Part shown: piece after piece, positions 1-64,000 of the stretch
Layout of the letters: every line of letters begins with the position of its first letter
Position numbering within the stretch: the stretch's first letter is position 1
DNA from: Sphingomicrobium sp.
GTDB taxonomy: Bacteria; Pseudomonadota; Alphaproteobacteria; Sphingomonadales; Sphingomonadaceae
NCBI GenBank assembly: GCA_036563485.1
Contig: DATCMI010000001.1
Coordinates: 2,171,501 to 2,235,500, forward strand
Direction: 5' to 3'
DNA: 64,000 nucleotides
The notes under the pieces: model-generated
Database searches by the model: none
What the model was told of the DNA's origin: nothing
The model's input: only the letters and a program-made list of their open reading frames with translations
Program-made: the position numbers and the translations under genes

Positions 1-167
1 ACGTGCTCGCCGGCGCGATTGCGGCCCTGCGCGCGCAGGGCATGCCGGCGTTCGAGGCGGCCTGTGCGGGCGTATGGCTGCAGGCGAAAGCCGCTGAGCT
101 GGCGGGTGCTCAGATGATTGCCGACGACCTCGCCCGAGCGATCCCTAAAGCCATCGCGTCCCTATGA
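1..167 (+). CDS. NAD(P)HX dehydratase, C-terminal end (partial)
   Basis: This is the 3' end of a gene that begins before the window; codons are read from base 3. The visible 54 residues open with DVLAGAIAAL, which matches the conserved TGDVLAG motif of ADP- or ATP-dependent (S)-NAD(P)H-hydrate dehydratase (the C-terminal half of the bifunctional Nnr/YjeF enzyme), and end with the family-like IADDLARAIPKAI. The enzyme repairs hydrated NADH and NADPH. The TGA stop overlaps the ATG of the next gene (ATGA), suggesting translational coupling. Whether the N-terminal epimerase domain is present cannot be seen. Confidence 0.72.
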   Translation, partial: VLAGAIAALRAQGMPAFEAACAGVWLQAKAAELAGAQMIADDLARAIPKAIASL

Positions 168-1333
168 ACGAGCTGGTCGTGCGCATCGCAGCGCGCGGCG
201 ACGGCGTGACGTCATCCGGACGCCACGTCGCGTTCGGCGTGCCGGGCGACGCCTTGCTCGAAGACGGCGCGCTCGCGCCCGGACCGCACCATCAGCAGCC
301 GCCTTGCCGCCATTTCCCGGAATGCGGCGGGTGCCAGCTGCAGCATGCGGACGACGAGGCCTATCGCGCATATCTGACGTCGCGCATCGAGACGGCGCTC
401 GCGCAGCACGAGCTTGCAGCCGACATTCGTCAACCGCATCTGTCGCCGCCATGCTCGCGCCGCCGCGCGACCCTGCGCGCGCTGAAGGCGGGCAAGGGAG
501 CCGTAATCGGTTTCAACGCCGAGAAGTCGCACAGCATCATCGACATGCGCGAGTGCCATATCCTTCGGCCCGAGCTGTTCGCGCTGGTCGCGCCGCTGCG
601 CGCGCTGTTGTCAGGGCTGCTGACGCCAAAAAGGACGGCAGAGGTGCAGCTGACGCTCGTCGACCAAGGCGTCGACGTGCTGCTCAAGGGCGTCTCGGCC
701 GACGGGCTCGAAGCGCATGAGCTGTTGACGTCATTTGCGATCGAGCATCGCCTCGCGCGGCTCAGCCTTGACCAGGGGCTCGGTCCCGAAGCCTGGTTTG
801 AGCCGCAGCCGGCGACAATCACTTTGTCGGGACGTGCCGTCGGCTTCGCGCCCGCCAGCTTCCTTCAGGCGACGGAAGACGGCGAAGCGGCCCTGGTAGC
901 ATGTGTTCGCGAGGCGCTCGGCGAAGGACAGCCGATCGCTGACCTGTTTGCCGGCCTTGGCACCTTCGCGCTCGCTACCGGCGCCGCTTACGCCGCCGAG
1001 GCGTCACGCGACGCGGCGGCAGCCCTCAAGCGGGCCGCGCCCAACATGGCAGTCGATCATCGTGACCTGTACCGGCGGCCGCTCGATTCCGCCGAGCTGT
1101 CCAGGTTCGCCGGCGTGGTCCTCGATCCGCCGCGCGCCGGCGCGGCCGAGCAGGTCGCGGCGCTCGCCGGCTCGTCAGTAGCGCGGATCGCTTATGTCAG
1201 CTGCAATCCGGCAACCTTCGCGCGGGATGCCAAGACGCTGACGCAAAGCGGCTACACGCTCTCGTGGGTGCGGCCTGTCGGACAGTTCCGCTGGTCCACC
1301 CACGTCGAACTGGCGGCCTGCTTCAGTCGATGA
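164..1333 (+). CDS. rlmD: 23S rRNA (uracil-C5) methyltransferase, RlmD/TrmA family
   Basis: A 389-residue SAM-dependent class I methyltransferase that transfers a methyl group to C5 of uracil in RNA. An N-terminal TRAM-like region is followed by iron-sulfur ligands in the RumA spacing: Cys48, Cys54, Cys57 and a distal Cys131. The SAM-binding segment is ADLFAGLGTFAL (about residues 259-270). The substrate/catalytic motif LDPPRAG is at 320-326, and the nucleophile lies in VSCNPAT (Cys347). The ATG overlaps the upstream stop by four bases. Assignment to RlmD rather than RlmC or TrmA rests on the 4Fe-4S cysteines and is moderate. Its 3' end overlaps the convergent MAPEG gene by 11 bases. Confidence 0.86.
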   Translation: MNELVVRIAARGDGVTSSGRHVAFGVPGDALLEDGALAPGPHHQQPPCRHFPECGGCQLQHADDEAYRAYLTSRIETALAQHELAADIRQPHLSPPCSRRRATLRALKAGKGAVIGFNAEKSHSIIDMRECHILRPELFALVAPLRALLSGLLTPKRTAEVQLTLVDQGVDVLLKGVSADGLEAHELLTSFAIEHRLARLSLDQGLGPEAWFEPQPATITLSGRAVGFAPASFLQATEDGEAALVACVREALGEGQPIADLFAGLGTFALATGAAYAAEASRDAAAALKRAAPNMAVDHRDLYRRPLDSAELSRFAGVVLDPPRAGAAEQVAALAGSSVARIAYVSCNPATFARDAKTLTQSGYTLSWVRPVGQFRWSTHVELAACFSR

Positions 1334-1757
1334 GGCGCAGCGCGGCGTGCACCGTAAGGCCGAGCAGGCACAGGCTCGCCAGCAGGAACAGCAGGAAGCG
1401 GTAGCGGACGACGTTGACCGTCGCCTGGACAAGGCTGTGGAGGATGCGGAAGCCCACATAGGCCCAGGCGAGATAGACGTTGATCGGCGCATCGAAGCGC
1501 ATGAGGATCAGCGCGAAGACGATCGCGTAGAAGACCGTCGGCTGCTCCATCAGGTGCATGTAATTGTGGGCGGGCCACTGCCCTTGCGGCGTGGCTTTGC
1601 CTTCGAGGTCGGCCCCGCGCGAGCCGTTCGGGATATTCGAGCGAGTGACGCCCAGGCGCTTGAACTCGCGACCCCGCGCGAGCGCCATCCACACCATCAT
1701 GACAAGCGACCATGCGACCAGCGCGACGACTGGCCCGAGCAGCGGACTATGTTCCAT
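1323..1757 (-). CDS. MAPEG family membrane protein
   Basis: A 144-residue integral membrane protein with four hydrophobic segments (about residues 8-28, 72-92, 95-112 and 118-140). It has the MAPEG-like core EGKATPQGQWPAHNYMHLME followed by QPTVFYAIVFAL. MAPEG proteins (membrane-associated proteins in eicosanoid and glutathione metabolism) include microsomal glutathione transferases, but bacterial members of this sort mostly lack a known substrate. It is transcribed alone, convergent with the methyltransferase gene and overlapping its end. The 58 bases between it and the subtilase stop contain no gene. Confidence 0.82.
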   Translation of the reverse strand: MEHSPLLGPVVALVAWSLVMMVWMALARGREFKRLGVTRSNIPNGSRGADLEGKATPQGQWPAHNYMHLMEQPTVFYAIVFALILMRFDAPINVYLAWAYVGFRILHSLVQATVNVVRYRFLLFLLASLCLLGLTVHAALRLID

Positions 1758-1815
1758 CGATCCCCCCTTTAAGAACGCTCCAGCCTAGCAGCAGCAATGG
1801 CCTACGTCAGGGCCC

Positions 1816-4086
1816 CTAACGTGCGAGGGTGAAGCGGATTGCGGCGCCGGCATCGGGACGGCTGTCGCGGATATTGCCCGGCTGCAGCCGCGCGAAGCTA
1901 TGCAGGCCGAGGAAGCCGCCGAATGCAGGCCTTGTGTAGGCGACCTCCACGTCGCGCTCACGTCCCTTTGGAGCAAGCCCCAGGAAGAGGTTGCCGTAGC
2001 GTGCCTCGCCGGTTTCGTAGTTCCAGCTGGAAGGCGCCAGGAGAGTGAGCCCACCTGCAGTTACGCGGAGCGGCTCGCTGTAGCCGAGGGAGAGGGTGCC
2101 CAGCAGGCCGAACGGCCGCTGCTTGACCGCATCGACAGCCAGGGAGCGGCTGGACATCCGCCCGGATTGCGCGAGCCCGAGGCCGGCGCCGAGCGACGTC
2201 CAACCGCCTCGATAGCTTGCCGACGTGCTCCAGCCGCTGCCGAGATCTACATCCAAGCTGGCGTCCACGAAGTGGCTGGTCGCCCCGCCACCGTAGATCG
2301 CATCGGCGAAACGCGCGCCGAGGACAGTGCCGCTTTCATGCTGGCGCGAAGCGGTGAGGGTCAGCCTGGCCGGACCCGCTGCGGCGTCGAGCGAAAGCGC
2401 GTCGATCCGATATTCGGGCATGTGCGCGTCGGCGAGCCGCTTGCCGGTCCAGCTCTTGCCGCGTTCTTCGGTGAGCGACACCCCGACAGCGCCGATCTGG
2501 TAACGAACGCCGATTGCCGTGGACGGAAGCGTCTGCACGCCGCCGCGGCTTCCCGGATCGCGAGCGACGAGGAAGGCGCGATCGGCGGCGTTGCTGAGCT
2601 GCCGCTGAAGCGCGCGCGTACTTTGGGATAGGCCGAGCGCCATCTTGGTCCGGCTGGAAAGCTGGGTGATGGCGAGCAGGGCGACTCGCTTCGCCTGCTG
2701 GCGGTCGGTCTCGTGAGCCCAAAGCTTCTTCAACAGCGCGGTGGTGGGCTGATCGGTCTGGCTGGTCAGCCTCATCGAGACTGGGCCCGCGGCGAGGCTG
2801 ACCGTCTCGACCGCCGTGGAGCCGAAGCTTTCGGACAGCGGGCGATCCGGCGCCGCGGAGCCGACGGTCTTGGCAAGGTCCACGGTGTAGGCGCGCGAAT
2901 ATTGGTCGAGGACGATCGTCTTCGCAGTCGAAGAGGCCGCAGCGTCACCCATCGGTCCCGAACCGGAGCCATTGTCGAAGAGCGATACCGGCTGGCCGGT
3001 GCCGGCGATGCTGGTCTGCCCCTTCGGCTTGAAGGCGCTCGCGATGTTGAGGATGCCGCGCCCGAAGACGGGGTCCGTCCCCGGCGCTCCGGCGTCGTCG
3101 GCGGTGGACAGCAGGAGATCGACGATCTGCGGGCCGGTGAGGTTGGGGAACGCACTGGCGAGAAGGGCGGCGGCACCGGCGATCGTCGGCGTCGCGAACG
3201 ACGTGCCGCTGACGTTCACATGGGTGCCGAATTGGTTGACGGTCGCGTTGTTGCGCCCGAGCGCCACGAGATAGGACTCGGCAGCTTCCGTCGTTCCCGC
3301 CCGGTCGGAAAAGGAGCTGATGTTGCGGTTTGCGTCCATCGAGCCGGCGATGATGAACAGGCCGCTGCCGCCATTGTTCTCGATGTTCTTGAGCGCGAAG
3401 CCGTTGGGGTTGGCAGTGCCGGAATTTCCCGCCGCCAGCACCATGACGATCCCCGCGTCGACAGCGCGCTGCATGGCCGGCCAGACGGCATCGGTCATGC
3501 CTTCCTCATCGCCGAACGACATGCTCATGATCTTGGCTTGGTTGACCGTTGCGAGGTCGATCGCCGCGTCGATCCTGTCGTCGAGGAAGCAGTCGTTGCC
3601 GTTCTTGCACCCGGCCGGGTCGTAGACGTTCAGCGACAGGATCGTGGCGTTGTACGCGACGCCTTGCATATACTGCCCGTCGCGGTTGGCGGCGAGCACG
3701 CCCGAGACCATGCTGCCGTGGCCCTGGTGGTCTACAAGGCCGCGGTTGGCGGCCACGTCCTGGCTGGCAGGATCGAGCCGGCCTTTGAACTCGGGGAGGT
3801 TGGGGTTGATGCCGGTGTCGATGACGGCGACCTTCACGCCCGCGCCGGTCGCCCCGGCTTCGTAGGCGGTGATCGCATCGGCGAGGAGAGCTGAATTGGA
3901 CGCCTGATATTCCGCATCGTTCAAGCCCGAACTGGGCGTTGGCGTCGGAGTGGGAGTCGGTGTCGGCGTAGGGGTGGGGGTCGGAGTGGGGATGGGCGAG
4001 GGGCCGCCGCTGCCGCCACCGCCGCAAGCGCTCAGCAACAGGCCGAGCGAACAGGTCCCAACGAGAAGAGCGTATCGACGCAACAT
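1816..4086 (-). CDS. Lipoprotein subtilisin-like serine protease (S8) with C-terminal beta-rich domain
   Basis: A 756-residue exported protease. The signal peptide ends in the lipobox LLSA-Cys21. A Gly-rich stretch and about ten Pro-Thr dipeptides (residues 31-51) form a stiff linker to the S8 domain. The catalytic triad is visible: Asp90 (VAVIDTGIN), His123 (GHGSMVSGV) and Ser296 (SGTSFATP), with the oxyanion Asn221 in AAGNSG. The last roughly 300 residues consist of short amphipathic strands, like the beta-barrel tails of serine-protease autotransporters, although the protein ends in FTLAR rather than a terminal Phe. Its Shine-Dalgarno is buried in a hairpin (4090-4116). Substrate unknown. 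Confidence 0.88.
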   Translation of the reverse strand: MLRRYALLVGTCSLGLLLSACGGGGSGGPSPIPTPTPTPTPTPTPTPTPTPSSGLNDAEYQASNSALLADAITAYEAGATGAGVKVAVIDTGINPNLPEFKGRLDPASQDVAANRGLVDHQGHGSMVSGVLAANRDGQYMQGVAYNATILSLNVYDPAGCKNGNDCFLDDRIDAAIDLATVNQAKIMSMSFGDEEGMTDAVWPAMQRAVDAGIVMVLAAGNSGTANPNGFALKNIENNGGSGLFIIAGSMDANRNISSFSDRAGTTEAAESYLVALGRNNATVNQFGTHVNVSGTSFATPTIAGAAALLASAFPNLTGPQIVDLLLSTADDAGAPGTDPVFGRGILNIASAFKPKGQTSIAGTGQPVSLFDNGSGSGPMGDAAASSTAKTIVLDQYSRAYTVDLAKTVGSAAPDRPLSESFGSTAVETVSLAAGPVSMRLTSQTDQPTTALLKKLWAHETDRQQAKRVALLAITQLSSRTKMALGLSQSTRALQRQLSNAADRAFLVARDPGSRGGVQTLPSTAIGVRYQIGAVGVSLTEERGKSWTGKRLADAHMPEYRIDALSLDAAAGPARLTLTASRQHESGTVLGARFADAIYGGGATSHFVDASLDVDLGSGWSTSASYRGGWTSLGAGLGLAQSGRMSSRSLAVDAVKQRPFGLLGTLSLGYSEPLRVTAGGLTLLAPSSWNYETGEARYGNLFLGLAPKGRERDVEVAYTRPAFGGFLGLHSFARLQPGNIRDSRPDAGAAIRFTLAR

Positions 4087-4089
4087 AGC

Positions 4090-4116
4090 AGCCTCCCCAA
4101 GCGAAGACGGGAGGCT
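4090..4116 (-). promoter_or_regulatory. Hairpin sequestering the subtilase ribosome-binding site
   Basis: On the minus strand the eight bases AGCCTCCC (4116-4109) pair perfectly with GGGAGGCT (4097-4090). The second arm contains the Shine-Dalgarno GGAGG, and the start ATG follows three bases after the hairpin. In the folded mRNA the ribosome site would be fully double-stranded, with an 11-base loop. This is the layout of an RNA thermometer or another translational switch. The pairing is seen directly; the regulatory role is inferred. Confidence 0.5.
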
Positions 4117-4128
4117 GAACCGGTAAAC

Positions 4129-4171
4129 GCGGCAGGTAAAGCCCCGAAAGACTTACCTGCCGCGCTTTTTT
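4129..4171. terminator. Stem-loop between speY and the subtilase gene
   Basis: Arms GCGGCAGGTAA (4129-4139) and TTACCTGCCGC (4153-4163) are perfectly complementary with a 13-base loop. A run of six T follows on the plus strand (4166-4171), so as a classical intrinsic terminator it points to the right; on the minus strand, in which both flanking genes run, only a short TTT follows the stem. It may end speY transcription weakly, stop antisense transcription, or be part of the subtilase leader. Confidence 0.4.
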
Positions 4172-4176
4172 CGTCC

Positions 4177-5259
4177 TTAATCGAACAGCTTGGCGAAGCG
4201 GCGCTTCTCGCGGTTCTTCCAGGCGCCGCGATGATAGGCGTCGCTGGCGAGGAGCGGGAGGACGCTCGTCGCTTCGGCGAACACCATCTGCTCCTGCGCC
4301 GTCGAGACCTTGCCCCAGCTTGCAGCTTCCTGGAGCGTCGAGGAGGAGCAGGCGCCGTCGCGCACGTCGGCCACCGTGATCTGGATGGCGTACTTGTGCA
4401 CTTCGACATCGTCGTGGCCGAGGATCTCCGCGCAGACGACGGTGTCCTGCGTGAAGTTCTTCGGAACGCCGCCGCCGATCATCAGCAGGCCCGTGGTGCC
4501 GGCCTCGATCTTGAGCTGCGTGAGCTCGCGGAAGTCGGCGATCGCGTCGAGCACCATGTAAGGCTTGCCTGCCTTCATGGCGTCGACCTGGTGCTTGACC
4601 AGGCCGAAGCCCGCCGACGAGTCGACGAACGCCGGGCAGAAGATCGGCACGTCATGCTCGTAAGCGAGCTGGACGAGGCTGCCCTGCTTCTTGGCGTTGC
4701 CCTCGCTCAGCCACTTGCCCATCTGGCGGATGAACGCGCGGCTCGAGTAGGCGCCGGGCTCCAGGCTGTTGGCGATCGCACCGATGGTGTGATCGGTTTC
4801 CTGAAGCTGCTCTTCATCGATATAGGTGTCGTAAATGCGATCGATGTAGAGCGAACGCAGCGTATCATCGTCAGGGATTTCATTCGCTTGGTAGTGCTTG
4901 TGACCAAGCGCTTCGAAGAAATCCATGTCGACGATCGTGGCGCCGGTGGCGACGATCGCGTCGACCATGTTCGAGCGCACGAGCTCGGCATAGAGGTCCA
5001 TGCAGCCGCCGGCCGAGGTCGAACCCGCGACGACGAGGATCACCGAGCAATCCTTGTCCTCGAGCATCGTGTTGTAGATGCCCGTCGCGCGCGCGAGGTC
5101 GCGGCTGGTGAAGCTCATCTTGCCCATGGCGTCGACGATCGGGCGGGCATCGAACTTGGTGATGTCGATGTGCTCGATCGGGGTCGACAGCAGTTCGGCC
5201 TTGCGGGTGTCGTTGATCCGCTGCGGATCCTGCACCTTGATCAAAGTATCGGTCGTCAT
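4177..5259 (-). CDS. speY: Deoxyhypusine synthase-like protein, probable homospermidine synthase
   Basis: A 360-residue member of the deoxyhypusine synthase family. NAD-binding and active-site segments are recognisable: VVAGSTSAGGCMDLYAELVR, VATGATIVDMDF, SLVQLAYEHDVPIFCPAFVD and GLLMIGGGVPKNF. Bacteria have no eIF5A substrate, and bacterial members adjacent to polyamine genes are thought to make sym-homospermidine (SpeY) or a related long polyamine. The ATG at 5259 has GGAG seven bases upstream; two earlier ATG codons (5265 and 5292) lack such a site. It lies directly downstream of the ornithine decarboxylase gene, which would supply putrescine, separated by 155 bases carrying two palindromic repeats. 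Confidence 0.82.
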   Translation of the reverse strand: MTTDTLIKVQDPQRINDTRKAELLSTPIEHIDITKFDARPIVDAMGKMSFTSRDLARATGIYNTMLEDKDCSVILVVAGSTSAGGCMDLYAELVRSNMVDAIVATGATIVDMDFFEALGHKHYQANEIPDDDTLRSLYIDRIYDTYIDEEQLQETDHTIGAIANSLEPGAYSSRAFIRQMGKWLSEGNAKKQGSLVQLAYEHDVPIFCPAFVDSSAGFGLVKHQVDAMKAGKPYMVLDAIADFRELTQLKIEAGTTGLLMIGGGVPKNFTQDTVVCAEILGHDDVEVHKYAIQITVADVRDGACSSSTLQEAASWGKVSTAQEQMVFAEATSVLPLLASDAYHRGAWKNREKRRFAKLFD

Positions 5260-5280
5260 TCTCATGCTCCAATAGCTCTC

Positions 5281-5302
5281 CCCCTCCCGCAAACGGGAGG
5301 GG
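5281..5302. repeat. REP-like palindrome, copy 1
   Basis: CCCCTCCCG and CGGGAGGGG flank a four-base CAAA loop; the palindrome is nearly identical to copy 2 at 5386-5407. It lies between speC and speY just upstream of the speY start. Such GC-rich intergenic palindromes are frequent in sphingomonad genomes and can stabilise mRNA. Confidence 0.6.
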
Positions 5303-5385
5303 TAAGGGGAGGGTTTGTCCTTGGTCCTTGAAAGGACCGGCTATTGGCCGTCGTTCTCCTCCGGGGGACAGGCCCACCCCTCGAT

Positions 5386-5407
5386 CCCCTCCCGCAAGCG
5401 GGAGGGG
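5386..5407. repeat. REP-like palindrome, copy 2
   Basis: CCCCTCCCGC and GCGGGAGGGG flank a two-base AA loop, eight bases past the speC stop. There is no T-run on either side, so it does not look like an intrinsic terminator. Together with copy 1 it fills most of the speC-speY spacer. Confidence 0.6.
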
Positions 5408-5414
5408 AGGATTT

Positions 5415-6644
5415 CTACAGCTGAACCACGTTGGTCAGCGCCGGTGCGCTTGCGCCATAGAGGCTCGCCATCGGCTCGTCGTCGACGATCGCCGATTCAA
5501 CGACTCCGAAGCCGTTGAACTGGGTCCGCATCGCACAGCCGTACGCGCCGAGCATGCCGACCTCTATATAATCGCCGGCCTGAACATCCGCTGGCAGCTC
5601 GAACGGGCCGGCCATGCGATCGAGATCGTCACAGGTCGGGCCATAAAAGCTGAATGCCGTCGGACGGACGTGCGATTCCTCGTCCCGGACCAGCCGGACC
5701 GGATAGCGCCAGCCGATATGCGCGGCATCGAACAAAGCGCCATAGGCGCCGTCGTTGATGTACAGCTCGTCGCCGCGGCGCTTCTCGACCCGCACGAGGA
5801 CGCTTGCATATTCGGCGCACAGGGCGCGGCCCGGCTCGCACCAGAGCTCGGCAGAATAGCTGATCGGCAGCGATTCGAACGCCTGGTGGATCACCGCGAA
5901 ATAGGTCTCGAGCGGTGGCGGCTCCATGCCCGGATAGGACGAGGGAAATCCTCCGCCGACATCGACGATGTCGACCGTGACCGCCGCTTCGACAATGGCC
6001 GCGCGAACGCGGGTCATCGCCTCTGCGAAGGCGGCCGGAGTCATTGCCTGGCTGCCGACGTGGAAGCAGATGCCGAGCGCGTCCGCCGCCTGGCGGGCCG
6101 CGATCAGCAGCGCCTTCATTTCCGCCGGATCGGCGCCGAACTTGGACGCGAGGCTGAGCTTCGCATGTTCGGAGCTGACGCGGATGCGGACCAGCAGGTT
6201 GAGATCGCTGGCCGCGACGCCGTCCGTAGAGGTCGCGCGGACGATCTTCTCCAGCTCCTCGGTGGTGTCGAGGCTAAAGGTGCGCACGCCGTGAGCGAAA
6301 TAGGCCTCGGCGATCGCTTCCTCAGCCTTGACCGGGTGCATGAAGCACAAGGTCGCTTGCGGAAGCGTGTCGTGAACGAGCCGGACTTCGCCGAGCGACG
6401 CGACGTCGTAATGCGTGACGCCGGCATCCCACAGGACATTCAGAAGCTCCGGGGACGGGTTCGCCTTGACCGCATACAGGGACTTGCCCGGGAACTTCTC
6501 GACGAAGAAGCGGGCAGCCCGACGCGCAGCGTGCGGACGAACGAGCGTGACCGGCTGAACCGGACGCTGCATGGCGATATCGAGAGCCCCCCGGCTCCCG
6601 GTCGGGGCGGTCGCTAGCCCCAGCGCGCGATGCTGCTTGTGCAA
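5415..6644 (-). CDS. speC: Ornithine/lysine decarboxylase, fold-type III PLP enzyme
   Basis: A 409-residue alanine-racemase-fold decarboxylase that would convert ornithine to putrescine. The PLP lysine is in SLYAVKANPSPEL (Lys60 from the chosen start). Further hallmarks are HVGSQ, DVGGGFPSSYPG, the phosphate-binding CEPGRALCAE, and YGPTCDDLD with the active-site Cys donated across the dimer. The start chosen is TTG at 6644, which has GGAGG nine bases upstream and gives an N-terminus (MHKQHRALGL) resembling relatives; the first ATG (6572) has no ribosome site and would remove the first 24 residues. It leads the speC-speY unit. Lysine or dual specificity cannot be excluded. Confidence 0.85.
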   Translation of the reverse strand: MHKQHRALGLATAPTGSRGALDIAMQRPVQPVTLVRPHAARRAARFFVEKFPGKSLYAVKANPSPELLNVLWDAGVTHYDVASLGEVRLVHDTLPQATLCFMHPVKAEEAIAEAYFAHGVRTFSLDTTEELEKIVRATSTDGVAASDLNLLVRIRVSSEHAKLSLASKFGADPAEMKALLIAARQAADALGICFHVGSQAMTPAAFAEAMTRVRAAIVEAAVTVDIVDVGGGFPSSYPGMEPPPLETYFAVIHQAFESLPISYSAELWCEPGRALCAEYASVLVRVEKRRGDELYINDGAYGALFDAAHIGWRYPVRLVRDEESHVRPTAFSFYGPTCDDLDRMAGPFELPADVQAGDYIEVGMLGAYGCAMRTQFNGFGVVESAIVDDEPMASLYGASAPALTNVVQL

Positions 6645-6832
6645 CTCAAGGGACCTCCAAATGCCTGTCGGCAAACGTTGACGAAAGCTGCCTTGCGGTT
6701 GGAAGTCCCATGGGGCAGCGGGGCGCGATATATGGACGGGGGTGCCCCCTGTAAAGAATATTTAGCCTGTGGCTGGGGATTGCGGACGCGCCCTGTCGCC
6801 ACTGTGCAACAATTCGTCGGAAAGGTGCTGAA

Positions 6833-7798
6833 ATCAACAACTTAGCTGATGAGCCGAACGTCTCCCGAAGCGACGTTCTTGCGGCCGCCGAGCGCATCCA
6901 TGGCCTGGTGGAGCAGACCCCGTTCGTGATGAGCGAGATCAACCACGTCTTCCATCATCTGAAGTGCGAGTGCCTGCAGACCGGCGGAGCCTTCAAGCTT
7001 CGGGGTGCGACGAACCGGCTGCTGAAACTCAGCGAAGAAGAACGTGCGCGGGGCGTCGTCGCTTTTTCCTCAGGAAATCACGCGCGCGGAGTGGCCATCG
7101 CCGCCAGGCGGCTCGGGATCCGGGCGACGATCGTCATGCCTTCCGACGCGCCGGCGGTGAAGGTCGAAGGTACACGATCCGAAGGAGCGGAGATCGTCTT
7201 CTACGACCGGCGCACCGAGAGCCGCGAGGAGATCGCGGCCGCTCTCGCGGCTGAAGGCGGCGCCACGGTCGTTCCCAGCTTCGACGACGTGGACATTGTT
7301 GCAGGACAGGGATCAGTCGGGCTCGAGATCCTGGGACAGCTCGGGGACGATCCTGACGCGGTCGTCGTCCCCTGCGGCGGCGGCGGGCTCGCGGGCGGTA
7401 TCGCGCTGGCGCTGCCCAACAGCCGGATCATCGCGGTGGAGCCGGAAGGATGGGACGACATGCGACGCTCGCTCGAAGCGGGCGAGATCGTGCCGGTTGG
7501 CGCTGACGCCCCAGCGACCCTTTGCGACGCGCTTCAGACGCCGCGCGTTTCACCGATCACCTTCGGCATCTTCCAGGATCGCGGGGTTGAGGTGGTGACC
7601 GTCACCGACGCGGAAGTGGAAGCGGCCGTCCGCTTCGCGTGGAAGAAGCACAAGCTGGTCGTCGAACCGGGCGGAGCAGCGGCCTTGGCCGCGGTAATGG
7701 CAGGCAAGGTCGAAATGCAGGAAGACTCGGTGATCGTGCTGTCCGGAGGGAATGTGGACCCGGCGCTTCACGCGCGGATCCTCAGCGAGGCGCCTTAA
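6833..7798 (+). CDS. Threonine/serine dehydratase-like PLP enzyme (unusual start)
   Basis: A fold-type II PLP enzyme of the serine/threonine ammonia-lyase group. The Schiff-base lysine is in CLQTGGAFKLRGATNRLL, the cofactor loop is FSSGNHARGVA, and the PLP phosphate-binding glycines are in PCGGGGLAGG. Homologous-looking N-terminal sequence (NVSRSDVLAAAERIHGLVEQ) is encoded upstream of the first standard start, GTG 6908, yet there is no in-frame ATG, GTG or TTG before it back to the stop at 6752. The ATC at 6833, seven bases after GGAAAGG, is the best-placed candidate and is used here; a conservative start is GTG 6908 (296 residues). The missing standard start may mean decay. Threonine is only one of several possible substrates. 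Confidence 0.78.
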   Translation: MNNLADEPNVSRSDVLAAAERIHGLVEQTPFVMSEINHVFHHLKCECLQTGGAFKLRGATNRLLKLSEEERARGVVAFSSGNHARGVAIAARRLGIRATIVMPSDAPAVKVEGTRSEGAEIVFYDRRTESREEIAAALAAEGGATVVPSFDDVDIVAGQGSVGLEILGQLGDDPDAVVVPCGGGGLAGGIALALPNSRIIAVEPEGWDDMRRSLEAGEIVPVGADAPATLCDALQTPRVSPITFGIFQDRGVEVVTVTDAEVEAAVRFAWKKHKLVVEPGGAAALAAVMAGKVEMQEDSVIVLSGGNVDPALHARILSEAP

Positions 7799-8049
7799 GC
7801 GACGTTGCGGGTGCGATATTCGCCGGCGTCGACGTGAAGCGGGCTCGACAGCTCGACCGCCTTGGTCAGCTCCTCGAGTTCGGCGGCCAGGGTCTGGAGC
7901 TCGCCGACCAGGAACCGGCGCTCGCCTTCTGCGACGGATTCCGACGCGTCGATGAGCGTTTCCAGCATCATGGCGATGCATGGCAGGATCGTCTCCTCGA
8001 TCCTCTCGAACGCCTCTTCAAGGCGCGCCTGCTGCTCGGTTTGCGGCAT
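7795..8049 (-). CDS. Small acidic coiled-coil-like hypothetical protein
   Basis: An 84-residue protein of no recognised family. It is strongly helical and rich in Glu, with heptad-like leucines (LEEAFERIEETIL and VGELQTLAAELEELTKAVEL), no signal peptide and no membrane segment. ATG 8049 is chosen; TTG 8058 is a three-codon-longer alternative. It is convergent with the dehydratase gene and overlaps its stop by four bases. Its function is unknown. Confidence 0.6.
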   Translation of the reverse strand: MPQTEQQARLEEAFERIEETILPCIAMMLETLIDASESVAEGERRFLVGELQTLAAELEELTKAVELSSPLHVDAGEYRTRNVA

Positions 8050-8103
8050 GCTCGCCAATGTGAACCTAAGTTGGTTAAGTCTTGGTGAAAACGGAGCAGA
8101 GGA

Positions 8104-8271
8104 ATGCAGAGTTTTTCGGCCGCCGCGCTCGCGCTGGCAATGATCGCCGTGTTCCTGCTCGTGGGCGGCGGGGTGAAGCTTGCGCTTGCCCGTCAGACGC
8201 GGTCGCGCGGCGTGCTGATGATCGTCGCCGCGCTCGTGCTGCTCACGAACGTGATGATCTGGACGGTATAG
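8104..8271 (+). CDS. Small two-helix membrane protein (55 residues)
   Basis: The ATG at 8104 has GGAG seven bases upstream and opens a 55-codon frame ending in TAG. The product has two hydrophobic helices (about residues 6-24 and 36-53) joined by a short basic loop (ALARQTRSRG), so it should sit in the inner membrane as a hairpin with the loop in the cytoplasm. It runs divergently from the coiled-coil gene at 7795-8049, and its last 29 bases overlap the convergent hydrolase gene. No family is recognised. The good ribosome site and clean topology support it being real. Confidence 0.55.
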   Translation: MQSFSAAALALAMIAVFLLVGGGVKLALARQTRSRGVLMIVAALVLLTNVMIWTV

Positions 8272-8926
8272 ACGGCTTGATCGGGTCCGTGGCGAGCCGC
8301 ATGTCGAGATAATCGTCGACCGACTTCATCAGCTGCTCAAGCTCGTTCGCGAAGAAGTGGTTCGCGCCCGGGATCAGGTCGTGGCTGATGGTGATGTGGC
8401 GCTGCGTGCGGAGCTTGTCGACGAGCTTCTGGACCGCGCTCGGGGTCACCACCTCGTCGGCCTCGCCCTGGATGATGATGCCCGACGAGGGGCAGGGAGC
8501 GAGGAAGCTGAAGTCGTACATGTTTGCGGGCGGCGCGATCGAGATGAAGCCACGGATTTCCGGGCGGCGCATCAGCAGCTGCATGCCGATCCAGGCGCCA
8601 AAGCTGACGCCCGCGACCCAGGTCGTCTCGGCTTCGGGGTGGATGCTCTGCACCCAGTCGAGCGCGCTTGCCGCATCCGACAACTCGCCGACGCCGTTGT
8701 CGAACACGCCCTGGCTCTTGCCGACGCCGCGGAAGTTGAAGCGAAGGGTCGCGAAGCCGCGCTTGACGAAGGTTTGATAAAGCAGCTGGACGATCTTGTT
8801 GTTCATCGTCCCGCCGGCCTGCGGGTGGGAATGGAGGATCAGCGCGACCGGTGCGCGGGGGCGGGTGCCGGGATGGAAACGGCCTTCGAGACGTCCCTCG
8901 GGGCCGGGAAAAATGACTTCGGGCAT
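8243..8926 (-). CDS. Alpha/beta hydrolase (COG2945-like)
   Basis: A 227-residue cytoplasmic alpha/beta hydrolase. It carries the family-typical LHSHPQAGGTMNNK segment forming the oxyanion region, FRGVGKSQG, the nucleophile elbow GVSFG (Ser108), the acid Asp158 in QGEADEVVTP and His191 in GANHFF. Relatives are annotated as dienelactone-hydrolase-like or general hydrolases without a known substrate. It ends convergently inside the small membrane protein gene. The intergenic stretch 8927-9037 between it and the divergent cysteine desulfurase genes probably holds both promoters. Confidence 0.82.
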   Translation of the reverse strand: MPEVIFPGPEGRLEGRFHPGTRPRAPVALILHSHPQAGGTMNNKIVQLLYQTFVKRGFATLRFNFRGVGKSQGVFDNGVGELSDAASALDWVQSIHPEAETTWVAGVSFGAWIGMQLLMRRPEIRGFISIAPPANMYDFSFLAPCPSSGIIIQGEADEVVTPSAVQKLVDKLRTQRHITISHDLIPGANHFFANELEQLMKSVDDYLDMRLATDPIKPSIPSRSSRS

Positions 8927-9037
8927 CGGCGGTGAAAGCTCGCGAGAAGAGAATAAGGTCGGCCGACGGGTGCGCCGCGGCGTGCGGTCCTATATAGGCG
9001 CGAGCCTTCTTGTGGCAATCAGCAGGAATAACCACCG

Positions 9038-10114
9038 TTGAACGCGCCGGAACGCCTTTACCTCGACCACGCGGCGACCACGCCGGTGCTGCCGCAAGCG
9101 CGCGAGGCGATCGCCCGCGCTTACGAACACTGGGCGAACCCCAGCTCGCCGCATGGGGAGGGGCGCGCGATCGCCGCCATCATGGAGCAGGCGCGCAAGG
9201 ACATCGCGGACGTGCTCGGCTGGCGGCATGACGTCATCTTCACCAGCGGGGCGAGCGAAGCGATCGAGATTGCTGCGGCCCGGGCATTGGTCGCGGGACG
9301 GGCGCACGGCGCCACCGAGCATCCCATCGTTCCGCACGCGATGGGCGAGGCCTCGCGGGTCATCGCCGTCGATGGCGACGGACTGATCGACGAAGCCGGG
9401 CTGGATTCCGTGCTGGCAGAGGGGCCGGCGCTGATCGCGATCCAGCAGGTGAACAATGAAACGGGCGTTATTCAGCCGCTCGGCGGGATCGCGGAAAAGG
9501 TTCGGGCAGCGGGCAGCCTGCTGCTTGCCGACTGCGCGCAGAGTGCCGGCAAGCTGCCGCTGCCGGACGCCGACTTCATCGCGGCCTGCGCCCACAAGCT
9601 CGGCGGTCCGCCGGGCGTAGGCGTGCTGCTCGTGCGCGACCTGGCGACGCTGAATGCCGTCGGCGGGCAGGAAAAGGGCTATCGCCGCGGTACCCAGGAC
9701 GTGCCGGCAATTGCCGGTTTTGCGGCTGCATTGAAGGCGCGGCCGTACGACATGGAGCGCCATGCCGAGCTTCGCCGCATCCTGGAGGAGCAAGTGAAGA
9801 GCTTGGGCGGGACGATCATTGCCGAGACTGCTCCGCGGCTGCCGACGATCGGCGCGATCGCGCTTCCCGGTTCATCGAGCGCCTCGCTGCTGGTGCAACT
9901 GGACCTGGCCGGAATCGCCGTCTCCGCCGGAAGCGCCTGCTCGTCGGGCAAGATGAAGGGGAGCGAAGTCCTCCAGGCCATGAACGTGCCGCCCGAAATT
10001 GCCGCCAGCCTGATCCGCGTCAGCTTCGGCCCTCACACGGACCAGCGGGACATCGAGCGGTTCCTGCTCGAATGGCGCAAGATTGCCGAGCGCGTGCAGG
10101 CAAAAGCCGCGTGA
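9038..10114 (+). CDS. Cysteine desulfurase, first of a tandem pair
   Basis: A 358-residue NifS/IscS-family PLP enzyme that takes sulfur from cysteine for Fe-S clusters. It shows YLDHAATTP at the start, the cofactor-stacking His95 in TEHP, NNETGV, the PLP lysine Lys187 in CAHKLGGPPG, and the persulfide Cys301 in SAGSACSSGKMKGSE. The start is TTG 9038, with AGGA ten bases upstream; no ATG is suitably placed. It is shorter than E. coli IscS (about 400 residues). The end overlaps the next desulfurase gene by four bases (GTGA). Confidence 0.86.
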   Translation: MNAPERLYLDHAATTPVLPQAREAIARAYEHWANPSSPHGEGRAIAAIMEQARKDIADVLGWRHDVIFTSGASEAIEIAAARALVAGRAHGATEHPIVPHAMGEASRVIAVDGDGLIDEAGLDSVLAEGPALIAIQQVNNETGVIQPLGGIAEKVRAAGSLLLADCAQSAGKLPLPDADFIAACAHKLGGPPGVGVLLVRDLATLNAVGGQEKGYRRGTQDVPAIAGFAAALKARPYDMERHAELRRILEEQVKSLGGTIIAETAPRLPTIGAIALPGSSSASLLVQLDLAGIAVSAGSACSSGKMKGSEVLQAMNVPPEIAASLIRVSFGPHTDQRDIERFLLEWRKIAERVQAKAA

Positions 10115-11229
10115 TCTACCTTGACTATCAAGCGACCACACCGATTGCGCCTGAAGTCGCGCAGGCGATGATGCCGTGGCTCGAGGAGAAGTTCGCCAAC
10201 CCGCACTCGCCGTCGCGGCGGGGGCGGGAAGCCGATGCGGCCGTCGAGGTCGCCCGCAAGCGGGTCGAGCAAGCGGCGTCGCTGAAGGGCGGCAGCATTG
10301 CTTTTACCGGCAGTGCGACCGAGGCGATCAATTGGGCTTTGAAGGGGACCGTCAGCAGGGCTCCGCACGGTCGAAACCGGATTATCACACTCGCCACTGA
10401 ACACGCCGCGGTGCTCGATACCTGCGAATGGCTGGCGGGGAGGGGCATCGACCTGACGATCTTGCCTGTGGGCAGGGATGGGCTTCTCGACCTAAAGCTG
10501 CTCGAGCGCGAGCTCGACGAGCGGGTGCTGTTGGTCGCGGCGATGCAGGTGAACAATGAGATCGGAGTCACGCAGCCGATCACCGAAATCGCCCGGATGG
10601 CGCACGAGTGCGGTGCACTGATGCTGTGCGATGCCGTTCAGGCGTTCGGGCGCATGGAGCTTTGCGACGGTCCTGACCTGGTCGCCGTATCGGCGCACAA
10701 GGTTCACGGGCCGAAGGGGATCGGGGCCTTGTGGATGCGCAAGGGCGCCGAGCCGGAGCCGTTGATCCATGGCGGGGGCCAGGAGCGAGGCCTTCGCTCA
10801 GGGACGTTATCGCCGATGCTGTGCGTGGGATTCGGCGCCGCCGCGCAGCTCGCTGCTGAACGGATGTCCGGCGACACCGAGCACGTCGAGCGGTTGTGGA
10901 GCGCGGCTCGGGAAGCGCTCGGGCCGGGCTGGACCGTCAATGGCAGCACTAGGCACCGATACAGAGGCAATCTGAACATTCGGCGAGAAGGCGTTGACGG
11001 AGCTCGGCTAATTGCCGATCTGCGCGACATCGCATTTTCGCTGGGCTCCGCCTGCGCCAGCGGTTCGGGGCGGCCGAGCCATGTGTTGCGAGCGCTTGGC
11101 CTCAGCCAAGCTGAGGCGCGCTCGTCGATCCGTCTCGGCTTCGGCCGCTATACGACCGAGGAGGAGCTGGTGGACGCCTGCGCGCGCATCGCCGCTCATG
11201 CCGCGGCGCAGGAGAAGCTGGACGCGTGA
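10111..11229 (+). CDS. Cysteine desulfurase, second of a tandem pair
   Basis: A 373-residue paralogue of the preceding enzyme. It has VIYLDYQATTP, ATEHAA (His98), VNNEIGV, the PLP lysine Lys197 in SAHKVHGPKG, and the persulfide Cys315 in LGSACASGSGRPSHVL. The GTG start overlaps the upstream TGA by four bases, and its own TGA overlaps the ferredoxin GTG in the same way, so the three genes look translationally coupled. Both paralogues keep all catalytic residues, so neither looks decayed. They may form a heteromer or serve different sulfur acceptors. Confidence 0.86.
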   Translation: MIYLDYQATTPIAPEVAQAMMPWLEEKFANPHSPSRRGREADAAVEVARKRVEQAASLKGGSIAFTGSATEAINWALKGTVSRAPHGRNRIITLATEHAAVLDTCEWLAGRGIDLTILPVGRDGLLDLKLLERELDERVLLVAAMQVNNEIGVTQPITEIARMAHECGALMLCDAVQAFGRMELCDGPDLVAVSAHKVHGPKGIGALWMRKGAEPEPLIHGGGQERGLRSGTLSPMLCVGFGAAAQLAAERMSGDTEHVERLWSAAREALGPGWTVNGSTRHRYRGNLNIRREGVDGARLIADLRDIAFSLGSACASGSGRPSHVLRALGLSQAEARSSIRLGFGRYTTEEELVDACARIAAHAAAQEKLDA

Positions 11230-11561
11230 CACGAGTGCGGTTCCTGCGGCCCGACGGCACGCTCGACAAGGAAGTGGAAGGCGAAAGCGGCGAGCGGCTG
11301 CTGGACGTCGCGTGGGCGGCGCGCGAGCCGCTCGAGGGCGCGTGCGAAGGCGTGATGGCCTGCTCGACCTGCCATGTCATCGTCGATGCGGGCGACTTCG
11401 CGAAGCTGCCGCCGGCGAGCGAGGAGGAAGAAGACCTGCTCGACCTTGCATCCCACGCAAGCCGCACGTCGCGGCTGGCATGCCAGATCATCCTGTCGGA
11501 CGAACTAGAAACGCTGACCGTGCGGATCCCGCCAGCGGCGACGAACTGGATGGGCCGCTAA
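11226..11561 (+). CDS. 2Fe-2S ferredoxin, adrenodoxin/Isc-Fdx type
   Basis: A 111-residue electron carrier. Four cluster ligands are visible in the adrenodoxin pattern: Cys40, Cys46 and Cys49 in GACEGVMACSTCHVIV, and Cys86 in RLACQI. The acidic EEEEDLLDLA helix is the usual partner-docking surface. Coupled downstream of two cysteine desulfurases, it probably supplies electrons for Fe-S cluster assembly, as Fdx does in the Isc system. The GTG start overlaps the previous stop. Confidence 0.88.
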   Translation: MTRVRFLRPDGTLDKEVEGESGERLLDVAWAAREPLEGACEGVMACSTCHVIVDAGDFAKLPPASEEEEDLLDLASHASRTSRLACQIILSDELETLTVRIPPAATNWMGR

Positions 11562-11565
11562 GCTC

Positions 11566-12213
11566 TTAGTACTTCCGATACTCGGCGGCATTCGGGTCGG
11601 AGGAGGGGCCCGCTTCGCGTGCCGGCTGCCGATTGGCGGCTTGCGCGGCGGCGCGCCGGATATCTTTCAACTGCGGCAAGGTGAGGCGACCAGCCGCAGC
11701 GGCGTCCAGCATCTGAAACCGGCGGCGAGCCGCGGCCCGCAACTCGTCGCGAGAGACGCCGCGGTTGAAATTGCGGTCCGCCGAAGCAACCGGCTGCGGA
11801 ATTTTCATGAGGCCATAGCGCCCGGAGGCAGACTCATTGTCGACATGCTCAGCCGTCTCGCCGCCTGGTCGGGTGGTGACCGTCACGATCGACTGAGCGC
11901 GCAGCTGCGGGGCGAGAACGCCTTCATAATAAAGCATGTCGTCGGGATCGATCTCGCCGTCTCCCGCTCGATCGAGCATCGCGAAAAAACGGTCGGAATC
12001 GGCAACCATCTCGTCGGCGGTGATGGCGCCGTCGTGATTGGCGTCGGCTCGCTGGAACCAGACGATGAGCCCATCCTCGCCCGAGGTGCGGCCGTAGAAG
12101 GGTTCCCCCATCGGGCTCACGAAAAAGCGCCCTGGACCGCGCTCGGGCGCATCCTCCGCTGCGGGCGCGGCTTGGCCGGCGATTGCCAGGGCAAAGAGCA
12201 ACGGAATGAGCAT
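11566..12213 (-). CDS. Secreted EF-hand protein
   Basis: A 215-residue exported protein with a short signal peptide (MLIPLLFALAIAGQAAPA). Two EF-hand calcium loops are clear: DANHDGAITADE and DRAGDGEIDPDD. Two weaker EF-like loops (SADRNFNRGVSRDE and DAAAAGRLTLPQ) have lost some acidic ligands. The likely location is the periplasm; the role is unknown, possibly calcium binding. It is convergent with the ferredoxin gene, with a four-base gap. Confidence 0.75.
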   Translation of the reverse strand: MLIPLLFALAIAGQAAPAAEDAPERGPGRFFVSPMGEPFYGRTSGEDGLIVWFQRADANHDGAITADEMVADSDRFFAMLDRAGDGEIDPDDMLYYEGVLAPQLRAQSIVTVTTRPGGETAEHVDNESASGRYGLMKIPQPVASADRNFNRGVSRDELRAAARRRFQMLDAAAAGRLTLPQLKDIRRAAAQAANRQPAREAGPSSDPNAAEYRKY

Positions 12214-12329
12214 GAACGGCCTTTCTTCGGTGCGACCAGCTTCTTAGCGGCAGCGAGGCCTAGGCAGAAGAGGCTTGATGCCGCGTGAACTTGCGCCAGC
12301 GGCTCTTTCCAACCATATGCGCCGCCGGA

Positions 12330-12418
12330 AGTCGGCGGACGGCGCTGTCGCCAACCTGGTCAGGCCCGGAAGGGAGCAGCCACAACGATTTCGTGCCGGG
12401 TCGTCGGCTTCCACCGCT
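12330..12418 (+). ncRNA. ffs: Signal recognition particle RNA (4.5S type)
   Basis: The SRP RNA core GGTCAGGCCCGGAAGGGAGC (12358-12377) carries the GGAA tetraloop and the asymmetric loop bound by Ffh. Flanking sequences GCCAACC and GGGTCGTCGGC can pair to form the long hairpin. The exact ends are estimated from pairing. The position just before dnaX is common in alphaproteobacteria. The RNA guides inner-membrane proteins to FtsY and SecYEG. Confidence 0.9.
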
Positions 12419-12453
12419 CGCGTTCGGCGGCGCACCCCCTTACATCAGCAGCA

Positions 12454-14097
12454 ATGGACGCTGACGAATCGCCTATGGACATGCCGGGTCTCGGGCTCGA
12501 CCTGCCGGAAGTACCCGCGCCTAGCGCGCCAGGCGGAGCCTACCGCGTCCTCGCCCGCAAATATCGCCCGCAGACCTTTTCCGAGCTGATTGGCCAGGAG
12601 GCGATGGTGAAGACGCTCGGCAATGCGATCGAGCGCGACCGCATCGCCCATGCCTTCCTGCTCACCGGCGTTCGCGGCGTTGGCAAGACGTCGACGGCGC
12701 GGCTCATCGCCAAGGCGCTCAACTGCATCGGTCCGGACGGGCAGGGCGGGCCGACCATCGACCCGTGCAACGTCTGCGAGCCGTGCCGCGCAATTGCCGA
12801 GGGACGGCACATCGATGTCATCGAAATGGACGCCGCGTCGCACACGGGCGTCGAGGACATCCGCGAGATCATCGACGCGGTCCGCTACGCCTCCGTCAGC
12901 GCCCGCTACAAGATCTACATCATCGACGAAGTCCACATGCTTTCGAAGAACGCGTTCAACGCGTTGCTCAAGACTCTTGAGGAGCCGCCTGAGCATGTGA
13001 AGTTCTTCCTCGCCACGACCGAAGTGAACAAGGTGCCGGTGACGGTGCTGTCGCGCTGCCAGCGGTTCGACCTGCGCCGCATTCCGGCCGAGAAGCTGGC
13101 GCAGCATTTCGGCGAAGTGTCGAAAGCGGAAGGGGTCGAGGTCGAAGCGGAAGCACTGGCGATGATCGCAAGCGCTGCCGAGGGCTCCGCGCGCGACGGT
13201 CTGAGCATTCTCGACCAGGCGATCGCGCACGGGGCGGGGGCGGTGACCGCCGAGCAGGTGCGCGACATGCTTGGCCTAGCCGATCGTGCCCGGGTCCGCC
13301 GCTTGCTCGACCTTGTCCTTAGCGGCGACGCGGCGGCGGCACTCGGCGAACTGGACCAGGCGCACGAGCTTGGAGTCGAGCCGACGCAATTGCTTCGAGG
13401 GCTGATGGAGACGCTCCATGCGGCGACGCGCGCGAAAGCCGGAGCATCGCCGAGCGCGCTCGAGTCTGCCGAAGAGCGGGAGAGCGCGAGCAACATTGCC
13501 GGCAAGCTGTCCTGGGCGATGCTCCACCGCCTGTGGCAAATGCTGCTCAAGGGGCTGCAGGACGTGCAGGTCGCGCCGGACCCGCGCGAAGCCGCAGAGA
13601 TGGCGCTGCTGCGCCTGATCCACGCGGCGGACATGCCGGATCCGGGCGCGCTGATGTCGCGGATGACGGACGATGGCGGGTCGAGCGCGCCGCGGGCCGC
13701 TCCGGCGCGCGAACCCGCTGGAGCGACGGCGCGGCTGCCCGACAGCTTCCGCGCGCTGGTCCAGCTGCTGGAAAACAACGGCCGCCACCAGCTTGCAGTG
13801 CAGTTGCACGACCAGGTGGGCGTGGTTCGCTACGCGCCACCCGAGCTGGTTCTGAAGCCCATGCGCCCATTCGGTCATGATTGGCCGCGCGACCTTGCGG
13901 CGGCGCTCAAGTCGGCGACCGGTGCCACATGGCAAGTGTCGCTGTCCGACGAAGCCGGCGAACCGTCGCTGCTCGACCAGGAGAAAATGGCCGAGGAGCG
14001 CGTCCGCGCCGATGTCCTTGCCGACCCCAACGTTCGCGCCGTCTTGGACGCATTCCCCGGCGCCGAACTTGAATCCTATTCAACGAGAGGTTCTTAA
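12454..14097 (+). CDS. dnaX: DNA polymerase III subunit gamma/tau
   Basis: A 547-residue clamp-loader ATPase. Walker A is GVRGVGKT (72-79), the zinc ligands are Cys91, Cys105, Cys108 and Cys111, Walker B is YIIDEVHMLS, and the SRC box is LSRCQRFDLRR. The C-terminal tau region after about residue 370 has a low-complexity linker and a final domain that would contact the polymerase. No obvious A-rich frameshift site for a gamma product was found. An in-frame ATG seven codons in is an alternative start. ybaB follows after four bases. Confidence 0.95.
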   Translation: MDADESPMDMPGLGLDLPEVPAPSAPGGAYRVLARKYRPQTFSELIGQEAMVKTLGNAIERDRIAHAFLLTGVRGVGKTSTARLIAKALNCIGPDGQGGPTIDPCNVCEPCRAIAEGRHIDVIEMDAASHTGVEDIREIIDAVRYASVSARYKIYIIDEVHMLSKNAFNALLKTLEEPPEHVKFFLATTEVNKVPVTVLSRCQRFDLRRIPAEKLAQHFGEVSKAEGVEVEAEALAMIASAAEGSARDGLSILDQAIAHGAGAVTAEQVRDMLGLADRARVRRLLDLVLSGDAAAALGELDQAHELGVEPTQLLRGLMETLHAATRAKAGASPSALESAEERESASNIAGKLSWAMLHRLWQMLLKGLQDVQVAPDPREAAEMALLRLIHAADMPDPGALMSRMTDDGGSSAPRAAPAREPAGATARLPDSFRALVQLLENNGRHQLAVQLHDQVGVVRYAPPELVLKPMRPFGHDWPRDLAAALKSATGATWQVSLSDEAGEPSLLDQEKMAEERVRADVLADPNVRAVLDAFPGAELESYSTRGS

Positions 14098-14101
14098 CAC
14101 C

Positions 14102-14434
14102 ATGCCCGAAATGCCTGATTTCGAAGAGATCATGAAGATGGCGCAGAACGCCCAGGCGGAGCTGCAGAAGGCGCAGGACAATCTCGACAATATCGAGGTC
14201 GAGGGCGCGGCAGGCGGCGGCATGGTCAAGATCCGCGCCACCGCGAAGGGGCGGATCCTCGGCGTCGATCTCGACGAAAGCCTGCTCCAGCCGTCGGAGA
14301 AGACGATGGTCGAGGATCTGATCGCGGCCGCGATCAACGACGCGCGCGGGAAGGCCGATGCGGCGGCCGCGCAGGAAATGCAGAAGATGCAGGGCACGCT
14401 GCCGCTGCCGCCGGGCTTCAAGATGCCCTTCTAG
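14102..14434 (+). CDS. ybaB: YbaB/EbfC family nucleoid-associated protein
   Basis: A 110-residue protein with the YbaB signature: an N-terminal amphipathic helix (MKMAQNAQAELQKAQDNL), the strand region VEGAAGGGMVKIRATAKG, LGVDLDESLL, and the Pro-rich C-terminus LPLPPGFKMPF. Family members form dimers that bind DNA and are usually encoded between dnaX and recR. Here the order dnaX-ybaB is kept but recR does not follow; ettA does. The ATG at 14102 lies four bases after the dnaX stop. Confidence 0.9.
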   Translation: MPEMPDFEEIMKMAQNAQAELQKAQDNLDNIEVEGAAGGGMVKIRATAKGRILGVDLDESLLQPSEKTMVEDLIAAAINDARGKADAAAAQEMQKMQGTLPLPPGFKMPF

Positions 14435-14443
14435 GGCTGGAAC

Positions 14444-14474
14444 TTGGCGGCGCGGTGCACTAACTCGCCGCCAA
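14444..14474. terminator. Inverted repeat between ybaB and ettA
   Basis: TTGGCGGCG (14444-14452) and CGCCGCCAA (14466-14474) are perfect nine-base complements with a 13-base loop, ten bases after the ybaB stop. No T-run follows, so it may be a weak terminator or an mRNA-end stabiliser. Confidence 0.35.
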
Positions 14475-14510
14475 CTCCACAGACATTCAAGAATAGGACC
14501 TCGCGACCCG

Positions 14511-16190
<1,680 letters not shown>

Positions 16191-16204
16191 GGATTAGCCG
16201 CGCC

Positions 16205-16456
16205 TCAGGCGCTGTCGCCCTGTTGCTGGTCGGCGGGGTGGTCGTTCTCGTAGCGCTGCGCGTGGTCGATATCGTGCTGCTTGTCGGAGCCTTCGCGCGC
16301 TTCCGGGTCCTCGACGCGCGCAAGCTCGACCGCCGAGGCGATGTCGCGCTGCATATTGCCGCCGTAGCTGCCGCCGAAATCCGGTCCGGGTTCGGCATTG
16401 TCGATGATGTCGCTGTCGTCGTTCTCACGCGCGCTCTGGGTGCGGGGATGTTCCAT
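16205..16456 (-). CDS. Small hydrophilic hypothetical protein
   Basis: An 83-residue, highly polar protein rich in Asp, Glu, Gln and His (for example NDDSDIIDNAEPGPDFGGSY and HDIDHAQRYENDHPADQQQ). It has no signal peptide, membrane span or recognised domain and is probably disordered. Support for it comes from GGAG six bases before the ATG and from the poor, Arg-rich look of competing frames. It is convergent with ettA. Function unknown. Confidence 0.6.
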   Translation of the reverse strand: MEHPRTQSARENDDSDIIDNAEPGPDFGGSYGGNMQRDIASAVELARVEDPEAREGSDKQHDIDHAQRYENDHPADQQQGDSA

Positions 16457-16592
16457 GTCGGTCTCCTTTGCTGGGGCGAACGGACCGGGCGGGACCGCGT
16501 TCCCGCGCTAGAGACCTGTGGTGAGCTACATAAGACGGAAGCCCCGGTCGGACGAGTTCGGAACGAACGTCGGGTCGCCCGGTTGATCGGGT

Positions 16593-17621
16593 ATGCAGGG
16601 GCTTTTGAACCTCGCACCTGCCGCGAACGCCGCCGCCGGCGCTTCGCCAGATGCATTGAAACTGTTTGGCGTGACGCTGATCGGCGCGACGCCCGAAAAC
16701 CTGCGCAAGCTCGTCCTGTCCGTCCTCTTCATCGCAATCGCGCTGCTGGCCGCCTGGCTGCTGCGCCGCCTGTTCAGGCTGTCGCTGGGGAGCAGGGCTG
16801 GCACCCGCTTCTATTTTTGGGCCCGGCAGGCGCTCAGCCTGCTGATTGCCGTGATCATGATCCTTGGGATAGCTTCGATCTGGTTCGACAGCCCGCAGCG
16901 GCTGGCAACCGTGCTCGGGCTCGTCACCGCCGGCGTGGCATTCGCCTTGCAGCGGGTCGTCACCGCCGTCGCCGGTTATTTCGTGATCCTGCGCGGCAAG
17001 ACCTTCAATGTCGGCGACAGGATCGTCATGGGCGGCGTGCGCGGCGACGTCATCGCGCTCAGCTTCATGCAAACCAAGATCATGGAAATGGGCCAGCCGC
17101 CGCCTGTCCAGAAGGACGAGCCGGCGATGTGGGTGAAGAGCCGGCAATTCACCGGGCGGATCGTCACCGTCACTAACGACAAGATCTTCGACGAGCCGGT
17201 GTACAATTACACTGACCAGTTTCCCTATGTGTGGGACGAGATCAGCCTGGGCATACATTACGAGGGGCCGCACGAGGAGGTCGAGCAACTGCTCATCGAT
17301 GCTGCCCGGCGCCACGCCTTGTGCAGCGAGCATATGGCCCAGGACGAAGTGCGCAATCTCGAGCGGCGATACAACCTTGCCGTCGGCGACATCGACCCGC
17401 GGGTCTATTGGCGCATCACGGACAATTGGCTGGAATTGACCGTGCGGTTCCTCTGCCCCGACCATGGAGTGCGCGACATCAAGGACGCCATGAGCCGCGA
17501 CATCTTGAAAGAGCTGAACCGGAAGAAGATCAGCATCGCTTCGACGAGCTTCGAGATCGCCGGAACGCCGACATTGAGGATCCAGCGCCAGGGGCGCGGC
17601 GAGACTAACGCAGGCGCTTGA
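16593..17621 (+). CDS. Mechanosensitive ion channel, MscS family
   Basis: A 342-residue inner-membrane protein with three hydrophobic helices (about 38-60, 78-98 and 103-130). The pore-lining segment GLVTAGVAFALQRVVTAVAG is followed by the beta-domain entry LRGKTFNVGDRIVMGGVRGD. The beta domain carries an extra stretch of about 20 residues (MGQPPPVQKDEPAMWVKSRQ) before RIVTVTNDKIFDEPVYNYT, which ordinary MscS lacks. The C-terminal alpha/beta domain is intact. It would open under membrane tension in osmotic downshock. Its end overlaps the NYN gene by 17 bases. Confidence 0.85.
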   Translation: MQGLLNLAPAANAAAGASPDALKLFGVTLIGATPENLRKLVLSVLFIAIALLAAWLLRRLFRLSLGSRAGTRFYFWARQALSLLIAVIMILGIASIWFDSPQRLATVLGLVTAGVAFALQRVVTAVAGYFVILRGKTFNVGDRIVMGGVRGDVIALSFMQTKIMEMGQPPPVQKDEPAMWVKSRQFTGRIVTVTNDKIFDEPVYNYTDQFPYVWDEISLGIHYEGPHEEVEQLLIDAARRHALCSEHMAQDEVRNLERRYNLAVGDIDPRVYWRITDNWLELTVRFLCPDHGVRDIKDAMSRDILKELNRKKISIASTSFEIAGTPTLRIQRQGRGETNAGA

Positions 17622-18333
17622 CCAGCAGCCCTCCGTCGTCGTCGCTCTTCACTTCGAAATTGGGAACCGCCTTGATGAGGTCGGAAAGGCGCGTGTAGCC
17701 GTAGTTGCGGGCGGCGAAGCTCGACACGGCCTTGGCGCGCTGGCCGAGCTCCGAAAGCGGCGCATAACCCTCTTCATCGCGTTTCGACGCCTTGTAGGCA
17801 TCCCCGAGCACTTGCAGCAGTTCGGGGTCTACGGGCCGTTGCTTGTTGCCGGTCGCTGGCTGCTCCAGCTGGTCTTCTTCGTCCGGGGCAAGCGCACCGA
17901 CATCGAAGAAGCGCGTGCATGCCTGGCGGAAGGAGTGGGGGGTCTTGGCCGTGCCGAAGCCCCAGACCTGCAGGCCCTGTTCCCGAATTCGCTGGGCGAG
18001 CGGCAGGAAGTCGCTGTCGGACGACATGATCCCGAAGCCGTCCACCCGGCCGCCGTGGAGCAGGTCCATGGCGTCGATCGCCATGCGCATGTCGGTGACG
18101 CTCTTGCCCTTCGTGGGATCGGGCTGCTGCACCTGGATGACGGAATGTTCGAGCGAGAGGTCGGCCCAGCCCTTCAGGCTCGCCTTCGACCAGTTCCCAT
18201 AAGCGCGGCGGATGTTGATGGTGCCAAGTTCGCCGAGCACCAGCAGAACCTGGTTGAAATGGTCAGGGCTCGCATTGTCGGCATCGATCAGCAGAGCGAT
18301 ATTCGCTTCCGGCTCGGGCAATCTCTCGCGCAT
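17605..18333 (-). CDS. NYN domain (PIN-like nuclease) protein with C-terminal OST-HTH-like domain
   Basis: A 242-residue cytoplasmic protein. The NYN/DUF88 domain has the acidic residues Asp17 and Asp19 (ALLIDADNASP), Asp81 and Asp87 (SVTDMRMAIDAMDLL), and Asp106 and Asp108 (GIMSSDSDFLPLA), the metal-binding layout of PIN-like RNases. The C-terminus (about 165-240), with GYAPLSELGQRAK and YGYTRLSDLIKAVPNFEVK, resembles the LOTUS/OST-HTH RNA-binding winged helix. ATG 18333 has AAGGAG seven bases upstream, which decides against longer starts. A role in RNA turnover is inferred. Confidence 0.85.
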   Translation of the reverse strand: MRERLPEPEANIALLIDADNASPDHFNQVLLVLGELGTINIRRAYGNWSKASLKGWADLSLEHSVIQVQQPDPTKGKSVTDMRMAIDAMDLLHGGRVDGFGIMSSDSDFLPLAQRIREQGLQVWGFGTAKTPHSFRQACTRFFDVGALAPDEEDQLEQPATGNKQRPVDPELLQVLGDAYKASKRDEEGYAPLSELGQRAKAVSSFAARNYGYTRLSDLIKAVPNFEVKSDDDGGLLVKRLR

Positions 18334-18494
18334 TCGCGACTCCTTCCCCTCATCTCTAGCGCGGTGTCGCGGGATAACCACAGCCTGCCGAAATCTGCCG
18401 TTCATCACGGGTCCGATACGACCGTGGCGGGAACGAAACGGCCCCTTGAGCACTAATAGCGCCACAGGGGGCGAGATGTGGAAGGACGAGAGAG

Positions 18495-18866
18495 ATGAGG
18501 AAGCTTGGACTTACTGCAGCCCTTGCCGCCGCCAGCGTGTCGGTTGCGGGTTGTGCGACGTATCCGAACCAGTACGGCTACGGCGATCCCTATAATAACG
18601 GCTATTACGGCTCCGGGTACGGCTCCGGCTATGGTTCGACGGGCAATGCCGTCGCCGGCGCCGCAGTCGGTGCAGGCGCTGGCGCACTGGCCGGCGCGGT
18701 TCTTCCGGGCCTGAAGCCGGGCACCGGCGCTGCGGTTGGCGCGATCCTTGGCGGCGTGCTCGGCGCGCGCGTCAACGGCCGTCAGATGTACCGTGATACC
18801 CGCGGCTATTGCTATTACGTCGACCAATACGGTCAGCCGCACTACGATTATAACGTTCGCTGCTAG
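18495..18866 (+). CDS. Glycine-zipper lipoprotein
   Basis: A 123-residue exported protein with lipobox SVAGC (Cys20). It then has a Tyr/Gly-rich stretch (NNGYYGSGYGSGYGSTG), a glycine zipper (AVAGAAVGAGAGALAGAVLP and AVGAILGGVLGARVNG) able to span or pack in a membrane, and a Tyr-rich tail (RGYCYYVDQYGQPHYDYNVRC) with two cysteines. It resembles YMGG/RcnB-like or Rick_17kDa-type outer-membrane lipoproteins. The ATG follows a GGACGAGAGAG ribosome-site region. The function is not established. Confidence 0.78.
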   Translation: MRKLGLTAALAAASVSVAGCATYPNQYGYGDPYNNGYYGSGYGSGYGSTGNAVAGAAVGAGAGALAGAVLPGLKPGTGAAVGAILGGVLGARVNGRQMYRDTRGYCYYVDQYGQPHYDYNVRC

Positions 18867-18874
18867 TCTTCGCG

Positions 18875-18892
18875 GCGGCGTCATGACGCCGC
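18875..18892. terminator. Perfect 18-base palindrome after the lipoprotein gene
   Basis: GCGGCGTCATGACGCCGC is fully self-complementary and lies nine bases past the stop codon. It may act as a bidirectional transcript end between the convergent lipoprotein and carbonic anhydrase genes, although no T-run follows. A protein-binding site is the alternative. Confidence 0.35.
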
Positions 18893-18926
18893 TCCTAAGC
18901 GAGGCTCTTAAGCCCGTTGTAAGCTG

Positions 18927-19562
18927 CTAGACGGGGCGGAAGTCACCTTCCGCCTCGTCGAGCACGTACAGGCGCCCTTCCGCGATCGAGAAATGAGCGC
19001 CGTGGAGCTTCAACTCTCCGGCTTGCTCCGCTTCAGCGATCCACGGGAACGTGCGAAGGTTGGCGAGGCTGACCTTCACAGCTTCGCGCTCCATGTCCAG
19101 GAAAGCATCGCGATCGAGCTCGTCGTGTCGGTGCAGCACCTTGTCGCGCGCGCCTGAAAGCATTCCCACCCAATCGGCGATGAAGTGACCCTCGCCGGGC
19201 GAGCTGTCGTCGAACTGGCCGGTCAGCGCCGCCGCGCAGCCGCCGCACAGCCCGTGGCCCATCACCAGGATTTCCCCGACCTTCAGCTGCGTCACCGCGA
19301 ATTCCAGCGCTGAAGAGACGCCGTGGTAGCCCCGCGTCGTTTCATAGGGCGGCGCCAGCGCGGCGATGTTGCGGACGACGAACATCTCGCCAGGGCGAGC
19401 GTCGAAAATCTGGGCCGGGTCGACCCGGCTGTCGGCGCAGGAGAGGATCATCACGCGGGGGCTTTGTCCGTCTGCAAGCTCCGCCCAGCGTTCCCGCTCG
19501 TGCTGCCAGTCCTTTTCACGGAAGCGGCGATAGCCGTCGATCAGCTGCTGCATGTAAGGCAT
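18927..19562 (-). CDS. Beta-class carbonic anhydrase
   Basis: A 211-residue zinc enzyme interconverting CO2 and bicarbonate. Zinc ligands are Cys42 (SCADSRVDP, with the Asp44-Arg46 dyad), His103 and Cys106 (GHGLCGGC). ATG 19562 is used; ATG 19553 is three codons shorter. It is divergent from lipA, with only 67 bases between the starts, so both promoters must lie there or overlap the coding ends. There is no signal peptide, so it is cytoplasmic. Confidence 0.92.
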
Positions 19563-19629
19563 GGCGCTGCCGCTAGCGCCAGCAGGGCAGGGGTGGCAAG
19601 CGGGCAGCGCAATCGCTATCTCCCGCGCC

Positions 19630-20553
19630 ATGAACGCCCCCGCCGCCGTACCCGCGCCCAAGCAGCGCAAGCCCGACTGGATTCGCGTCAAGGCGCCGGT
19701 CAGCGAAACCTATCACGCCACGCGGCGGCTGATGCGCGACCTCAACCTGGCGACCGTGTGCGAGGAAGCGGCGTGCCCGAACATTGGCGAATGCTGGACC
19801 AAGAAGCACGCGACGGTGATGATCCTCGGCGACACCTGCACGCGGGCCTGCGCCTTCTGCAACGTGAAGACCGGGATGCCGCGCGCCGTCGATCCGCTCG
19901 AGCCCGAACATGTCGCCACCGCGGCCGCAGAGCTGGGCCTTGAACATATCGTCGTGACGTCGGTGGACCGCGACGATCTGCCCGATGGCGGCGCGTCGCA
20001 GTTCGTGAAGGTGATCCAGGCTCTTCGCCGGAACACGCCGCAGACAACGATCGAGATCCTGACGCCGGATTTCCGGAACAAGAGCGAAGCGGCAGTCGAG
20101 GCGATCATCGAAGCCGGGCCGGACGTCTACAACCACAATCTCGAGACCGTGCCGCGGCTGTATCCGACGATCCGCCCTGGCGCGCGCTACTATGCGTCGC
20201 TGCGCCTGCTCGAGAGCGTCAAGCGCAAGGCGCCGCACATCTTCACCAAGTCGGGTGTCATGGTCGGGCTCGGCGAGGAGCGGATGGAGGTCCACCAGGT
20301 GATGGACGACATGCGTTCGGCGGGCATCGATTTCCTGACCATGGGCCAATATCTTCAGCCGACGCCGCGGCATGCGAAGGTGCAGGAGTTCGTCAGCCCG
20401 CAAGCGTTCAACGCTTATGGGGCGATTGCCCGCGCCAAGGGCTTTCTGTTGGTCGCGGCGTCGCCGCTGACCCGGTCGAGCTATCATGCCGGCGATGATT
20501 TCAAGAAGATGCAGGAGGCACGCAACGCCCAGCTGGAGCGTTCGAACGGCTGA
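19630..20553 (+). CDS. lipA: Lipoyl synthase
   Basis: A 307-residue radical-SAM enzyme that inserts two sulfurs into octanoyl groups to make lipoate on the 2-oxoacid dehydrogenases. The auxiliary cluster motif [12 protein letters not shown] and the radical-SAM motif CTRACAFC are both complete, and the C-terminal SSYHAGD supplies the serine ligand. ATG 19630 ([10 protein letters not shown]) is preferred over upstream in-frame codons because family N-termini begin near there. The stop overlaps the next ATG (TGATG). It depends on Fe-S clusters, and a desulfurase/ferredoxin set lies 8 kb upstream. Confidence 0.95.
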
Positions 20554-21014
20554 TGCCGCGTCACAGCGAAACCAAACACCTTCCCTATACGCCGGAGCAG
20601 CTGTTCGACCTGGTTGCGGATGTTGCCCGGTACGACGAGTTCCTGCCGTGGGTCGTCGCGGTGCGGGTGCGATCGTCGAGCGAGAAAGAGACGATCGCCG
20701 ACCTGGTCGTCGGCTTCAACGCCTTCAAGGAGCGCTTCACGAGCAAGGTCGTGAAGGACCGGCCGCGCAGCATTTGCGTCGACTATGTCGAGGGGCCGCT
20801 GAAATTCCTGCATAACGAGTGGCGGTTCGACCCCGCCGACGACGGCGGGACCAACGTCCACTTCTCGGTCGATTTCGCCTTCAAGTCGCGGATCTTCGAG
20901 AGCCTGGCCGGCGCCATGTTCGACCGTGCTCTCAGGCGCATGACCAATGCGTTCGAGCAGCGCGCCGCCGCGCTTTACGGCATCAGCAAGTCGAGCGCGC
21001 AGAGCGCCGCCTGA
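20553..21014 (+). CDS. Coq10/RatA-like START-domain protein
   Basis: A 153-residue SRPBCC (START-like) protein. Typical features are YTPEQLFDLVADVARYDEFLPW near the start, VGFNAFKERFTSKV, and [10 protein letters not shown] at the end. Homologues bind ubiquinone (Coq10) and assist respiration; in E. coli the relative RatA was reported to inhibit ribosome association, but no antitoxin gene lies here. It starts within the lipA stop (TGATG). The last 40 bases overlap the convergent pncC gene. Confidence 0.87.
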   Translation: MPRHSETKHLPYTPEQLFDLVADVARYDEFLPWVVAVRVRSSSEKETIADLVVGFNAFKERFTSKVVKDRPRSICVDYVEGPLKFLHNEWRFDPADDGGTNVHFSVDFAFKSRIFESLAGAMFDRALRRMTNAFEQRAAALYGISKSSAQSAA

Positions 21015-21478
21015 AGCCTGACCCCGGCGCGGGTCTTTTCATCGAACAGCTTTTGATCGGCGACGATCCGCGCCGGGTCGGCGTCGCGTTCGGCAAGCGC
21101 AAAGACCACCGTTCCGACAGGCTTGCCGGGCGTGCCGCCGCCTGGCCCGGCAATGCCGGTGATGGCGACCGCAACATCGGCACCGGACGCGGCGAGGGCG
21201 CCTCGTGCCATCGCCCAGGCCGTCGCAACACTGACGGCGCCGAACGTTTCGACCACTTCCTGAGACACTCTGAGCTGCGCGATTTTCGCGCCATTCGAAT
21301 AGGTTACATAGCCTGCTTCAAACACGTCCGAAGATCCCGCGATCTCGGTCAGGGCGGCGCTGATCAGCCCGCCGGTGCAGCTCTCGGCTACAGCGATCCG
21401 ACGATCGGCGGCGCGGTTGGCCTCAATCACCTCTTGCGCCTTCCGCACCAGCTCTTCGGGAAGCAGATAGTCGTTCAC
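20975..21478 (-). CDS. pncC: Nicotinamide-nucleotide amidohydrolase, CinA C-terminal family
   Basis: A 167-residue stand-alone CinA C-terminal domain that deamidates NMN in pyridine-nucleotide recycling. Motifs are [20 protein letters not shown] (catalytic Ser in ESCTGG), [13 protein letters not shown] and [23 protein letters not shown] 21478 is chosen because it overlaps the ispDF stop by four bases (GTGA) and the protein fits family length. It is probably co-transcribed with ispDF. Confidence 0.9.
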
Positions 21479-22617
21479 TTGGGCAACCCCATCCGAATGC
21501 TGGCAATCGCCTGTGCGGCAATGCCTTCGCGCCGCCCGGTGAAGCCGAGGCCTTCCGTGGTGGTCGCCTTGATGCTCACCTGGTCGATGCTCAATCCCGC
21601 GATTTCGGCAACCCGCGCACGCATGGCCTGCCGGTGAGGGCCGACCTTCGGCGCCTCTGCAATTACTGTACAATCGACATGGTCGATAATCGCTCCTCTT
21701 TGCCGAGCGAGCTCGGCCGCGTGGGCCAGGAACAGGGACGAGGGGGCGCCCTTCCACTGCGGGTCGGAAGGCGGGAAGTGGTCGCCGATGTCGCCAAGCG
21801 CCACCGCGCCGAGGAGCGCATCGGTGATCGCGTGGAGGACGACGTCGGCGTCGCTGTGCCCTGCCAGCCCGCGGCTGTGCGGGACTCCGATGCCGCCGAG
21901 CATCAGCGGGCCTTCGCCTTCGAAGGCGTGGACGTCGAAGCCGATGCCAGTACGCGGGATCAGGTTGGCCGAGAGCCATTGTTCGGCACGAGCGAAGTCA
22001 GCGGGGTGAGTGAGCTTCTCCAGGGAAACATCGCCGGCCACGGCGGCAACCTGCATTCCGGCCGCCCTGACGACGGTGGTTTCGTCAGTGGGAGAGGGGC
22101 CTGTCCATTGGGCATAGGCCGACTTGAGCTCGGCGGTGCGAAAGGCCTGCGGAGTCTGTACGCGTACTAGTTCGTTGCGATCGACAGGATCGCCGAGCGT
22201 CTCCTGTGCCCGCGCAAGCGTGTCGCCGATTGAAAGCACCGGCGCCGCGCCTTCGAAGAATTCGAGGCGGGCGATCAGCCGATCGATGACGTCTGGCGGG
22301 CAGATCGGCCGCGCCGCGTCGTGAACGAGCACGGCCTCGGCTTCGACCTGGGCGAGGCCCGCACGGACGGAGTCAGCGCGCTCGGCGCCACCCTCGATCA
22401 GGGTGCCTACATCGAGGCCCTCGAGCGCCGCAGCGGCCGGCTCCTGCTGCCCGCGGCCGACCACGACCCGCGCGGACTGCACAGCGGGGTGCCGGATCAG
22501 TGATTCCACTGCCCAGCGGAGGACGGGCTTGCCGCCGAGCGAGCGATATTGTTTCGGAACGCCGCCGCCGAGGCGCTCGCCTTTGCCGGCCGCGACGATC
22601 AGGGCGGTGACGCTCAT
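21475..22617 (-). CDS. ispDF: Bifunctional IspD/IspF enzyme of the MEP pathway
   Basis: A 380-residue fusion. The N-terminal cytidylyltransferase half (about 1-215) has [20 protein letters not shown] and VLVHDAARP. The C-terminal MECDP synthase half (about 226-380) has [24 protein letters not shown], and a closing [13 protein letters not shown]. The two halves catalyse non-consecutive steps towards isoprenoids. ATG 22617 starts the typical [11 protein letters not shown]. Only 50 bases separate it from the divergent dusB start. The downstream MEP enzyme gene dxr is in this window too (57-58 kb). Confidence 0.95.
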
Positions 22618-22667
22618 TGGGCGCGCCTTGCCCCTCAAGGGCCGCTCCTGTAAAGCCGCGGCCTCTC

Positions 22668-23666
22668 ATGCAGACGCTGAAACCCATCAGGATCGGCCCG
22701 GTCGAGGTCGCGTCGCCAGTCATCCTGGCGCCGATGACGGCCGTCACCGATCTGCCGTTCCGGCGCGCTGTGAAGAAATTCGGCGCCGGCCTGACGGTCA
22801 CCGAGATGATCGCCAGCCAGGCGATGGTCCGCGAAACCCGCCAGTCGCTGCAGAAATGTATGTGGGATCCGGCTGAAGAGCCGATCTCGATGCAGCTTGC
22901 CGGCTGCGAGCCGCAGGTGATGGCTGAAGCGGCGCGGCTGAACGAGCAGCGCGGCGCCGCGATCATCGACATCAACATGGGCTGCCCGGTGAAGAAGGTC
23001 GTGAACGGCTGGGCAGGCTCCGCGCTGATGCGCGACCTGCGGATCGCGGCGGCGATCATCGAAGCGGTCGTCAAGGCCGTGAAGGTGCCCGTCACGCTGA
23101 AGACGCGCATGGGCTGGGACCACAACAGCCTGAATGCGCCGGAGCTCGCGCGGATTGCCGAGGAGCTCGGCGTTCAGATGATCACCATTCACGGGCGCAC
23201 GCGGTGCCAGATGTACAAGGGCGAAGCCGACTGGTCGTTCGTGCGCAGCGTCAAGGAAGCCGTGTCGGTGCCGGTGATCGTCAACGGCGACATCTGCTCG
23301 ACAGACGACGCACGGGAAGCGCTCGCGCAATCGGGCGCCGACGGAGTGATGATCGGCCGCGGTGCTTACGGGCGCCCGTGGCTGCTGGGGCAGGTGATGA
23401 GCGATCTGATGGGCGGCGCGCAGCGGCCCGAGCCGAGCCTCGACGAGCAGCTCGAAACGATGCTCGCGCAATATGACGAGATGCTGTCGCTCTACGGCAC
23501 GCACACCGGCGTCAATCTCGCGCGCAAGCATATCGGCTGGTACACCAAGGGCCTGCCCGGCTCCGCGGAACTCCGCAACACGGTCAACCAGCAGGACGAT
23601 CCCGCAGTCGTCATCCGGCTGTTGCAGGATTTCTATGCGCCGTGGCTTGCGCGCTCCGCGGCCTGA
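22668..23666 (+). CDS. dusB: tRNA-dihydrouridine synthase B
   Basis: A 332-residue FMN enzyme that reduces uridines in t[17 protein letters not shown] near the start, the catalytic Cys in [35 protein letters not shown] and [10 protein letters not shown] identify the NifR3/DusB group. It heads the classic alphaproteobacterial block dusB-(ntrBC)-ntrYX-hfq-hflX, but here ntrB and ntrC are missing. ATG 22668 gives [14 protein letters not shown]. Confidence 0.94.
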
Positions 23667-23726
23667 CCTGACGCCTGACCATACAAGTGTGTTGTTGATG
23701 CAACGGTCGTGCTAGGGCGCGACCGA

Positions 23727-25988
23727 ATGGACGCGCGCACGGCCGAATCGCGGGTGACTTCGAGGCAGGAAAGCTGGCTGCAGCGCGAACGCGTGAGCGG
23801 CCGTTTCTACGACCGCGTCGCGATCATCGTTGCCTTGTTCCTGGTTGCCATGCTGGTCGTCAGCGCCATGGTGGTCGGGCGAAGCGCAGAGCCTGGCGCC
23901 CTGCTGTCGCCGCCGCTGATCGCACTCTTGCTCGTTGCAATCCTTCTGCCGGCCAGCGCCTTGATGGCGCTTTATGCGCGCCGGGTAGCCTTGAGCCGTG
24001 CGGAGCAGGGTGGCCTCGGCAGCGGCCGGCTTCACATCCGCCTCGTCGTGCTGTTCACCGCCATTGCTGCCGTCCCGACGGTGCTGGTCGCCATCTTCGC
24101 TTCGCTGCTGTTCCAGAGCGGTCTCGAGTTCTGGTTCTCGAAGAGCGCCCGCAACATGCTCGAGAACACGGTCGAGGTGGCGCAGTCGACCTACAATTAC
24201 GAGCTTGGCCGGGTTGGCGCTGAAGGCGTGGCCATGGCGGCCAACATGGCGGAGGGGCTGTCCCGGGTCCCGATCGACGACCCTCGGGTGTCGGAGGCGC
24301 TGGCCGCGCAAACATATCTGCGATCGCTGAACGAGGCCGTCATTCTTCACCTGGAGCCGGGCAAGGAGTTGCGCACGCTAGCCGTCGCAAGCGGAAGCTA
24401 CGGCCTGTCACTGAACGACGGCAGGGCCCGTGCGGCGGCCGCGCGCCTTCAGACACTCGGCGCTGAGGCGACCGTCGACGCAAAGGCGCCTGGCCGTGTC
24501 GCTGTACTGACGCGCCTCGGCAGCCTGCCGAACACCTATCTGTACGTCGGACGCGTGGACCCGGAAGTGTCGGGCCAGATTGCGCGGGCGAACAATGTGC
24601 TGGGCGATTATCGTGCGCTCCTGACCAAGTCGCGGACTAACCAGCTGAAGTTCAACATCGCATTGCTTCTCGGGTCGCTGGTCATCGTCGCTCTGGCCAT
24701 CCTCACCGCACTCCGCCTTGCCGACCGCCTGGTGCGTCCGGTCGGTGAGTTGGTGAGCGCGGCTGGGCGCATTGAAAGCGGCGACTTCTCCGCGCGCGTG
24801 CCGGTCACCGGGGCCGAGGACGAAGTGCAGACGCTCGCGACGGCGTTCAATCAGATGACTGGCCGCCTGGAGGAGCAGACCAACGAGCTGAGGTCGGCGA
24901 ACACACAGCTCGAAACTCGGCGGGCGTTCATCGAAGCCGTGCTGTCCAGCGTCACCGCGGGTGTGCTTGCCGTCGACGGGCAGCACCGAATCCTGCTGCT
25001 CAACCGCTCGGCCGAGACGCTGCTGGCGCACGGCACGCCAATCGAGGGCAAGCCGCTCGGTTCGGCTTCGCCGGAGCTCGAAGAGTTCATGAGCGGCCAG
25101 CAGTCCGAGGCGAATGTGCTCATGAACGTCGACGGCGGGCAGCGCACGCTGGCCGTCAAGCGAATGCGCTATCAGGACGGTTCGGTGTTGACGTTCGATG
25201 ACATCACCGACCAGCTGACCGACCAGCGGAGGGCCGCCTGGTCCGATATCGCGCGGCGGATCGCGCACGAGATCAAGAACCCGCTGACTCCTATCCAGCT
25301 TGCGGCCGAGCGGCTGCAGCGCCGGTTCGCGGCGGAAATCTCCTCCGACAAGGAGACGTTCGAGCGTCTGACCGGAACGATCGTCCGCCAGGTCGGCGAC
25401 TTGCGGCGGATGGTCGATGAATTCTCCAACTTCGCCCGCATGCCCAAGCCGGTGTTCCGCGAGGAGAATGTACACGATATCGCCCGCCAGGCCTTGTTCC
25501 TGCATGAGGTGGCCCATCCCGCAGTAACCTTCTCGATCGAGCCGCAAACCGGCGAGTTCCGCATGGTCTGCGACCGGCGTCAGCTTTCCCAGGCGCTGAC
25601 GAATGTCGTCAAGAACGCCGTGGAAGCGATTGAAAGTCGAAGGAATCGCGGTGAGCATAGCCTTGCCGGCGACCGCGTCGACGTGAAGCTTCGGCAGTCC
25701 GACGGGCTGCTGATCGTCGATGTGCTCGACACCGGCGTCGGGCTGCCCGAGGACCGCGAGCGCATCACCGAGCCGTACATGACGACGCGGGTGCGCGGCA
25801 CCGGGCTCGGCCTCGCGATCGTCAAAAAGATCGTCGAGGAACATCTGGGCGAGATCGCCTTTCTCGACCGGGCGGGAGGAGGGACTCACGTCCGCATGTC
25901 GTTCGATGCCGCGAGGCTGACGTCGCTGGCCAATGAGCCGGGGCAGGAAGAGCCGCAGGACAGCGGCAAGGGGTCCGAGGAGAGCTGA
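23727..25988 (+). CDS. ntrY: Sensor histidine kinase NtrY
   Basis: A 753-residue inner-membrane kinase. Several N-terminal hydrophobic helices (to about residue 130) bound a periplasmic region of about 180 residues, then a further transmembrane helix, HAMP (LADRLVRPVGELVSAAGRIE), PAS, and the HisKA H-box ARRIAHEIKNPLTPIQLAAE (His514). The ATPase lobe has NVVKNAVEAI, DTGVGLP and GTGLGLAIVKKIVEEHLG. ATG 23727 is preferred to GTG 23709. The stop overlaps the ntrX ATG (TGATG). Known roles of NtrYX include nitrogen, redox and envelope regulation. Confidence 0.92.
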   Translation: MDARTAESRVTSRQESWLQRERVSGRFYDRVAIIVALFLVAMLVVSAMVVGRSAEPGALLSPPLIALLLVAILLPASALMALYARRVALSRAEQGGLGSGRLHIRLVVLFTAIAAVPTVLVAIFASLLFQSGLEFWFSKSARNMLENTVEVAQSTYNYELGRVGAEGVAMAANMAEGLSRVPIDDPRVSEALAAQTYLRSLNEAVILHLEPGKELRTLAVASGSYGLSLNDGRARAAAARLQTLGAEATVDAKAPGRVAVLTRLGSLPNTYLYVGRVDPEVSGQIARANNVLGDYRALLTKSRTNQLKFNIALLLGSLVIVALAILTALRLADRLVRPVGELVSAAGRIESGDFSARVPVTGAEDEVQTLATAFNQMTGRLEEQTNELRSANTQLETRRAFIEAVLSSVTAGVLAVDGQHRILLLNRSAETLLAHGTPIEGKPLGSASPELEEFMSGQQSEANVLMNVDGGQRTLAVKRMRYQDGSVLTFDDITDQLTDQRRAAWSDIARRIAHEIKNPLTPIQLAAERLQRRFAAEISSDKETFERLTGTIVRQVGDLRRMVDEFSNFARMPKPVFREENVHDIARQALFLHEVAHPAVTFSIEPQTGEFRMVCDRRQLSQALTNVVKNAVEAIESRRNRGEHSLAGDRVDVKLRQSDGLLIVDVLDTGVGLPEDRERITEPYMTTRVRGTGLGLAIVKKIVEEHLGEIAFLDRAGGGTHVRMSFDAARLTSLANEPGQEEPQDSGKGSEES

Positions 25989-27370
25989 TGGCGCTTGAAG
26001 TTTTGGTAGTCGACGACGAAGCGGACATCCGCGAGCTCGTATCCGGGGTGCTCGAGGACGAAGGCTATGCCGTGCGCACCGCGGCCGACAGCGATTCCAC
26101 TCTCGACGCCATCGAGGAGCGGCGGCCGTCGATGGTCCTGCTCGACGTGTGGCTGCAGGGGTCGAAGCTGGACGGGCTCCAGCTGCTGCAGGAGATCAAG
26201 CGGCGGGATTCGACGATCCCGGTGCTGATGATTTCTGGCCACGGCAATCTCGACACGGCGGTTGCGGCGGTCAGGGAAGGGGCCGTCGATTTCATCGAAA
26301 AGCCGTTCGAGGCCGAGCGGCTGATCTACCTTGTCGATCGCGCAACCGAGACGGAGCGCTTGCGGCGCGAGAACGAAGCGCTGAAGCGCCAGGCCGGCCA
26401 GGAGGACCAGCTCCACGGCAGCTCGATCGCCATCAACACGGTCCGCGCGACCTTGAAGCGGGTGGCGCCGACCGGAAGCCGCGTGCTGATTTCCGGACCG
26501 CCCGGTGTGGGTAAGGAAATCGCCGCGCGGATGATCCACCAATGGAGTCCGCGGGCGCGCGCGCCCTTCATCGTCCTTTCCGCGGCGATGATGAGCCCCG
26601 AGCGGGTCGAAGAGGAATTGTTCGGGAGCGAGGATGGCGGCGCGATGCGGCCGGGCCTGCTCGAGCATGCTCATGGCGGCACCCTGTTCCTTGACGAGAT
26701 CGCCGACATGCCCCCGACAACCCAAGCGAAGATCCTGCGGGTGCTCACCGACCAGAGCTACCATCGTGTCGGGGGCCAGCGGCCCGTGCGCGTGGACGTC
26801 CGCGTGCTTTCGGCGACGTCGCGCAACCTGCAGGAGGAGATAAACGCCGGCCGCTTCCGCGAAGACCTCTACTATCGCCTCAATGTCGTGCCGGTGCGGC
26901 TGCCTCCGCTGCGCGAAAGGCGCGAGGACATTCCTGAGCTCGTCAGCCACTTCTTGGCGCGCTTCGCCGCCGAGCGGCGGATGCCGCCGCCGACAATCTC
27001 GGCGGAAGCAATGGCGGCCCTCCAAGCGCACGATTGGCCCGGCAATGTCCGGCAGCTGCGGAACATTATTGAGCGAACACTGATCCTTGCGCCGGGCGAC
27101 CGGGTGTCGTGCATCGAGGTGGACCTGCTGCCGCCCGAGATCATCGATAGCCACAATGCGATGGGCGGAGCGTCGACGACCATGGCGATCATGGGCAGCC
27201 CGCTTCGTGAAGCCCGGGAATCGTTCGAGCGCGAATATCTGAAAATCCAGATCCGGCGCTTTTCCGGCAACATCTCCCGCACCGCGTCGTTCATCGGCAT
27301 GGAGCGTTCGGCCTTGCACCGGAAGCTTAAAGCCCTCGGTATCGGCGAGAAGAAGGAGGGAGAGGAGTAG
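25988..27370 (+). CDS. ntrX: Response regulator NtrX, without a GAFTGA loop
   Basis: A 460-residue regulator with a receiver (phosphoacceptor Asp53 in MVLLDVWLQ, Lys105 in EKPFEA), an AAA+ domain (Walker A GPPGVGKE at 170-177, Walker [14 protein letters not shown]) and a C-terminal Fis-type helix-turn-helix ([20 protein letters not shown]). The sigma-54 contact loop GAFTGA is replaced: after ELFG comes [18 protein letters not shown]. It is therefore unlikely to activate sigma-54 promoters and may act as a conventional activator or repressor. Coupled to ntrY. Confidence 0.93.
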
Positions 27371-27381
27371 GATCGAAGCTT

Positions 27382-27888
27382 ATGGCAGTGCGGCCGCTCA
27401 GTTTGCAGGATCATTTCCTCAACAGCGTCCGGCGCGCCAAGCTTCCGGTCACCATCTTCCTCGTCAAGGGCGTGAAGCTCCAGGGGGTGATCACCTGGTT
27501 CGACGCTTTCTCGCTGCTGGTTCGCCGCGACGGCAATGCGCAGCTGGTCTACAAGCATTCGATTTCGACGATCATGCCGTCGCAGCCTCCGCCCGACCTC
27601 GTGCCTACGATGGATGTGCCTGGCGGCGGAAAGGCGCAGCTCCAGGACCTGTTCCTGCAAGCGGCGAGCCGCGACGGCGAGCGGATGACCTTGTTCCTGG
27701 TCAACGGCGTCATGTTGCAGGGATCCGTCACCGGCTTCGATCAGTTCAGCCTGCTTCTCGAACGCGGCGGCCAGGTGCAGCTGGTGTACAAACATGCGAT
27801 TTCGACCCTTCAACCGGCGCATCCGCTGAAACTCGGCGGCGAAGCCGAGGGTGAGGGGCCGGATCAAGAAGAGGAAACTCAGTCCTGA
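27382..27888 (+). CDS. hfq: RNA chaperone Hfq with two tandem Sm domains
   Basis: A 168-residue protein, about twice normal Hfq. Sm domain 1 (about 7-66) has [28 protein letters not shown] and [11 protein letters not shown]. Domain 2 (about 86-146) has [33 protein letters not shown] and [11 protein letters not shown]. Both keep the proximal Gln (9 and 88) and the YKH motif (57-59 and 136-138). Domain 1 keeps rim Arg17-Arg18 and the distal Lys32; domain 2 has Met111 at the latter and a changed rim. A trimer would give a six-domain ring with two alternating faces. An acidic tail follows. It overlaps hflX by four bases. Confidence 0.95.
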
Positions 27889-29192
27889 ACAGCTTTGACG
27901 GTAATGGCGCGATCGAGGTCGCAAGGGGCGAAAAGGCGATTATCGCCGTGCCGGAGCTGCCGCGTGAAGGTGCGCGGCGGTCCGCCGAGGCGCGCGTGGA
28001 GGAAGCCGCGGGGCTCGCCGAAGCGATCGGTATCGACGTGGTCGGGTCACGGGCCCTGCGCGTTCGCACCGTCCGGCCCGCGACCTTGCTCGGGAAGGGG
28101 CAAGTCGAGGAGATCGCCGCGCTTGCGAAGGAGAATGATGCCCATTTGCTGATCGTCGATGCGGCGCTGACGCCGATCCAGCAGAAGAATTTGGAGACCG
28201 AAGCCGGCACCAAGGTCATCGACCGAACGGGGCTGATCCTCGAAATCTTCGGCGAACGCGCCGCAACCGCGGAAGGGCGGCTGCAGGTGGAATTGGCGCA
28301 TCTCGACTACCAGGCCGGACGCCTGGTGCGGAGCTGGACCCACCTCGAACGGCAGCGCGGTGGCTTCGGCTTCCTCGGCGGTCCGGGCGAAACGCAGATC
28401 GAGGCCGACCGGCGGATGATCCGCGATCGAATGGCGAAAATCCGCCGCGAACTCGATCAGGTGAAGCGCACGCGCACGCTGCACCGTGACCGCCGGCAGC
28501 GCGCGCCGTGGCCGGTGATCGCGCTGGTCGGCTATACGAACGCGGGCAAATCGACGCTGTTCAACCGGCTGACCGGCGAAGATGTATTCGCCGAGAACCT
28601 GCTGTTCGCCACGCTTGACCCGACGATGCGCGACATTCGCCTGCCGGGTTTCGACAAGGTCATCTTGTCCGACACGGTCGGGTTCGTTTCCGACCTGCCG
28701 ACGGAGCTCATCGCTGCGTTTCGCGCGACTCTCGAAGAGGTCGCGTCGGCCGACTTGCTGGTCCACGTCAGGAACATGGCGCATCCGGATACAGAAGCGC
28801 AGCGCGACGACGTGGATGACGTCTTGGCGTCACTCGGGCTTGCAGAGGAGGGGGCTCCACCGCGCATCGAAGCCTGGAACAAGGTCGATCTGCTTTCCGA
28901 AGAGGATCGCGAGCGGCTGACGGAAGAAGCTCGCCGCCGCGAGGATGTCGTGCCGATCTCCGCAGTGACTGGCGAAGGCCTGGATGAGCTGCGCGAGCGG
29001 CTCGCCGAGGGGTTGAGGAGCGGCGAGCAGGTGCACCGCATCCGCATCGCGGCGAGCGACGGCAGCCGGATCGCCTGGCTGCATTCGCGAGGCGAGGTCA
29101 TCGATCAGCAGGTCGAAGATAGCGAAATCGAGCTTTCGGTTCGGCTGTCACCCGAGAACTGGGCGCGCTTTCAGGCGCTCGAATCCGCCTGA
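27885..29192 (+). CDS. hflX: Ribosome-associated GTPase HflX (probable CTG start)
   Basis: A GTPase that splits stalled ribosomes. The N-terminal HflX domain ([20 protein letters not shown]) is followed by the linker [20 protein letters not shown] and [15 protein letters not shown], then G1 [22 protein letters not shown] and WNKVDLL. Family-like N-terminal sequence ([20 protein letters not shown]) precedes the first standard start, GTG 27948. The frame is open through CTG 27885, which overlaps the hfq stop (CTGA) with AAGAGG ten bases upstream, so CTG initiation is proposed (435 residues; 414 from GTG). Its end overlaps mazG by 22 bases. Confidence 0.9.
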
Positions 29193-29917
29193 TCCTCCTT
29201 CGCGGCCGTCCATAGCTCTTCCATCTGGTCCAGCGTCATGCCGGAAAAGCCCGGTGCCGTCTCGATCGCCCGGAAGCGCTTTTCGAACTTCGCATTAGCC
29301 TGCCGAAGAGCGGCTTCCGGTTCGATGTTGAGATGCCGTGCGAGGTTGACCACGGCGAACAAAAGGTCGCCGAGTTCTTCCTGCATGCGAGCCGGATCGC
29401 TCTCCGCCTCAAGCTCGGCCAATTCTTCGTCGATCTTGGCGCGTGGCCCTGAAGGATCGGGCCAGTCGAAACCGGTTCTGGCGGCGCGGCGCTGGAGCTT
29501 CATTGCTCGTTCCAGCGCCGGCAAGGCGAGCGCGACACCGGCAAGCGCGCTGCCGTCCGGCGACTTCTGACGCTCCGCGGCCTTGATTTCCTCCCAGCTT
29601 GGGCTGTGCTCGGCATCGCCGAAGATGTGCGGGTGGCGCCGCTCCAGCTTGTCGGAGATGCGCGTCAGCACGTCCTGCAGCGTGAACTGGCCCGCTTCCT
29701 CGGCCATTTGCGCGTGAAAGACGACCTGCAGCTGCAGATCGCCGAGTTCGTCGGCAAGCGCATCCATGTCGCTGCGCTCGATCGCGTCGGCGACCTCATA
29801 AGCTTCTTCGATCGTGTAGGGCGCGATCGTCGCAAAGTTCTGCTCGCGGTCCCATTCGCAGCCCGTCTCCGGATCGCGCAAGCGCTTCATGATCGCCACG
29901 AGCCGTTCAAGCGACAT
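29171..29917 (-). CDS. mazG: Nucleoside triphosphate pyrophosphohydrolase MazG
   Basis: A 248-residue house-cleaning enzyme hydrolysing NTPs to NMP and pyrophosphate. Two MazG folds are visible: GCEWDREQNFATIAPYTIEE with EEAYEVADAIE and DELGDLQLQVVFHAQMAEE, and a second, KIDEELAELEAE with EELGDLLFAVVNLARHL. The ExxE-x12-ExxD metal sites are intact. It is convergent with hflX; its start is followed upstream by 66 non-coding bases and then the end of the retropepsin gene on the same strand, so it may be the last member of that long minus-strand group. Confidence 0.94.
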   Translation of the reverse strand: MSLERLVAIMKRLRDPETGCEWDREQNFATIAPYTIEEAYEVADAIERSDMDALADELGDLQLQVVFHAQMAEEAGQFTLQDVLTRISDKLERRHPHIFGDAEHSPSWEEIKAAERQKSPDGSALAGVALALPALERAMKLQRRAARTGFDWPDPSGPRAKIDEELAELEAESDPARMQEELGDLLFAVVNLARHLNIEPEAALRQANAKFEKRFRAIETAPGFSGMTLDQMEELWTAAKEDQADSSA

Positions 29918-29983
29918 CGGGGGCCCCTCTGCTCGGGTAATCTGTAAGTATGATAATATGCATTATGTAAAGTACCGCATAGA

Positions 29984-30574
29984 TCAGGACGTCAGGATCA
30001 GCCAGCGGCCCTCTACGCCCCACCGGCTCAAGGTCGACAGAAAGTTCATGCCTAAGACGTTCAAATCTTCGTTGTCCGTCACCTGAAGGCCAACGTCCCG
30101 TCGAGCGATCCCGCCGACGCTGATCTCGTCCGCGCGGCCTCTCGACACCTTGATGACGCCATTCCCGGTCCGCACGAACGCGTTGGCCTTGGACGCGACG
30201 TCGACGCCAGCACGGCGCGCAGTGCTTCGCCCGATCGTCGTCATGGTGGCACCGCTGTCGACCAGGAATCGGACGTCCTCGCCATTGACCTTGGCGTCGA
30301 CCCAGAAATGTCCGTCCACTGCCATCGGGATTCTGGTTTCCTTGCCGTCGGTCACCGGCGTGCCGACCGCCTCAGCCTTCAGGCGCTGGAAAACCCAGCC
30401 AAAATTGTCGCGAAACGTGAACAGCACGAAGCCGGCGGCAAAGATCACGACCCAAGCGAGCGCCATCTTCAGCATCTTCGCCGCCGGCTCACGCCGCGCC
30501 ATCAGCGAACCGAGCACCAGCATCACAGCCATCAGGATGTAAACCGTGCCGGCCATGAGGTCGCTGGAGAACAT
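29984..30574 (-). CDS. Membrane-anchored retropepsin-like aspartic protease
   Basis: A 196-residue clan AA protein (TIGR02281-like). Two N-terminal transmembrane helices (about 9-25 and 37-53) are followed by a periplasmic domain with the active site LVDSGATMTTI (Asp106) and the second structural motif NVLGMNFLSTLSRW. Like retroviral proteases it has a single catalytic Asp and would need to dimerise. Its ATG lies in the stop of the upstream gene (TGATG). The substrate is unknown. Confidence 0.86.
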   Translation of the reverse strand: MFSSDLMAGTVYILMAVMLVLGSLMARREPAAKMLKMALAWVVIFAAGFVLFTFRDNFGWVFQRLKAEAVGTPVTDGKETRIPMAVDGHFWVDAKVNGEDVRFLVDSGATMTTIGRSTARRAGVDVASKANAFVRTGNGVIKVSRGRADEISVGGIARRDVGLQVTDNEDLNVLGMNFLSTLSRWGVEGRWLILTS

Positions 30575-31335
30575 CAGCCGATCTCCAGCCCGTCATAAGC
30601 CGGCGCGGCCCAGTCCGGCAGCTCCGCGACCAAGGTCTGGTAGTCGAGGCCGTTGCCCATGTGGACGAGGTAGACCTGCCCAACCTTCAACTCGCGAGCC
30701 CAGCTGAGCACGGCGTCGAGATGGGCGTGCGTCGGATGCGGGCGACGGGTCAGGCAATCGGAAATCCACACGTCCGCGCCTTCATACAGCGCCGCCATAT
30801 CGTCCGTTAAGTCGCTGTAATCGATGGCGTACACAACCGAGTGGCCATCCTCGTCAAAGCGGATGCCGAGCGAAGTCGGACCGCCATGCGGCTGCTCGAC
30901 AAAGCGCACGCGGGCGTCGCCCAGCCTGAGCTCGCCGGAGATTTCCCGCGCTTCCGCAATGGGCCGATAAAAGTCCGAGCGGTTGAACGCATAGCCGAAG
31001 CGCTGCTTCAGTTCGTCCAGGTCGGCGGCGCGGGCGTAGAGCGGCACCGGGCCACCGATTGCCTGTGACACGGGCCTCAACTCATCGAGGCCGTGGCAAT
31101 GGTCGCCGTGCGTGTGGGTTACAATGACGCCATCGAGCCGGTTCACTCGGGCTGCGAGGAGTTGCTGGCGAAGGTCCGGCCCGCAGTCGACGAGCATTCG
31201 CTCGCCGCCGCTTTCCACGAGAATGGACGACCTCAGGCGATGGTTGCGCGGCTCCGCGGGATCGCATTCGCCCCATTCATTGCCGATCTTCGGAACGCCG
31301 GTCGAAGTCCCGCAACCGAGGATCCGGACCTTCAA
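30574..31335 (-). CDS. Metallo-beta-lactamase fold phosphodiesterase, PhnP-like
   Basis: A 253-residue enzyme. The N-terminus MKVRILGCGTSTGVPKIGN matches the PhnP/YcbX-like group; metal ligands lie in VTHTHGDHCHGLDELRP, with DCGPDLR, YAIDYSD and ISDCLTRRPHPTHAHLD. Relatives hydrolyse cyclic phosphate or RNA-like phosphodiesters, but this member lies outside any phosphonate operon. The TTG start at 31335 follows the tatD stop by one base, giving the correct family N-terminus, so reinitiation is likely. It runs into the retropepsin start (TGATG). Confidence 0.87.
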   Translation of the reverse strand: MKVRILGCGTSTGVPKIGNEWGECDPAEPRNHRLRSSILVESGGERMLVDCGPDLRQQLLAARVNRLDGVIVTHTHGDHCHGLDELRPVSQAIGGPVPLYARAADLDELKQRFGYAFNRSDFYRPIAEAREISGELRLGDARVRFVEQPHGGPTSLGIRFDEDGHSVVYAIDYSDLTDDMAALYEGADVWISDCLTRRPHPTHAHLDAVLSWARELKVGQVYLVHMGNGLDYQTLVAELPDWAAPAYDGLEIG

Positions 31336-31336
31336 G

Positions 31337-32116
31337 TTATTGCCCGACTTTGCTGAACAGCTTGAAGAAATTGTCGGTCGTACGCTCGGCGAGCGCCTCA
31401 GTCTCCTCCCCGCGCAGCTCCGCGACAAAGGCGGCAGTGTCGGCCACGAACGCCGGCTCGCACTTCTTGCCGCGATGCGGCACGGGCGCGAGGAACGGCG
31501 CGTCCGTTTCGACCAGCATCTGGTCAGCCGGGAGCCACTTGGCCGTGTCCTGCAGGTCGGCCGCGTTCTTGAACGTCACGATGCCGGAAAGGGACACATA
31601 GAAGCCCAGGTCGAGCCCCTTGCGCGCCAGCTGCGCGGAGCCGGTGAAACAATGGAGGACCCCGGTCACGCCCCCCTCCTTCACCGCAGCTTCGAGGATC
31701 TCCGCCGTGTCGGCTTCGGCGTCGCGGGTGTGAATGACCAGCGGCAGCCCGGTCTCGCGCGCCGCGTCGATATGCGCCTGGAATCGCTCGCGCTGTGCGT
31801 CACGGTCCGACTTGTCGTAATAATAGTCGAGACCGCACTCGCCGATGGCGATCACACGCGGATGCTGCGCGGCATCGACCAGGGCGGAAGCGCCGAGATC
31901 CGGATGAGCGTCCGCCTCGTGCGGATGGACACCGACGCTGGCCCAGACGTCCGGCTCCCGCTCGGCCACGGCGACGATGTCCTTCCATTCGCACTGACGG
32001 GTCGAAATGTTGAGGAAGCCGCTGACGCCACGTTCCCGTGCGCTGGCCAGGACCTCGCTTTGCCGCTCCACCAGGCCCTCGTAGTTCAGGTGGCAGTGGC
32101 TATCGATCAGCCTCAC
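31337..32116 (-). CDS. TatD family metal-dependent deoxyribonuclease
   Basis: A 259-residue TIM-barrel hydrolase. Metal ligands appear in MRLIDSHCHLNYEGL, SVGVHPHEA, AIGECGLDYYYD, VIHTRDA, VLHCFTGS and VETDAPFLAP. YcfH-like members sit in operons with tmk, holB and metG, as here. The GTG start overlaps the metG stop (GTGA). The role is probably DNA or D-aminoacyl-ester repair; the exact substrate is unsettled for the family. Confidence 0.93.
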   Translation of the reverse strand: MRLIDSHCHLNYEGLVERQSEVLASARERGVSGFLNISTRQCEWKDIVAVAEREPDVWASVGVHPHEADAHPDLGASALVDAAQHPRVIAIGECGLDYYYDKSDRDAQRERFQAHIDAARETGLPLVIHTRDAEADTAEILEAAVKEGGVTGVLHCFTGSAQLARKGLDLGFYVSLSGIVTFKNAADLQDTAKWLPADQMLVETDAPFLAPVPHRGKKCEPAFVADTAAFVAELRGEETEALAERTTDNFFKLFSKVGQ

Positions 32117-33618
32117 GCCGCCTCCTCTTCCTCTAGTTCGAGGCGCGGGAACAATGGTGTCGGCTGCGCGATCGGCGTTCCGCCCTCGCCGGCGTCGATC
32201 GCTGCTATCAGCTTCTCGGCCGATGCCGGGATGATGGGAGCGACTGCCAGGCTAAGCTCACGCACCGCGGCCACGAGCGTCCCGAGCACTGCAGCCATGC
32301 GCTCCGGATCGGTCTTGCGAAGCGCCCACGGCGCCTGCGCATCGACATAAAAGTTGCAGGCGAACACGGCCCGCATCCACGCTTCGAGCCCAACAGAAAA
32401 AGCAAAGCGCTCGAATGCCTGCGGCACCTCGTCCCGACAGGCCTTGCGGACCTCAGTGAGCAGCTCGCGGTCCGCTTCGTCTTCACCGACAGCAGGAAGA
32501 ATGCCGTCCAAATTCTTGAAGACCATCGACAATGTGCGCTGCGCCAGATTGCCGAAGCTGTTCGCAAGCTCCGCATTGGCGCGGCTGACAATGGCTTCGG
32601 CGCTATAGCTTCCGTCCTGCCCGAAGGTGACCTCGCGGAGCAGGAAGTAGCGTAAAGCATCCACCCCGAAGCGGTCGGCAAGCGCGATCGGATCGACGAC
32701 ATTGCCGACGCTCTTCGACATCTTCTCGCCGCGGCTGAGCAGGAAACCGTGGCCGTAGACCTGGCGCGGAACCTCGATGCCCGCCGACATCAGGAAGGCC
32801 GGCCAGTAAACGGCATGGAAGCGGACCACATCCTTGCCGATCATGTGGACGTCAGCCGGCCAGTAGCGGCGCCAGAGCTCGCTATCGTCGGGGTAGCCGA
32901 GGCCGGTGATGTAGTTGGTCAGCGCGTCGAGCCACACGTACATGACGTGATTGTCGCTGCCCGGCACCGGAACACCCCAGTCGAAGCTCGTGCGTGAGAT
33001 GCTGAGGTCCTTGAGGCCGCCTTCGACGAAGCGGACGACCTCGTTGCGGCGGCTGTCAGGCTGGATGAAGTCGCGGTTCGACGCATAGAGGTCGAGGAGC
33101 GGCTGCTGGTACTTGGAGAGGCGGAAGAACCAGCTTTCCTCAACCGTCCATTCGACGGGCGTACCTTGCGGCGACAATTTGGTCCCGTCCTCGCCCGGGG
33201 TCAGCTCGTCCTCTTCGTAATAAGCCTCGTCGCGGACCGAGTACCAGCCTTCGTAGCGGTCCAGGTAGAGGTCCCCCCTCTCCTCCATCGCCTTCCAGAT
33301 CGCCTGGCTGGCGCGATAATGGTCGGCCTCCGACGTACGGATGAAGCGATCGTAGGAGATGTTAAGTCTGTCGCACATCTCCTGGAAAAGCTGCGACATT
33401 TCTGTTGCGAAGGCGCGGGGCTCGACCCCCTTGGCGCGCGCCGCCTGGGCCATTTTGAGGCCATGCTCGTCCGTTCCCGTCTGGAAACGCACGTCGCGGC
33501 CTTGCGAGCGCTGGAAGCGGGCGATCGCGTCGGCGGCGATGGCTTCATAGGCATGGCCGATGTGCGGCGGGCCGTTCGGATAGCTGATCGCGGTGGTGAT
33601 GTAGAAGGGCTCGGCCAT
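32113..33618 (-). CDS. metG: Methionyl-tRNA synthetase
   Basis: A 501-residue class I synthetase. It has ISYPNGPPHIGHAYEAI (HIGH motif), the methionine-binding FQTGTDEHG, and RGEKMSKSVGNVVDP (KMSKS). It has no zinc knuckle cysteines and no C-terminal EMAP-like extension, so it is the short MetG form common in alphaproteobacteria. ATG 33618 lies 25 bases after the holB stop. It belongs to the chain dacC-tmk-holB-metG-tatD. Confidence 0.96.
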   Translation of the reverse strand: MAEPFYITTAISYPNGPPHIGHAYEAIAADAIARFQRSQGRDVRFQTGTDEHGLKMAQAARAKGVEPRAFATEMSQLFQEMCDRLNISYDRFIRTSEADHYRASQAIWKAMEERGDLYLDRYEGWYSVRDEAYYEEDELTPGEDGTKLSPQGTPVEWTVEESWFFRLSKYQQPLLDLYASNRDFIQPDSRRNEVVRFVEGGLKDLSISRTSFDWGVPVPGSDNHVMYVWLDALTNYITGLGYPDDSELWRRYWPADVHMIGKDVVRFHAVYWPAFLMSAGIEVPRQVYGHGFLLSRGEKMSKSVGNVVDPIALADRFGVDALRYFLLREVTFGQDGSYSAEAIVSRANAELANSFGNLAQRTLSMVFKNLDGILPAVGEDEADRELLTEVRKACRDEVPQAFERFAFSVGLEAWMRAVFACNFYVDAQAPWALRKTDPERMAAVLGTLVAAVRELSLAVAPIIPASAEKLIAAIDAGEGGTPIAQPTPLFPRLELEEEEAA

Positions 33619-33643
33619 GTGCCAGCGCCCTAGCCGTCCGCCT

Positions 33644-34624
33644 CTAGCGCTTCAACTCACTCCGGCCGGGCACGTCGGCGAGGTAGCCAGCAATCTGGAA
33701 CACCGTCGCGCCCGCCTCCAGCGAAACGCGGGGTGCAATGGCGGCAAGCTCGCGGGTCTTCGCATAAGCCTCCAGAGCGCGAGCGAGCGGCGGCCCCTGA
33801 AGGCCGCGAGCTTCGCGGGCGATCAACGCCGGTGCGAGCTCGAGGAAAGCCGCATAGCGCTCGGCCGCGCCTTTCTTGCTCAGCTCCTGGGCGAGTTCGG
33901 CGCGACGCTCGTTGGTCGGATCGCCTTGGCGAAGGATGGCAACCGCTGCCTCTTCCAGCTTGGCGAGCCCGAGCTCGGCCACAGCAAGCGCACGCCCGGC
34001 CGAGCCGAACGACATGGCGACGATCCGCTTGCGTTCGGCATCGCTGAGGTCCGGCGACTGAACGTCGAGGATTGACGTCATGGCGTCATCAGCGAGCAGC
34101 TCGAACTGCAGGCGGCGGCAGCGCGAGCGGATGGTCGGCAGGAGCCTTCCAGGCGCATGGCTGACGAGGAAGAACAAGGTGTTCGGCGGCGGCTCCTCGA
34201 GCATCTTGAGGAGGGCGTTGGCGGCCGAAGCCTCCAGATCGTCGACGCTGTCGATCACCGCCACGCGCCAGGGCGAGAGCGCCGCGGTCATGCCCATGAA
34301 CTCGCCAAGCTCACGAACCTGATCGACCTTGATGTTGCGGTTGACGTTGCCGGTCTTCTCGTTGGTCAGGCGTTCGAGCCACCGCATGTCGGGATGGCTG
34401 CCGGCCTCCACCAGCTTGACGATCGGGTGCTCGTCGGGACTGGCAATGCCCGATAGCTGCACCGCCGGTCCGGCACCATCGGCGAGAACACGGCGCGCTG
34501 CCTGGTGAGCGAAGGTGGCTTTTCCGACGCCGCGTGGCCCGGCGAGCAGCCAGGCGTGGTGCAGTTTGCCCGTGGCCCAGGCGGCCGCGAACTGCGCGAC
34601 CGCTTTGTCCTGCCCGACGATCAC
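33644..34624 (-). CDS. holB: DNA polymerase III subunit delta'
   Basis: A 326-residue clamp-loader subunit. It has a P-loop LLAGPRGVGKATFAHQAARR, IDSVDDLEASAANALLKMLE, LVSHAPGRLLPTIRSRCRR and a C-terminal helical collar domain. The four cysteines of the gamma zinc module are missing, as is common in this subunit of alphaproteobacteria. The GTG start overlaps the tmk stop by four bases. Confidence 0.93.
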   Translation of the reverse strand: MIVGQDKAVAQFAAAWATGKLHHAWLLAGPRGVGKATFAHQAARRVLADGAGPAVQLSGIASPDEHPIVKLVEAGSHPDMRWLERLTNEKTGNVNRNIKVDQVRELGEFMGMTAALSPWRVAVIDSVDDLEASAANALLKMLEEPPPNTLFFLVSHAPGRLLPTIRSRCRRLQFELLADDAMTSILDVQSPDLSDAERKRIVAMSFGSAGRALAVAELGLAKLEEAAVAILRQGDPTNERRAELAQELSKKGAAERYAAFLELAPALIAREARGLQGPPLARALEAYAKTRELAAIAPRVSLEAGATVFQIAGYLADVPGRSELKR

Positions 34625-35247
34625 GGTAGCAGGTCCGCGATCGCGTCGAGGAGCCGGGTCGTGACCTCTTCAGGCGAGCCGGACGCGTCGATGATCCGGA
34701 CCCGATCAGCCTCCAGCGACGCGATCTCGCGGAAAGCGAGGTCGACGTTCTGGTGATAGCTTTCCGGGCGGCCGCCGATGCGGTCGCTCAGCTCGTTGTC
34801 GCGCGCGCGCGCCCGAGCGCCGCCTTCGGCGAGCGCCAGCACGAGCGTCCGGTCCGGCAAGCAGCCGTCGAGCCCGAACTCGTTGATGCTCCGGACCTTG
34901 TCGATCCCCAGTCCGCCCGCGCCGCCCTGATACGCAAGCGAGCTGTCGAGGAAACGGTCGCAAAGCACCCAGCGGCCGCTGTCGAGCGCGGGCCGGATTG
35001 TCTTATCCACATGATCTGCGCGGGCGACCGCGAACAGCAGTGCCTCCGCGCGTGCGCCCCAGCGGTCCTCGGCCCCAGAAAGCAGCAGTTCGCGGATCTT
35101 CTCGGCGCCTTCGCTGCCGCCGGGCTCGCGCGTGACCAGCACGTCGATGCCGCGCGCCGCCAAAGCATTCGCGAGCGCCTTCACCTGGGTCGACTTACCG
35201 ACCCCCTCCCCGCCTTCGAGGCTGATGAAACGGCCGCGGGCCGTCAC
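34621..35247 (-). CDS. tmk: Thymidylate kinase
   Basis: A 208-residue enzyme phosphorylating dTMP to dTDP. The P-loop is SLEGGEGVGKSTQVKAL, the DR(E/Y) region is TREPGGSEGAEKIRELLL, the substrate loop is DRFLDSSLAYQGGAGGLG, and the lid holds RARARDNELSDRIGGRPESY. The GTG start overlaps the carboxypeptidase gene stop (GTGA). Confidence 0.95.
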   Translation of the reverse strand: MTARGRFISLEGGEGVGKSTQVKALANALAARGIDVLVTREPGGSEGAEKIRELLLSGAEDRWGARAEALLFAVARADHVDKTIRPALDSGRWVLCDRFLDSSLAYQGGAGGLGIDKVRSINEFGLDGCLPDRTLVLALAEGGARARARDNELSDRIGGRPESYHQNVDLAFREIASLEADRVRIIDASGSPEEVTTRLLDAIADLLP

Positions 35248-36422
35248 GCCATCCCGAAGAGCGACTTGAGCCCCAGCCAGATGCGGCCGAAGAAGCCGGC
35301 GCGGCCGACGTCCTCCGCGGCGACCAGCGGCACCACCTGCGGCGGCGTATCGCCGGTGGTGATCACCAGCTGGGCAACTTCCTGGCCCTTCTTGATCGGC
35401 GCCACGAGCGGGCCGTCATAGCGGACCTTCATGCTGGTGGTGCCCGTCGCCAGGCCTGCGGGAACGGTGACCGACAAGTCGCGCGGCGCGATCAGCTGCA
35501 CTTCGCTGTCGCTGCCCATCTGGACCTGGGCGCTGCCGACCTTCGCGCCGGCCTTGAACAGCGGCTTGAGCTCCCAGGCGTTGAAGCCCCACTGCATCAG
35601 CCGCGTCGACTCGCTCACCCGCTCGTTCCAGCTGCCCATGCCGGCGAGCACTTCGATCAGGCGGCGGCCGTTCTGCTCGGCCGAGCCGGTGAAGCCATAG
35701 CCTGCCTCTTCCGTATGGCCGGTCTTCAGCCCGTCGGCGCCTGGCACCTTGCCGAGGATCGGGTTGCGATTCGCCTGAGTGATGTCCTGCCCGGAACCCA
35801 GGGTCTTGCCCCAGGTGAAGCTCGGTTGCCCATAGAACTTCTTGTAGAGCTTGGGATGGCGGCTGATCTCCGACGCCGCGAGCGTCGCGAGGTCGCGCGC
35901 GGTCACATAGGTCCGGCCTTCGTCCGGCCATCCGTTCGAGGTCCCGAAGTGGCTATTGGTGAGGCCGATGCGCTTGGCGAGCGCGTTCATCTGGCCGGTG
36001 AACGCCTCCTCGGTGCCGGCGATGCACTCGGCCAGCACGACGGACGCGTCATTGCCGGACAAGGTGACGATGCCGTGCAGCAGGTTCTCGACGCTGACCT
36101 GCTCGTTGGCGCTGAGGAACATGGTCGAGCCCGCGGCGGGTCCGTGCCACTTCTGCCACGTCTCCGGCCGGACGGTGCACAGCTTGCCCAGCGACAGCTT
36201 GCCCTGGTCGATCAGCTCGAACGCGACGTCGACCGTCATCATCTTGGCCATGGACGCCGGCGGCATGCGCATGTCGGCGTTCTTGGCAAACAGCACCGCG
36301 CCTGAATTCACGTCGTAGAGGAAGGCGACCTTGGCGGTCGTGTCGAACTGCGGGGCCGCCGCCGGAGCGCTGGTTGCGAGGAGGATCGAAGCGGTAGTGG
36401 CAAGAACGACGATGCGCGGCAT
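35244..36422 (-). CDS. D-alanyl-D-alanine carboxypeptidase (PBP5/6 family)
   Basis: A 392-residue periplasmic penicillin-binding protein that trims the terminal D-Ala from muropeptides. It has a signal peptide to about residue 22 and the active-site motifs SMAK (57-60, PPASMAKMMT), SGND and DGLKTGHTEEAGYG (KTG). A beta-rich C-terminal domain follows, ending in an amphipathic anchor IWLGLKSLFGMA. It leads into the overlapping tmk-holB-metG group, so wall synthesis and replication genes share this transcript. Confidence 0.93.
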   Translation of the reverse strand: MPRIVVLATTASILLATSAPAAAPQFDTTAKVAFLYDVNSGAVLFAKNADMRMPPASMAKMMTVDVAFELIDQGKLSLGKLCTVRPETWQKWHGPAAGSTMFLSANEQVSVENLLHGIVTLSGNDASVVLAECIAGTEEAFTGQMNALAKRIGLTNSHFGTSNGWPDEGRTYVTARDLATLAASEISRHPKLYKKFYGQPSFTWGKTLGSGQDITQANRNPILGKVPGADGLKTGHTEEAGYGFTGSAEQNGRRLIEVLAGMGSWNERVSESTRLMQWGFNAWELKPLFKAGAKVGSAQVQMGSDSEVQLIAPRDLSVTVPAGLATGTTSMKVRYDGPLVAPIKKGQEVAQLVITTGDTPPQVVPLVAAEDVGRAGFFGRIWLGLKSLFGMA

Positions 36423-36463
36423 GGAAATGCGGATTCCCCCGATTCAGGCGTGAAGCGGCCTGT

Positions 36464-37597
36464 CTAACGGCGCGCGATTGCGTTCGCCAGCAGCCCGATC
36501 GACATCGCGTAATAGTTCGAACAATTATAATCGAGGATGGCGCGGTAATTCTCGGTCAGAAGGTAGGCCGGTGCGTAGGCGCCGGGCGTCTCCATCAGCG
36601 TTGCCAGTTCGTTTTCCGGCAAGCCGCTGCCCATCGGCACCACGCCGAGAGCGCGCCACTCGGCGACGGTGAGCCAGCGGCTGTGGCGGCGGAAGACCGC
36701 CGGGCAGCGGGGCGGGTTAATCCTTGTCTGGATAGCCGCGCGGTTGAGGTTGGCCGGCACTTGCGCCGGCACGCCCCACGGGATGTTCGGCTTCCACCCC
36801 GCATTGCGCAGGTAATTGGCGATCGATGCGAAGGCGTCGTCCTCGTTCCGCCAGATGTCGGCATAGCCGTCGCCGTCGCCATCCGCACGCAACCGCAAGG
36901 CGACGGTCGGCATGAACTGCGGATAGCCAGTAGCTCCTGCATAGCTGCCCTTGAGCGTCCACCGCTGAACGCCCCGGTCGAGCAGCTTCAGCGCCGCGAT
37001 GAACTCCTCGGTGAAGAACTCGCGCCGGCGGCCTTCGTAGCCGAGGCTGGCAAGAGCCTCGAGCAGGTCGAAGCTGCCGGTGACGGTGCCGTAGCTCGTC
37101 TCCTTGCCGTAAATGGCGATGATCACCGCGGGATCGACGCCATAGAGGCTCTGGATCCGCGACAGGTTCGTCCAGTGGCTGAAATAGCGCGCGTAGCCGC
37201 GGTCGATCAGGTTCCGGGTGATGTGCTTTTGCAGGTAATTGCCGAATGCCGGCGGCGCGTAGCCGGTGCTGGTGCCGGTGGGCCGCTGCGCGCGGTCGAG
37301 CTCCATCACCCGCTGGTTGAGCCGCAGGCCGGGAATCACCGCCCGGATGGTGGCCTCGCGAACGCCGGCGGAGCGCGCCCGGCCCATCAGATAGGCTTTC
37401 CATTGCTCATAAGGGTCGCTGCTTGAGGCCTGGACGAGCGGGCGTTGGTAGACCTGTGGCTGCGCCTGGGCCATTTGCGTCGGTGCGACATTCGGCGCTG
37501 CCGTGTGGACGGGACGATTCTGGAAATTCTGCGCGCTAGCCGCGCTCAGCGACAGCGCTGAAACACCTACCCACCCCCACACACTCAATTGCCGCAC
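36464..37597 (-). CDS. Lytic murein transglycosylase, MltB type
   Basis: A 377-residue exported enzyme cleaving peptidoglycan glycan strands. The catalytic Glu is in IAIYGKETSYG; GATGYPQFMPT and the EF-like DGDGDGYADIW loop are typical for SLT_2/MltB proteins. A C-terminal peptidoglycan-binding-like region ends the protein. The GTG start at 37597, nine bases after GAGG, gives a signal peptide with an Arg in the n-region (VRQLSVWGWVGVSALSLSAA); TTG codons nearby are alternatives. No lipobox Cys, so the form is soluble. Confidence 0.88.
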   Translation of the reverse strand: MRQLSVWGWVGVSALSLSAASAQNFQNRPVHTAAPNVAPTQMAQAQPQVYQRPLVQASSSDPYEQWKAYLMGRARSAGVREATIRAVIPGLRLNQRVMELDRAQRPTGTSTGYAPPAFGNYLQKHITRNLIDRGYARYFSHWTNLSRIQSLYGVDPAVIIAIYGKETSYGTVTGSFDLLEALASLGYEGRRREFFTEEFIAALKLLDRGVQRWTLKGSYAGATGYPQFMPTVALRLRADGDGDGYADIWRNEDDAFASIANYLRNAGWKPNIPWGVPAQVPANLNRAAIQTRINPPRCPAVFRRHSRWLTVAEWRALGVVPMGSGLPENELATLMETPGAYAPAYLLTENYRAILDYNCSNYYAMSIGLLANAIARR

Positions 37598-37709
37598 TCC
37601 ACCTGTCCTCAACTACGCCCGAGGCTAGAAGTGTTAACCCCCCACATGCCAGCGGGTTCATCGCGCGGCTTGCACAGCTTGGCGCTGCAAGCGATAGCAG
37701 CGCCCGCGC

Positions 37710-37799
<90 letters not shown>

Positions 37800-37807
37800 C
37801 CGCGAGC

Positions 37808-39667
37808 TTACCTCTTCCTGACAGCAGTCACACTGCGTCGGGCCGTCAGCTTCGCATGGGAGGATTCAACGACCATGACATCGGTCGCGAACCGCACGCG
37901 AACCTGCCTTCCCGTGTTCGGCGCCCACGTTAGAAACGTGCCATCCGTTTGCGGCGCTAGATAGATAAACCGCTGAAAGTGCTGAGGCATCCAGTCGATG
38001 TAGATTTTGCCTGTCGGGTAGTGGATGATCCCAACGACGACAGATCCATGCGAAAAGCGAAGAAGCGCCAGTGTCCGGCGCTGACCGGGTTCAAGTTCAA
38101 CCGTTCCGACCAGATCGGCTCCCAAGTAACTTCCGTGTGCCACAAGCCATTGCGGCCACTCTTTTGCCCAAAAAGCTTTCTCCTCCTCCGGGGAGAAGCG
38201 ATCCTGCAAACGGGAAAGCACCGGCAGATAATCGCCCCGCGCTATTCCGTTCATGAGCGTGTCGACCAAGGCTTGTCGGTCGGGAAGATCGGCTATGTCG
38301 GCCTGGGGCAACATGGGCCAAGGGGAAAAGGCACGCAGCGTTGCCGCGTTCTCGACCTCGATAAAAAGATGTCCATCTTGAAAGCGCACAGGCATGCGCT
38401 CCCTTGTCGGCAGGCGGTAGTCACCAGCGACTCGTGACATGCTCGTCCGGACGTTTTTGCCGACGCGAGGTATGTCGAGCGGCAGACCGGCAAGTGCGTT
38501 CTGCGCCTTTGGCAGAAAGCCGCGCCACGGTGACCGTTCTTGCGTGTTGAAGGCGACGAGCGTCGCGTCCAGATCCGGGTAGAAGGCCAGGAAGTCGTAG
38601 TGCACCCCGGCCGAGCCATCGTGCGCAATGCGGCATGAACCATCTGGATTGCTGAACAAGGCCCAGCCATATCCGTAAAACGACGTGCGCCGCTTACCTT
38701 CGGCGACATGCGGCCAGAAGAGCTTGCGCCTTGAGGCGTCTGTGAGCACCCGACCTTGGCGCAAAGCATTCATCCAGCGCGCCAAGTCGCTCAGCGTCGA
38801 CAACATGTAACCGGCTCCACGGACCAGCCAATTCGGTCCGTCTCGATCCGGTGTGCGGTACAGATTCGGGGGCAGCGGCCCATCGAACATAGTGCCCTCG
38901 GCGACACTTTGGTGGGGCAATCCACCGAGAACCATGCCCGTCCGCTGCAAACCGGCCGGAAGCCACAGCTCGCGACGCATGAATCCCTCGAAGCTCTCCC
39001 CAGAAGCTTTCTCAACGATCGCCGCCAAGAGGGCATAGCCGGCATTGCTATACGAGTGGTGGGCTCCTGGCGGGCTTTCCAATGGCGCTCCAAAGATTTC
39101 GGCAACCGCCTGGTCGCGAGTCCGGTGCGTCTGATTGTTGCCGACGTCGTGCGGCAGTCCAGCTGAGTGGGTAAGGAGCTGGTGAATCGTTATATTGCGC
39201 TTGTCCGGGGGTACGCCGTCCAAATACTTCGATATGCGATCTTCCGTCCTGAGACGCCCCAGTTCTTCCAATCTCAAGATCGCCGCCGCCGTGAACTGCT
39301 TCGACACTGATCCAATGTCGAAAATCGTGTCGGCGGTCATCTCAGTTCGACGTGCGCGGTCTGAATAGCCGAAGGTCTGCGAATAGATGGGGTGGCCTCG
39401 CTGGGCGAGATGAACGCCGCCCGTGAAGCCGAACACGTCTGCCCTTCGAAAGAATTCCCGAAGATTTGCGGCGTCCATCACTGGTGCGGAAGGCTGCGAG
39501 ACCGGCTGAGGCGAAGCCTTTGCTGCACGGAATGCGCGACAAGCGGCATCCATCGCCCCTTCGCCTGACGGCGACGAAGGTTGGGCCATTGCGGCTCGCG
39601 ACTCGGCGGACGTCCCCTCGAGCATGGCGATCGCGATCGCGATCGTTGCTGCAGCTTTCCGGTGCAT
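37808..39667 (-). CDS. Class C beta-lactamase-like serine hydrolase
   Basis: A 619-residue exported hydrolase. Its signal peptide runs to about residue 28. The class C/PBP4*-type domain has the nucleophile Ser120 in DIGSVSKQFTAA (SxxK), the YSN motif (206-208) and HDGSAG (349-353) in place of KTG. A C-terminal region of about 230 residues is beta-rich and unidentified. Such domains occur in beta-lactamases, peptidases and esterases, so the substrate is open. The ATG has GGGAGGGAAA ten bases upstream. Its GC content looks lower than that of its neighbours, suggesting transfer. It follows the LytTR gene by 77 bases and ends next to tRNA-Ser. Confidence 0.85.
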   Translation of the reverse strand: MHRKAAATIAIAIAMLEGTSAESRAAMAQPSSPSGEGAMDAACRAFRAAKASPQPVSQPSAPVMDAANLREFFRRADVFGFTGGVHLAQRGHPIYSQTFGYSDRARRTEMTADTIFDIGSVSKQFTAAAILRLEELGRLRTEDRISKYLDGVPPDKRNITIHQLLTHSAGLPHDVGNNQTHRTRDQAVAEIFGAPLESPPGAHHSYSNAGYALLAAIVEKASGESFEGFMRRELWLPAGLQRTGMVLGGLPHQSVAEGTMFDGPLPPNLYRTPDRDGPNWLVRGAGYMLSTLSDLARWMNALRQGRVLTDASRRKLFWPHVAEGKRRTSFYGYGWALFSNPDGSCRIAHDGSAGVHYDFLAFYPDLDATLVAFNTQERSPWRGFLPKAQNALAGLPLDIPRVGKNVRTSMSRVAGDYRLPTRERMPVRFQDGHLFIEVENAATLRAFSPWPMLPQADIADLPDRQALVDTLMNGIARGDYLPVLSRLQDRFSPEEEKAFWAKEWPQWLVAHGSYLGADLVGTVELEPGQRRTLALLRFSHGSVVVGIIHYPTGKIYIDWMPQHFQRFIYLAPQTDGTFLTWAPNTGRQVRVRFATDVMVVESSHAKLTARRSVTAVRKR

Positions 39668-39744
39668 GCTAATATTTCCCTCCCCGACGCCTCGTTCGGC
39701 GGTCGCATGGCAAGCGCCGCAAGACGATTGTGACAAGGTGCAGT

Positions 39745-40578
39745 CTAGCGGTGACGAAGGGCTAGCATCTGCCTGACCGCTGCCCGGTACTTGCGGCCGA
39801 CCTGGAAACTGGTTCCATCGGAAAGGATCAATCGAAGCTCGCGGTTGGATGATTCCAGGCGCGCGACGCGCTCGGCATTGACGAGGATCGAGCGGTGGAC
39901 CCTTACGATGCCATGCGGTGCCAGCTCCGCCTCCATGGAAGCGAGGGTACGCCTGACCAGGCGGGTTGAGCCTTCAACGCTGACCCGGCAGTAATTTTCG
40001 TCGGCGCACACCCAGTCGACCATGGGTGGCGCTACAAGTTCCGTTCTTTTGCTCGACCGGAGCATGAGGACCGGGCGGGTCTCCGGTTTGCCGTGGCTGT
40101 TGTTCCCCGGCGCCGCAGCGAGCCGCAACTCCCCTGTCGCCATCGCATAAGCGTAAAGCAGGCCAGTGACGGCCCAATAGAACATCAGCTTCGCCAGGAA
40201 ATCCGATCGGAGCGAGTCACCGACACTCCGCATGCGCGATGGATCGACCCAACCTTCAAGAGGTACATAGATGACATATTTGAGCACTGCCGCGGCAACT
40301 GTTGCTGCAAATAGCGCCGGCAATGTCCGGAGCCAGAAACTGCGTCCAAACCGGGTGCGGATCACGATGAGATAGATGAATGGCACCCACAATGCGCAGG
40401 TGCTCCAGTCGAGCAGCCGCAAGCCGATCAGTGACGGCCATTCGATTGGGCGCGCGGAAGCTGCTCTGTAGACGGCGCCCTCGCCGGCGGTAATCGCGGA
40501 CATGAGAACGACGGCCGTCACGAGGACCGCGGCAAATCGTGCGTTCGGCTCCATTGGTTCGGAACGGGATAGAGCCAT
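39745..40578 (-). CDS. Membrane LytTR-family transcription regulator
   Basis: A 277-residue protein with four hydrophobic helices (about 15-33, 48-70, 81-103 and 124-146) and a cytoplasmic LytTR DNA-binding domain (about 180-275) showing VDWVCADENYCRVSVEG, LASMEAELAPHGIVRVHRSI and LSDGTSFQVGRKY. Without a receiver domain, the membrane part probably senses the signal directly. It precedes the serine hydrolase gene on the same strand and is divergent from the BlaI gene. ATG 40578 is used; ATG 40554 is an alternative. Confidence 0.86.
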   Translation of the reverse strand: MALSRSEPMEPNARFAAVLVTAVVLMSAITAGEGAVYRAASARPIEWPSLIGLRLLDWSTCALWVPFIYLIVIRTRFGRSFWLRTLPALFAATVAAAVLKYVIYVPLEGWVDPSRMRSVGDSLRSDFLAKLMFYWAVTGLLYAYAMATGELRLAAAPGNNSHGKPETRPVLMLRSSKRTELVAPPMVDWVCADENYCRVSVEGSTRLVRRTLASMEAELAPHGIVRVHRSILVNAERVARLESSNRELRLILSDGTSFQVGRKYRAAVRQMLALRHR

Positions 40579-40661
40579 CGCTATTTTCCGACCTTCACCG
40601 GCTGGAACGATAGCTTGAGGTGGTGGTGGCATCCATCACAAAAAAAGCGCTTGCAACCGCG

Positions 40662-40689
40662 CTACAAATGTAGCACTCTACAAATGTAG
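40662..40689. promoter_or_regulatory. Twin BlaI/MecI-type operators
   Basis: Two identical perfect dyads CTACAAATGTAG lie at 40662-40673 and 40678-40689, 16 bases centre to centre. The TACA-N2-TGTA core is the recognised operator motif of BlaI/MecI repressors. They sit 39-66 bases before the BlaI start, next to a -35-like TTGCAA (40651-40656), in the spacer shared with the divergent LytTR gene, so one repressor could control both directions. Confidence 0.85.
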
Positions 40690-40727
40690 CGCGACGAATC
40701 CGTCGTGCGTGAAGGGAATATTTCTTT

Positions 40728-41108
40728 ATGCTCAGCAAGCTTCCTCCCCGTGAACGACAGATCGTCGACGTGCTTTACGAGCGCGGCCCGATGCTGGTCG
40801 CCGACATTTGCGAGGCCCTTCCCGACCAGCTGAGCGGCTCGGCCGTCCGCGCGATGCTTAAGCGCCTGGAAGATAAGGGCTATGTTCAGCGCAGCGAATC
40901 GGAGCGCGGCTTCCTCTACAGCCCTGCTGTGGCGGATACGGTCGCCAAGAAGTCGGCGTTGAGCGAAATCGTTCGCGTCTTCTTCAACGGTTCGCCGGCG
41001 AGCGCCGCGTCCGCCCTGCTCGGCATGTCGGACCAGCTCAAGAAGAATGAGCTCGACGAGCTCGAGCAGATGATTGCTCGCGCCCGCCAGGAAAAAGGGG
41101 GCAAGTAA
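40728..41108 (+). CDS. BlaI/MecI/CopY family repressor
   Basis: A 126-residue winged-helix repressor. LPPRERQIVDVLYERGPMLV and SGSAVRAMLKRLEDKGYVQR form the DNA-binding domain. The C-terminal helices (SASALLGMSDQL, KNELDELEQMIARAR) form the dimerisation arm, in which BlaI is cut by its signalling protease. It ends directly before the M56 peptidase ATG with no gap. The twin TACA/TGTA dyads upstream predict autoregulation. The start is supported by the upstream GAAGGGA. Confidence 0.94.
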   Translation: MLSKLPPRERQIVDVLYERGPMLVADICEALPDQLSGSAVRAMLKRLEDKGYVQRSESERGFLYSPAVADTVAKKSALSEIVRVFFNGSPASAASALLGMSDQLKKNELDELEQMIARARQEKGGK

Positions 41109-43079
41109 ATGTCCGTCTTGATCGCGATTGCTTTGAAGTCGCTGCTGATTGCCGGCGGCACTCTTGGCCTGCTGGCCGTGATGAAGAAGCGTTCGGCGGC
41201 CGAACGCTCGTGGGTCGCCCACATCGGCCTCCTGGCTCTCGTGATCATGGCCATCGCGCCGCTCGTGCTGCCGAGCTGGACGGTGGAGACCCCCGCCATC
41301 TTCGCCAGCGATCCGGCTCCGGTCTCGAAAGAAGCGGCAGCGCCGATCATCAAGGAGCAGATTGCCGCCGCCGTGCAGGCGAAGGTCGACGCGAATGCAG
41401 CGCCGGTGGCCGCCGCAGCGTCCGAACCGTCGATCAGCGCCACCGCTGCGGCGGTTGCGCTCTATGCGGTTCCGGCCGCGATCCTGCTTTTCATCACCCT
41501 GCTGGCGCTTGGCCGGCTCATCACGCTGCGCGCCCGTGCCGACGTGCTGGTCGACGGCCATTGGTTGAGCGCCCTCGCCCGCGCGCAGCGCCGCATGGGC
41601 TTCAAGCACGGCACGGCCTTGCTGACCAGCAACGAGCTCGCTTCGCCGATCAGCTGGGGCCTGATGCGCCCGGTGATCCTGCTCAACAGCCGGGCCGTCG
41701 AAGCCTCGAATGAAGCGGAAGCCATCATCGCCCACGAACTTGCGCACGTCGCTCATGTCGATTGGGTGAAGCTGCTGCTGGCCCGCGTCGCCACGGCGCT
41801 TTTCTGGTTCAACCCGCTCGTTTGGATGCTTGCCCGCGAGGCGCACCAGCTGCGCGAAGAAACGGCCGACGACACCGTGCTCGCCGCCAATATCCCGGAC
41901 ACGGACTATGCTCAGCTGCTGGTCGGGGTTGCCCGCCACGAATGCCCCGGCATGCTCCTGGGAGCGCATGGCGTCGCCCCGTCCAAGAGCTCGCTCGCCC
42001 GCCGCGTCGCTCGCGTCCTCGACGGCAAGTCGGTGCGTGGACCGGTCGCCCGCTCGTTCGCCCTTGGCGTGCTTGTCGGTGCGGTGCTGATCGCCACTCC
42101 CCTCGCCGCGCTCACCGTTGGCCCGAAGTCGGGCGGAAGCACCAAGCTCGGTAAGGCCGTAGCGTCGGATAGCCCCTTGGCACCCTATTATCCGGAGACG
42201 GAGGCGGAAGGGCTGCCGACCGACCTGCCGAGCCTGATCACGTCCGGCGTGTCGACGTCAGTGCAGACCGCACTGGCGGCAGTGAACCCGAACTCGACGC
42301 TCACCAGCGGTTCTGGCGGCGTGATCGAAACGCGCGCTCCGAGCGGAGCCACCGTGCGCCAGGCCAACGGAATGACCGTGGCGACGGCCCCGAGCGGCGC
42401 GACGGTGACGATGTACCCGCCCGACCAGCATGGCCGCCGCAAGGTCGTGGCGCGCGCACCGAATGGCGCGGTCGCAGTGTCCTATGCGGATGACGAAGAC
42501 GAGATCCCCGGTTTTTCACAGCATCATGAGAAGAAGATGGAGAGAGCGATCGATCGCGCCATCTCGATGAAGGCTGTTGGCGTGACCTCCGAATATGTCG
42601 CCGCAATGCGCGCCAGCTCTCCTGCGCTCCGCGATCTAGATGCCGGCGAATTCGTCGGCATGAAAGCGGTCGGCGTGACGCCGCAATATGTCCGCGACCT
42701 CGTCGCTGCCGGGATCGGCGATTTCGACAGTGACGACCTCGCAGGTGCGCGTGCAGTCGGTGTCGACGGCGCCTATGTGCGCGCCATCCGGTCCGCGGGC
42801 CTGGGCGATGCGGATCTAAGCGACCTCACCGGCGCACGGGCGGTCGGTGTCACGGTCGCTTACGTCCGGGAAATGCGAGCGCTCGGTTTGGGTGATCTCG
42901 ACCTCGACGACCTGACCGGAGCCCGGGCCGTCGGCGTCACTGCCGATTACATCCGGCAGATGCGCGCGCGCGGATATGACGGCGACCTCAGCGACTATAC
43001 GTCACTAAGGGCGGTGACGGGTCACTTCGGGCGTGCGCGTCCGACGCCGCCCGCGCCGCCTCGGCCGCCGAACGGCTGA
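41109..43079 (+). CDS. M56 (BlaR1-like) membrane metallopeptidase with C-terminal 29-residue repeats
   Basis: A 656-residue membrane sensor-protease. Hydrophobic helices lie near 5-25, 36-55, 111-136 and 314-336. The zinc motif is HELAH (209-213) with downstream REETADD as the probable third-ligand site. The region beyond about 340, exported by BlaR1 topology, has a low-complexity linker (repeated APSGATV) and then five repeats of about 29 residues starting at 488, 519, 548, 577 and 606, with the core RAVGVTxxYVRxMRAxGLGD. It lacks the penicillin-binding domain of true BlaR1, so the ligand is probably not bound through an acyl-serine. Expected role: cleave the BlaI-type repressor on signal. 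Confidence 0.9.
   Translation: MSVLIAIALKSLLIAGGTLGLLAVMKKRSAAERSWVAHIGLLALVIMAIAPLVLPSWTVETPAIFASDPAPVSKEAAAPIIKEQIAAAVQAKVDANAAPVAAAASEPSISATAAAVALYAVPAAILLFITLLALGRLITLRARADVLVDGHWLSALARAQRRMGFKHGTALLTSNELASPISWGLMRPVILLNSRAVEASNEAEAIIAHELAHVAHVDWVKLLLARVATALFWFNPLVWMLAREAHQLREETADDTVLAANIPDTDYAQLLVGVARHECPGMLLGAHGVAPSKSSLARRVARVLDGKSVRGPVARSFALGVLVGAVLIATPLAALTVGPKSGGSTKLGKAVASDSPLAPYYPETEAEGLPTDLPSLITSGVSTSVQTALAAVNPNSTLTSGSGGVIETRAPSGATVRQANGMTVATAPSGATVTMYPPDQHGRRKVVARAPNGAVAVSYADDEDEIPGFSQHHEKKMERAIDRAISMKAVGVTSEYVAAMRASSPALRDLDAGEFVGMKAVGVTPQYVRDLVAAGIGDFDSDDLAGARAVGVDGAYVRAIRSAGLGDADLSDLTGARAVGVTVAYVREMRALGLGDLDLDDLTGARAVGVTADYIRQMRARGYDGDLSDYTSLRAVTGHFGRARPTPPAPPRPPNG
42570..43010 (+). 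repeat. Tandem 87-base coding repeats in the M56 gene
   Basis: Five head-to-tail, diverged copies of about 87 bases encode residues 488-634 of the metallopeptidase. The strongest identity is in the GGCGC/GCACGGGCGGTCGGTGTC segment that encodes AR-AVGV. Copies 3 to 5 are most alike, suggesting later duplication. Confidence 0.8.
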
Positions 43080-43189
43080 CCGCACGGCTCAGCAGAGCCA
43101 ACCGCAACTCACTTCGACTGAATTTTGACCGCCTCTCCCGAGGCGCATGGGCGAGCTTTGCCCGCCGTACAGACAAGAGGAGACCGAAA

Positions 43190-44062
43190 ATGAACCGCTT
43201 TGTCGCTTTGATCGGTGCCGTTTTCCTGACGATGATCAGCGTTGCGTCGGCATGTACCGCCGCGCCCGTGGACCTGATCCGCTTCACGCTCGAGCCGAAG
43301 GATGGGAGCGGCCTCGTGCAGGCCAACTTTCGCACCGGCGAAGCTCCGCGCCACCAGAGCAACTGGTCGAGCGGTTTCGCGCCCTCCGAACTCGCCGGAC
43401 TGGACCTTGCCGCTTTTCGCGCCGCCGGCAGCCGCCCGCTTGCTTTTGCCCTGAACCGCGAAGCCGGCCGGCTCGACTGCGTCGGACGGGGCGGAGAATC
43501 TTACGCGCACGGCGATTGCCGCTTCACGCCCAACCCGGCGTTCGCCCAGCTTCTTCAGTCCCGCGGGATCGGCCGCCCGACCGAGAAGGAGGCCTTCACG
43601 CTTATGGCCGTGAACGCCACCAGAGCGTTGATCGATGCCCTCGCAGCCGCGCGCTATCCGACCCCGAGCATCGACAAGCTGGTCCCGCTGGCCGCTCTCG
43701 ACGTCGACGCTGCTTATATCGCCGGCATGGCACGCGCGGGCTATCGCCCCGAAGATCTCGGCGCGTTGATCCAGTTCAAGGCGCTCGGCATCGACCCTGC
43801 GTGGGTCGGCCAGGTCCGGCGCATGGGCTATGCCGAGGCGTCATCGGGCGAGCTGGTGCAGCTCAAGGCGCTCGACATCACGCCGGAATTCATCGCCGGC
43901 TTCGAGCGGATCGGTTACCGCCACCTTCCCGTCAGCCAGCTTGTCCAGCTCCGGGCGCTCGATATCACGCCCGAGTTCGTGCAGAAGGTCGCGGCCATGA
44001 GCGGGGACACTGCGGACGTCGGCAAGGTGGTCCAGGCAAAGGCGCTCGGCCTCGTGCGCTGA
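43190..44062 (+). CDS. Exported protein sharing the 29-residue repeat of the M56 sensor
   Basis: A 290-residue protein of unrecognised family. A signal peptide ends at SVASA-Cys22 (a weak lipobox, so either a lipoprotein or a soluble periplasmic protein). An N-terminal domain has Cys97 and Cys110, which could form a disulfide. Then come four and a half repeats of exactly 29 residues (conserved Ala at 169, 198, 227, 256 and 285) with the core ALDITPEFIxxxxRxGY, clearly related to the repeats of the preceding gene. AGGAG lies eight bases before the ATG. A gap of 110 bases without a clear terminator separates it from the sensor gene. It may be the sensor's partner or competitor. Confidence 0.75.
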   Translation: MNRFVALIGAVFLTMISVASACTAAPVDLIRFTLEPKDGSGLVQANFRTGEAPRHQSNWSSGFAPSELAGLDLAAFRAAGSRPLAFALNREAGRLDCVGRGGESYAHGDCRFTPNPAFAQLLQSRGIGRPTEKEAFTLMAVNATRALIDALAAARYPTPSIDKLVPLAALDVDAAYIAGMARAGYRPEDLGALIQFKALGIDPAWVGQVRRMGYAEASSGELVQLKALDITPEFIAGFERIGYRHLPVSQLVQLRALDITPEFVQKVAAMSGDTADVGKVVQAKALGLVR

Positions 44063-44140
44063 CCCGCTTCGGTGGGGGTGGCGCGCGGCCGCAGCCGTGG
44101 TAAGGGCGCGCGACCCCTTCAATTCCGGAGCCGAAACGCC

Positions 44141-45331
44141 GTGGGTGAGCCCAAACTCCTGCCCTTCGATTGGCAGGATCCATTCGATCTCTCGTCGCAG
44201 CTGACCGACGAGGAGCGCCTCGTCCGCGACACTGCCGAAGGCTATGCGCAGGAGAAGCTCCTGCCGCGGGTCACCTCGGCCTATCTGAACGAGCGCTTCG
44301 ACCGCGAAATCATGAGCGAGATGGGTGAGCTCGGCCTTCTCGGCGCGACGATCCCCGGGGAATATGGCGGCGCCGGGCTCGGCTATGTCAGTTACGGCCT
44401 GATCGGACGCGCCGTCGAGCGGGTCGACAGCGGCTACCGCTCCGCAATGTCGGTTCAGTCGAGCCTCGTGATGTATCCGATCTATGCCTACGGGTCGGAA
44501 GAGCAGCGGATGAAATATCTGCCGAAGCTCGCGAGCGGCGAATGGGTCGGCTGCTTCGGCCTGACCGAGCCGGACGCCGGCTCCGACCCCGCCGGCATGC
44601 GCACCCGCGCCGAAAAGACCGACGGGGGTTATCGCCTCACCGGCACCAAGATGTGGATCACCAACTCGCCGATCGCCGACGTGTTCGTGGTCTGGGCCAA
44701 GTCCGACGCGCACGGCGGCAAGATCCGCGGCTTCGTGCTCGAAAAGGGCATGGCTGGCCTCTCCGCGCCTGCAGTGAAGGAGAAGCTTTCGCTTCGCGCC
44801 TCGATCACCGGCGAAATCGTGATGGACGGGGTCGAGGTCGGCGAAGACGCGCTGCTCCCCAACGTCGAAGGCCTCAAGGGCCCGTTCGGCTGCCTTAACC
44901 GCGCGCGCTACGGCATCGCCTGGGGCTCGATGGGCGCGGCGGAGGCCTGCTACGCGGCGGCGCGTCAGTACATGCTCGATCGCAAGCAGTTCGGGCGGCC
45001 CCTCGCCGCCAACCAGATCCCGCAGCTCAAGCTTGCCAACATGATCACCGAGATCACGCTGGGCCTGCAGGCGGCGCTTCGCGTCGGCCGCCGGCTGGAA
45101 GCCGGAGAGCTGGTCCCGGAGACGATCAGCCTGATCAAGCGCAACAATGTCGGCAAGGCGCTCGATATCGCGCGCGTCGCGCGCGACATGCATGGCGGAA
45201 ACGGCATCAGCGCCGAATTCCACGTCATCCGCCACGCCGCGAACCTCGAGACCGTGAACACCTATGAGGGCACGCACGACGTCCATGCGCTGATCATGGG
45301 ACGGGCGATCACCGGGCTGAGCGCGTTCTAG
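44141..45331 (+). CDS. gcdH: Glutaryl-CoA dehydrogenase
   Basis: A 396-residue FAD acyl-CoA dehydrogenase that oxidises and decarboxylates glutaryl-CoA to crotonyl-CoA in lysine and tryptophan breakdown. [16 protein letters not shown] and [18 protein letters not shown] bind substrate and flavin. The C-terminal [19 protein letters not shown] carries the catalytic Glu, and the spacing and ending are GcdH-like. GTG 44141 has GGAG ten bases upstream. It appears monocistronic. Confidence 0.92.
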
Positions 45332-45349
45332 CGACCCATCAGGCCTTTT

Positions 45350-45411
45350 TATCGGCTTTCGATATTATCGATTGACAATAAGCGCCCGCTGCCGTTTATC
45401 GCTCTTCGATA
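45350..45411 (+). promoter_or_regulatory. Promoter with two identical TATCG-N5-CGATA operators
   Basis: A consensus -35 TTGACA (45372-45377) is 17 bases from the -10-like TTTATC (45395-45400). Perfect dyads TATCG-N5-CGATA lie at 45350-45364, upstream of the -35, and at 45397-45411, overlapping the -10. An extra TATCG half-site is at 45366-45370. The layout suggests autorepression by the small HTH protein encoded second in this operon. Confidence 0.65.
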
Positions 45412-45429
45412 TCAAGCGGAGGAACGATA

Positions 45430-45972
45430 ATGAGGCAATTGTTCGCGCAGATCGGCCTGTCGGGCGAAGGGGCTCGCGCATTGGATCCGCTGCTCACGGC
45501 AGCGCGCGTGCTATTGTTCGTGCTGCTGGCCGGCGTGATCCTGGCGATGGCGTTCAGCGTCTTCGGCCTGGTCATCTATGTAATCGAGCACCTGCGACAG
45601 CTGTTCACCGCCGACGAGCGGACCGTCTGGGACCCCGTCGGCACGCACCTGTTCGGGCTTGGCGCGCTGAGCCTCGTCGCTTCGTCCGTTCTTGCGCTGC
45701 TGGCGATGATCGGTGCCGTGGAAAAGGCCGAAGCGTTCGACGAGGGCAATGTCGGCCGCATCGAGAAGATTGCCGGCAACATTCTTGGCCTGCAGCTGCT
45801 CGGCCTGGTCGCCTTCTGGTCCGGGTTCCCGGTCCGCGGCGACATCAACGGCTTCGACATCGCGCCACGGCTGTCGCCGGGCGGCGTTGCGATCGTCCTC
45901 CTGCTGTTCATCCTCGCCCGCGTGTTCCGCCAGGGTGCGGCGATGCGCGAAGACCTGCAGGGCACGGTTTGA
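45430..45972 (+). CDS. DUF2975-like four-helix membrane protein
   Basis: A 180-residue inner-membrane protein with four hydrophobic helices (about 24-52, 74-96, 116-132 and 149-165). It has the DUF2975-like arrangement in which a loop with NVGRIEKIAGNILGLQLLG lies between helices and a C-terminal RVFRQGAAMREDLQGTV follows. DUF2975 proteins are typically encoded with a tiny Xre-type regulator, as here. The stop overlaps the next ATG (TGATG). Function unknown. Confidence 0.8.
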   Translation: MRQLFAQIGLSGEGARALDPLLTAARVLLFVLLAGVILAMAFSVFGLVIYVIEHLRQLFTADERTVWDPVGTHLFGLGALSLVASSVLALLAMIGAVEKAEAFDEGNVGRIEKIAGNILGLQLLGLVAFWSGFPVRGDINGFDIAPRLSPGGVAIVLLLFILARVFRQGAAMREDLQGTV

Positions 45973-46175
45973 TGGCGGTGCTGATCACGCTCGACCGACA
46001 ATTGGAGGAGGCAGGCATGACGCTGACCGAACTTGCCGAGCGGGTCGATATCACGCTGGCCAACCTGTCGATCCTGAAAACCGGCAAGGCCCGCGCCATC
46101 CGCTTTTCGACTCTGGATGCGATCTGCCGGGAACTAGACTGCCAGCCTGGCGACATCATCAGCTATCGCCCGTAG
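45972..46175 (+). CDS. Small Xre/YozG-like helix-turn-helix regulator
   Basis: A 67-residue DNA-binding protein consisting of little more than one HTH: MTLTELAERVDITLANLSIL with KTGKARAIRFSTLDAICREL and the family ending CQPGDIISYRP. It is translationally coupled to the DUF2975-like gene. It probably binds the twin TATCG-N5-CGATA dyads upstream of that gene. Confidence 0.88.
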   Translation: MAVLITLDRQLEEAGMTLTELAERVDITLANLSILKTGKARAIRFSTLDAICRELDCQPGDIISYRP

Positions 46176-46251
46176 CGTCGGGGCCGCGAACGACGGCTAG
46201 TCGACTCTTCCAATCGCCCTTATGCTCGGCGGCGGGCAAGAGGGGGCAAAC

Positions 46252-46824
46252 ATGGGATTGACCGGTTGGATCGTGCTGGGCGTCGTCGTCCTGGTGCTTC
46301 TCTACATCATCGCAACCTACAATCGACTGGTGCGGCTCCGCGCGCTCGTGAAGGAGGCGTTCAGCGGCATCACCGTGCAGCTCCGCCGGCGGGCCGACCT
46401 GATCCCCAATCTCGTCGAAACCGTATCCGACTATGCCACGCATGAGCGCGAGGTCTTCGAGCAAGTCACCAAGGCGCGCGCGGCGACGGTGAACGCGGGC
46501 AGCGTCGAAGCCACTGCCCAGGCCGATGCCCAGATGACCGGGCTGCTCGGCCGGCTTTTCGCAGTCGCCGAGGCTTATCCTGACCTCAAGGCCAACACCA
46601 ACTTCCTCCAGCTGCAGGACCAGCTGTCCAGCATCGAAGGCGAGCTGCAGGGCGCGCGGCGCTACTACAATGCCACCGTTCGCGACCTGAACGCGAGTGT
46701 GCAGAGCTTCCCGCCGGTGCTGATCGCCCGGCCGCTCGGCTTTACCGAAGAGCCATTCTACCAGGACGACGATCCAGCAATCCAGAACGCACCCAAGGTG
46801 GCCTTCCCCAAACCGGCTGCGTGA
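46252..46824 (+). CDS. lemA: LemA family protein
   Basis: A 190-residue membrane-anchored helical protein. One N-terminal transmembrane helix (about 3-24) is followed by the LemA core: YNRLVRLRALVKEAFSGI, VQLRRRADLIPNLVETV and LSSIEGELQGARRYYNATVRDLN. ATG 46252 has AGAGGGGG six bases upstream. It is paired with the DUF2207 gene one base downstream, a common pairing; the joint role is unknown. Confidence 0.93.
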   Translation: MGLTGWIVLGVVVLVLLYIIATYNRLVRLRALVKEAFSGITVQLRRRADLIPNLVETVSDYATHEREVFEQVTKARAATVNAGSVEATAQADAQMTGLLGRLFAVAEAYPDLKANTNFLQLQDQLSSIEGELQGARRYYNATVRDLNASVQSFPPVLIARPLGFTEEPFYQDDDPAIQNAPKVAFPKPAA

Positions 46825-46825
46825 C

Positions 46826-48724
46826 GTGTTGAGAGGCTGGCGCGCCGCCTTCGCGCTCCTCCTGCTTGCAGCATCCACCGGCGCAAGCGCCCAGGAACGG
46901 ATCCTCCGCTATCTCAGCGATGTTGCCGTGCAGAAGGACGGCGCGCTCGACGTTACGGAAACGATCGACGTCCGGGCTGAGAACGACCGCATCAACCATG
47001 GCATCTATCGGGATTTCCCGACCCGCTACAAAGGCCGCAACGGCAGCCGCATCCGCGTCGGCTTCACGTTCAACGGCGCGACGCTCGACGGGCAGCCGGT
47101 GCCTGCCGAAACCAACGCCTACGGGAATGGCGTCAGGATCAAGATCGGCGATCCGGACACATTGGTCGATGTCGGCGAGCACCGCTACGTCATCCGCTAC
47201 CGAACGACGCGGCAGATCGGGCGCTTCCCGCAATTCGATGAGCTTTACTGGAACGCGACCGGCAATGGCTGGGAATTCCCGATCGAGGTCGCCGAGGGGC
47301 GGCTCCGCCTCCCCTCGCCTGTCCGGTTCGGTCAGCGCGCCGCCTACACGGGCTTTCAAGGGTCGACGGCCACGGACGCAGAGGTCGTTGAAGAGAGGCC
47401 CGGCGAGATCCTGTTCCGGACTACAGTGCCGCTCGAGGCCTATGAGGGCCTCACGGTTGCCGCCGCCTTCCCGAAGGGCGTTGTCGCCGAGCCCACATCG
47501 CAAAGCCGCTTCCTCGATTGGCTGGCCGATAACGGACCGCCGATCGTCGGAGGTCTCGGCCTGCTCGGCCTGTTCGCTTTCTATTATTTCGCTTGGCAGC
47601 GGGTGGGACGCGATCCCGCGGCTGGAACGGTCGTGCCGATCTTCTCGCCTCCAGACAGCTTGAGCCCGGCCGCGGTTCGCTACGTCACGAGGATGGGATC
47701 GGACAATCGCACCTTTGCCGCGGCGCTCGTCGACATGGGCGTGCGCGGCCACATCAAGATTGTCGAGGATGATGGCGGCTGGTTCGGCAAGGACAAGAGG
47801 ACCATCATTCGGCAGGTCGGCGGCACCGACCTGACCGATGACGAAAGCGCTGCGCTCGGCAAGCTGTGCCAGCCCGGCGAATCGATCGAGATGGAGCAGG
47901 CGAACCACGCCCGTTTCTCCTCCGCCCGCACCGCTCTCGAGAAGGTGCTGAAGGAGAAATATGAGGGCAAGCTGTTCAAGAAGAATTGGGGCTGGGTCTT
48001 TGCCGGCTTGCTGCTGTTCCTTGCCAGCCTCTGGCTCGTTGCAGCCGCCATCGTTGCTGCGTCCGGGCTCGATGTGCGGTTAGTGTTGGTAGCCCTCGGT
48101 GCGGCGATCGTCGTCGCCTTGCTGCTCCTGTGGGTGCAAACTGCGACCACTACCGGCAAATGCTTCGTCGGCGGTGTCGCCTTCATCTTTGCCGGGCTGG
48201 CGTTCATTACAGGCGGCCCTGTCGTCTTCGAAGCGCTGGCGACGGGCTGGCTGCTGCCGTTCGTTCCCACCCTTCTTTCGCTGCCGGTCGTCATATCCGC
48301 ATTCTTCTGGATCGACGCACCGACCAAGGAAGGCCGCGGCGTGCTCGACCGCATCGCCGGCTTCAAACAATATCTGTCCATTACCGAGCGCGAGCGGCTC
48401 AACCGCATGCATCCGCCGGAAGACACGCCCGAGCTGTTCGAGCGCTATTTGCCCTATGCGATTGCGCTCAGTGTCGAGAACCGCTGGGCTGCGCGTTTCG
48501 CGTCGGTCCTCGCCGCTGCGTCTACGCAGGGGCAGCAAGGCTTCGGCTGGTATTCCGGGTCGAGCAATCCGTGGCACGACCCGAACGGTTTCGCCGAAAG
48601 CGTCGGATCTTCGCTGTCGAGCACGATCAGTTCGGCATCGACGGCGCCCGGCTCGAGCAGCGGCTCGGGCGGCGGCGGGTCGTCAGGTGGCGGCGGCGGC
48701 GGAGGCGGTGGCGGCGGGTGGTAA
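46826..48724 (+). CDS. DUF2207 membrane protein with Gly-rich tail
   Basis: A 632-residue protein with a signal peptide (to about residue 22), an extracytoplasmic DUF2207 domain (ERILRYLSDVAVQKDGALDV, RINHGIYRDFPTRYKGRNG, FDELYWNATGNGWEFPIEVA), a transmembrane helix near 240-258, a cytoplasmic region, and further helices between about 395 and 490. The C-terminus is an almost pure Ser/Gly tract ending in GGGGW. It follows lemA by one base. GTG 46826 is used; TTG 46829 is an alternative. Confidence 0.88.
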   Translation: MLRGWRAAFALLLLAASTGASAQERILRYLSDVAVQKDGALDVTETIDVRAENDRINHGIYRDFPTRYKGRNGSRIRVGFTFNGATLDGQPVPAETNAYGNGVRIKIGDPDTLVDVGEHRYVIRYRTTRQIGRFPQFDELYWNATGNGWEFPIEVAEGRLRLPSPVRFGQRAAYTGFQGSTATDAEVVEERPGEILFRTTVPLEAYEGLTVAAAFPKGVVAEPTSQSRFLDWLADNGPPIVGGLGLLGLFAFYYFAWQRVGRDPAAGTVVPIFSPPDSLSPAAVRYVTRMGSDNRTFAAALVDMGVRGHIKIVEDDGGWFGKDKRTIIRQVGGTDLTDDESAALGKLCQPGESIEMEQANHARFSSARTALEKVLKEKYEGKLFKKNWGWVFAGLLLFLASLWLVAAAIVAASGLDVRLVLVALGAAIVVALLLLWVQTATTTGKCFVGGVAFIFAGLAFITGGPVVFEALATGWLLPFVPTLLSLPVVISAFFWIDAPTKEGRGVLDRIAGFKQYLSITERERLNRMHPPEDTPELFERYLPYAIALSVENRWAARFASVLAAASTQGQQGFGWYSGSSNPWHDPNGFAESVGSSLSSTISSASTAPGSSSGSGGGGSSGGGGGGGGGGGW

Positions 48725-48728
48725 GCGC

Positions 48729-49262
48729 CTAAGCCCAGGCCGGGCGGCGTAGCACCGCGGTCGGTTCGCCCTGATACGGGGTGTCGTGGAGCCGCTCGAA
48801 CCCTAGCTTCGCCGCAAGCCTCAGGCTCGGTTCGTTGGCCGGCGCAATGATCGCCCACAAGGGCGTGGGCTGGAGGTTGGCCTCGATCCAGGAAATCGCT
48901 GCCCGGCACGCCTCCGAAGCCATGCCGGTCCCATGGGTGTCGCTCGAAAAGATCCAGCCCATCTCCGGCTCCTCGCCGAAGCAGGGGTCAAGATCGCGCC
49001 AAGCAGTGAATGGACCGACATTGCCGACGAGCTTGCCGTCCGTCTTGCGCTCGACCGCCCAGGTGCCGAAGCCGTTCCACTGCCACCCGCCGACGGCTGC
49101 GGTCAGGCGCCGGAAGCAATCTTCGGCGCTGATCGGCTGCGGCCCGAAATGCTTGTGCACCTCGGGCTCGCTCAGGATCGCGTGCCACGGCCGAAAGTCG
49201 TCCTTGCGCCAGTGGCGCAGGACAAGCCGTTCCGTTTCGATCCGCGGTGCTTCGCGGATCAA
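48729..49262 (-). CDS. GNAT family N-acetyltransferase, RimJ/RimL type
   Basis: A 177-residue acetyl-CoA-dependent transferase. ETERLVLRHWRKDDFRPW opens the fold; GWIFSSDTHGTGMASEACRA carries the acetyl-CoA pyrophosphate loop, and PANEPSLRLAAKLGFERL is the usual motif B. The acceptor is unknown. The TTG start at 49262 lies two bases after the rpmE stop on the same strand, so it may be translated from the rpmE mRNA. Confidence 0.85.
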   Translation of the reverse strand: MIREAPRIETERLVLRHWRKDDFRPWHAILSEPEVHKHFGPQPISAEDCFRRLTAAVGGWQWNGFGTWAVERKTDGKLVGNVGPFTAWRDLDPCFGEEPEMGWIFSSDTHGTGMASEACRAAISWIEANLQPTPLWAIIAPANEPSLRLAAKLGFERLHDTPYQGEPTAVLRRPAWA

Positions 49263-49264
49263 CT

Positions 49265-49492
49265 TTATTTCTTAGTGAGAGAGAGGCCGCCGAAGCGCTT
49301 GTTGAAGCGCGCGACTTGGCCGCCTTCCTGGACCTGTCGCGTGCCGCCGGTCCATGCCGGGTGCACCTTCGGGTCGATCTCGAGGTGGAGGGTGTCCCCT
49401 TCCTTGCCCCAGGTCGAGCGGGTCTGGAACTTGGTCCCGTCCGTCATTTCGACGGTGATCATGTGATAATCGGGATGCGTATCGGACTTCAT
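49265..49492 (-). CDS. rpmE: 50S ribosomal protein L31
   Basis: A 75-residue ribosomal protein. [20 protein letters not shown] starts it and [16 protein letters not shown] closes it. The CxxC zinc ribbon cysteines of zinc-type L31 are absent, so this is the zinc-independent type. ATG 49492 follows GGAAAAT and matches family length. Confidence 0.95.
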
Positions 49493-49591
49493 GTGGATTT
49501 TCCTTGGCTTAGCCGCTGGTTTCCGACCAGCAGCGACAAGTAGAGCGGCGCCTCTACAGGGAGAGGCCCGAAGTTGCAACGCTAAGGGGCG

Positions 49592-50125
49592 TCAGGCGGC
49601 CTGCGGCTCCCCCGCCCTCAGCTGCGGCACCATCCGCTGCAGCAGCGCAAAGCCGCCGAACAGCAGCGCCGAATAGAAAAGGTCGCCGGCGAGGCTGTTC
49701 TGGAAGAACGGGATTGCCGCGACATAGCATTCGGCGAGGCCTGCGGCGGTGCGAGGATAGAAGCCGCTGTTGAGCCACATCGCGAAGTTGGTGATCACGA
49801 AGAAAAGGACGGAGCTCGCAAGCGCGGCGCCGCCGATGCGAAGCGCGCTCTGGCGGTTGGCCAGGCTCCAGCCGACGAGCACCGCAAGTGCCGTCGCGAG
49901 ATAGACGACCGTCATGCCGGCGTAGAAGCCGAGGACGAGGTCGCTGAGCAGCAGCGCCCCCAGCGGCGCGAGGAACGCTAGCGCTCGGCGGCCGAGATAG
50001 GCGCCGCTGAACAATGCCATGGCGCCGATCGGCGTGAAGTTCGGCGGGTGCGGCACGAGGCGCAAAGCGGCTGCTGCGCCGATCGCGGCGAGGAGCACAA
50101 GCAAGCGGGTATGGTTGCTGGTCAT
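49592..50125 (-). CDS. DUF6580-like membrane protein, putative transport component
   Basis: A 177-residue protein with five or six hydrophobic helices and the segment PHPPNFTPIGAMALFSGAYL typical of this family. The fold resembles ECF transporter S-components. Its start is 75 bases from the cobalamin riboswitch, which faces the other way towards a BtuB-like receptor, so a link to cobalamin uptake is plausible but inferred. ATG 50125 starts MTSNHTRLLVLLAA. Confidence 0.78.
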   Translation of the reverse strand: MTSNHTRLLVLLAAIGAAAALRLVPHPPNFTPIGAMALFSGAYLGRRALAFLAPLGALLLSDLVLGFYAGMTVVYLATALAVLVGWSLANRQSALRIGGAALASSVLFFVITNFAMWLNSGFYPRTAAGLAECYVAAIPFFQNSLAGDLFYSALLFGGFALLQRMVPQLRAGEPQAA

Positions 50126-50155
50126 GCCAGCGCCAATAGCCGCGAAATTGCCCGT

Positions 50156-50184
50156 TTGACAGTCCGTCTGCTGCAGCACTAGCA
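50156..50184 (+). promoter_or_regulatory. Putative promoter of the riboswitch-btuB transcript
   Basis: TTGACA (50156-50161) is followed after 17 bases by CTAGCA (50179-50184), a weak -10. It is placed just before the riboswitch on the same strand. The -35 is consensus; the -10 is poor, so this is a candidate only. Confidence 0.4.
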
Positions 50185-50199
50185 GCGCGCCAGGATCAG

Positions 50200-50330
50200 G
50201 GTGCCGCCCACCGGCTTTTGCCGGGCGGGGGCGGTTCAAAGGGAAGCCGGTGCAATTCCGGCGCTGTGCCCGCAACCGTGACGCCGAAGCTCCTCGCGGA
50301 GCCGAAGCTTAGTCGGGAACCTGCCTTTGT
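50200..50330 (+). promoter_or_regulatory. Cobalamin riboswitch
   Basis: The B12 box is clear: GGTTCAAAGGGAAGCCGGTG (50233-50252), then the core GCTGTGCCCGCAACCGTGA and, after an extra stem (CTCCTCGCGGAG), AGTCGGGAACCTGCC. The ends are estimated. Between it and the receptor ATG are a GC-rich hairpin (TGCGC-TCG-GCGCA) and a stem GACGA-N6-TCGTC directly before the ribosome site GGAAGGA, a possible translation-blocking expression platform. Adenosylcobalamin would repress btuB. Confidence 0.93.
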
Positions 50331-50441
50331 CCGTCGTCCGTTTCCTCGGCCGGGACCAGCCGCGGGACGTGGGCAGTGCTGCGCTCGGCGCAGCGCAACC
50401 CTCCGTGACGACAATGTTCGTCAACGGAAGGACCACAAAGC

Positions 50442-52280
50442 ATGCAAGCTCTACCTGTTCCCATCGACCAGATCGTCATTACCGCGTCGCGGACGCCGGA
50501 CAGCGAGGCGAACAGCCCCGCCAGTGTCTCAATCCTCGACAAGGAGGAGATCGACCGGCTTGGCGAGCCCCTGGTTACCAATTTGCTCCGGCTGACACCG
50601 TCGGCCGCGGTGACTAGCCAAGGGCCCGCGGGGTCCTTGACCGAGGTCCGCATCCGCGGGTCGGAATCGAATCACAGCCTGCTGTTCGTCGACGGCATCA
50701 AGATCAATGATCCCGCCTCGGGCGACGTGGCCCGTTTCGAGCTCCTCAACGCCGATCTAGCCTCGCGCATCGAGGTCGTGCGCGGACCGCAGTCGGCGCT
50801 TTGGGGCTCAGACGCGATCGGCGGCGTCATCGCCGTGAACGGCCTTGACGATGCGCCGGGCTATTCAGCCTCGGCGGAAGCGGGATCGTTCGGCCTGCTG
50901 AGAACCAGCGCGTCGGGCGCCGTCACCAGCGGCCGAGCGAGCGTCTCCGGCGCAGTGGGGTTCCAGCGCGCGACCGGTATCGACAGCTTCGGTGTGCCCG
51001 GCGGCGACAAGGACGGCTATCGCAACCTGTCAGGCCGCGTGCGTGCGACTTTTCGCGTCAGCCCCTCCGTCCGCGTGGGCGCTTCCGCGCTGGCGTCAAC
51101 CGGCACCAGCGAGTTCGATGGCTACGATCCGGTGACGTTCGAACATACCGACACCCTGGACGAAAGCCGCAACCGCTTGGCCGCCGGGCGCTTGTGGGCC
51201 GACTTCGGCAGCGACGCTTCGCATTGGAGCGGGCGGGTCAGTGGTTCGCTGCTCGGCTCGACCAACCGCAATTATCTCGACGCCGATCCGCTGAACCGCA
51301 CGCGCGGCACGCGGCGGGTCATCGATGCGCAAGTCGGCCGCCGCCTGCAAAGTGGATCCATCACTCACCAGCTGATCCTTGCCGCGGAGACCGAGCGCGA
51401 GACGTTCGAGGCGCGCGACACGGTCTATGGCGGTTTTTCGAACCAGGACCGAACGCGAAGCCACAATGCCCTTACCGCGGAGTGGCGCGCCACGGCTCCG
51501 CAGTTCACTGCCGATGTCGCGGTGCGGCGGGACATCTTCAATCGCTTCCAGGACGCCACGTCATTGCGCGCGTCGGCACTGGCGAGGCTCGGCGGCGGTT
51601 TCGCGGTCACTGCCGGCTACGCCCAAGGCATCGCACAGCCGACCTTCTTCGATCTCTATGGGTTTTTCCCCGGGACCTTCGTTGGAAACCCGTCGCTTAA
51701 GCCGGAAAGCTCCCGCGGGTTCGAAGTTGGCCTGCGGTATCGGGCGGGTCGGTTCAGCGGCTCCCTGACCGGTTACCGGCAGCGGCTTCACGACGAGATC
51801 GTCGACATTTTCGATGGGGCGACAGGCACGCAAACGAGTGCGAACCGTTCCGGCAACAGCCGGCGAGCGGGGGCTGAAGTTGAGGGCCGTTGGTTACTGT
51901 CGCCCAAGCTCCGGCTGACGGCTAACTACGCCTACCTGAAAGCCAGCGAGCCAGACGCGGCCGCCGAACGTCAATCGCCGGAATTGCGCCGGCCCAAGCA
52001 CAGCGGTGCCGTGGCCGCCGACGGCGCAGTAGGCCGCTGGAGCTATGGCGCATCCCTCGCTTATGTCGGACGGCGCCTTGACCGCTCCGACAACTTCCCG
52101 TTCGGGATCGTCCAGCTCGACTCTTACTGGCTTGCAGGCGCGCAGGTTGCATATGCCGTCAGTAAAGGCGCGCAAGTCTACGTGCGCGGTTCGAACCTGC
52201 TGGACTCTGATTATCAGGATACCGCCGGTTATCGCACCGAAGGTCGCGGGCTGTTCGTCGGGTTGCGGCTGAGCCGCTAA
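50442..52280 (+). CDS. btuB: BtuB-like TonB-dependent receptor lacking a signal peptide
   Basis: A 612-residue outer-membrane-type receptor for cobalamin or related corrinoids. It begins MQALPVPIDQIVITASRTPD, so the TonB box (QIVITASR) is only eight residues from the start. Plug-domain motifs LTEVRIRGSESNHSLLFVDG and IEVVRGPQSALWGSDAIGGV follow, then a 22-strand-type barrel. No signal peptide is encoded: GGAAGG lies well placed before this ATG and an in-frame TGA is at 50406-50408. The end LFVGLRLSR also lacks a terminal Phe. As written, the protein could not be exported by Sec. Confidence 0.88.
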   Translation: MQALPVPIDQIVITASRTPDSEANSPASVSILDKEEIDRLGEPLVTNLLRLTPSAAVTSQGPAGSLTEVRIRGSESNHSLLFVDGIKINDPASGDVARFELLNADLASRIEVVRGPQSALWGSDAIGGVIAVNGLDDAPGYSASAEAGSFGLLRTSASGAVTSGRASVSGAVGFQRATGIDSFGVPGGDKDGYRNLSGRVRATFRVSPSVRVGASALASTGTSEFDGYDPVTFEHTDTLDESRNRLAAGRLWADFGSDASHWSGRVSGSLLGSTNRNYLDADPLNRTRGTRRVIDAQVGRRLQSGSITHQLILAAETERETFEARDTVYGGFSNQDRTRSHNALTAEWRATAPQFTADVAVRRDIFNRFQDATSLRASALARLGGGFAVTAGYAQGIAQPTFFDLYGFFPGTFVGNPSLKPESSRGFEVGLRYRAGRFSGSLTGYRQRLHDEIVDIFDGATGTQTSANRSGNSRRAGAEVEGRWLLSPKLRLTANYAYLKASEPDAAAERQSPELRRPKHSGAVAADGAVGRWSYGASLAYVGRRLDRSDNFPFGIVQLDSYWLAGAQVAYAVSKGAQVYVRGSNLLDSDYQDTAGYRTEGRGLFVGLRLSR

Positions 52281-52283
52281 TCC

Positions 52284-52757
52284 TCAGGCGCTGGGCGGGT
52301 CCGCGATCATCGCCGTGAAGTTCGCCTCCGCGGCGAGCTTCCCGTCGACAATGGCTCGCCCGGCGAACTTGCAGACAGAAGCGCGCTTCTGGACGAACTC
52401 CACCTCGAGCCGCAGAAGCACGCCCGGTTCAACCGGTTGGCGGAACTTCGCGCCCTCGATGGCCATGAAGTAGACCAGCTTGCCGGAGCCCGCGAGGCCG
52501 AGAGACTCCACCGCGAGCACGCCGGCGGCCTGCGCCAGCGCTTCGACGATCAGCACGCCGGGCATGATCGGGCGGCCGGGGAAATGGCCCTGGAAGAAGG
52601 GCTCGTTGATCGTCACCGCCTTGATGGCGACGATCCCCTGGTCGGGGTCGAGGCTTTCGACCCTGTCGACCAGGAGCATGGGATAACGGTGCGGCAGCGC
52701 CGCCATCACCCGCTTGATGTCAAGCGGAGCGGAAGCGCTGCCGGACGTTTCGCTCAT
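52284..52757 (-). CDS. fabZ: 3-hydroxyacyl-ACP dehydratase FabZ
   Basis: A 157-residue hot-dog enzyme for the dehydration step of fatty-acid elongation. The active-site His58 is in [14 protein letters not shown] and Glu72 in [10 protein letters not shown]. It starts five bases after the skp stop. In most Gram-negative bacteria lpxD separates these two genes and lpxA follows; neither is present here. It is convergent with btuB, with a three-base gap. Confidence 0.95.
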
Positions 52758-52762
52758 CGGGC

Positions 52763-53350
52763 TTAGCGGCCCTGCGGCTTCGCCTGGGTCTGCGCCGGCG
52801 CCGTAGTGCTAAGCGTGGGCAGCGCGGCATTGAGCGCTGTCAGCACGTCGCTGGTCACATCAAGCCCCCTATCGGCAGCGAGGGTGGCGCCGATCTCGAC
52901 CATCACATTGGCGCCGCGGCGCTGCATCACCTGCGAGAAGATGGGGCCCAGCTTATCCTGGATCTGCTTCTGGACATATTGCTGGTTGCGCTGGATCTGC
53001 TGCTGCTGGCCGGCAAGCTCCTGCGCCGCCTGCTGGCGCTTGGTTTCCCACGCCTTCGCTCGCGCTTGCAGCGCTGCGTCGGGCTCCTTCCCATTCAGGG
53101 CTTCGACGGCCTTCTGGATCGACTGGCCTTCGGTCTGAAGCGGGCCGGTCAGCGCCTTCTCGCGGTTCTGGAGCCCCTGGACTTGGCTCTTGAGAGCCGC
53201 AGCGGCGGTCTTGCATGCGTTGCACTCGCCCGTGACCCGATCGAGGTCGACGAGCGCGATCGTCGCCGCCGGCACGTTCTGCGCGCTCGCGGGAGAAGCA
53301 ACGAAAGCGGCGGCGACCGCAACGGCCGCTGAGGTCAGCAGAGTCTTCAT
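52763..53350 (-). CDS. skp: OmpH/Skp family periplasmic chaperone
   Basis: A 195-residue exported chaperone for outer-membrane proteins. It has a signal peptide ending ASA, an N-terminal strand [13 protein letters not shown], and a long Gln-rich coiled coil (about 45-140: [20 protein letters not shown]) as in Skp tentacles. Two cysteines (GECNACK) are unusual for Skp. The ATG overlaps the bamA stop (TGATG). Confidence 0.88.
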
Positions 53351-56019
53351 CAGAATTGTGTTCCTACGTTGAAAGTGAAGAGTTTCGGATCGTCGCCTTC
53401 TTGCTTCAGCAGCGCTTTGGCGAGGTCGAGGCGCAGCGGCCCGAACGGCGAGTTCCAGTTGGCCCCGATGCCGATCGACAAGCGCGGCTTGGCCGAGTTG
53501 CCAAGGAACAGCTCGCGGAAGCCGGGGGTCGCGTTGAACTTGGTCGGGTCGACGCCCGTCGGCAGCGCGCCGCCGGTCGCATTGGTCGTGCAGTCAGGCG
53601 ACATGCTCTGATAGACCGTGCCGGACGTGTTCGCCTTCGGCGAACAAATGGCGACGATGTTCTGGAGAACCGGCGGCCTGACGTTCCAGAGAGAGGCGGC
53701 GTCGACATAGATCGACGGCCGGATGCCGAGGCTCCTCACGCTGCTGCTGACGGGGATCTCCAGTTCGGCGCGGGCAAGATAGAAGGCCTTGCCGCCGAGC
53801 GCGTTGCTGGCCTGCGAGTTAATGTCGATTTCGCCGAGCACGCCTTCCGCCGTGTAGGGCACGCGAACGACCCGCGGCCCAATGCCGCGAATGTCGAAGC
53901 CGCGGATCTGCCCGCCGAAGAAGCGGTCGCTCAGCCGGATCGGGTCACGCCCGGGACCCGGCGAGTCCTGCAGCGACTTGATGAACCCACCCTCGGCGTG
54001 AAGCGAGAAGATCCAGCTGCCGAAGCTCTTGTACTTGGTGCCGTACGCTTGTGTGCGGAGGTAGCGCACGTTGCCACCCAAGCCGGCGAAATCCTGCGAG
54101 ATGGTCAGCTGCTGGCCACGGGTCGGGTGAATGCCGTCCGTGTCGTCGTAAACGGTTGAATAGCCGAGCAGCGAAGTCACGCGCCCGCCGAGCTCGTCAC
54201 ACAAGTAGGAGCCGGCCTTGAGCGGGTCGCAGACGGCCGGCAGCGGCCCGTTCGCACCGTCCGGATCGGTGTAGAACGAGCTCTTGTCCAGACTGATCTT
54301 GTCGTTGCTCAGCGAGTAACGGGTGCCGAGGCTCCAATATTCAGAAATAGGGAAGCCGAGGTTCAGACCGGTACCGGTGCTGACCTGCTTGTAGGTCGTG
54401 TTCCGCTGGTTCCCGATATAGTTGAAGCTGCTGTAGTCTCGGCGGAACAGCCGCCCGCCGAGCAGGATGCGCTTGTCGAGGAAATAGGGGTCCGCAAAGC
54501 TGAGCTCGGCGGACTTCGAATAAGCGGAATAGTTGACGTTCGCGCCGAGCGACTGGCCTTTCCCCATGAAGTTGTTCTGGGAAACGCCGAGCTGAACGAC
54601 GAAGCGCTCAAGGCTCGAGTAGCCGCCGGAGACCGAGAGCTGACCGGTCGGCTTTTCCTCTACCGCGACACCAAGCACGATGCGGTCCGGCGCCGATCCT
54701 TCGCTCTGCTTGATTTCCAGCTTGTCCTGGAAATAGCCGAGGCTTTGAATGCGGTCCTGGCTTCGCTTGATCCTCTGGGCATTGAAGGCGTCGCCTTCGT
54801 TGATCCGGAACTCGCGCCGGATCACCTTGTCGCGAGTGTTGGTGTTGCCCGTGATGTCGATCCGCTCGACATAGGTGCGCTGGCTCTGCGCGATCCGCAG
54901 CGTCAGGTTCATCACCCGCTTCTCGGCGTCGCGCTCGTAGGACGGGCTCACTTCCGCGAATGCATAGCCAAGGTTCCCGGCAACCGCGTTCAGCGCGGTC
55001 GTAACATCCTCGACGCGCTTGGCATCGAACCAGGTTCCCGAACGGATATTCGCGAGCTTCACCACTTGCTCGTTGGTGAGGTCGCGGATGGCGCTGTCGG
55101 CCTCGATCGTGCCGAAGCGATAACGCGGGCCCTCTTCGACCACATAAGTGATCACGAAGTCGCGGCGATCGGGCGTCAGCTCCGCCAAGGCCTGGACGAC
55201 GCGGAAATCCGCATAACCCTGGGTCAGGTAAAAGGCGCGGAGCTTCTGCTGGTCAGCTGCCAAACGGTCCGGATCGTAGGTGTCATTCGACCGAAGGAAG
55301 CCGAGCACCCCGCCGGTCTGCCGGGAGAACATCTCCTTGCGCAGGCGCCCGTCGGCAAACTGCCTGTTGCCGAGGATGTTGATGGCGCGAATCTTGGCCG
55401 GGTCGCCTTCCTTGATCTCGAAGATGACGTCGACGCGGTTCTGGTCGAGCTGCACGATCTTCGGCTCGACGCGCGCTGCGAAGCGGCCCTGGCTGCGGTA
55501 CAAAGCGAGGATCCGTTCGACGTCGGCGCGAACCGACGGCCGGGTGAAGATCTGACGCGGAGCAAGCTTGATCTCCGGCGTGATCTTGTCGTCCTTGAGC
55601 TTCTTGTTCCCCTCAAGGATGATGCGGTTGATGACCGGGTTTTCGCGGATGTTGATGACGATATTGCCGGTCTCGCCGCCGGTGATCGTCACATCGGCGA
55701 ACAGGTTGGTCGCGTAGAGGTCCTTCAGCGCCTGGTCGAGCGTTCCAGCGGTGTAGGGCAGGCCCGGGCGGATATTGGCATAAGCGCGGATCGTCTCCGG
55801 CTCGAGGCGCTGGTTGCCCCGGACTGCGACGGACTGGATGATGCGCTCCGCGGCCGGCGCGGCAGCAGGTGCAGGAGCAGCCGCCTGAGGAGTGGCCGCA
55901 GGCTCCTGTGTCGGCGCGGTCTGCGCGAACAGCGGGGTAGCGAGACCGCCGCCGAGCGCGGTGCCGATCAGAAGCAGCGCACCGGCGCGCCGGCTAAAAC
56001 TCGTCGTTCCTGAAATCAC
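53350..56019 (-). CDS. bamA: Outer membrane protein assembly factor BamA
   Basis: An 889-residue Omp85 protein. A signal peptide and an Ala/Pro-rich linker (to about residue 57) precede five POTRA domains (about 60-430; for example IIQSVAVRGNQRLEPETIRA). The C-terminal barrel carries the conserved FFGGQIRGFDIRGIGP lid-lock (VRGF-type) motif and ends in Phe (VGTQF). It inserts beta-barrel proteins into the outer membrane. GTG 56019 is the start. Gene order rseP-bamA-skp is classical. Confidence 0.96.
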   Translation of the reverse strand: MISGTTSFSRRAGALLLIGTALGGGLATPLFAQTAPTQEPAATPQAAAPAPAAAPAAERIIQSVAVRGNQRLEPETIRAYANIRPGLPYTAGTLDQALKDLYATNLFADVTITGGETGNIVINIRENPVINRIILEGNKKLKDDKITPEIKLAPRQIFTRPSVRADVERILALYRSQGRFAARVEPKIVQLDQNRVDVIFEIKEGDPAKIRAINILGNRQFADGRLRKEMFSRQTGGVLGFLRSNDTYDPDRLAADQQKLRAFYLTQGYADFRVVQALAELTPDRRDFVITYVVEEGPRYRFGTIEADSAIRDLTNEQVVKLANIRSGTWFDAKRVEDVTTALNAVAGNLGYAFAEVSPSYERDAEKRVMNLTLRIAQSQRTYVERIDITGNTNTRDKVIRREFRINEGDAFNAQRIKRSQDRIQSLGYFQDKLEIKQSEGSAPDRIVLGVAVEEKPTGQLSVSGGYSSLERFVVQLGVSQNNFMGKGQSLGANVNYSAYSKSAELSFADPYFLDKRILLGGRLFRRDYSSFNYIGNQRNTTYKQVSTGTGLNLGFPISEYWSLGTRYSLSNDKISLDKSSFYTDPDGANGPLPAVCDPLKAGSYLCDELGGRVTSLLGYSTVYDDTDGIHPTRGQQLTISQDFAGLGGNVRYLRTQAYGTKYKSFGSWIFSLHAEGGFIKSLQDSPGPGRDPIRLSDRFFGGQIRGFDIRGIGPRVVRVPYTAEGVLGEIDINSQASNALGGKAFYLARAELEIPVSSSVRSLGIRPSIYVDAASLWNVRPPVLQNIVAICSPKANTSGTVYQSMSPDCTTNATGGALPTGVDPTKFNATPGFRELFLGNSAKPRLSIGIGANWNSPFGPLRLDLAKALLKQEGDDPKLFTFNVGTQF

Positions 56020-56098
56020 CCGTCCCCGCCTTCAATTGAATTGGTGCATGCGGCGCACCCCGCCGCGAGACCCCGTTACTGCCCCTGCCCCAAGCCTC

Positions 56099-57223
56099 CT
56101 AGCCAATCAAGCGCTGAAGCCGGTCCCACAGCCCCAGCGAGCCAAGATCGTTGAAGGTCGTGAAGATCATCAGGGCAAGCACTGCCGCAAGTCCGCCGCG
56201 GAACGCCCAGTCCAGCGCCTGTGCGCTGAGCGGCCGGCGCCGAACTGCTTCGACTGCATAGAAAAACAGATGTCCTCCATCCAGCATCGGGACTGGCAAG
56301 AGGTTGATGAATCCGAGATTAATTGAGAGCAGCGCCAGAAGGCCGATGAACGGGAACAGGCCCAGCTCTGCCCCTTGTCCGGCGACTCGCGCGATGGTGA
56401 TCGGTCCGCCGAGCTGCTTGCTCGAGACCTTGCCCCTGATCAGCTGGATCAGCCCATCCAGCATCGTGGCCGTCAACCTTGCCGTCTGGTCGACGGCCAT
56501 CGGCAGTGCACGATAGAAGGGCACCGGCGCGCCGACACGGGTTTGAGACTTCACGCCGAGCACGCCTCCGCGCATGCTTCGGCCAGTCGCATCGCGCATC
56601 GTAGCGGCGCCGAGCGTGACGTTCAGCTCGCGCACCGCGTCGCCTCGTTCGACTTTCATCGCCACCGTTTCGCCCGGGCGGACGACGACGGTGCTCGCGA
56701 CATCGTCGAAGGTCGGCGTCTTGCGCCCGGCGACGGAGATGATGCGATCGCCAGACTGGATTCCGCCTGCAGCGGCGGGCGAGCCGGCGACGACTTCATC
56801 GACCATGTTCGCGCGCGGCGTTCCGACGAGGGTGAAGAAGCCCCAGAAGATCAGGATTGCGAGGACGAAGTTCGCAACTGGCCCGGCGAGCACGACGAGG
56901 AAGCGCTGCCAGACCGGCCGGAACTGGAAGGCGCGGTCGCGGAGCTCCGGCGGGATCGTCTCTTCAGGGGCGGGCGCACTCGCAGCGCTCATGTCGCCGA
57001 CGAACTTCACATAGCCGCCCAAGGGCAACCAGCCGACCTTCCAGCGAGTGCCTTGGCGATCGGTCCACCCGACGATCTCGCGTCCGAAGCCGATCGAGAA
57101 GACTTCGGCCGGGATCCGGAACATGCGCGCGACGAGATAATGGCCGAGCTCATGGAAGAAGACAAGCGGACCGAGCGCGCCGACGAAGGCGAGCAGGATC
57201 AGCCAGAGCGGCGGTTGCGCCAC
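56099..57223 (-). CDS. rseP: Site-2 protease RseP (M50)
   Basis: A 374-residue intramembrane metalloprotease that releases anti-sigma factors in envelope stress. Zinc ligands are in FFHELGHYL (His24, Glu25, His28) and PVPMLDGGHL; a PDZ domain (about 130-200, SPAAAGGIQSGDRIISVAGR) lies between. One PDZ is visible rather than the two in E. coli, typical of alphaproteobacteria. The GTG start overlaps the dxr TAG by one base. Confidence 0.95.
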   Translation of the reverse strand: MAQPPLWLILLAFVGALGPLVFFHELGHYLVARMFRIPAEVFSIGFGREIVGWTDRQGTRWKVGWLPLGGYVKFVGDMSAASAPAPEETIPPELRDRAFQFRPVWQRFLVVLAGPVANFVLAILIFWGFFTLVGTPRANMVDEVVAGSPAAAGGIQSGDRIISVAGRKTPTFDDVASTVVVRPGETVAMKVERGDAVRELNVTLGAATMRDATGRSMRGGVLGVKSQTRVGAPVPFYRALPMAVDQTARLTATMLDGLIQLIRGKVSSKQLGGPITIARVAGQGAELGLFPFIGLLALLSINLGFINLLPVPMLDGGHLFFYAVEAVRRRPLSAQALDWAFRGGLAAVLALMIFTTFNDLGSLGLWDRLQRLIG

Positions 57224-58380
57224 TAGTGACAGGCCTCAGCCATGAGCGCTGCAACCCGCGAGCGAACGGCCTGGTCGATGTCGAGCACCTCCGAGATCGA
57301 GCGCGGCGCCGGAAATGACGCCTGATCCAGCGCACTTTCTACAAGCCGCGTGATGTCTGGGAAATTAAGATGCGCGGCGAGGAAAGCGGACACCGCAACC
57401 TCATTTGCGGCATTGAGGACGATCGGCGCCGCGCCGGCGGCCTCGAGCGCCTCGCGCGCCAGCCGCAAAGCTGGAAACCGTTGGAGGTCAGGCGCTTCGA
57501 AGTCGAGCCGAGCGATTGCGGCAAGGTCGAGGCGCTGCGCCGGCGTGGCAATCCGCTCCGGCCAGCCGAGCGCATAAGCAATGGGGATCCGCATGTCCGG
57601 GCTGCCGAGCTGCGCCAGGACCGATCCGTCGACATATTCCACCAGCGAGTGAACGACCGATTGCGGGTGGATGAGGATGTCGATCCGCTCCGACGGCATC
57701 GCGAACAGGAAATGGGCTTCAATAAGCTCCAGTCCCTTGTTCATCATTGTCGCGGAATCGACGGAGATCTTGGCGCCCATCGACCAATTGGGGTGCGCGA
57801 CGGCCTGTGCGGGCGTCGCGTTGGCGATGTGTTCGGCTGAAGCGGTGCGGAACGGGCCGCCACTTGCAGTCAGGATGATCCTTGCGACATCCTGTTCATT
57901 GCTGCCTGCAAGGCATTGGAAGATCGCATTATGTTCGCTGTCGATCGGCAGCAGGTTCGCGCCGGTCGCACGAGCGCGGCTCATCATCAACTCGCCCGCC
58001 GTGACCAGCGCTTCCTTGTTCGCAAGCGCGATGGTCTTGCCGGCTTCGACGGCCGCCATGACCGGCGTCAGCCCGGCGCAACCGACGATTGCGGCCACGA
58101 CCAGATCGGCATCGCCAGTCGCCGCCTCGACCAGCCCCGCCTCCCCCGCCGCCGCATGGCAGTTCGTACCCGCAAGCGCCGCCTGCAGTTCGCTCAGCCG
58201 CCGTTCGTCGGCGATCACCGCAAGCGACGCGCCGGTCCGCCTGGCAATGTCGGCCAGGTCCTGGACATTGGTCGCGGCGGTCACTGCACTGACCTCGAAG
58301 CGGTCGGGATCACGGTCGATCAGGTCCAGGGTGGACTTGCCGACCGATCCCGTGGCGCCGAGGATCGCGACCTTTTTCAT
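57223..58380 (-). CDS. dxr: 1-deoxy-D-xylulose 5-phosphate reductoisomerase
   Basis: A 385-residue NADPH enzyme of the MEP pathway. NADPH binding is by KKVAILGATGSVGKSTLDLI; SEHNAIFQCL, LTASGGPFR and KISVDSATMMNKGLELIEAH hold the metal and substrate. ATG 58380 overlaps the cdsA stop by four bases. With ispDF at 21.5 kb it supplies isoprenoids used by UppS next door. Confidence 0.96.
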   Translation of the reverse strand: MKKVAILGATGSVGKSTLDLIDRDPDRFEVSAVTAATNVQDLADIARRTGASLAVIADERRLSELQAALAGTNCHAAAGEAGLVEAATGDADLVVAAIVGCAGLTPVMAAVEAGKTIALANKEALVTAGELMMSRARATGANLLPIDSEHNAIFQCLAGSNEQDVARIILTASGGPFRTASAEHIANATPAQAVAHPNWSMGAKISVDSATMMNKGLELIEAHFLFAMPSERIDILIHPQSVVHSLVEYVDGSVLAQLGSPDMRIPIAYALGWPERIATPAQRLDLAAIARLDFEAPDLQRFPALRLAREALEAAGAAPIVLNAANEVAVSAFLAAHLNFPDITRLVESALDQASFPAPRSISEVLDIDQAVRSRVAALMAEACH

Positions 58381-59003
58381 GCCAGGCCGGCCATGTGCGC
58401 AGCCGCGGTGAGGACCGCGACCGGTACCAGGCCGTCCAACCTGTCCAGGAAGCCACCGTGGCCCGGCAGCCACGACCCGGAATCCTTCACGCCGGAGCGA
58501 CGCTTGAGGCTACTTTCGAACAGGTCACCGCCTTGTGCGGCAATTGCGAAGAGCGGGGCGAGAAGCAGCAGCGGCTGGCCGAGCCCCGTCCAAAGGACCC
58601 AGGCTCCGCCGAACAAGGTCGCCGCGGCGATCCCGCCATAAAGGCCCTCGACCGTTTTCCCCGGGCTTATGGTGGGCGCCAGCTTGCGCTTGCCGAAGCT
58701 GCGTCCAGCGAAATAGGCGCCGATGTCGGTCGCCCAGGTGACGATGAACACCCACAGCAACAGGTCGATGCCCGAGCGTTCGCGGATCCACAGCAGCGCC
58801 AGTGCCGGCAATAAGGCGTAGAAGATCCCGGCAATGTACCAGCCGGCACCCCAGCCCTTCACCAGCCGGGTCCATTCGTAGAACATGGCGGTCGCAAGCG
58901 CCGCGACGACCAAAGCGAACAGATATCCGCCTTCGAACGCCGTCAGCAGCGCCGCGACGATCATGATCAGCCCGGTGAGGGTGCGGATGAGAAGCTCGTT
59001 CAC
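58377..59003 (-). CDS. cdsA: Phosphatidate cytidylyltransferase
   Basis: A 208-residue polytopic membrane enzyme making CDP-diacylglycerol. The signature region is complete: SPGKTVEGLYGGIAAA, then DLFESSLKRRSGVKDSG and LPGHGGFLDRLDGL. The GTG start overlaps the uppS stop (GTGA). It is shorter than E. coli CdsA (about 285 residues), with fewer N-terminal helices. Its product is the substrate of PssA at the right edge of the window. Confidence 0.94.
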   Translation of the reverse strand: MNELLIRTLTGLIMIVAALLTAFEGGYLFALVVAALATAMFYEWTRLVKGWGAGWYIAGIFYALLPALALLWIRERSGIDLLLWVFIVTWATDIGAYFAGRSFGKRKLAPTISPGKTVEGLYGGIAAATLFGGAWVLWTGLGQPLLLLAPLFAIAAQGGDLFESSLKRRSGVKDSGSWLPGHGGFLDRLDGLVPVAVLTAAAHMAGLA

Positions 59004-59746
59004 CGCCCACCGAAGCGCCGCTCGCGCGCGGCATATTGATCCAAAGCGGCGCCCAATGCCCGCTCGTCGAAGTCGGGCCAGAGCACGTCGAGAAAGATCA
59101 GCTCGGCGTAAGCTGCCTGCCAAAGCAGGAAATTCGACAGGCGCACCTCGCCGGACGTGCGGATCAGCAGGTCGAGCTCAGGCAAGTCGCGGGTCTGCAG
59201 CTCGCTCGCGATCGCGCTTTCGTCGATGGTGGCGGCCTCGATCTCACCAGCCGCTGCCTTTTCGGCAAGCCGCCGCGCCGCTGCCGCAATTTCGCCGCGC
59301 GATCCGTAATTGAGGGCGACGACGAGGGTCAGCCGCTGGTTCTTCGACGTATAGTCGACAGCACGTTCCAGCTTCGCGCGCAGTTCCGGCCCGAACTTGG
59401 AATAGTCGCCGATCAGCTTGATCCGCACGCCCTCTTTGTGGAGCGTCGCCAGCTCCCGCTCGAGGTAGAAGCGCATCAGCCCGGTAAGGTCGGAGATCTC
59501 TTCGTCGCTCCGCCGCCAGTTCTCCGAAGAGAAAGCGTAAAGGGTCAGCACCTCGACCCCATGGTCGACGCAAGCCTGCATCGCCCGCCGCACGGCCTCG
59601 GCGCCGGCCTTGTGCCCAGCGACACGCGGAAGACCACGCTTCTGCGCCCAGCGGCCGTTCCCATCCATGATGATGGCGACGTGCCGCGGGATCTTGCCGC
59701 CTGCGGTGAGCCCGGCCGCGCCCTCGGGGGCGAGTGCTGAACTCAC
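59000..59746 (-). CDS. uppS: Undecaprenyl diphosphate synthase
   Basis: A 248-residue cis-prenyltransferase making the C55 lipid carrier for peptidoglycan. [20 protein letters not shown] holds the catalytic Asp28; [26 protein letters not shown] and [18 protein letters not shown] follow. The usual RTSGE/GRLSNFL motif has V for Q or R at one position. The GTG start overlaps the frr stop (GTGA). Confidence 0.95.
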
Positions 59747-60297
59747 TTGTTGAGGATTTCCTTTTCCTTGGTAGCCGCCGCGTCGTCGATCTCCTTGATC
59801 GTATCGTCGGTGAGCTTCTGCACTTCGGTCTCGAGGCGCTTGCGCTCGTCCTCGCTGATCTCGTGCTTCTTTTCGTCCTGCTTCAAGCCGTCCATGCCGT
59901 CGCGGCGGACGTTGCGGACGGCGATCCGCGCCTTTTCGGCATATTGGCCGACGAGCTTGGCGAGTTCCTTGCGGCGCTCCTCGGTCAGCTCCGGGATCGG
60001 CAGGCGGATCATCTGTCCGTCGGTCACCGGATTGAGGCCAAGGCCAGCCGAGCGGATCGCCTTTTCGACAGGCCCGATGTTGGATCGGTCCCAGACCTGG
60101 ACCGAGATCATCCGCGGCTCGGGCACGGAGACGGTCGCCACCTGGTTGAGCGGCATGTTCGCGCCATAGACTTCGACCTGGACGGGATCGAGCAGCGCAG
60201 TGGACGCGCGTCCGGTACGAAGGCCGCCGAGATCGTGCTTCAGCGCTTCGACGGCGCCCTGCATGCGCCGCTTCAGATCAGCCGTGCTGACAGTCAT
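59743..60297 (-). CDS. frr: Ribosome recycling factor
   Basis: A 184-residue translation factor that splits post-termination ribosomes with [43 protein letters not shown] and the long C-terminal helices ([40 protein letters not shown]) are typical. It starts three bases after the pyrH stop. Confidence 0.97.
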
Positions 60298-60300
60298 TCC

Positions 60301-61023
60301 TTACTCCTCGTTCTGAACGATCGTCGCGGTCCCCTCGCCCGCGAGGACGCGGGCAAGATTGCCCGGCTGGCGGACATTGAAGACGATGATCGGAATCTTG
60401 TTGTCGCGGCACAAAGCGACCGCTGCGGCATCCATCACCTTGAGGTCGTCGCTGAGGACCTTGCCGAAGCTCAGCGTGTCGTAGCGCGTCGCGTTGGGAT
60501 CCTTCTTCGGGTCGGCGGTATAGACGCCATCGACGCTCGTCCCCTTGAACAAGGCGTCGCAGCCCATTTCGGCAGCGCGAAGGGCGGCCGCAGTGTCGGT
60601 CGTGAAGTACGGGTTGCCGGTGCCGGCCGCGAACAGCACGATCCGGCCTTTCTCCATGTGGCGAAGCGCGCGGCGGCGAATGTACGGCTCAGAGACGCTC
60701 GCCATCGGGATGGCCGACTGGACGCGGGTCGCGGCGCCCTGCTTCTCGAGCGAGCCCTGAAGCGCTAGCGCGTTCATGACGGTTGCGAGCATGCCCATGT
60801 AATCGGCTGTAGCGCGGTCGAAACCTTTCGCGGCGGCCGCCATGCCGCGGAAGATATTGCCGCCGCCGACCACGAGGCAGAGCTCGGGACATTGCTGACG
60901 CGCGTTGATGACCTCGGCGGCCAGCGCGTCGACCGCGTCGGGATCGAGCCCGAACTGCCCCTGCCCCATGAGCGCCTCGCCCGAAAGCTTCAGCAGGATC
61001 CGGTTGAAGCGTGGGCGGGTCAT
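60301..61023 (-). CDS. pyrH: Uridylate kinase
   Basis: A 240-residue UMP kinase of the amino-acid kinase family. [42 protein letters not shown] and [19 protein letters not shown] are characteristic. ATG 61023 gives the family length and [13 protein letters not shown] 61035 is possible, but a longer start would run into the terminator at 61042-61076. It follows tsf across that terminator. Confidence 0.95.
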
Positions 61024-61041
61024 TCGCTGGTGCATTCCTGT

Positions 61042-61076
61042 AAAGAAAAAGGCGGACACGCTTTAGCGTGCCCGCC
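61042..61076 (-). terminator. Intrinsic terminator after tsf
   Basis: On the minus strand GGCGGGCACGC (61076-61066) pairs with GCGTGTCCGCC (61061-61051, one mismatch) around a short TAAA loop and is followed by a T-rich run (61050-61042). It lies 34 bases past the tsf stop, so rpsB-tsf can end here, with readthrough or a separate promoter serving pyrH. Confidence 0.8.
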
Positions 61077-61109
61077 CCAATTTCCAACCGCTAAGCGGAC
61101 ACCTTTGGC

Positions 61110-62054
61110 TTAGGCGACCGGCTCGGTCTTGTTGACGCCCGCGGCGGCAGCGACTTCGGCCGCGAAATCGTCCTGCTTCTTCTCGATGCCTTCGCCAAGC
61201 TGGAAGCGGACGAAGCCCTTGAGCGCGATGCCCGTGCCCGCATCCTTGGCGGCCGCGGCAACGACCTCGGCGACCGGAGTCTTGTTGTCCATCACGAACA
61301 GCTGGGTGAGCAGCGCATTTTCCTTGCGGAACTTGGCCAGGCCGCCCTCGACCATCTTCTCGATGATGTTCTCCGGCTTGCCGCTCTCGCGCGCCTTTTC
61401 CATCGCGATCGCCTTCTCGCGCTCGACAAGCGCGGGATCGAGATCGTCGGCGCTCAGCGCCTGCGGGTGAGCAGCAGCGACGTGCATCGCAATCTGCTTG
61501 CCAAGAGCCGTAAGCGTCTCGGCCGAAGCCCCGCTCTCGAGCGCGACGAGCACGCCGATCTTGCCGAGGCCCGGAGCCGCCGCATTGTGGACGTAGGGCA
61601 CCACGGCGCCTTCGGTCACTTCCAGCACCGCAGCGCGGCGAAGCGATTGGTTCTCGCCGATCTTGGCGATGTTGTCGGTCAGCTTCTCCTGGACGGTGCC
61701 GCCTTCCGGATATTGGGCCGCACCGAGCACTTCCACGTCAGTGCCGTGCTGAAGCGCGAGCGTCGCGACATTGCGGACGAAATCCTGGAAGATCTCGTTC
61801 TTGGCGACGAAGTCCGTTTCCGAGTTCACCTCGACGACGGCGCCGCGCGTGCCTTCGACGGCAACGCCGACGAGACCCTCGGCAGCGGTGCGCCCGGCCT
61901 TCTTCGCGGCAGCCGCGAGGCCCTTGGCACGCAGCCAGTCGATCGAGGCTTCCATCTCGCCATTGTTCTCGGCGAGCGCCTTCTTGCAATCCATCATGCC
62001 GGCGCCGGTGCGCTCGCGCAGTTCCTTCACACTCGCGGCCGTGATCTCAGCCAT
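61110..62054 (-). CDS. tsf: Translation elongation factor Ts
   Basis: A 314-residue nucleotide-exchange factor for EF-Tu. [20 protein letters not shown] with [35 protein letters not shown] and [14 protein letters not shown] are family hallmarks. ATG 62054 is chosen for the standard MAEIT start; ATG 62060 is two codons longer. It is co-transcribed with rpsB across a spacer that carries two palindromes. Confidence 0.97.
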
Positions 62055-62072
62055 TTCCATTATCCTTTCGTT

Positions 62073-62136
62073 CCCCGGCGAAGGCCGGGGTCCAGTCAAA
62101 GAAACAATATAGGTGCGGACCCCGGCTTTGCCGGGG
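62073..62136. repeat. Pair of REP-like CCCCGGC palindromes between rpsB and tsf
   Basis: CCCCGGC-GAAG-GCCGGGG (62073-62090) and CCCCGGC-TTT-GCCGGGG (62120-62136) are each followed by a (T/A)CCAGTC tail. They occupy most of the rpsB-tsf spacer and could tune the relative amounts of the two proteins. Confidence 0.6.
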
Positions 62137-62146
62137 ACCAGTCGAG

Positions 62147-62899
62147 TTAAGCGACCGCAGCTTCCATCGGCGGTTCGGCCATGGAGCCGATGTCCTCGCC
62201 ACGAGCCGCGGCATTGCCGCTGCGCCCTTCCATCGCCGCCTGGGCAATGGAGTCGGTGTAGAGGCGGATCGCGCGGCTGGCGTCGTCATTGCCCGGGATC
62301 GGGAAAGAGATGCCGCTCGGGTCGCTGTTCGAATCGAGGATCGCGACGACCGGGATGCCGAGCGTGTTGGCTTCCTTGATCGCCAGCTCTTCCTTGTTGG
62401 TGTCAACGACGAACATGACGTCCGGCAGGCCGCCCATGTCGCGAATGCCGCCGAGGCTCTTTTCGAGCTTGTCACGCTCGCGAGTGAGCTGGAGGACTTC
62501 CTTCTTGGTCAGGCCGGCGGTGTCACCCGACAACTGCTCTTCAAGGCTCTTGAGGCGCTTGATCGAGTTGGAGATCGTCTTCCAGTTGGTCAGCATGCCG
62601 CCGAGCCAGCGGTGATTGACGAAGTGCTGATTCGACTGGCGCGCGGCTTCCGCGATCGCGTCCTGCGCCTGCCGCTTGGTGCCGACGAACAGCACCTTGC
62701 CGCCGCGGGCGACGGTCTGCTGGACGAAGTCGAGCGCGCGAGCGAACAGCGGAACGCTCTGCGACAGGTCGATGATGTGCACCCCGTTACGATCGCCGAA
62801 AATATACGGCTTCATCTTGGGGTTCCAGCGGTGGGTCTGGTGGCCGAAGTGCGCTCCGGCTTCGAGCAATTGCTGCATCGTGACGACGGTGGTCGCCAT
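62147..62899 (-). CDS. rpsB: 30S ribosomal protein S2
   Basis: A 250-residue ribosomal protein. [54 protein letters not shown] and the C-terminal [20 protein letters not shown] are diagnostic. AAGGAGAAAGACC precedes the ATG. A strongly structured leader (62927-62977) lies just upstream. Confidence 0.97.
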
Positions 62900-62926
62900 A
62901 GGTCTTTCTCCTTCCGGTTATGCCTC

Positions 62927-62977
62927 GGTGGAGCCAGTCACCAGCCTTTCGGCCGGCACCGGTATGTCAGCTCCACC
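62927..62977 (-). promoter_or_regulatory. Structured 5' leader of rpsB
   Basis: On the minus strand GGTGGAGC (62977-62970) pairs perfectly with GCTCCACC (62934-62927). Inside, GCCGGCC pairs with GGCTGGT (two G-U pairs) around a GAAA tetraloop. The whole element ends about 27 bases before the rpsB ATG. Ribosomal-protein leaders of this kind often bind their own product; that role is inferred here. Confidence 0.6.
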
Positions 62978-63163
62978 TGTGGGATGCGGGGGCCCCTAGC
63001 CGAACTTTCCCGCACTTTCAAGCGATTGGCAGCCCGCGAAAGAAGGCGCTTGACAGGTGAGAACATAACAGGAACATTGTTTCGTATCAACGGAGCGCCG
63101 CAGGGCTCGTCCGGAACAAATCAGGTCCGGCCGGGTTGGCGCTCAAAAGTAAGGACAGATGCG

Positions 63164-63382
63164 ATGATGGCAGCAATCGGCACCCTCGTCTTCCTTGGCA
63201 CCCTGTGGCTGATGGTGGTCGTGGGTGCAGCGGTTCTTGAGGAGAGCGGGGCGAAGATCGCCGCCGCCCTCAAGGGCAAGCCTGCCGCGCCGAAGGCGGC
63301 CTTCGTTCCGGTACGTATTCGCACTCGCACGCGGATCCAGCAGCCGATGCGCGCTAGCGCGAAATGGCGCGCCGCCGCTTGA
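63164..63382 (+). CDS. Small single-span membrane protein with basic tail
   Basis: A 72-residue protein. One hydrophobic helix (IGTLVFLGTLWLMVVVGAAV, about 5-24) is followed by an Ala/Lys stretch and a strongly basic tail (VRIRTRTRIQQPMRASAKWR). AAGGA lies eight bases before the ATG. Its final 29 bases overlap the convergent pssA gene. No family is recognised; a membrane-tethered nucleic-acid or lipid binder is conceivable from charge alone. The 187 bases between the rpsB leader and this gene show no other gene. Confidence 0.6.
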   Translation: MMAAIGTLVFLGTLWLMVVVGAAVLEESGAKIAAALKGKPAAPKAAFVPVRIRTRTRIQQPMRASAKWRAAA

Positions 63383-64000
63383 CCTTCGCATAGCTCGTCA
63401 TCGCGACGGGGATCATCAACAGATAGAGCGCTGAGACGCCGAGAAGCGTCACCCACGGCGCGGTCAGCAGTGCCGCGCCGAGCACCGCGACACCGGCCAG
63501 TGCGAACAGCCGCCATTCGCGGCGGATCCTGATCGAAGACCAGCTATAGGTCGGCAGGCTCGAGATCATCAGCGTGGCGACGAAGAGCGTCCACGGCATG
63601 ACCAGGTACCACGCCCTGAACAGGTCGATGCCGGTCACCAGCCACAGGAAAATTGGGACGAACGCGATCCCCGCCCCTGCCGGCGCCGGAACGCCGGTGT
63701 TGAAGCCGGCTGATTTGTGCGGCTGTTCGGCGGCGTCGATCCGCGCGTTGAACCGCGCGAGGCGGAGCGCGCAGCATACCGCCAGCGCAAGCGCCGCCGT
63801 CCATCCGAATTTCGGGGCGAACTGAAGCGACCACAGGAAAAGGACGAGGGCCGGCGCGGTCCCGAACGCGATATTGTCGGCCAGCGAGTCCAGCTCCGCC
63901 CCGAACTTGCTCTGCGCCCGCAGCAGCCGGGCGATGCGCCCGTCCATGCCGTCGAGAACGCCGGCAAGGACGATTGCGCCCAACGCCTTCTCCCACTCAT
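63354..64000 (-). CDS. pssA: CDP-diacylglycerol-serine O-phosphatidyltransferase (partial)
   Basis: The gene runs off the right edge; 215 C-terminal residues are visible. The CDP-alcohol phosphotransferase motif DGMDGRIARLLRAQSKFGAE with LDSLAD is complete. At least five hydrophobic helices follow, with the PssA-like FNTGVPAPAGAG. It uses CDP-diacylglycerol made by CdsA to form phosphatidylserine. The N-terminus is missing only because of the window edge. Confidence 0.92.
   Translation of the reverse strand, partial: EWEKALGAIVLAGVLDGMDGRIARLLRAQSKFGAELDSLADNIAFGTAPALVLFLWSLQFAPKFGWTAALALAVCCALRLARFNARIDAAEQPHKSAGFNTGVPAPAGAGIAFVPIFLWLVTGIDLFRAWYLVMPWTLFVATLMISSLPTYSWSSIRIRREWRLFALAGVAVLGAALLTAPWVTLLGVSALYLLMIPVAMTSYAKVKRRRAISR

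Follow-up and report, generated by a model that had tools for sequence, protein, structure and literature searches.

A conserved BlaI–M56 gene cassette whose membrane sensor and exported product share a 29-residue repeat

The blaI–M56–exported protein gene set found in the Sphingomicrobium sp. window (the whole stretch of DNA that was analysed, 64,000 nucleotides) is a real, conserved cassette of the BlaI/M56 kind, and its membrane sensor and exported product carry a common 29-residue repeat. The best explanation, to which we assign a probability of roughly 40%, is a derepression cassette in which the sensor and the exported product recognise the same ligand and the product handles it. Three readings had been offered by a sequence-only reading of this DNA, namely direct interaction, decoy competition and a common ligand; in our analysis the common ligand appears to be the best supported of them, and is unproven.

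The sequence-only reading had described a BlaI-type repressor, an M56 peptidase and an exported protein in succession, and all three open reading frames lie where it put them, on the forward strand. The first, blaI (40728..41108), encodes a BlaI/MecI-type repressor of 126 amino acids, assigned by its match to Penicillinase_R (PF03965; E 5.1e-22, 78.8 bits with a Pfam cut-off of 22.6); its score of 29.5 bits against the CopY_TcrY family of NCBIfam lies under the cut-off of 121.95 and places it outside CopY/CopR. The second (41109..43079) encodes an M56 (BlaR1-type) membrane metalloprotease-sensor of 656 amino acids, recognised by its Peptidase_M56 match, its hydrophobic stretches and a structure model. 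After 110 bases follows the gene of the exported protein with the 29-residue repeat (43190..44062, 290 amino acids), delimited by the open reading frame, a family alignment and a structure model.

The M56 protein matches Peptidase_M56 in Pfam (PF05569) at E 2.4e-30. The HELAH zinc motif already noticed in the sequence begins at residue 209 (residues 209-213, 41733..41747, forward strand) and is invariant in 32 sequences, and the E250xxxD254 half of the gluzincin motif is present besides. Four hydrophobic stretches have corresponding helices in the structure model, in which the C-terminal part forms a small beta domain (406-460) and then a solenoid (478-641). Five sensor repeats, defined by the repeat positions, the structure model and a profile, occupy residues 488-633 (42570..43007, forward strand); they start at 488, 519, 548, 577 and 606, with a first spacing of 31 residues and a spacing of 29 thereafter. 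An SxxK motif is absent from residues 336-656, the protein has no Transpeptidase match in Pfam, the sensor part matches no Pfam family at E <= 0.001, and the blaR1_generic model of NCBIfam yields 66.4 bits with a cut-off of 400. The absence of a penicillin-binding sensor domain, as claimed earlier, is borne out by the missing SxxK and Transpeptidase match, and on the same grounds penicillin sensing by this protein was considered and ruled out. Judged by its sequence, the M56 protein falls outside BlaR1 proper, which takes a penicillin-binding domain.

The exported protein has a hydrophobic N-terminus, as read by eye, with a candidate lipobox at Cys22. A beta domain at residues 30-114 (43277..43531, forward strand), drawn from the alignment and the structure model, contains Cys97 and Cys110. 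In the structure model it is followed by a repeat solenoid at residues 140-284 (43607..44041, forward strand), which keeps an exact 29-residue register from residue 169 onwards. Alanines at 169, 198, 227, 256 and 285 mark this exact period, and both sets of repeat starts proposed at first sight, the five in the M56 protein and the five alanines here, proved exact. No family in Pfam or NCBIfam matches the exported protein at E <= 1, and no Foldseek match in the PDB is seen at E <= 1e-3, which is not proof of a new fold. The common repeat of the two proteins is confirmed by BLASTP (E 2e-8, 24% identity over 131 amino acids) and, for the repeat arrays, by profile-profile comparison (E 9.1e-34, 175 columns). 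A check for unrelated folds returned the same kind of predicted helical solenoid for both arrays; helical matches of the repeat in VIA-align were weak. Relatives of either protein differ in repeat number. The homologues known for the exported protein measure about 290 or 319-320 residues, and the alignment traces the difference to one inserted 29-residue unit. The repeat family is very large, with at least 1177 and at least 3134 homologues at E <= 1e-3 among the 7992 and 8000 candidates listed. In the literature, searched through titles and the openings of abstracts with subscription journals mostly outside, we found no account of the 29-residue repeat or of the cassette.

The order of blaI, a repeat-bearing M56 gene and an exported gene was found in eight further loci (L014-L017 and L019-L022). 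Of the 119 family genomes, seven had matches in a profile search with the exported protein. The sole match of one (G101) falls within an M56 gene. The remaining six hold seven exported genes: five (the window and L019-L022) stand directly behind blaI and a repeat M56 gene, and the two of G081 do not. A scan of genome contigs yielded five loci, the complete cassettes L014-L017 and a lone exported gene, L018, from an Acidobacteriota metagenome-assembled genome (MAG), with no blaI or M56 gene within the stretch read. Nine of the 12 exported genes found thus lie directly behind blaI and a repeat M56 gene. Seen from the sensor side, the repeat is present in 7 of 105 M56 sensor parts, and an exported partner lies beside five of the seven, all five loci having first been met via the exported protein; L089, the sole repeat M56 protein owed to the M56 search alone, is without an exported partner, as is L025. 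These counts bear out the co-occurrence of repeat proteins with BlaI/M56 pairs that had been put forward as a check. The lone exported repeat proteins of G081 (L023:6361-7404 and L024:6260-7132) have no BlaI, repeat M56 gene or operator box within the stretches read.

Gene order is retained in L019-L022 at 27-30% identity of their exported proteins to that of the window. Where a relative of the exported protein carries a name, it is mostly that of a Sphingomicrobium or Sphingomonas MAG; G077, another genome of the window's genus, has no match to the exported profile, and a class-wide search of 190 genomes found one, the window's own. Repeat M56 proteins occur also in records named Sulfotelmatobacter, Thermoanaerobaculia and Longimicrobium. 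A conserved divergent partner common to L017 and L021 was considered and rejected, the two genes being unrelated.

Two BlaI-type operator boxes, absent from the sequence-only reading, precede blaI. Both are perfect matches to CTACAAATGTAG and are candidate sites (40662..40673 and 40678..40689, no strand assigned), the second starting 16 bp after the start of the first; the starts lie 66 and 50 bp upstream of blaI, so that a TACA/TGTA site is present at its own promoter. With up to one mismatch, two boxes are found in the window and 0.15 expected. Binding of BlaI, MecI and CopY to TACA/TGTA sites is reported in the accessible part of one study, which also cautions that ten bases by themselves do not predict binding (PMC7253601). 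All of the 11 repeat-M56 loci except L025 carry a TACANNTGTA box upstream of blaI (10 of 11), and the pair with 16-bp spacing is seen also in L014, L016, L021 and L089, and before the gene of an outer-membrane protein elsewhere in the window's genome (L012).

The window's genome (G000, 2.33 Mb) contains nine perfect CTACANNTGTAG sites at six places. Perfect boxes stand clearly above the reversed-pattern control only in this genome (9 versus 1) and in G012 (4 versus 0); G010 has 2 versus 0 and G042 4 versus 3, and perfect boxes are fewer than the control in G077, G080, G081 and G101. With up to one mismatch the control in the window's genome exceeds the real pattern (73 versus 13), and the counts were therefore restricted to perfect boxes. 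The six places are the window and L009-L013. At L012 two boxes 16 bases apart face the outer-membrane protein, which has a TonB plug and OMP_b-brl_3. L010 has a DUF2807 protein, with a glutathione-transferase gene on the opposite side of the box, L013 an ALGxxQ-rich protein and L009 an amidohydrolase; the DUF2807, ALGxxQ and amidohydrolase proteins look exported from their N-termini, read by eye. Every box place in this genome (6/6) faces, on at least one side, blaI or the gene of an exported or outer-membrane protein, or one that looks so, which points to the envelope. At L011 lies a second, shorter BlaI–M56 pair, whose M56 gene (4635-5843) is the other of the two in this genome and which, having a like box (at 4245), could use operators in common with the BlaI of the window.

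Divergently from blaI, the reverse strand at 37808-40632 encodes a LytTR regulator and a large beta-lactamase-fold serine hydrolase (PF00144). As the regulator starts about 30 bases from the BlaI-type boxes, these genes could use the BlaI operator too. Their place as conserved members of the module is unsupported, with no homologues at E <= 1e-8 in the 11 loci compared. Further along the reverse strand (35244-37612) we note, by eye, D-Ala-D-Ala carboxypeptidase-like and lytic-transglycosylase-like genes, homologues of which also lie upstream of the cassette in L014-L016. Proteins with ALGxxQ units (L013:3228-3866 and, in G012, L027:3183-3824) lie near two boxes about 33 bases apart, the second L027 box departing from the 12-base pattern at its end; the domain of these proteins recurs in the M56 sensors of L034, L037, L042, L044, L055 and L093.

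In the mechanism we favour, BlaI would sit on the paired TACANNTGTA boxes and keep the operon repressed, as its family and the boxes suggest. The M56 protein is predicted to lie across the inner membrane in the manner of BlaR1, with the protease inside and the repeat solenoid outside. By homology with BlaR1, binding of an envelope ligand to the solenoid would cause the protease to cut BlaI and thereby derepress the operon, whose products would be the sensor, the exported protein with its solenoid and beta domain and, among the majority of relatives, also an outer-membrane barrel with a TonB plug. The exported protein would most likely bind the ligand of the sensor and remove, carry or buffer it, and this handling would make the induction self-limiting, much as a beta-lactamase clears away the BlaR1 inducer. 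One and the same target for sensor and product is suggested by the repeat they have in common and by the bla precedent, and is strengthened by L087, a rule-fetched locus where an M56 sensor of class D type lies beside a class D beta-lactamase. The earlier proposal of a design unlike acylation by beta-lactams stands in part: the penicillin-binding domain is indeed missing, but the logic may equal that of bla with another recognition domain. Against the same-ligand explanation count the lone exported copies of G081 (two) and L018, the sensors of L025 and L089 without a partner, and the just 24% identity between the repeats of the window's sensor and its partner.

Domain sharing between M56 sensors and their neighbours was surveyed across 109 M56 loci, nine of them previously known and 100 fetched by a preset rule (87 stretches covering all remaining phylum matches down to E 1e-13 and 13 with the weakest remaining family matches over the cut-off). 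M56 genes occur in 81 of the 119 family genomes at E <= 0.001, in 79 of them over the cut-off, and 107 of the 109 loci have a BlaI homologue close to the M56 gene. Four loci with fewer than 40 residues after the protease domain were dropped, and each of the remaining 105 C-terminal parts was compared with all other open reading frames of its own locus and of the other loci. The sensors in this sample are diverse in their domains, TonB_C being the commonest: Pfam recognises TonB_C in 26 parts, Peptidase_M23 in nine, ankyrin repeats in six, DUF3471 in two, and Transpeptidase and DUF2807 in one each.

At E 1e-3, a match in the own neighbourhood was found for 10 of the 105 parts, against 72 of 11340 mismatched pairs; this count includes the nine previously known loci, six of which are hits (the window, L019-L022 and L031), and L031 itself had suggested the sharing test. 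The fair comparison is that within the rule-fetched loci. At E 1e-3 a match is seen for 4 of 96 parts and for 40 of 9504 mismatched pairs, a result reached by 4 of 20000 shuffles; at E 1e-5 the figures are 2 of 96 against 25 of 9504, reached by 478 of 20000. The sensor part of L087 scores 277 bits against a class D beta-lactamase model with a cut-off of 280, and its neighbour passes a class D cut-off (257.5 versus 250). L090 and L102 have an M23 sensor beside an M23 protein, 4.15 kb off in L102, and the TonB_C sensor of L033 has a neighbour that reaches TonB_C only under the cut-off. The same-ligand explanation is weakened by the 92 of 96 rule-fetched loci in which sharing was not detected, by the weaker result at E 1e-5, and by the nature of three of the four matches, which are common domains (M23 and TonB_C). 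As a general rule, sharing between sensor and neighbour is suggestive and not established; the ALGxxQ proteins of L013 and L027, whose domain recurs in M56 sensors of six other loci, give a further hint.

Nine loci possess both arrays, and in these the matched sensor–partner pairs outscore random matchings (p 0.00085 with row and column means removed), with a statistic that ignores shared genome composition and a signal that comes mostly from L019 and L020, a further point against the same-ligand explanation. Matched similarity within loci is also expected of co-evolving contact partners. The exported solenoid might dock on the sensor solenoid and either hold the protease off, as a negative feedback, or activate it, the repeat being an interaction module and not a ligand site. 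The operon structure and the agreement of the two proteins in predicted fold and period speak for such contact; we nevertheless judge it rather unlikely, given sensors without a partner (L025, L089), partners without a nearby sensor (G081, L018) and repeat numbers that differ among relatives of both proteins.

An outer-membrane barrel with a TonB plug is the next gene in six of the nine loci that could be judged, L017 and L020 being left out because their sequence ends too early. It comes after the exported gene in L014, L015, L019, L021 and L022, overlapping it by 4 bp in the last two, and directly after the M56 gene in L089, where the exported protein is missing; no barrel stands at that place in the window, L016 or L025. 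The L012 barrel of the window's genome is 50% identical to the barrel of L089 and 44-47% to those of L019, L021 and L022; the L014 and L015 barrels reach only 26-27%. A homologue of it lies near the M56 gene in four of seven repeat-M56 loci and in one of 102 others (Fisher p 3e-5, the seven loci being related and not independent). Because of this enrichment, and because the L012 barrel has its own box pair, the barrel probably belongs to the regulated set. A further, doubtful proposal would make the exported protein the periplasmic or lipoprotein partner of the barrel, with the sensor repeat reading the state of the barrel or of the free partner in assembly or transport. The position and overlaps of the barrel genes, the same 16-bp spacing of the L012 boxes and the candidate lipobox, which is present in the close family of the exported protein and in L021, are consistent with it. 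It has to contend with the three loci lacking a barrel at that place, with L089, which has barrel and sensor and no exported protein, with the low identity of the L014 and L015 barrels to that of the window's genome, and with the exported proteins of L017, L019, L020, L022, L023 and L024, in which the lipobox was not found (L018, whose open reading frame had been taken from too far upstream, is left out of this comparison). Less probable still is the independent recruitment of a general-purpose envelope solenoid into several proteins, its co-presence in sensor and neighbour being functionally meaningless, which the size of the repeat family and the lone copies would favour, but which accords poorly with the gene order retained at 27-30% identity in L019-L022 and with sharing that, at E 1e-3, exceeds the mismatched-pair level among rule-fetched loci.

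Recognition of one ligand by sensor and product, the reading we prefer, might be part of a wider modular rule, which we put forward tentatively as an unlikely but possible generalisation: the outer domain of an M56 protein would copy the recognition domain of the exported product under its control, both being swapped together, and the window's cassette would be an undescribed instance. Its pairs may comprise class D with class D enzyme, DUF2807 with DUF2807, this repeat with this repeat, and perhaps M23 with M23; under such a rule the cassette may sense an envelope ligand via the solenoid and answer with the exported twin and the outer-membrane barrel. If the rule is true, an uncharacterised M56 sensor domain predicts the target gene and vice versa, and should sharing hold in a larger survey, targets would become predictable for orphan M56 sensors. 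Apart from beta-lactams and copper, few signals of M56 proteins are known. A recognition module common to sensor and exported product makes the purified exported twin usable as a ligand probe, and the sensed signal becomes testable, since the twin can be purified for a ligand search.

The cassette resembles BlaI–BlaR1 and MecI–MecR1 in its BlaI-type repressor with TACA/TGTA boxes and in its M56 gluzincin protease with HExxH and ExxxD, four transmembrane helices and a C-terminal extracytoplasmic sensor. Unlike in BlaR1 and MecR1, the sensor has a 29-residue repeat solenoid in place of a penicillin-binding domain with SxxK, and the product is a repeat protein, often accompanied by an outer-membrane barrel, rather than the beta-lactamase or PBP of bla and mec. 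The BlaR1 sensor is itself akin to a family of exported enzymes, the class D beta-lactamases, according to the accessible parts of two papers (PMC9834060, PMC5957439). PetR–PetP of Synechocystis, a BlaI-like repressor with a BlaR1-like protease, resembles it as a BlaI/M56-type pair whose signal is copper and not a beta-lactam; its targets are plastocyanin and cytochrome c6, unlike those of the cassette, and the part of a commentary available mentions no repeat common to sensor and product (PMC7896320). The CopY/CopR repressors are homologous and use operators with the same TACANNTGTA core, likewise in pairs, but, as far as the accessible text of their description goes, respond directly to metal and have no protease (PMC7253601). 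The locus L031, from a relative within the family, is a second cassette type in which sensor and product have a domain in common. There, a DUF2807 protein, BlaI and an M56 protein whose sensor is DUF2807 are encoded in one gene run (2826-5673), with a box upstream of the first gene and an outer-membrane barrel divergent; as in the window, the exported protein and the M56 sensor share one domain, but the domain is DUF2807 and not a helical repeat, and the exported gene comes first, with BlaI between it and the M56 gene.
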